12,992 nucleotides of DNA from Candidatus Poribacteria bacterium (GTDB taxonomy: Bacteria; Poribacteria; DTPJ01; WJIO01). Of the stretch, positions 1 through 12,992 are shown in pieces (the stretch's first letter is position 1; each line of letters starts with the position of its first letter). The stretch spans positions 1 through 12,992 of the forward strand of contig WJIO01000281.1 of the NCBI GenBank assembly GCA_014730235.1, written 5' to 3'. A program made the position numbers and the translations under genes. Below the pieces are notes generated by a model, which worked only from the letters and a program-made list of their open reading frames with translations, was not told the DNA's origin and did no database searches.

Positions 1-1
1 G

Positions 2-334
2 GGAACAACTACAGAAGTTCTGGCAAAATACTGCAAGGAAGTTATTGGAACAGATATAAGCGAAAAATGTATTAAACAGGCCCAGGAAAGACGACCTGAG
101 TTAAATTTTCAGGTTCTTGATGGATTTGATGTCAAAGCAGCTCTGGACATGGATAAAGACTTTACAAAAATTTATATTGATATATCCGGAATGTCAGGTT
201 ATCGTTCATTACTGGATGTAATTTCATTGCTAACTATGTATTCAACTGTTTTAAATCCTGAAGCTATAATAATTAAAAGCGGTTCTCTAAAACGATTTGC
301 TTTGAATTGTATCGCCTGGAAATCCCAGGATTAG
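2..334 (+). CDS. Class I SAM-dependent methyltransferase, C-terminal part (partial)
   Basis: The frame is open from the left edge to a TAG at 332-334, so the start of the gene lies outside the window. About 110 residues remain. They begin inside the SAM-binding core: GTTEVLAKYCKEVIGTDIS reads as the end of motif I (the glycine-rich loop), a helix, and the strand-2 acidic residue (the D of GTDIS) that normally contacts the SAM ribose. The sequence KIYIDISGMSGY further on resembles the motif IV strand, and AIIIKSGSLKRFA a later strand and helix. A Met codon at 149 is internal to the domain and is not the true start. Substrate cannot be told. The stop is 69 bp before the mannonate dehydratase start on the same strand, so the two could share a transcript, although nothing ties them functionally. 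Confidence 0.72.
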   Translation, partial: GTTTEVLAKYCKEVIGTDISEKCIKQAQERRPELNFQVLDGFDVKAALDMDKDFTKIYIDISGMSGYRSLLDVISLLTMYSTVLNPEAIIIKSGSLKRFALNCIAWKSQD

Positions 335-387
335 GTAGGACGAAGAATCTAAAAAACTTTAAAACATTTGTTAAACCTGCACAAAGC

Positions 388-392
388 GGAGG
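388..392 (+). promoter_or_regulatory. Shine-Dalgarno of the mannonate dehydratase gene
   Basis: GGAGG lies 11 nt before the ATG at 404. It decides the start in favour of that ATG over the in-frame TTG at 368, which has no comparable site upstream. Confidence 0.75.
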
Positions 393-403
393 ATGAAACA
401 AAC

Positions 404-1405
404 ATGCTACCTGAAATTGAACCGGGAATTAAAGTTGCAGCCCAGATTTCACCTGAAGCCAATCAGGATGAAATGGCTTTTGTCAATCAAATGGGCGTGA
501 AATATCTGGCAATGTGGACAGATGCAAGAAATGCAAATTATGAATATTTTGCCAGTTGTCGTAAAAAGTTTGAAACAGCAGAACTAAAGATATATTGCTT
601 TGGTAATTCCAGCGTCCATAACCAGGATGCTATTGTATTAAATCTGCCCAACAGGGATGAAAAAGTCGAAGAATATAAACGCTATATCCGGGCACTGGGT
701 AAAGCTGGGATACCTTATACAACCTATGCCCACATGGGTAACGGTATATGGAGCACTGACCCAGAAAAGACCAGGGGTGGAGCTATGGCCAGGGCTTTTG
801 ACCTGTCTAAAGCAAAACAGGGGCACTGGGGTGGACAAACTTTTGAAATGCCAATGACCCACGACCGGGAATACACCGAAGAAGAAATATGGGATAACTA
901 CACTTACTTTATCAAAAACGTGGCCCCGGTAGCTGAAGAATCCGGTGTGTTGATCGGTATACATCCCGATGACCCTCCTGTTCCTGAATTGGGAGGAATT
1001 CCCCGGTGTATTTTCAGCAGCTTCGATGGATACAAAAAAGCCTTGGAAATAGCTGATAGTCCTAATGTCGGTATGTGTCTCTGTGTGGGATGTTGGCTTG
1101 AAGGCGGTGAATTGATGGGTAAAGATGTATTGGAAACTATAAAATACTTCGGCGGGATAAATAAGCTCTTTAAAGTCCACTTCAGAAACGTTGACAAGCC
1201 TTTGCCTCATTTTGTTGAGACATTCCTGGACAACGGTTATATGGATATGTATAAAGTCATGAAAGCCCTGCGGGATGTAGATTTCAAGGGGATTGCAATA
1301 CCCGACCATATACCAAGAATGGCTGAAAACCATAGAGTCGGTACAGCCTACAGTATTGGTTATATGAACGCTCTGGTGGAAAGGGTTAATGCAGAAGCCC
1401 GGTGA
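404..1405 (+). CDS. uxuA: Mannonate dehydratase, UxuA family (short subtype)
   Basis: The 333-residue product is a TIM-barrel enzyme of the UxuA family, which dehydrates D-mannonate to 2-keto-3-deoxygluconate in glucuronate/hexuronate breakdown in the cytoplasm. The four metal ligands known from the family are all recognisable: His187 in IGIHPDDPP, Cys227 in the LCVG stretch (equivalent to MCTG in E. coli UxuA), His259 in KVHFRNV, and Asp301 in IPDHIPR. GIHPDDPPVPELGGIPR is a family hallmark. The protein is about 60 residues shorter than E. coli UxuA (about 394 aa); such short relatives occur in environmental genomes, and some may act on a related sugar acid. The ATG at 404 is chosen because GGAGG precedes it. 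The gene ends 10 bp before a large palindrome shared with the convergent beta-helix gene. No uronate isomerase or reductase gene is nearby, so the exact substrate is not confirmed by context. Confidence 0.85.
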   Translation: MLPEIEPGIKVAAQISPEANQDEMAFVNQMGVKYLAMWTDARNANYEYFASCRKKFETAELKIYCFGNSSVHNQDAIVLNLPNRDEKVEEYKRYIRALGKAGIPYTTYAHMGNGIWSTDPEKTRGGAMARAFDLSKAKQGHWGGQTFEMPMTHDREYTEEEIWDNYTYFIKNVAPVAEESGVLIGIHPDDPPVPELGGIPRCIFSSFDGYKKALEIADSPNVGMCLCVGCWLEGGELMGKDVLETIKYFGGINKLFKVHFRNVDKPLPHFVETFLDNGYMDMYKVMKALRDVDFKGIAIPDHIPRMAENHRVGTAYSIGYMNALVERVNAEAR

Positions 1406-1415
1406 TTTTCAGTGT

Positions 1416-1463
1416 ATAAATAATTGTAGTGCCATAATATATTATGGCACTACAATTATTTAT
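1416..1463. terminator. Perfect 48-bp palindrome, probable bidirectional terminator
   Basis: The 24-bp halves (1416-1439 and 1440-1463) are exact reverse complements, with the centre between 1439 and 1440 in an AT-rich core. As RNA this would form a stem of about 22 bp closed by a tiny loop. It starts 10 bp after the uxuA stop and ends 1 bp before the stop of the convergent beta-helix gene. T-rich sequence follows on the right (TATTCTATTTT); on the left the exit is less T-rich. Position and symmetry fit a terminator used by both genes. A repeated mobile palindrome is an alternative. Confidence 0.72.
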
Positions 1464-1464
1464 T

Positions 1465-4400
1465 CTATTTTGCCAGGACAGTCTTCCTTATAGCACTCAG
1501 ATCACCTGCTTTTATACTGTAAAAATACACTCCACTGGCAACCTTCTCACCCACTTCATTCTTGCCATCCCAGTATGCGGCTTTGTCCTTAGCCACGTAG
1601 TATCCAACTGTTTTCTGACCCAGATTCAGGGTGCGCACCAGTTGACCTGTTGAAGAGTATATCTTAATCTCAACATGGGCATCTTCACTTAAATGATAGG
1701 GTATCCATGTCTCTGGATTGAAGGGATTTGGATAATTCTGATAAGCCGCGCTTTTTTTTGGCGGGAACGTTATAGACAGATCAAAGCGTGTTACCTGTCC
1801 AAAATCTACGGTCGGTGGTGCAGCAGCTTTTATTGTGTAATCTTCTATGTAGACAAATAATTCAAATTCCTTATCTACAGGCACATTTACACTGTAGAAA
1901 CCATCATATAAATTGCATACAGATTTTATTTCATCATTCACCTTTACTATAACAACAGCATCTTTATCAGCAATATCTTCTCCGTCTACCTGAACCCGTC
2001 CCCATATCCTTTGAGGGATATCAGGTATATCTTTGGAAAAATGATGTTCTCTCATAGCCAGAGACGGCGCAGCCATAGCGGTAGGGGCATTTAAATCCCA
2101 TTCACAGTCTTCTTTAGCCCATATCCAGTAACCATAACCGGGACCCATACACGTCAGGCTGTTTACCCATTCCGGAGAATAAGGAATATATATTAACCAA
2201 CCCGCGTTGATGTTAAATTTCCACACCGAATCAATTTCATCTACCACTGAATTCATACACTCAGCAGCGCTTTTAGCCTCTGTGGAACTATACCCCACCA
2301 TGTTCCATTCATTGCCTTTCAGGAAAATGTTTGTATTTTCCAGTGATGTTCCATCCATTTTCAGCATCCCGGGTTCAGCCATATCAATATAGTAACCCCG
2401 ACCCGGGATAATCTCAGTCATATTGCTTAAGCCTTCAGGGAAGTGTATAGTCCATCCTGCAACTGGATCATAAGCCCAGATTGATCTGTATTTGCCATCA
2501 ATAGAATCCAGAACCACGTCGGGAGATGTGTCTGACGGCATCAGTGGAAGTGAAATCAGGTTCCATCCCCGGTTAAGACTGTGTATGGAGTTGAAATACA
2601 CATAAGGTTCTTCTGGAATATCCTGTATCTTAGCATCTTGTGCCAGTATGACTGATTCATTGCCACGAGTGACTTCCAGTTTATAGGTATCATTTGGATC
2701 TGCTCCCGGTTCAGGTATCACCTTGATGGAATAATTACCCATAATTGCATCGGGTATAAATATGCTGTCAACCGCTCCAGCTTGAGTCTGCTTATAAACA
2801 GCCCGGGGGATTTCAGAATTATTCAGGTCAATAGTTTTCATACATGGGTCTGTAACTATAAGGTCTACTGGCGAGAAAGACTGTATAATCAACGGAATAT
2901 TGACATTTTGCAATGCCAATGGGCTTTCATAAGCTCCCATATCCGGGTCAGTACCCGGTGGATTTGGTCGTGGATTGCCGTCCAGATCTTCCAAGGGCAT
3001 ATATATAGAATCAGCTTCCGTTAAATATAATCCTGAGCCGATACATGGGCTGTTATTGGAAAGGTGATAATCGCCGTTATCCGGGTCTACAAACGCGGGG
3101 TTTGCGTCTATGTTTCCATCAAGCCAGTTTACTGTGCCACTACCGACAACGCTTTCCTGCATATTCTGGATATTTGAATAAGAAATATCAACGACTGATC
3201 CCCTGGAATTCCATTCTACAGCGCCTATTTCTGAAATGCCGCTATTCCGGATTATTGTATTGATTATTGTTGATTCCGACCCCATCAAAGATATAATATA
3301 AGTATCATCTGGACTTGTATATCCTATTGAATTTCCAGCGATAGTATTGTTGATTAGAGTAAGTGAAGAATGATGACAGGTTATGGCTGCTCCAGGGAAA
3401 AAATCCGCATATATCCAGACCGGTAAATAGTTATTAATAATAAGGTTATTCGCCATAAATACGGAAGCATCTTCGATATATAAACCTCCTCCGGTATCCG
3501 CTCCGTTGTTGCTTATGACGTTTCCAATTATTTCCGGTGATGCCCCGTATCTACAGTGAATTCCTCCACCTGTATTAGCCGAGTTATCATGAATAAAGTT
3601 ATTAATTATCAATGGAGAACAACCGCTTCCTGATAAGAAAATTCCACCGCCTCTGGTGAGAGTACCTGAACTTATATTATCAGTTATAACATTATTTTTT
3701 ATAGTTGGCGAGGAAGTGCAGTAAATACCTCCACCGGTATGCATACCCAGCTTGATAAGCCAGGCTCCTTTAATTGTAAATCCATCAAGTACCGAATGTC
3801 GGTCTTCTCCATTCTGGAAAATAAACCCCCTATGATAATCCGTATAAGGGCTAGCATCTTCTTCTGGAAAGACATCAATAATACAATTTTCCGGCCCATT
3901 TTCTGACTTTACGGTAATGGCCTTCCCTTTAAAATCTATATCCCAATTACCTTTTCCTTTATAAGTACCATCCTGCACAACTACAATCTTGCCATCAGTT
4001 GCCTCATCTATACCTTTTTGAATTGTGTTATAGGGGTTCTCCGGTCTGCCGTCGCCGTTTACATCATCCCCTGCGGTGGATACATAGATATAAGGTAAAG
4101 ACTCGGGCAGATCATTTTCATAAGCTCCCATATCCGGCATTGAGCCTGCTGGATAAGGGCGTTGTTTACCATCCAAATCTTCTATGGGCATATCATCATC
4201 AGGAAAACCTGCACCAATACACGGGCTGTAATCTGAAAGGTGATAATCACCTGGCCCTGCGAAAAGTGGTTTTTTGCCAATATTTCCATCAAGCCAGTTG
4301 AGAGTGCTGTTATTTACAATAAAATTGTCCTGCATATCTGGAGTATATTCGTCGGTATTATGAATATTCGAGTAGGAAATATCAACGATTGATTCATTAA

Positions 4401-5331
4401 GACGTATGAATGTATGTTCAGTGTTAAAGATAATTGTATTTAATATTGTCGACTCAGAATTCTGGAAAAATATAGAATGACGGGATGGTGGGTTACCGTT
4501 TTCTGTGGCATTTTCCGCGATAGTATTGTTTATTAGATTAAGCGTAGAATCAATACATGTAATCCCCGCTCCGTTGTAAACCCAATCCGTATCATCATAA
4601 GCAAAGTTATTCTTTATGATATTACCTGCCATTAATACAACTGCCTGCTGAATTTTTATGCCCCCTCCATCATCCGCTCCGTTACTGCTTATAATGTTTC
4701 CGATCATTTCCGGCGAAGCATCATTTTCACAGTAAATTCCTCCACCCTCACTGGCCGAATTATCATGGATAATATTATTAATTATCAATGGAGAGCAACC
4801 GCTTCCTGATAAAAACATACCGCCACCCTTAGTCTGGGTATCTAAATTTGAATTGTCGGTTATAATGTTGTTTTTAATAGTCGGTGAGGAATAGCAAAGA
4901 ATACCACCGCCAAAACTTATATTAGTATTACTAAGTCTCACCTTTTTTATAGTAAAGCCATGGAGTATTGAATCCCTGCCCTCTGCATTTTGAAAAATAA
5001 AACCCCTGTTATAAACGGGGTCATCGTTTTGCGTTGGAGTAACATCAATAATACAATTTTCCGGCCCATTCTCCGACTTGATGGTAATGGCTTTGCCTTT
5101 AAAATCAATATTCCTGTTACCAATTCTTCTATACACTCCATCCCTTACAAGCACAGTTTGGCCATCAGCGGCTGCATCAATGGCATCCTGTATGCGAATA
5201 AAGGGATTTTCAGATGTGCCAAGATAGGGTGGATCGCTGTTCTCAGCAACGTAAATAATGTCATCAGCAAAGACAGTAAGGCAAAAATGGATAAATAAAA
5301 GTATTGAAATAAGCAATGATTTTTTACACAT
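1465..5331 (-). CDS. Secreted tandem beta-helix protein with FlgD-like/T9SS-type C-terminal sorting domain
   Basis: Residue numbers here count from an upstream in-frame ATG at 5340. The chosen start is the fourth residue (ATG at 5331), which has AAGGGGG 9 nt upstream. Residues 4-25 form a Sec signal peptide with likely cleavage after LTVFA. Two homologous modules follow (about 27-407 and 416-806), each a DUF1565-like opening (IYVS/IYVA...NPF/NPY..IQ..ID.A.DG..V.V.DG.Y) and then a right-handed parallel beta-helix of PbH1-type repeats (SSPTIKNN, SPLIINN, GGGI). Each ends in SPCIG.G and PDMGAYE. Residues 924-1082 hold two GWNLISLP/GYWI-type repeats, 1110-1190 a carboxypeptidase-regulatory-like beta-sandwich, and 1199-1291 a FlgD-like sorting domain with NYPNPFNPETWIPY and VASGVYFY. 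The protein is probably exported and displayed on the surface or released. Polysaccharide binding or cleavage is possible, but no catalytic site was recognised. The stop is TAG. Confidence 0.85.
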   Translation of the reverse strand: MCKKSLLISILLFIHFCLTVFADDIIYVAENSDPPYLGTSENPFIRIQDAIDAAADGQTVLVRDGVYRRIGNRNIDFKGKAITIKSENGPENCIIDVTPTQNDDPVYNRGFIFQNAEGRDSILHGFTIKKVRLSNTNISFGGGILCYSSPTIKNNIITDNSNLDTQTKGGGMFLSGSGCSPLIINNIIHDNSASEGGGIYCENDASPEMIGNIISSNGADDGGGIKIQQAVVLMAGNIIKNNFAYDDTDWVYNGAGITCIDSTLNLINNTIAENATENGNPPSRHSIFFQNSESTILNTIIFNTEHTFIRLNESIVDISYSNIHNTDEYTPDMQDNFIVNNSTLNWLDGNIGKKPLFAGPGDYHLSDYSPCIGAGFPDDDMPIEDLDGKQRPYPAGSMPDMGAYENDLPESLPYIYVSTAGDDVNGDGRPENPYNTIQKGIDEATDGKIVVVQDGTYKGKGNWDIDFKGKAITVKSENGPENCIIDVFPEEDASPYTDYHRGFIFQNGEDRHSVLDGFTIKGAWLIKLGMHTGGGIYCTSSPTIKNNVITDNISSGTLTRGGGIFLSGSGCSPLIINNFIHDNSANTGGGIHCRYGASPEIIGNVISNNGADTGGGLYIEDASVFMANNLIINNYLPVWIYADFFPGAAITCHHSSLTLINNTIAGNSIGYTSPDDTYIISLMGSESTIINTIIRNSGISEIGAVEWNSRGSVVDISYSNIQNMQESVVGSGTVNWLDGNIDANPAFVDPDNGDYHLSNNSPCIGSGLYLTEADSIYMPLEDLDGNPRPNPPGTDPDMGAYESPLALQNVNIPLIIQSFSPVDLIVTDPCMKTIDLNNSEIPRAVYKQTQAGAVDSIFIPDAIMGNYSIKVIPEPGADPNDTYKLEVTRGNESVILAQDAKIQDIPEEPYVYFNSIHSLNRGWNLISLPLMPSDTSPDVVLDSIDGKYRSIWAYDPVAGWTIHFPEGLSNMTEIIPGRGYYIDMAEPGMLKMDGTSLENTNIFLKGNEWNMVGYSSTEAKSAAECMNSVVDEIDSVWKFNINAGWLIYIPYSPEWVNSLTCMGPGYGYWIWAKEDCEWDLNAPTAMAAPSLAMREHHFSKDIPDIPQRIWGRVQVDGEDIADKDAVVIVKVNDEIKSVCNLYDGFYSVNVPVDKEFELFVYIEDYTIKAAAPPTVDFGQVTRFDLSITFPPKKSAAYQNYPNPFNPETWIPYHLSEDAHVEIKIYSSTGQLVRTLNLGQKTVGYYVAKDKAAYWDGKNEVGEKVASGVYFYSIKAGDLSAIRKTVLAK

Positions 5332-5340
5332 AAAAATCAT

Positions 5341-5347
5341 CCCCCTT
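5341..5347 (-). promoter_or_regulatory. Shine-Dalgarno of the beta-helix protein gene
   Basis: AAGGGGG on the minus strand ends directly against the ATG at 5340 but stands 9 nt before the ATG at 5331. Ordinary spacing therefore favours the 5331 start and a product starting MCKKSLL. Confidence 0.65.
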
Positions 5348-5388
5348 CAGTCAGAAATTTTAAATTTTGTCAATTTTATTCACGTTAT

Positions 5389-5416
5389 CTTTTATCGGAA
5401 TTCTAACAGATTTCAA
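5389..5416 (-). promoter_or_regulatory. Candidate promoter of the beta-helix protein gene
   Basis: On the minus strand TTGAAA (5416-5411) and TAAAAG (5394-5389) are separated by 16 bp, a weak sigma-70-like pair that would give a leader of about 50 nt. In AT-rich DNA such matches arise easily, and if the host belongs to an FCB lineage its primary promoters may have another consensus. Confidence 0.25.
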
Positions 5417-5457
5417 TTTATGGATCAATAATAAAAACGGGTATTTAGACATAAGCC

Positions 5458-5500
5458 AGTAGAACCTGTCCCAAATGAGTAATTTGGGACAGGTTCTACT
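5458..5500. repeat. Perfect inverted repeat (19-bp arms, 5-nt loop), REP/MITE-like candidate
   Basis: The arm at 5458-5476 (AGTAGAACCTGTCCCAAAT) is the exact reverse complement of 5482-5500, with GAGTA between. Neither side is followed by a U-tract, and it stands about 125 bp from the nearest start codon, so it does not look like an ordinary terminator. The composition (CCTGTCCC) is more GC-rich than its surroundings. Only one copy is present in this window, so its repeat status in the genome is unknown. Confidence 0.6.
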
Positions 5501-5661
5501 CATAAGAAAAGCTTGAAAAGAAACGCATTATGAGTTATCATTATATCAATATTTCAAACATTAAATATAGTTTATTGGTCTACCATCCTCAAATTTTTGG
5601 ATTAAAATATAGAGAATAATAAGAGTGTGTAAGACCATCATGACAAGGAGATTAAACCATC

Positions 5662-6780
5662 ATGATGAATTTTATCAGACAGAAGCTTAAGTTCCTTATG
5701 TGGTTCGTTGCCATATTTTTTGTTGCTGGGCTTTTCTTTGTAGGCGGTCGCACTATTGGATTCGAATGGATCGTTAAATCCCTGCCAGTAAGTCTTCTGG
5801 TAAGTATGCCCGGTTGTGCTCGTTCAGCAGGGATAATAATGCGGGTTGGTGATTATAACGTGGATCTTGAAGAATTTCAGCGTGTGCGGGAAAACACTAT
5901 TGAAATTGCCAGATTTCAATATAAAGACAATTTTAATACATATGCAAAAAATATAGACTTTGACCAGGAAGCCATTGATTCTATTACAAAATATGCTTTA
6001 TTACTTCAGGAGGCAGATAAAAGACGTATATATGTAAGTAAATGGGAACTTGATAAGGCCATCAGAGAATTTCCATATATTATGCCCGATGAAGCCGCAT
6101 CAAGAGTTAAACTATATCCCTACTATTCCATGGCAAAATCTCAGGATGGCAAATTGAACCAGAACACATTTAAATATCTGCTGTCAACCTACGGAAAAAT
6201 TACTCCAGAAGAATTTTCAGAGGAAGTTGAAAATGCTGTTCGTATTTCCAAACTCAAGGAAGTAATAAGCGGCTCTGCGTTGGTTTCGGATCTGGAGATA
6301 AAGCAGGAATATAAAAAACAGAATGAAAAAGCTACAATCAAATACATAGAATTGAAACATTCTGATTTTAGAAAAGAAGTTAAGGCTTCTGATGCAGAAA
6401 TTGAGGAATATTTCAAGGAAAATATTCTCGATTATAAAGTAGAAGATAAGGTTAATATAAGCTTTATTAAAATTGATCCCAAGATTTTTGAGGATAAAAT
6501 ACAGATTCCCGATGCTGAAGTGAAGAGCTATTATGAAGCCAACAAGGAAGAGGAATATTTCGAACCAGAAAAAGTTAAAGCGCGTCATATATTAGTCAGG
6601 ATTGATTCTTCAGCATCAACAGAGGACAAAACGAAAGCCAGAGCCCTCGCGGAAAATATCCTTGGAGAAGCTAAAAAGCCCAATGCGGATTTCCCGGCTA
6701 TTGCTGAAAAGTTTGCCAATGAACCCTTTGAGGTTAAACATGAGGATCTGGGATATTTTGAAAGAGGTAAAATGGTTTAA
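5662..6780 (+). CDS. SurA/PpiD-like peptidyl-prolyl isomerase, N-terminal part ending at an in-frame TAA
   Basis: As it stands this frame gives 372 residues. Residues about 9-29 are a hydrophobic membrane anchor or signal anchor (FLMWFVAIFFVAGLFF), so the rest would lie in the periplasm. Residues about 57-210 resemble the SurA N-terminal chaperone domain (RVGDYNVDLEEFQRV...). Residues about 304-372 are the first part of a parvulin (PpiC-type) domain: VKARHILVRID, then DLGYFERGKMV. The TAA at 6778-6780 replaces the codon usually reading Lys, Gln or similar in the family pattern MV.PFE.AAF, and the missing half of the domain is encoded immediately after in the same frame. The product as written would be an anchored chaperone-like domain with a broken isomerase. 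The start is supported by AAGGAG 11 nt upstream. The gene is not a PpiD ortholog that I can name with certainty. Confidence 0.8.
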   Translation: MMNFIRQKLKFLMWFVAIFFVAGLFFVGGRTIGFEWIVKSLPVSLLVSMPGCARSAGIIMRVGDYNVDLEEFQRVRENTIEIARFQYKDNFNTYAKNIDFDQEAIDSITKYALLLQEADKRRIYVSKWELDKAIREFPYIMPDEAASRVKLYPYYSMAKSQDGKLNQNTFKYLLSTYGKITPEEFSEEVENAVRISKLKEVISGSALVSDLEIKQEYKKQNEKATIKYIELKHSDFRKEVKASDAEIEEYFKENILDYKVEDKVNISFIKIDPKIFEDKIQIPDAEVKSYYEANKEEEYFEPEKVKARHILVRIDSSASTEDKTKARALAENILGEAKKPNADFPAIAEKFANEPFEVKHEDLGYFERGKMV

Positions 6781-7728
6781 CCCTTTGAAAATGCCGCCTT
6801 TTCCCTTTCTCCGGGTTCAGTAAGTGGTGTGGTTGAAACTGTCTTTGGCTATCATGTGTTAAAAGTTGAAGACAAAAAAGCTTCTCAAACTAAACCCCTG
6901 GAAGAAGTTAAAGCACAGATTGTTAAAAAACTCAAAGAGGATCAGGCGTCAGTGGAAGCAAGACAAAAGGCTGACGACATTCAATATACAATTATGTCCG
7001 AGGAAAGCCTGCAGGCTGCTGTAGATGCAAATCCGGATTTGGAATTAAAAGTGCAGGAAACAGGTTTTTTCGCTAAAAATGATTTTATACCTCAAATTGG
7101 TCCTAATTATACCTATAAGGCAGTCGCTGATGAAGCCTTTAAACTAAAAGAAGGTGAGATCAGTAATCTGGTTGATGTCACATCTTATGGTGATAGACTT
7201 ATGGGGTATTTTATTTTTAAACTCATAGCTAAAAAACCCGGTGGTATACCCGAGCTTTCTGAGGTTAAGGATACAGTGGTAAGCGATCTTAAAAAAGAAA
7301 AATCTGAAGAGTTTGCTCTTAACAAGGCAAAAGCAATTATGGCAGAATTAAATAATAACCAAGAATTTGAAAAGGTAGCGGAAAATAACGATTTAGAAGC
7401 TATCGAATCTGAACCTTTTACATTAAATGAAAGAGGTTACATTCGAGCAAAATCCGGTGCGGTAAACTCAAAGGAAGTAATGCTTAAATCTTTTGGGATG
7501 AAAAAAGATGAGGTTGCCGGTCCCTTGGAAGGTCGGAATTCTGTGTATATTATAAAGCTCATAGAATATGAAGACGCAGATGTGAGTGAAATCGCACAAA
7601 ATGATGAAGAAAAAAATGCTATCCGGGATCAGCTTCTCAGGCAAAAAGAGCAAAAAATGTATGATTCCTGGTATCAAAGTGCCCGGAAAGATATTGTTAT
7701 AAGATCATTTATTCCATCAACTTCCTGA
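6781..7728 (+). pseudogene. C-terminal continuation of the interrupted SurA/PpiD-like isomerase
   Basis: This segment is in the same frame as the upstream half and directly continues the parvulin domain: PFENAAFSLSPGSVSGVVET, then VFGYHVLKVEDK. A second degenerate isomerase-like unit follows (GFFAKNDFIPQIG...AFKLKEGEISNLV...YFIFKLI), then a charged helical C-terminus, as in PpiD-type proteins. If the TAA were sense, the whole protein (5662-7728) would have 688 residues, a normal size for the class. The first available internal start is GTG at 6829, which lacks a clear ribosome binding site and would begin inside the parvulin fold, so independent translation is unlikely. No frameshift or further stop is seen, and the end (TGA) overlaps the convergent maf gene by 20 bp. 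It could be a recent nonsense mutation, a base error in the assembly, or readthrough. Confidence 0.75.
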
Positions 7729-8278
7729 TTTTCTGAACAAGACTTGATAATGGTAAGCCCACAACATTAAAATAGCAGCCTTCTATTCTATTGACAAAAG
7801 CCGCCGCTCTTCCCTGAATACCATACGCTCCTGCCTTTCCCATAGGTTCTCCTGTAGCGATGTAGGAGCGTATTTCATTTTCCTCCAGGCTTCGGAACTT
7901 AACTAAAGTTTCTTCTACCCATGTTTCTATTTGATCCGTTGCAGCGTCCATCAAAGCCACGCCGGTTATTACAGTGTGGGTTTTGCCTTCCAGTTTACTC
8001 AGCATACGAAAGGCATCCGCTTCATCTTCGGGTTTCCCCAGAGCTTCTTCATCCGATAAAACCTGGGTATCAGCACCTATTATAATCCCATCATCCATGT
8101 TCACTGCCACATCCTGAGCTTTTAAAAGGGCAAGACCCTCTGCGTTAGCATAGGGATAACCTGGATATATATTATATTCTTTGATCTTACTTGGTATAAC
8201 CTCAAATTCGAAACCAATCTGCTTGAGTAAACGTCTGCGTCTGGGTGATGCCGAAGCCAGTATTATTTTTTTATACAT
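7709..8278 (-). CDS. maf: Maf family nucleotide pyrophosphatase (YhdE type)
   Basis: The 189-residue protein belongs to the Maf family, cytoplasmic enzymes that hydrolyse non-canonical or pyrimidine NTPs (dTTP/UTP in the YhdE branch) to NMP and pyrophosphate, and that are linked to septum inhibition in B. subtilis. Visible motifs: the N-terminal ILASASPRRRRLL loop (residues 6-18) that binds phosphates, the general base Asp70 in GADTQV, Lys82 in GKP, KTHTVITGVAL (99-109), and EPMGKAGAYGIQG (144-156) followed by FNVVGLPLSSL. The family usually has Asp where Gly147 stands (EPMDKAGAYGIQG). Length is normal. ATG at 8278 is preferred over the TTG at 8281 because GGAG sits 7 nt upstream. The last 20 bp overlap the end of the convergent isomerase gene. 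A gap of about 105 bp separates it from the upstream radical-SAM gene, so it may or may not share that transcript. Confidence 0.92.
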   Translation of the reverse strand: MYKKIILASASPRRRRLLKQIGFEFEVIPSKIKEYNIYPGYPYANAEGLALLKAQDVAVNMDDGIIIGADTQVLSDEEALGKPEDEADAFRMLSKLEGKTHTVITGVALMDAATDQIETWVEETLVKFRSLEENEIRSYIATGEPMGKAGAYGIQGRAAAFVNRIEGCYFNVVGLPLSSLVQKIRKLME

Positions 8279-8285
8279 CAAAAAA

Positions 8286-8289
8286 CTCC
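8286..8289 (-). promoter_or_regulatory. Shine-Dalgarno of maf
   Basis: GGAG on the minus strand lies 7 nt before the ATG at 8278, and only 4 nt before the in-frame TTG at 8281. It therefore decides for ATG. Confidence 0.65.
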
Positions 8290-8383
8290 ACTAACTTATA
8301 TATATCAATGACTTTTGGTTCTTCAGTGTTAAGTGTTGTGAAAATGAAAAACTTTTCTGAAAAAAAATGCTCATTCATTCTCT

Positions 8384-9208
8384 TTAATTCTGAAATATAC
8401 TTTCTGTATCTTTACTGCTGTAAGGAGTACCGGCTTTAATATGATATTGAATGTTATTTTTTTTACAGAAATTTATTACCTCACCGGCTTTTGTTTTATA
8501 AAAATTATTATTGCTCTTGAATTTGGAAACATCGATGTTATAATTCATCTTACCAAATATTATTTTATCCACAAAGCTTACACGTTCCAGAAGCTTCACG
8601 ATATTCACAGAACCCGGATCAAGGTTTGGTGTTGGATATGGCTCTATGCTAATCCATGTTTTTGCTCCTGAATCATAAAGATTTTTCAGGTATTGTATCC
8701 TTTTTTGGTAGGATGCAGAAAAAGGCTCAAATTCTTTTCTGAATTTTTCCTGCAACGATACAAGGGTTATACCGTATTCGTTATCAGGCATAAGTTGCCG
8801 GCTTAAAAGATTATCAGGATAAACTCCTTTTGTAAGAGTTGTTACCCTTATACCTTCTCTGTTCAGCCTTTTTATGATTTTCAATGTCATATCAAGAACT
8901 TCCGGAACTAACGCCTCTTTTTCCGAATCATACATAAACGGATCAGTCATAAAACATAGATGCACCAGGTCCAGTTCTTTTCCATATCTTTTTATTTCTT
9001 TTTCCAATATTTGCAAGGCATTTGCAACGAGTTTTGGTTTTCTCCAGTCATTATAGTCCTTTGTTCTGCCAAATCTCTTGCTCAGCATGTAGGCATAGCA
9101 TGGAAATTTGCACCCGTGCATACATCCTGAAACGTGATTTATAGTCCAGTTTCCGTATTCAACGTTTGATTTATACAGGAGAGATTTTCTCGTTATTTTC
9201 TGAATCAA
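8384..9208 (-). CDS. Radical-SAM/SplB-like protein with a CX3CX3C cysteine motif (probable TcmP partner)
   Basis: The 274-residue protein has the outline of the SplB-like (spore photoproduct lyase-related) radical-SAM branch: a three-Cys motif near the N-terminus (Cys29, Cys33, Cys37 in GCMHGCKFPCYAY), then LCFMTDPFMYD (84-94, like the TDPYQP segment), VTTLTKG (122-128, like iTKs) and WISIEPYPTP (185-194). In canonical radical-SAM enzymes the cysteines are spaced CX3CX2C; here one extra residue (Pro36) makes it CX3CX3C. An iron-sulfur cluster is still likely. The start is TTG at 9208, backed by GGAG 8 nt upstream and by the lack of any other usable start before the Cys motif. It lies 4 bp after the TcmP-like gene, so the two are almost certainly cotranscribed and translationally coupled. 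The substrate is unknown; kinship with SplB hints at nucleic acid. The stop is TAA. Confidence 0.8.
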   Translation of the reverse strand: MIQKITRKSLLYKSNVEYGNWTINHVSGCMHGCKFPCYAYMLSKRFGRTKDYNDWRKPKLVANALQILEKEIKRYGKELDLVHLCFMTDPFMYDSEKEALVPEVLDMTLKIIKRLNREGIRVTTLTKGVYPDNLLSRQLMPDNEYGITLVSLQEKFRKEFEPFSASYQKRIQYLKNLYDSGAKTWISIEPYPTPNLDPGSVNIVKLLERVSFVDKIIFGKMNYNIDVSKFKSNNNFYKTKAGEVINFCKKNNIQYHIKAGTPYSSKDTESIFQN

Positions 9209-9212
9209 ATTG

Positions 9213-10202
9213 TTATCTCCTGTTTCTGCTTATCTTAGCAAATCTCATTATACTATCCCTGTAATAATCTTCGCCGAATATAGGAAGCAAAGGTTCGCTC
9301 TGATTGCGCTTCTGTCTTGCATATATATCATGAACGACATTAGCGACTTTTTCATTTTTACATGCGAACAAAAGATAGTATATTATATCGTTTCTGCTGG
9401 GATATTTCATATCATAAACCACGACTTCCAGATTGTGGGAGATAAAAACTGCATCAACATAATCCTGAAGCAAATCCACATCCAGAATCCTGTTACCTTC
9501 GGTGTCTACAATATCAATGTCCTCGCCAATAAATTCCAGCAAAGTATCAACAGATTTTTTTTCCTGAGAAGATACATCGAAACCACCGTAAACTTTTTTT
9601 GCTATGCCTGTTGTCCTTCGTATTCCTTCCAGCATATAATTGAGGATTATATCTTTTGGGTTTCTCAATCTTACAAGTTTTTCAACAGTATTTCTTCTAA
9701 TCTTTATTCCGTAGGGATCAATGAAAGTAAAGATGGGATTTTTGCTGGAATTTGTTATCTGGCGTATGACTTCATCCACATGATTATTGCAGTCTTCGTT
9801 ATAACAGCTTATCCTGACTATATCGATCAGTTGAGGGTTATCTTTAATGATTTTATCTATTCGATATCTTAGAATATCATAATTACTCTGTTTGCCTTCG
9901 ATAAAGAATAAATTTATATGAAGACCCGGTTCCAGTCTATCAGCTTTTTGGGCTATCTCCTCCAGGAATATCAATGGAGAGCCGCTGATTTCACTGCCTC
10001 TGTCAGAATAATAACCTCTTCCAGCAAAAAGGTCTATAACATACCAGTTTTTGGCCACCCAGTTCTGTTTTCTCAATATTCCATTCCATATTGTAAGCCA
10101 GACATCAAAGCATTTTCTGAGTATCTCCAGTTTTTCCCTGGTATGTGGTCTTTTGCTTATATCCCAGCTTTCGTCATTGCTTCCATCTGGATAATTTGTC
10201 AT
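9213..10202 (-). CDS. tcmP: Three-Cys-motif partner protein TcmP (methyltransferase-like fold)
   Basis: The 329-residue protein matches what I remember of the TcmP family, which is named for standing next to a protein with an unusual three-cysteine motif, exactly as here. It opens with the family signature W..SKRPHTREKLEILRKCFDVWLTI (13-38). YVIDLFAGRGYY (54-65) resembles SAM-binding motif I, GSPLIFLEE (74-82) follows, and LFFIEGK (98-104) supplies the strand-2 acidic residue. FTFIDPYGIK (158-167) resembles the (D/N)PPY-like motif IV of amino-methyltransferases. A helical C-terminal half follows. Methylation of an exocyclic amino group is a possibility, not shown. GGAGG precedes the ATG by 13 nt, a rather long spacing. 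The smc stop is 29 bp upstream, so the order smc-tcmP-radical SAM looks like one operon. The last codons before the TAA (AGG AGA) supply the Shine-Dalgarno of the next gene. Confidence 0.82.
   Translation of the reverse strand: MTNYPDGSNDESWDISKRPHTREKLEILRKCFDVWLTIWNGILRKQNWVAKNWYVIDLFAGRGYYSDRGSEISGSPLIFLEEIAQKADRLEPGLHINLFFIEGKQSNYDILRYRIDKIIKDNPQLIDIVRISCYNEDCNNHVDEVIRQITNSSKNPIFTFIDPYGIKIRRNTVEKLVRLRNPKDIILNYMLEGIRRTTGIAKKVYGGFDVSSQEKKSVDTLLEFIGEDIDIVDTEGNRILDVDLLQDYVDAVFISHNLEVVVYDMKYPSRNDIIYYLLFACKNEKVANVVHDIYARQKRNQSEPLLPIFGEDYYRDSIMRFAKISRNRR
9217..9220 (-). promoter_or_regulatory. Shine-Dalgarno of the radical-SAM gene, inside the tcmP end
   Basis: GGAG on the minus strand is read from the last two sense codons of tcmP (AGG AGA) and lies 8 nt before the TTG at 9208. 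It establishes the TTG start and suggests translational coupling of the pair. Confidence 0.7.
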
Positions 10203-10231
10203 GGTTAATTAATAACCTCCAAACCTGAATA

Positions 10232-12992
10232 TCAGTCATTCGCTGCCGCTTGAGAAGTGCTCTCCTGTTTTTCGTCATCTATTTTCAGAGACACCAGCTT
10301 TGATATTCCCGATTCTTCCATAGTAACACCATATAACACGTTGGCAATCTCCATAGTTCTTTTGTTATGTGTTATTATAACAAATTGTGTGTTTCTGGAA
10401 AATTCCTTCAGCATACTGGTGAAACGTCCCACATTGGCATCATCCAGAGCTGCATCCACCTCATCCAGAAGGCAGAATGGACTTGGTTTTATTCTGAAAA
10501 GGGCGAACAGTATGGCAATAGCTGTAAGGGTTCTTTCGCCGGAAGATAACATGGCTATGGATTGGGGCTTTTTATCAGGAGGTCGGGCTATTACATCCAC
10601 ACCTGATTCCAGAACATCCTCCTCTCCTACCATAACCAGTTCTGCCTGTCCGCCGCCGAAAAGTTGTTTGAATAATTCCTGAAAGTTCGTGTTTACAGAC
10701 TCGAAGGTCTCCTGAAGACGATCTCTGGATTCCCTATTAATTCTCTGGATAATATTATACAATGAATTTTTTGCTTTTGTCAGGTCTTCCTTTTGGGTTA
10801 CCAGCAAGTCATATCTTTCTTTCTGCCTGTTATATTCATCCACAGCCGCTAGGTTTACCGATCCCATTTTCTCCATACGCTGGCGAATTTCCTCTATCCT
10901 GTTGACTAAATCCTCCTCATTCTCTTCATAAGTCAATTCTTTTTCATCCTGTTTTTTTAGATCGTCCAGAGAGATGCCATATCTCTCCTGCATTCGGTTT
11001 ACCAGTGAATCCAGGTTCAACTGTAACTGTGTTCTGGTTACTTCCAACTGGTACTTTTCTTGTTTAATCTGGTCTGATTCCTTCCGGTAATCTTTGAGAG
11101 AAGCTTCACCCTTGGTTAAATCTACCTGGGCTTTCTGGCGTATGGATTCATTACGAGATATTTCCTTTTCTATATCCGTCCTCTTCTGGAAAAGCTTTTC
11201 AAGTGAATTTTCCTTTGTCTTTATCTGGCTTTCTATTTCAGTTACGGCATCTTTGTCGGATGTAACCGACTTCTGATATGAATCCAGATTTTGAGCTATC
11301 TTATCTCGATCTCTTTCCAGGGATTTCAACCTTTCCTGTATACCTTTGACCTGCTGCTTTTTTGAGGCAAGCTGGACTTTCATATTTGTGCATTGTTGTA
11401 AAAAAGCATCACGCTGTTGGGCTTTTTGTCGGTATTCTTCCTGAAGAATATTTATCTTTTTTGTAATTTCCGCGCTTTGTTTTTCCAGCTTCTGAGCTTC
11501 TTCCTGCAATCGCTCTTTATTCTGTTCCAGCTTTACTATCTCCCTTTCAAGCTCACCGGATTCTGAGTTTATCACTGATATCTCTTTATCAAGCCTGTCA
11601 AGACGCTGCTGACTTTGGGATACGTCTTTCTGAACACCTGTATATTTGATCTGCCTTTTTTGAATATCTCTGGTGATTTCTTCATGCTCTTTTCTCAGAG
11701 AACTGACCTGTTTTTTCATTTCTGAAAGTTGATTATTTAGCTTTTTTAGATTATTATCTGATTGGACTAACTGTTTCTTTAATTCATCAATTTCCCTTGA
11801 CCTTCTTAATAATCCAGCGCTTTCAGAGCCTGTTCCTCCTGTAATGCTTCCATTGGATAATATAACCTGACCATCCAGGGTTACGAATTTAATATCATTC
11901 TTATTATCATCCAGTATTGATTTTAACAGGGATATAGCTGTGGTTATATCCTTGACAATGAAAGTTTTGTCCAGCAAATAGCTTATAAGGTATTTGTATT
12001 TTTCATCATACTCCACCAATTCAGATGCCAGTATACCATCGATCAAGGGGTTTTGGTTCTGAGTATTTTCATTTTTCATGTTTTCCAGGGAAAACAAGGT
12101 TGCTCTTCCGTTTTTTGAATTCCTTAGATATTCCAGGACATTAAGGGAGTCATCAAGAGTATCCATAACAATTCCCTGGACATTGTTCCCCAGGGCAGAT
12201 TCAAGAGCAAGCTCATATTTCGGCTGTGTTCGTATTATTTCAGCAACAGTGCCGCATATACCATGAAAAGATGAGTCTTTTGATTTTTTAGCTTTACCCA
12301 GTATGTTCCTTACTCCTGTGCTGTAGCCCTCATAGGCCTGCTGGAGTTCTTGTAAAGACTGCAATCGGGATGATTTTGCGTTCCTTTGACGTTCAAGCTC
12401 CCGAAATTCTTTTTCCTTATGTTCTACCCTGGATTGCAATTCCCTGCGTCGTTTTTCAATTTCATCCTGTTTATCCCTGAGGGATTTAATCTGGCTTTCG
12501 CTTTCATCGAGATTTTTCTGAAGATTTGTCAATTCATTTTTAAGACCAGCTTTTTCCTTGCGATAATTCTGAGCGTTAGTCAAAAGACGTTCAGACCTGG
12601 CTATGAGATAATCCAGTCGACCATCAGCAGATGAAAGCTCATTCTGGGCTTTGGCTTTCCTGTTAAGCAGATTTATTGTCTGGGTTTTAAGGTCTTCAAC
12701 AGCTTTTTCAGCGTCGGTGGCATGTTGGGTAACTTCATCAGCGCGATTCTGTGCCATGTTTAATTCTTTTTCCTGAGTAGATATACTTTCCTGTAATTTA
12801 CCATGTTCTACATTGACCCCAACAATTTGTGTTTCTGATTCATCCAACTGCTTTTTCAGCTTGTCCATATGTTCTGCCGCCTGCTTTTGCTGCTTTTGTA
12901 AATTTGATCGTCTTTCTTTTAATACAGCAATGTTGCTTTCGGTTTCTTCAACTGAATTTTGTGTATTTCTTTGTTGGACTCGCAATTCATTA
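10232..12992 (-). CDS. smc: Chromosome segregation protein SMC (partial, N-terminal ATPase part outside the window)
   Basis: About 920 residues of the SMC ATPase are present, and the frame stays open at the right edge. The missing part (roughly 270 residues by comparison with the usual length near 1190) includes Walker A and the start of the first coiled coil. Numbering from the TTG codon at 12985, residues 1-215 are the end of the N-terminal coiled coil and about 220-390 the hinge (HGICGTVAEI ... LDGQVILSNGSITGGTG). Residues 395-740 are the returning coiled coil, rich in Lys, Glu and Gln. The C-terminal head follows: MGSVNLAAVDEY (707-718), signature LSSGERTLTA (813-822), Walker B FCLLDEVDAALDDANV (837-852) and the H-loop ITHNK (871-875). 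The signature has Ser where LSGGE is usual. SMC works as a homodimer with ScpA/ScpB to organise and segregate the chromosome. The stop is TGA, 29 bp before tcmP. The TTG at 12985 is an internal Leu codon, not a start. Confidence 0.95.
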   Translation of the reverse strand, partial: NELRVQQRNTQNSVEETESNIAVLKERRSNLQKQQKQAAEHMDKLKKQLDESETQIVGVNVEHGKLQESISTQEKELNMAQNRADEVTQHATDAEKAVEDLKTQTINLLNRKAKAQNELSSADGRLDYLIARSERLLTNAQNYRKEKAGLKNELTNLQKNLDESESQIKSLRDKQDEIEKRRRELQSRVEHKEKEFRELERQRNAKSSRLQSLQELQQAYEGYSTGVRNILGKAKKSKDSSFHGICGTVAEIIRTQPKYELALESALGNNVQGIVMDTLDDSLNVLEYLRNSKNGRATLFSLENMKNENTQNQNPLIDGILASELVEYDEKYKYLISYLLDKTFIVKDITTAISLLKSILDDNKNDIKFVTLDGQVILSNGSITGGTGSESAGLLRRSREIDELKKQLVQSDNNLKKLNNQLSEMKKQVSSLRKEHEEITRDIQKRQIKYTGVQKDVSQSQQRLDRLDKEISVINSESGELEREIVKLEQNKERLQEEAQKLEKQSAEITKKINILQEEYRQKAQQRDAFLQQCTNMKVQLASKKQQVKGIQERLKSLERDRDKIAQNLDSYQKSVTSDKDAVTEIESQIKTKENSLEKLFQKRTDIEKEISRNESIRQKAQVDLTKGEASLKDYRKESDQIKQEKYQLEVTRTQLQLNLDSLVNRMQERYGISLDDLKKQDEKELTYEENEEDLVNRIEEIRQRMEKMGSVNLAAVDEYNRQKERYDLLVTQKEDLTKAKNSLYNIIQRINRESRDRLQETFESVNTNFQELFKQLFGGGQAELVMVGEEDVLESGVDVIARPPDKKPQSIAMLSSGERTLTAIAILFALFRIKPSPFCLLDEVDAALDDANVGRFTSMLKEFSRNTQFVIITHNKRTMEIANVLYGVTMEESGISKLVSLKIDDEKQESTSQAAAND

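Follow-up and report, generated by a model that had tools for sequence, protein, structure and literature searches.

The TcmP/radical-SAM locus

The window, as the term is used here, is the whole 12,992-nt stretch of DNA that was analysed. On its minus strand, the gene order is smc, TcmP, radical-SAM and maf. A partial smc gene (10232-12985) lies upstream of the gene for a three-Cys-motif partner protein (TcmP; 9213-10202, 329 aa, ATG start), which is followed by the gene for a radical-SAM protein with a CX3CX3C motif (8384-9208, 274 aa, TTG start) and, downstream of the latter, by maf (7709-8281). The two central genes, which we call the pair, are on the same strand and 4 bp apart, as an earlier note on this DNA had described them. 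The spacer (9209-9212) and the ribosome-binding-like AGGAGA together occupy positions 9209-9220 of the minus strand; the ribosome-binding-like ACAGGAGATAAC precedes the TTG start of the radical-SAM gene and sits within the end of the TcmP gene.

The GC content of the pair is 0.35-0.37, versus 0.39 for the whole window. No defence island is visible around the pair in the window, where the flanks are smc and maf. In the sole same-order genome, smc and maf are on separate contigs, each with other neighbours, such that a histidine-kinase gene is found by maf, and another gene by smc, at the place where the pair would be expected. This arrangement is consistent with lateral gain of the pair, but falls short of empty-site proof.

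Family and fold of TcmP

TcmP is a common annotation with no known function, and 35 of the 97 genomes sampled contain a TIGR04474 match above the cut-off. The earlier note had assigned the first gene of the pair to this family, with the absence of a TcmP match as the case against. The protein scores 136.2 bits against TIGR04474 (cut-off 53) and covers model positions 1-262 of 263, and both of the motifs quoted for it, YVIDLFAGRG and FIDPYG, are found. It also matches the PADLOC model PDC-M30A (E 9.7e-26, 89 bits, residues 20-186; no PADLOC threshold applied).

The AF2 model of TcmP (pLDDT 87) bears out the methyltransferase-like character that had been proposed. Its closest folds are those of RlmJ, the 23S rRNA A2030 N6-methyltransferase (Z 15.5; 221 residues, 3.5 Å), and the tRNA methyltransferase Trm1 (Z 14.1), and a sequence-profile search of the PDB likewise ranks RlmJ first, if weakly (E 0.07). 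The DxxAGxG motif, a GSPLIA-like loop and the DP motif of RlmJ align with TcmP, but identity to RlmJ and Trm1 is just 11-14%, and the catalytic DPPY of RlmJ contrasts with DPYG in the window TcmP and DP[YFA] among its relatives. In one TcmP clade, motif I is degraded (DCMxNSG), and the TcmPs of L060 and L061 have DPAG in place of DPYG, so that methyl transfer is perhaps not general among TcmPs.

A single-sequence search of solved structures gave nothing useful for TcmP or for the radical-SAM protein, and a pattern scan of viral contigs using the window TcmP alone gave no matches. Two further hits were set aside: a profile match to Octarellin, a designed protein, was dismissed as chance, and a weak PHROGs match of TcmP to a head-morphogenesis family was taken in the same way.

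Motif, family and fold of the radical-SAM protein

The second protein bears GCMHGCKFPCYA (the motif GCMHGCKFPCY, residues 28-38; 9090-9122, minus strand), in which the cysteines are arranged as C-MHG-C-KFP-C, i.e., CX3CX3C, as had been noted from the sequence. Cys29, Cys33 and Cys37 are the presumed [4Fe-4S] ligands. The protein matches the Pfam family Radical_SAM (PF04055) with 32.0 bits (gathering score 29.5), but the canonical CX3CX2C of the radical-SAM superfamily is absent. The unusual spacing is not an indel or a sequencing error, since the GCxHGCx[YF]PCYA-type arrangement, extra proline included, is invariant in 28 aligned proteins, which makes it a constant trait of a coherent family. 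Also invariant in the alignment are the three cysteines, the proline before the third, Tyr38, Cys85 (in LCFxTDPF), Glu189-Pro190, Cys248 and Lys258. The same CX3CX3C spacing occurs in the radical-SAM enzyme NifB (PMC9692996), so that radical-SAM chemistry is possible with this non-canonical motif. NifB is itself a moderate fold match to the model of the window protein (Z about 14.9), with an unrelated genomic context.

The AF2 model (pLDDT 90) has radical-SAM enzymes as its top fold matches and is closest to spore photoproduct lyase (SPL, SplB; Foldseek E 1.7e-6; Z 20.4, 2.8 Å, 234 residues), and the next fold family, viperin, follows at a Z of about 16, which agrees with the SplB-like identity suggested earlier. 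In the SPL structure 4fhc, the cluster motif is equally placed and the CY at the third cysteine aligns; the differences are the low identity (14%) and the insertion of Pro36 in the window protein just before the third cysteine. The column of the hydrogen-donor cysteine of 4fhc (Cys140) contains Phe86, and the invariant Cys85 is one residue earlier, in an alignment that is weak (14-17 bits), so that the register is uncertain and could be off by one.

By sequence, the protein is remote from the named families. It has no match to the Pfam SPL family (PF20903) at E 0.1, and the best relative scanned reaches 15.9 against a cut-off of 27. The nearest named families are PA0069, Rv2578c and radical SAM mobile pair B (NF033668, NF038135 and TIGR04470), at about 40 bits each, far under their cut-offs of 360-430 bits. 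SPL-like radical-SAM relatives (L017 and L087) have the spacing CX3CX2C, unlike the window protein, and the only PHROGs match is to a family of no known function, phrog_13321 (8e-22).

The fold invites the reading that the pair repairs lesions in DNA or RNA, such that the SPL-like enzyme would reverse or process a damaged base in nucleic acid presented by TcmP, and mobile elements would keep the pair as a means of withstanding damage or attack by the host. SPL is clearly the closest fold, and there is a parallel in Mycobacterium, where we take BCG_2748c to be the counterpart of Rv2735c. A TcmP domain has been reported in BCG_2748c (PMC7387457), and Rv2734 and Rv2735c of M. tuberculosis share with recX and recA a gene cluster that mitomycin C induces (PMC5057432). 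Induction by damage would, however, fit prophage and defence genes equally well. The hydrogen-donor cysteine column of SPL is not matched in the window protein (in the weak alignment above), the neighbours of the pair are restriction and other defence genes without repair genes, and the distribution is patchy and mobile (both below), and we consider repair quite unlikely.

The viperins, as the second best fold group, suggest that the radical-SAM protein might instead halt phage polymerases by producing a modified nucleotide, with TcmP adding or controlling a step. The defence-gene context of the pair would suit such a role, but the SPL fold is clearly closer, no nucleotide-kinase-type neighbour was noticed, and it counts further against this reading that viperins, to our knowledge, act without a TcmP-like partner. 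It is the explanation to which we give very little weight.

Distribution and coupling of the pair

Scanning viral contigs with a profile of the radical-SAM alignment located 27 close relatives of the protein, and two further relatives are found in human-gut phage scaffolds. In a whole-genome search, the same radical-SAM type is present in 10 of 386 genomes, the source genome included, and the distribution of the pair is thus patchy and mobile. One relative, from Patescibacteria (L015), has the same pair, with a TcmP that is 46% identical to that of the window.

TcmP, as recognised by a TcmP profile built in this analysis, is directly upstream and on the same strand in 37 of the 40 loci of the CX3CX3C radical-SAM type (fusions counted), and the two genes mostly overlap or are within tens of bases of each other. 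The cysteine motif is spaced identically in all of these loci. In two genomes of different families (L096 and L097), they form a single ORF, of 584 and 592 aa, in which each half matches its own family. The proposal that the two genes form one system, which had turned on their adjacency elsewhere, is thus supported by the coupling and by the fusions.

The exceptions are L065, whose contig begins at the radical-SAM gene; L059/L026, a lone radical-SAM gene on a phage-like contig (a 39-kb record without TcmP); and L090 (616-2426, minus strand), where a nucleotidyltransferase gene and a small ORF precede the radical-SAM gene in a genome without a TcmP match. The lone gene and the L090 arrangement imply that TcmP is not always required. 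In L026, the lone gene (3989-4810) is 59% identical to that of the window and is flanked by genes for a primase/helicase-like protein and a phiEco32-like COOH-NH2 ligase; it may perhaps reflect an anti-defence or independent use of the enzyme.

Four loci (L068, L075, L081 and L082; about 2950-4990) have two TcmPs of different clades in tandem before one radical-SAM gene. In these tandems, one SAM motif is degraded (DCMCNSG) and the other is intact (DAFAGTG), and the two proteins perhaps form a heteromeric TcmP. The two halves of the pair also differ in how far they vary: the median identity over 276 locus pairs is 63% for the radical-SAM protein and 20% for TcmP, a contrast that is partly due to sampling because the loci were gathered by radical-SAM similarity.

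Relation to other TcmP pairs

Ordinary TcmP loci, of which 30 were collected from related genomes by a search with TIGR04474, mostly have a different partner. In 28 of them, TcmP adjoins a DUF5131-type protein with the spacing CX6CX2C, in one case as a fusion (L050, 629 aa). Of the remaining two, one is cut off, and the other (L058; 173-1228, minus strand) places TcmP by an SPL-family protein with the canonical CX3CX2C (PF20903, 52 bits), which constitutes a third partner type. DUF5131 corresponds to PDC-M30B/M41B in PADLOC (352-364 bits for L031), and the common TcmP pair is therefore the PADLOC candidate system PDC-M30/M41.

The window pair resembles PDC-M30/M41 in its TcmP component, its two-gene layout, its three-Cys partner and the occasional fusion, and differs in the partner itself, which is CX3CX3C rather than CX6CX2C. 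The window partner scores 24 bits against PDC-M41B, over 86 residues or a third of the model (364 for a true DUF5131), and 18.4 against Pfam DUF5131 (PF07505; cut-off 28.9). Because the partner component fails, the window pair falls outside PDC-M30/M41 as that system is modelled. An hhalign comparison nonetheless shows the two partner types to be homologous for most of their extent (probability 90, E 1.7e-6, 206 columns), with the NxV.GC..GC, CYA, LTK and S.EP features in alignment. On these comparisons, the window partner appears to be a distinct lineage that is distantly homologous to DUF5131 and barely caught by the Pfam and PADLOC models. Current defence models all but miss the partner (24 bits in PADLOC), and counts of such pairs are therefore probably too low.

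On a tree of TcmP, partner type requires 5 changes, versus about 23 in shuffles. TcmP partners thus appear to be mostly co-inherited and to have been swapped a few times, with long branches leaving the exact number unsure.

The earlier description of the system as little described holds for the CX3CX3C partner lineage, which is new; the general kind is already catalogued, in that TcmP with a three-Cys protein is known as the PADLOC phage-defence candidate PDC-M30/M41 (PMC10855318). Among 100 P. aeruginosa strains, 32 had a predicted PDC-M30, and 68.8% of these were phage-resistant, a correlation only (PMC10855318). In literature on DUF5131, TcmP, PDC-M30 and radical-SAM defence (chiefly open-access journal papers), we found no experimental study of anti-phage activity for any TcmP pair.

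Genomic neighbourhood in mobile loci

The TcmP/radical-SAM pair travels together across bacteria and viruses, often amid anti-virus genes. A defence-type neighbour is present at 16 of the 28 viral/mobile loci, in 7 by direct scan and in 9 because the neighbour is visibly the same. Type III Mod and Res genes lie by the pair in L064 and L027 (direct scan), and visibly the same type III genes do so in L065, L068, L075, L080, L081 and L082. HsdM is found by the pair in L070 (direct scan) and likewise in L072, GmrSD in L073 (direct scan) and likewise in L076, and a type II methyltransferase in L078 (direct scan) and likewise in L077. In L066, genes for a McrB-like AAA protein and McrC are directly upstream of TcmP, and L079 has a ThsB TIR-like (Thoeris-like) gene by the pair (both by direct scan). 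Other loci are in phage structural regions, including L060 and L061, where terminase genes lie by the pair. Usually, a small Cro/C1 HTH gene is ahead of the pair.

A related arrangement is seen in Gordonia phage Easley, where TcmP and DUF5131 adjoin tail to tail in the lysogeny region, with the immunity repressor directly ahead of TcmP and the integrase nearby. The lysogeny region, by the repressor and integrase, is a usual site of prophage-borne defence genes.

We ruled out that the pair serves a single type III restriction-modification system as its modification arm, as many different systems adjoin the pair. A broader form of modification has to be weighed, in which the pair would hypermodify a base of self DNA, or of tRNA or rRNA, and in this way keep restriction or ribotoxins from harming the carrier or its translation. 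The frequent direct adjacency to type III Mod/Res and HsdM points this way, as do the terminase genes by the pair in phages (L060 and L061), the position of the lone radical-SAM gene in a phage-like replication region (L026) and the RNA-base methyltransferases RlmJ and Trm1 as nearest TcmP folds. Against it, the pair is accompanied by many defence types rather than by one restriction enzyme, its DP motif differs from the DPPY of amino-methylases, one TcmP clade lacks an intact motif I, and a fixed housekeeping-type modifier would be expected to vary far less than TcmP does. On balance, we think it unlikely that the pair modifies self nucleic acid. The earlier note had left modification, repair and defence side by side; among the three, genomic context favours defence.

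A possible two-part anti-phage module

The explanation that we favour, with about even confidence, is that the pair is one functional unit and a mobile anti-phage module, belonging to a divergent lineage of the pairing of TcmP with a three-Cys protein, in which TcmP would provide recognition and the radical-SAM protein would carry out nucleobase chemistry. It builds on what was observed directly: family membership, coupling, fusion, the predicted folds and the defence-gene neighbourhood in mobile elements. TcmP, with its RlmJ/Trm1-type fold, would bind the nucleic acid of an invader, or a modified base in it, and so confer specificity. The SPL-like radical-SAM protein would hold a [4Fe-4S] cluster by its CX3CX3C motif, cleave SAM, and perform a radical reaction on the nucleobase bound by TcmP, and the altered nucleobase would block replication or expression of the invader. 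Iron-sulfur binding, SAM cleavage, nucleic acid as the substrate, the assignment of recognition and chemistry to separate proteins, and any effect on phages are what we infer from the family, fold and neighbourhood results.

The contrast in identity between the two proteins (partly a matter of sampling, as noted) is what would be expected if TcmP were a recognition component under diversifying pressure and the chemistry were left to a shared radical-SAM component, and the four loci with two TcmPs per radical-SAM protein are counted in favour of the same division. Together with this contrast, the fact that the nearest folds of both proteins act on nucleic-acid bases leads us to favour the two-part module. 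Genomic context supports a defence role, and the substrate and the reaction are our proposal. Weighing against the module are the place of the window pair between smc and maf, outside any visible defence island, the altered motifs of some TcmPs, the radical-SAM genes that occur without TcmP and, within the weak alignment, the unmatched donor-cysteine column of SPL.

A bolder version, which we offer as possible if doubtful, is a radical-SAM form of nucleic-acid restriction. The SPL-like CX3CX3C enzyme would alter invader nucleobases, and TcmP would be an interchangeable, fast-evolving guide that has been swapped several times among CX6CX2C, CX3CX2C and CX3CX3C partners. We know of no described defence system that works by radical modification of invader nucleic acid, and such a mode of action, if true, would be a new defence principle. 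The CX3CX3C lineage, the TcmP fusions, the tandem TcmPs and the restriction-system neighbours provide well-defined constructs for probing TcmP function.

Other genes in the window

A gene for a SurA/PPIC-type chaperone (5662-7728, plus strand) has one in-frame stop, at 6778-6780, and its frame is intact in the same-order genome (L119); the stop could reflect a pseudogene or an assembly error. A minus-strand gene at 1465-5340 encodes 1291 aa; its product, which contains two long repeat regions and has an FlgD-like/secretion-sorting C-terminal tail (PF13860, PF18962), is probably a secreted beta-helix protein.
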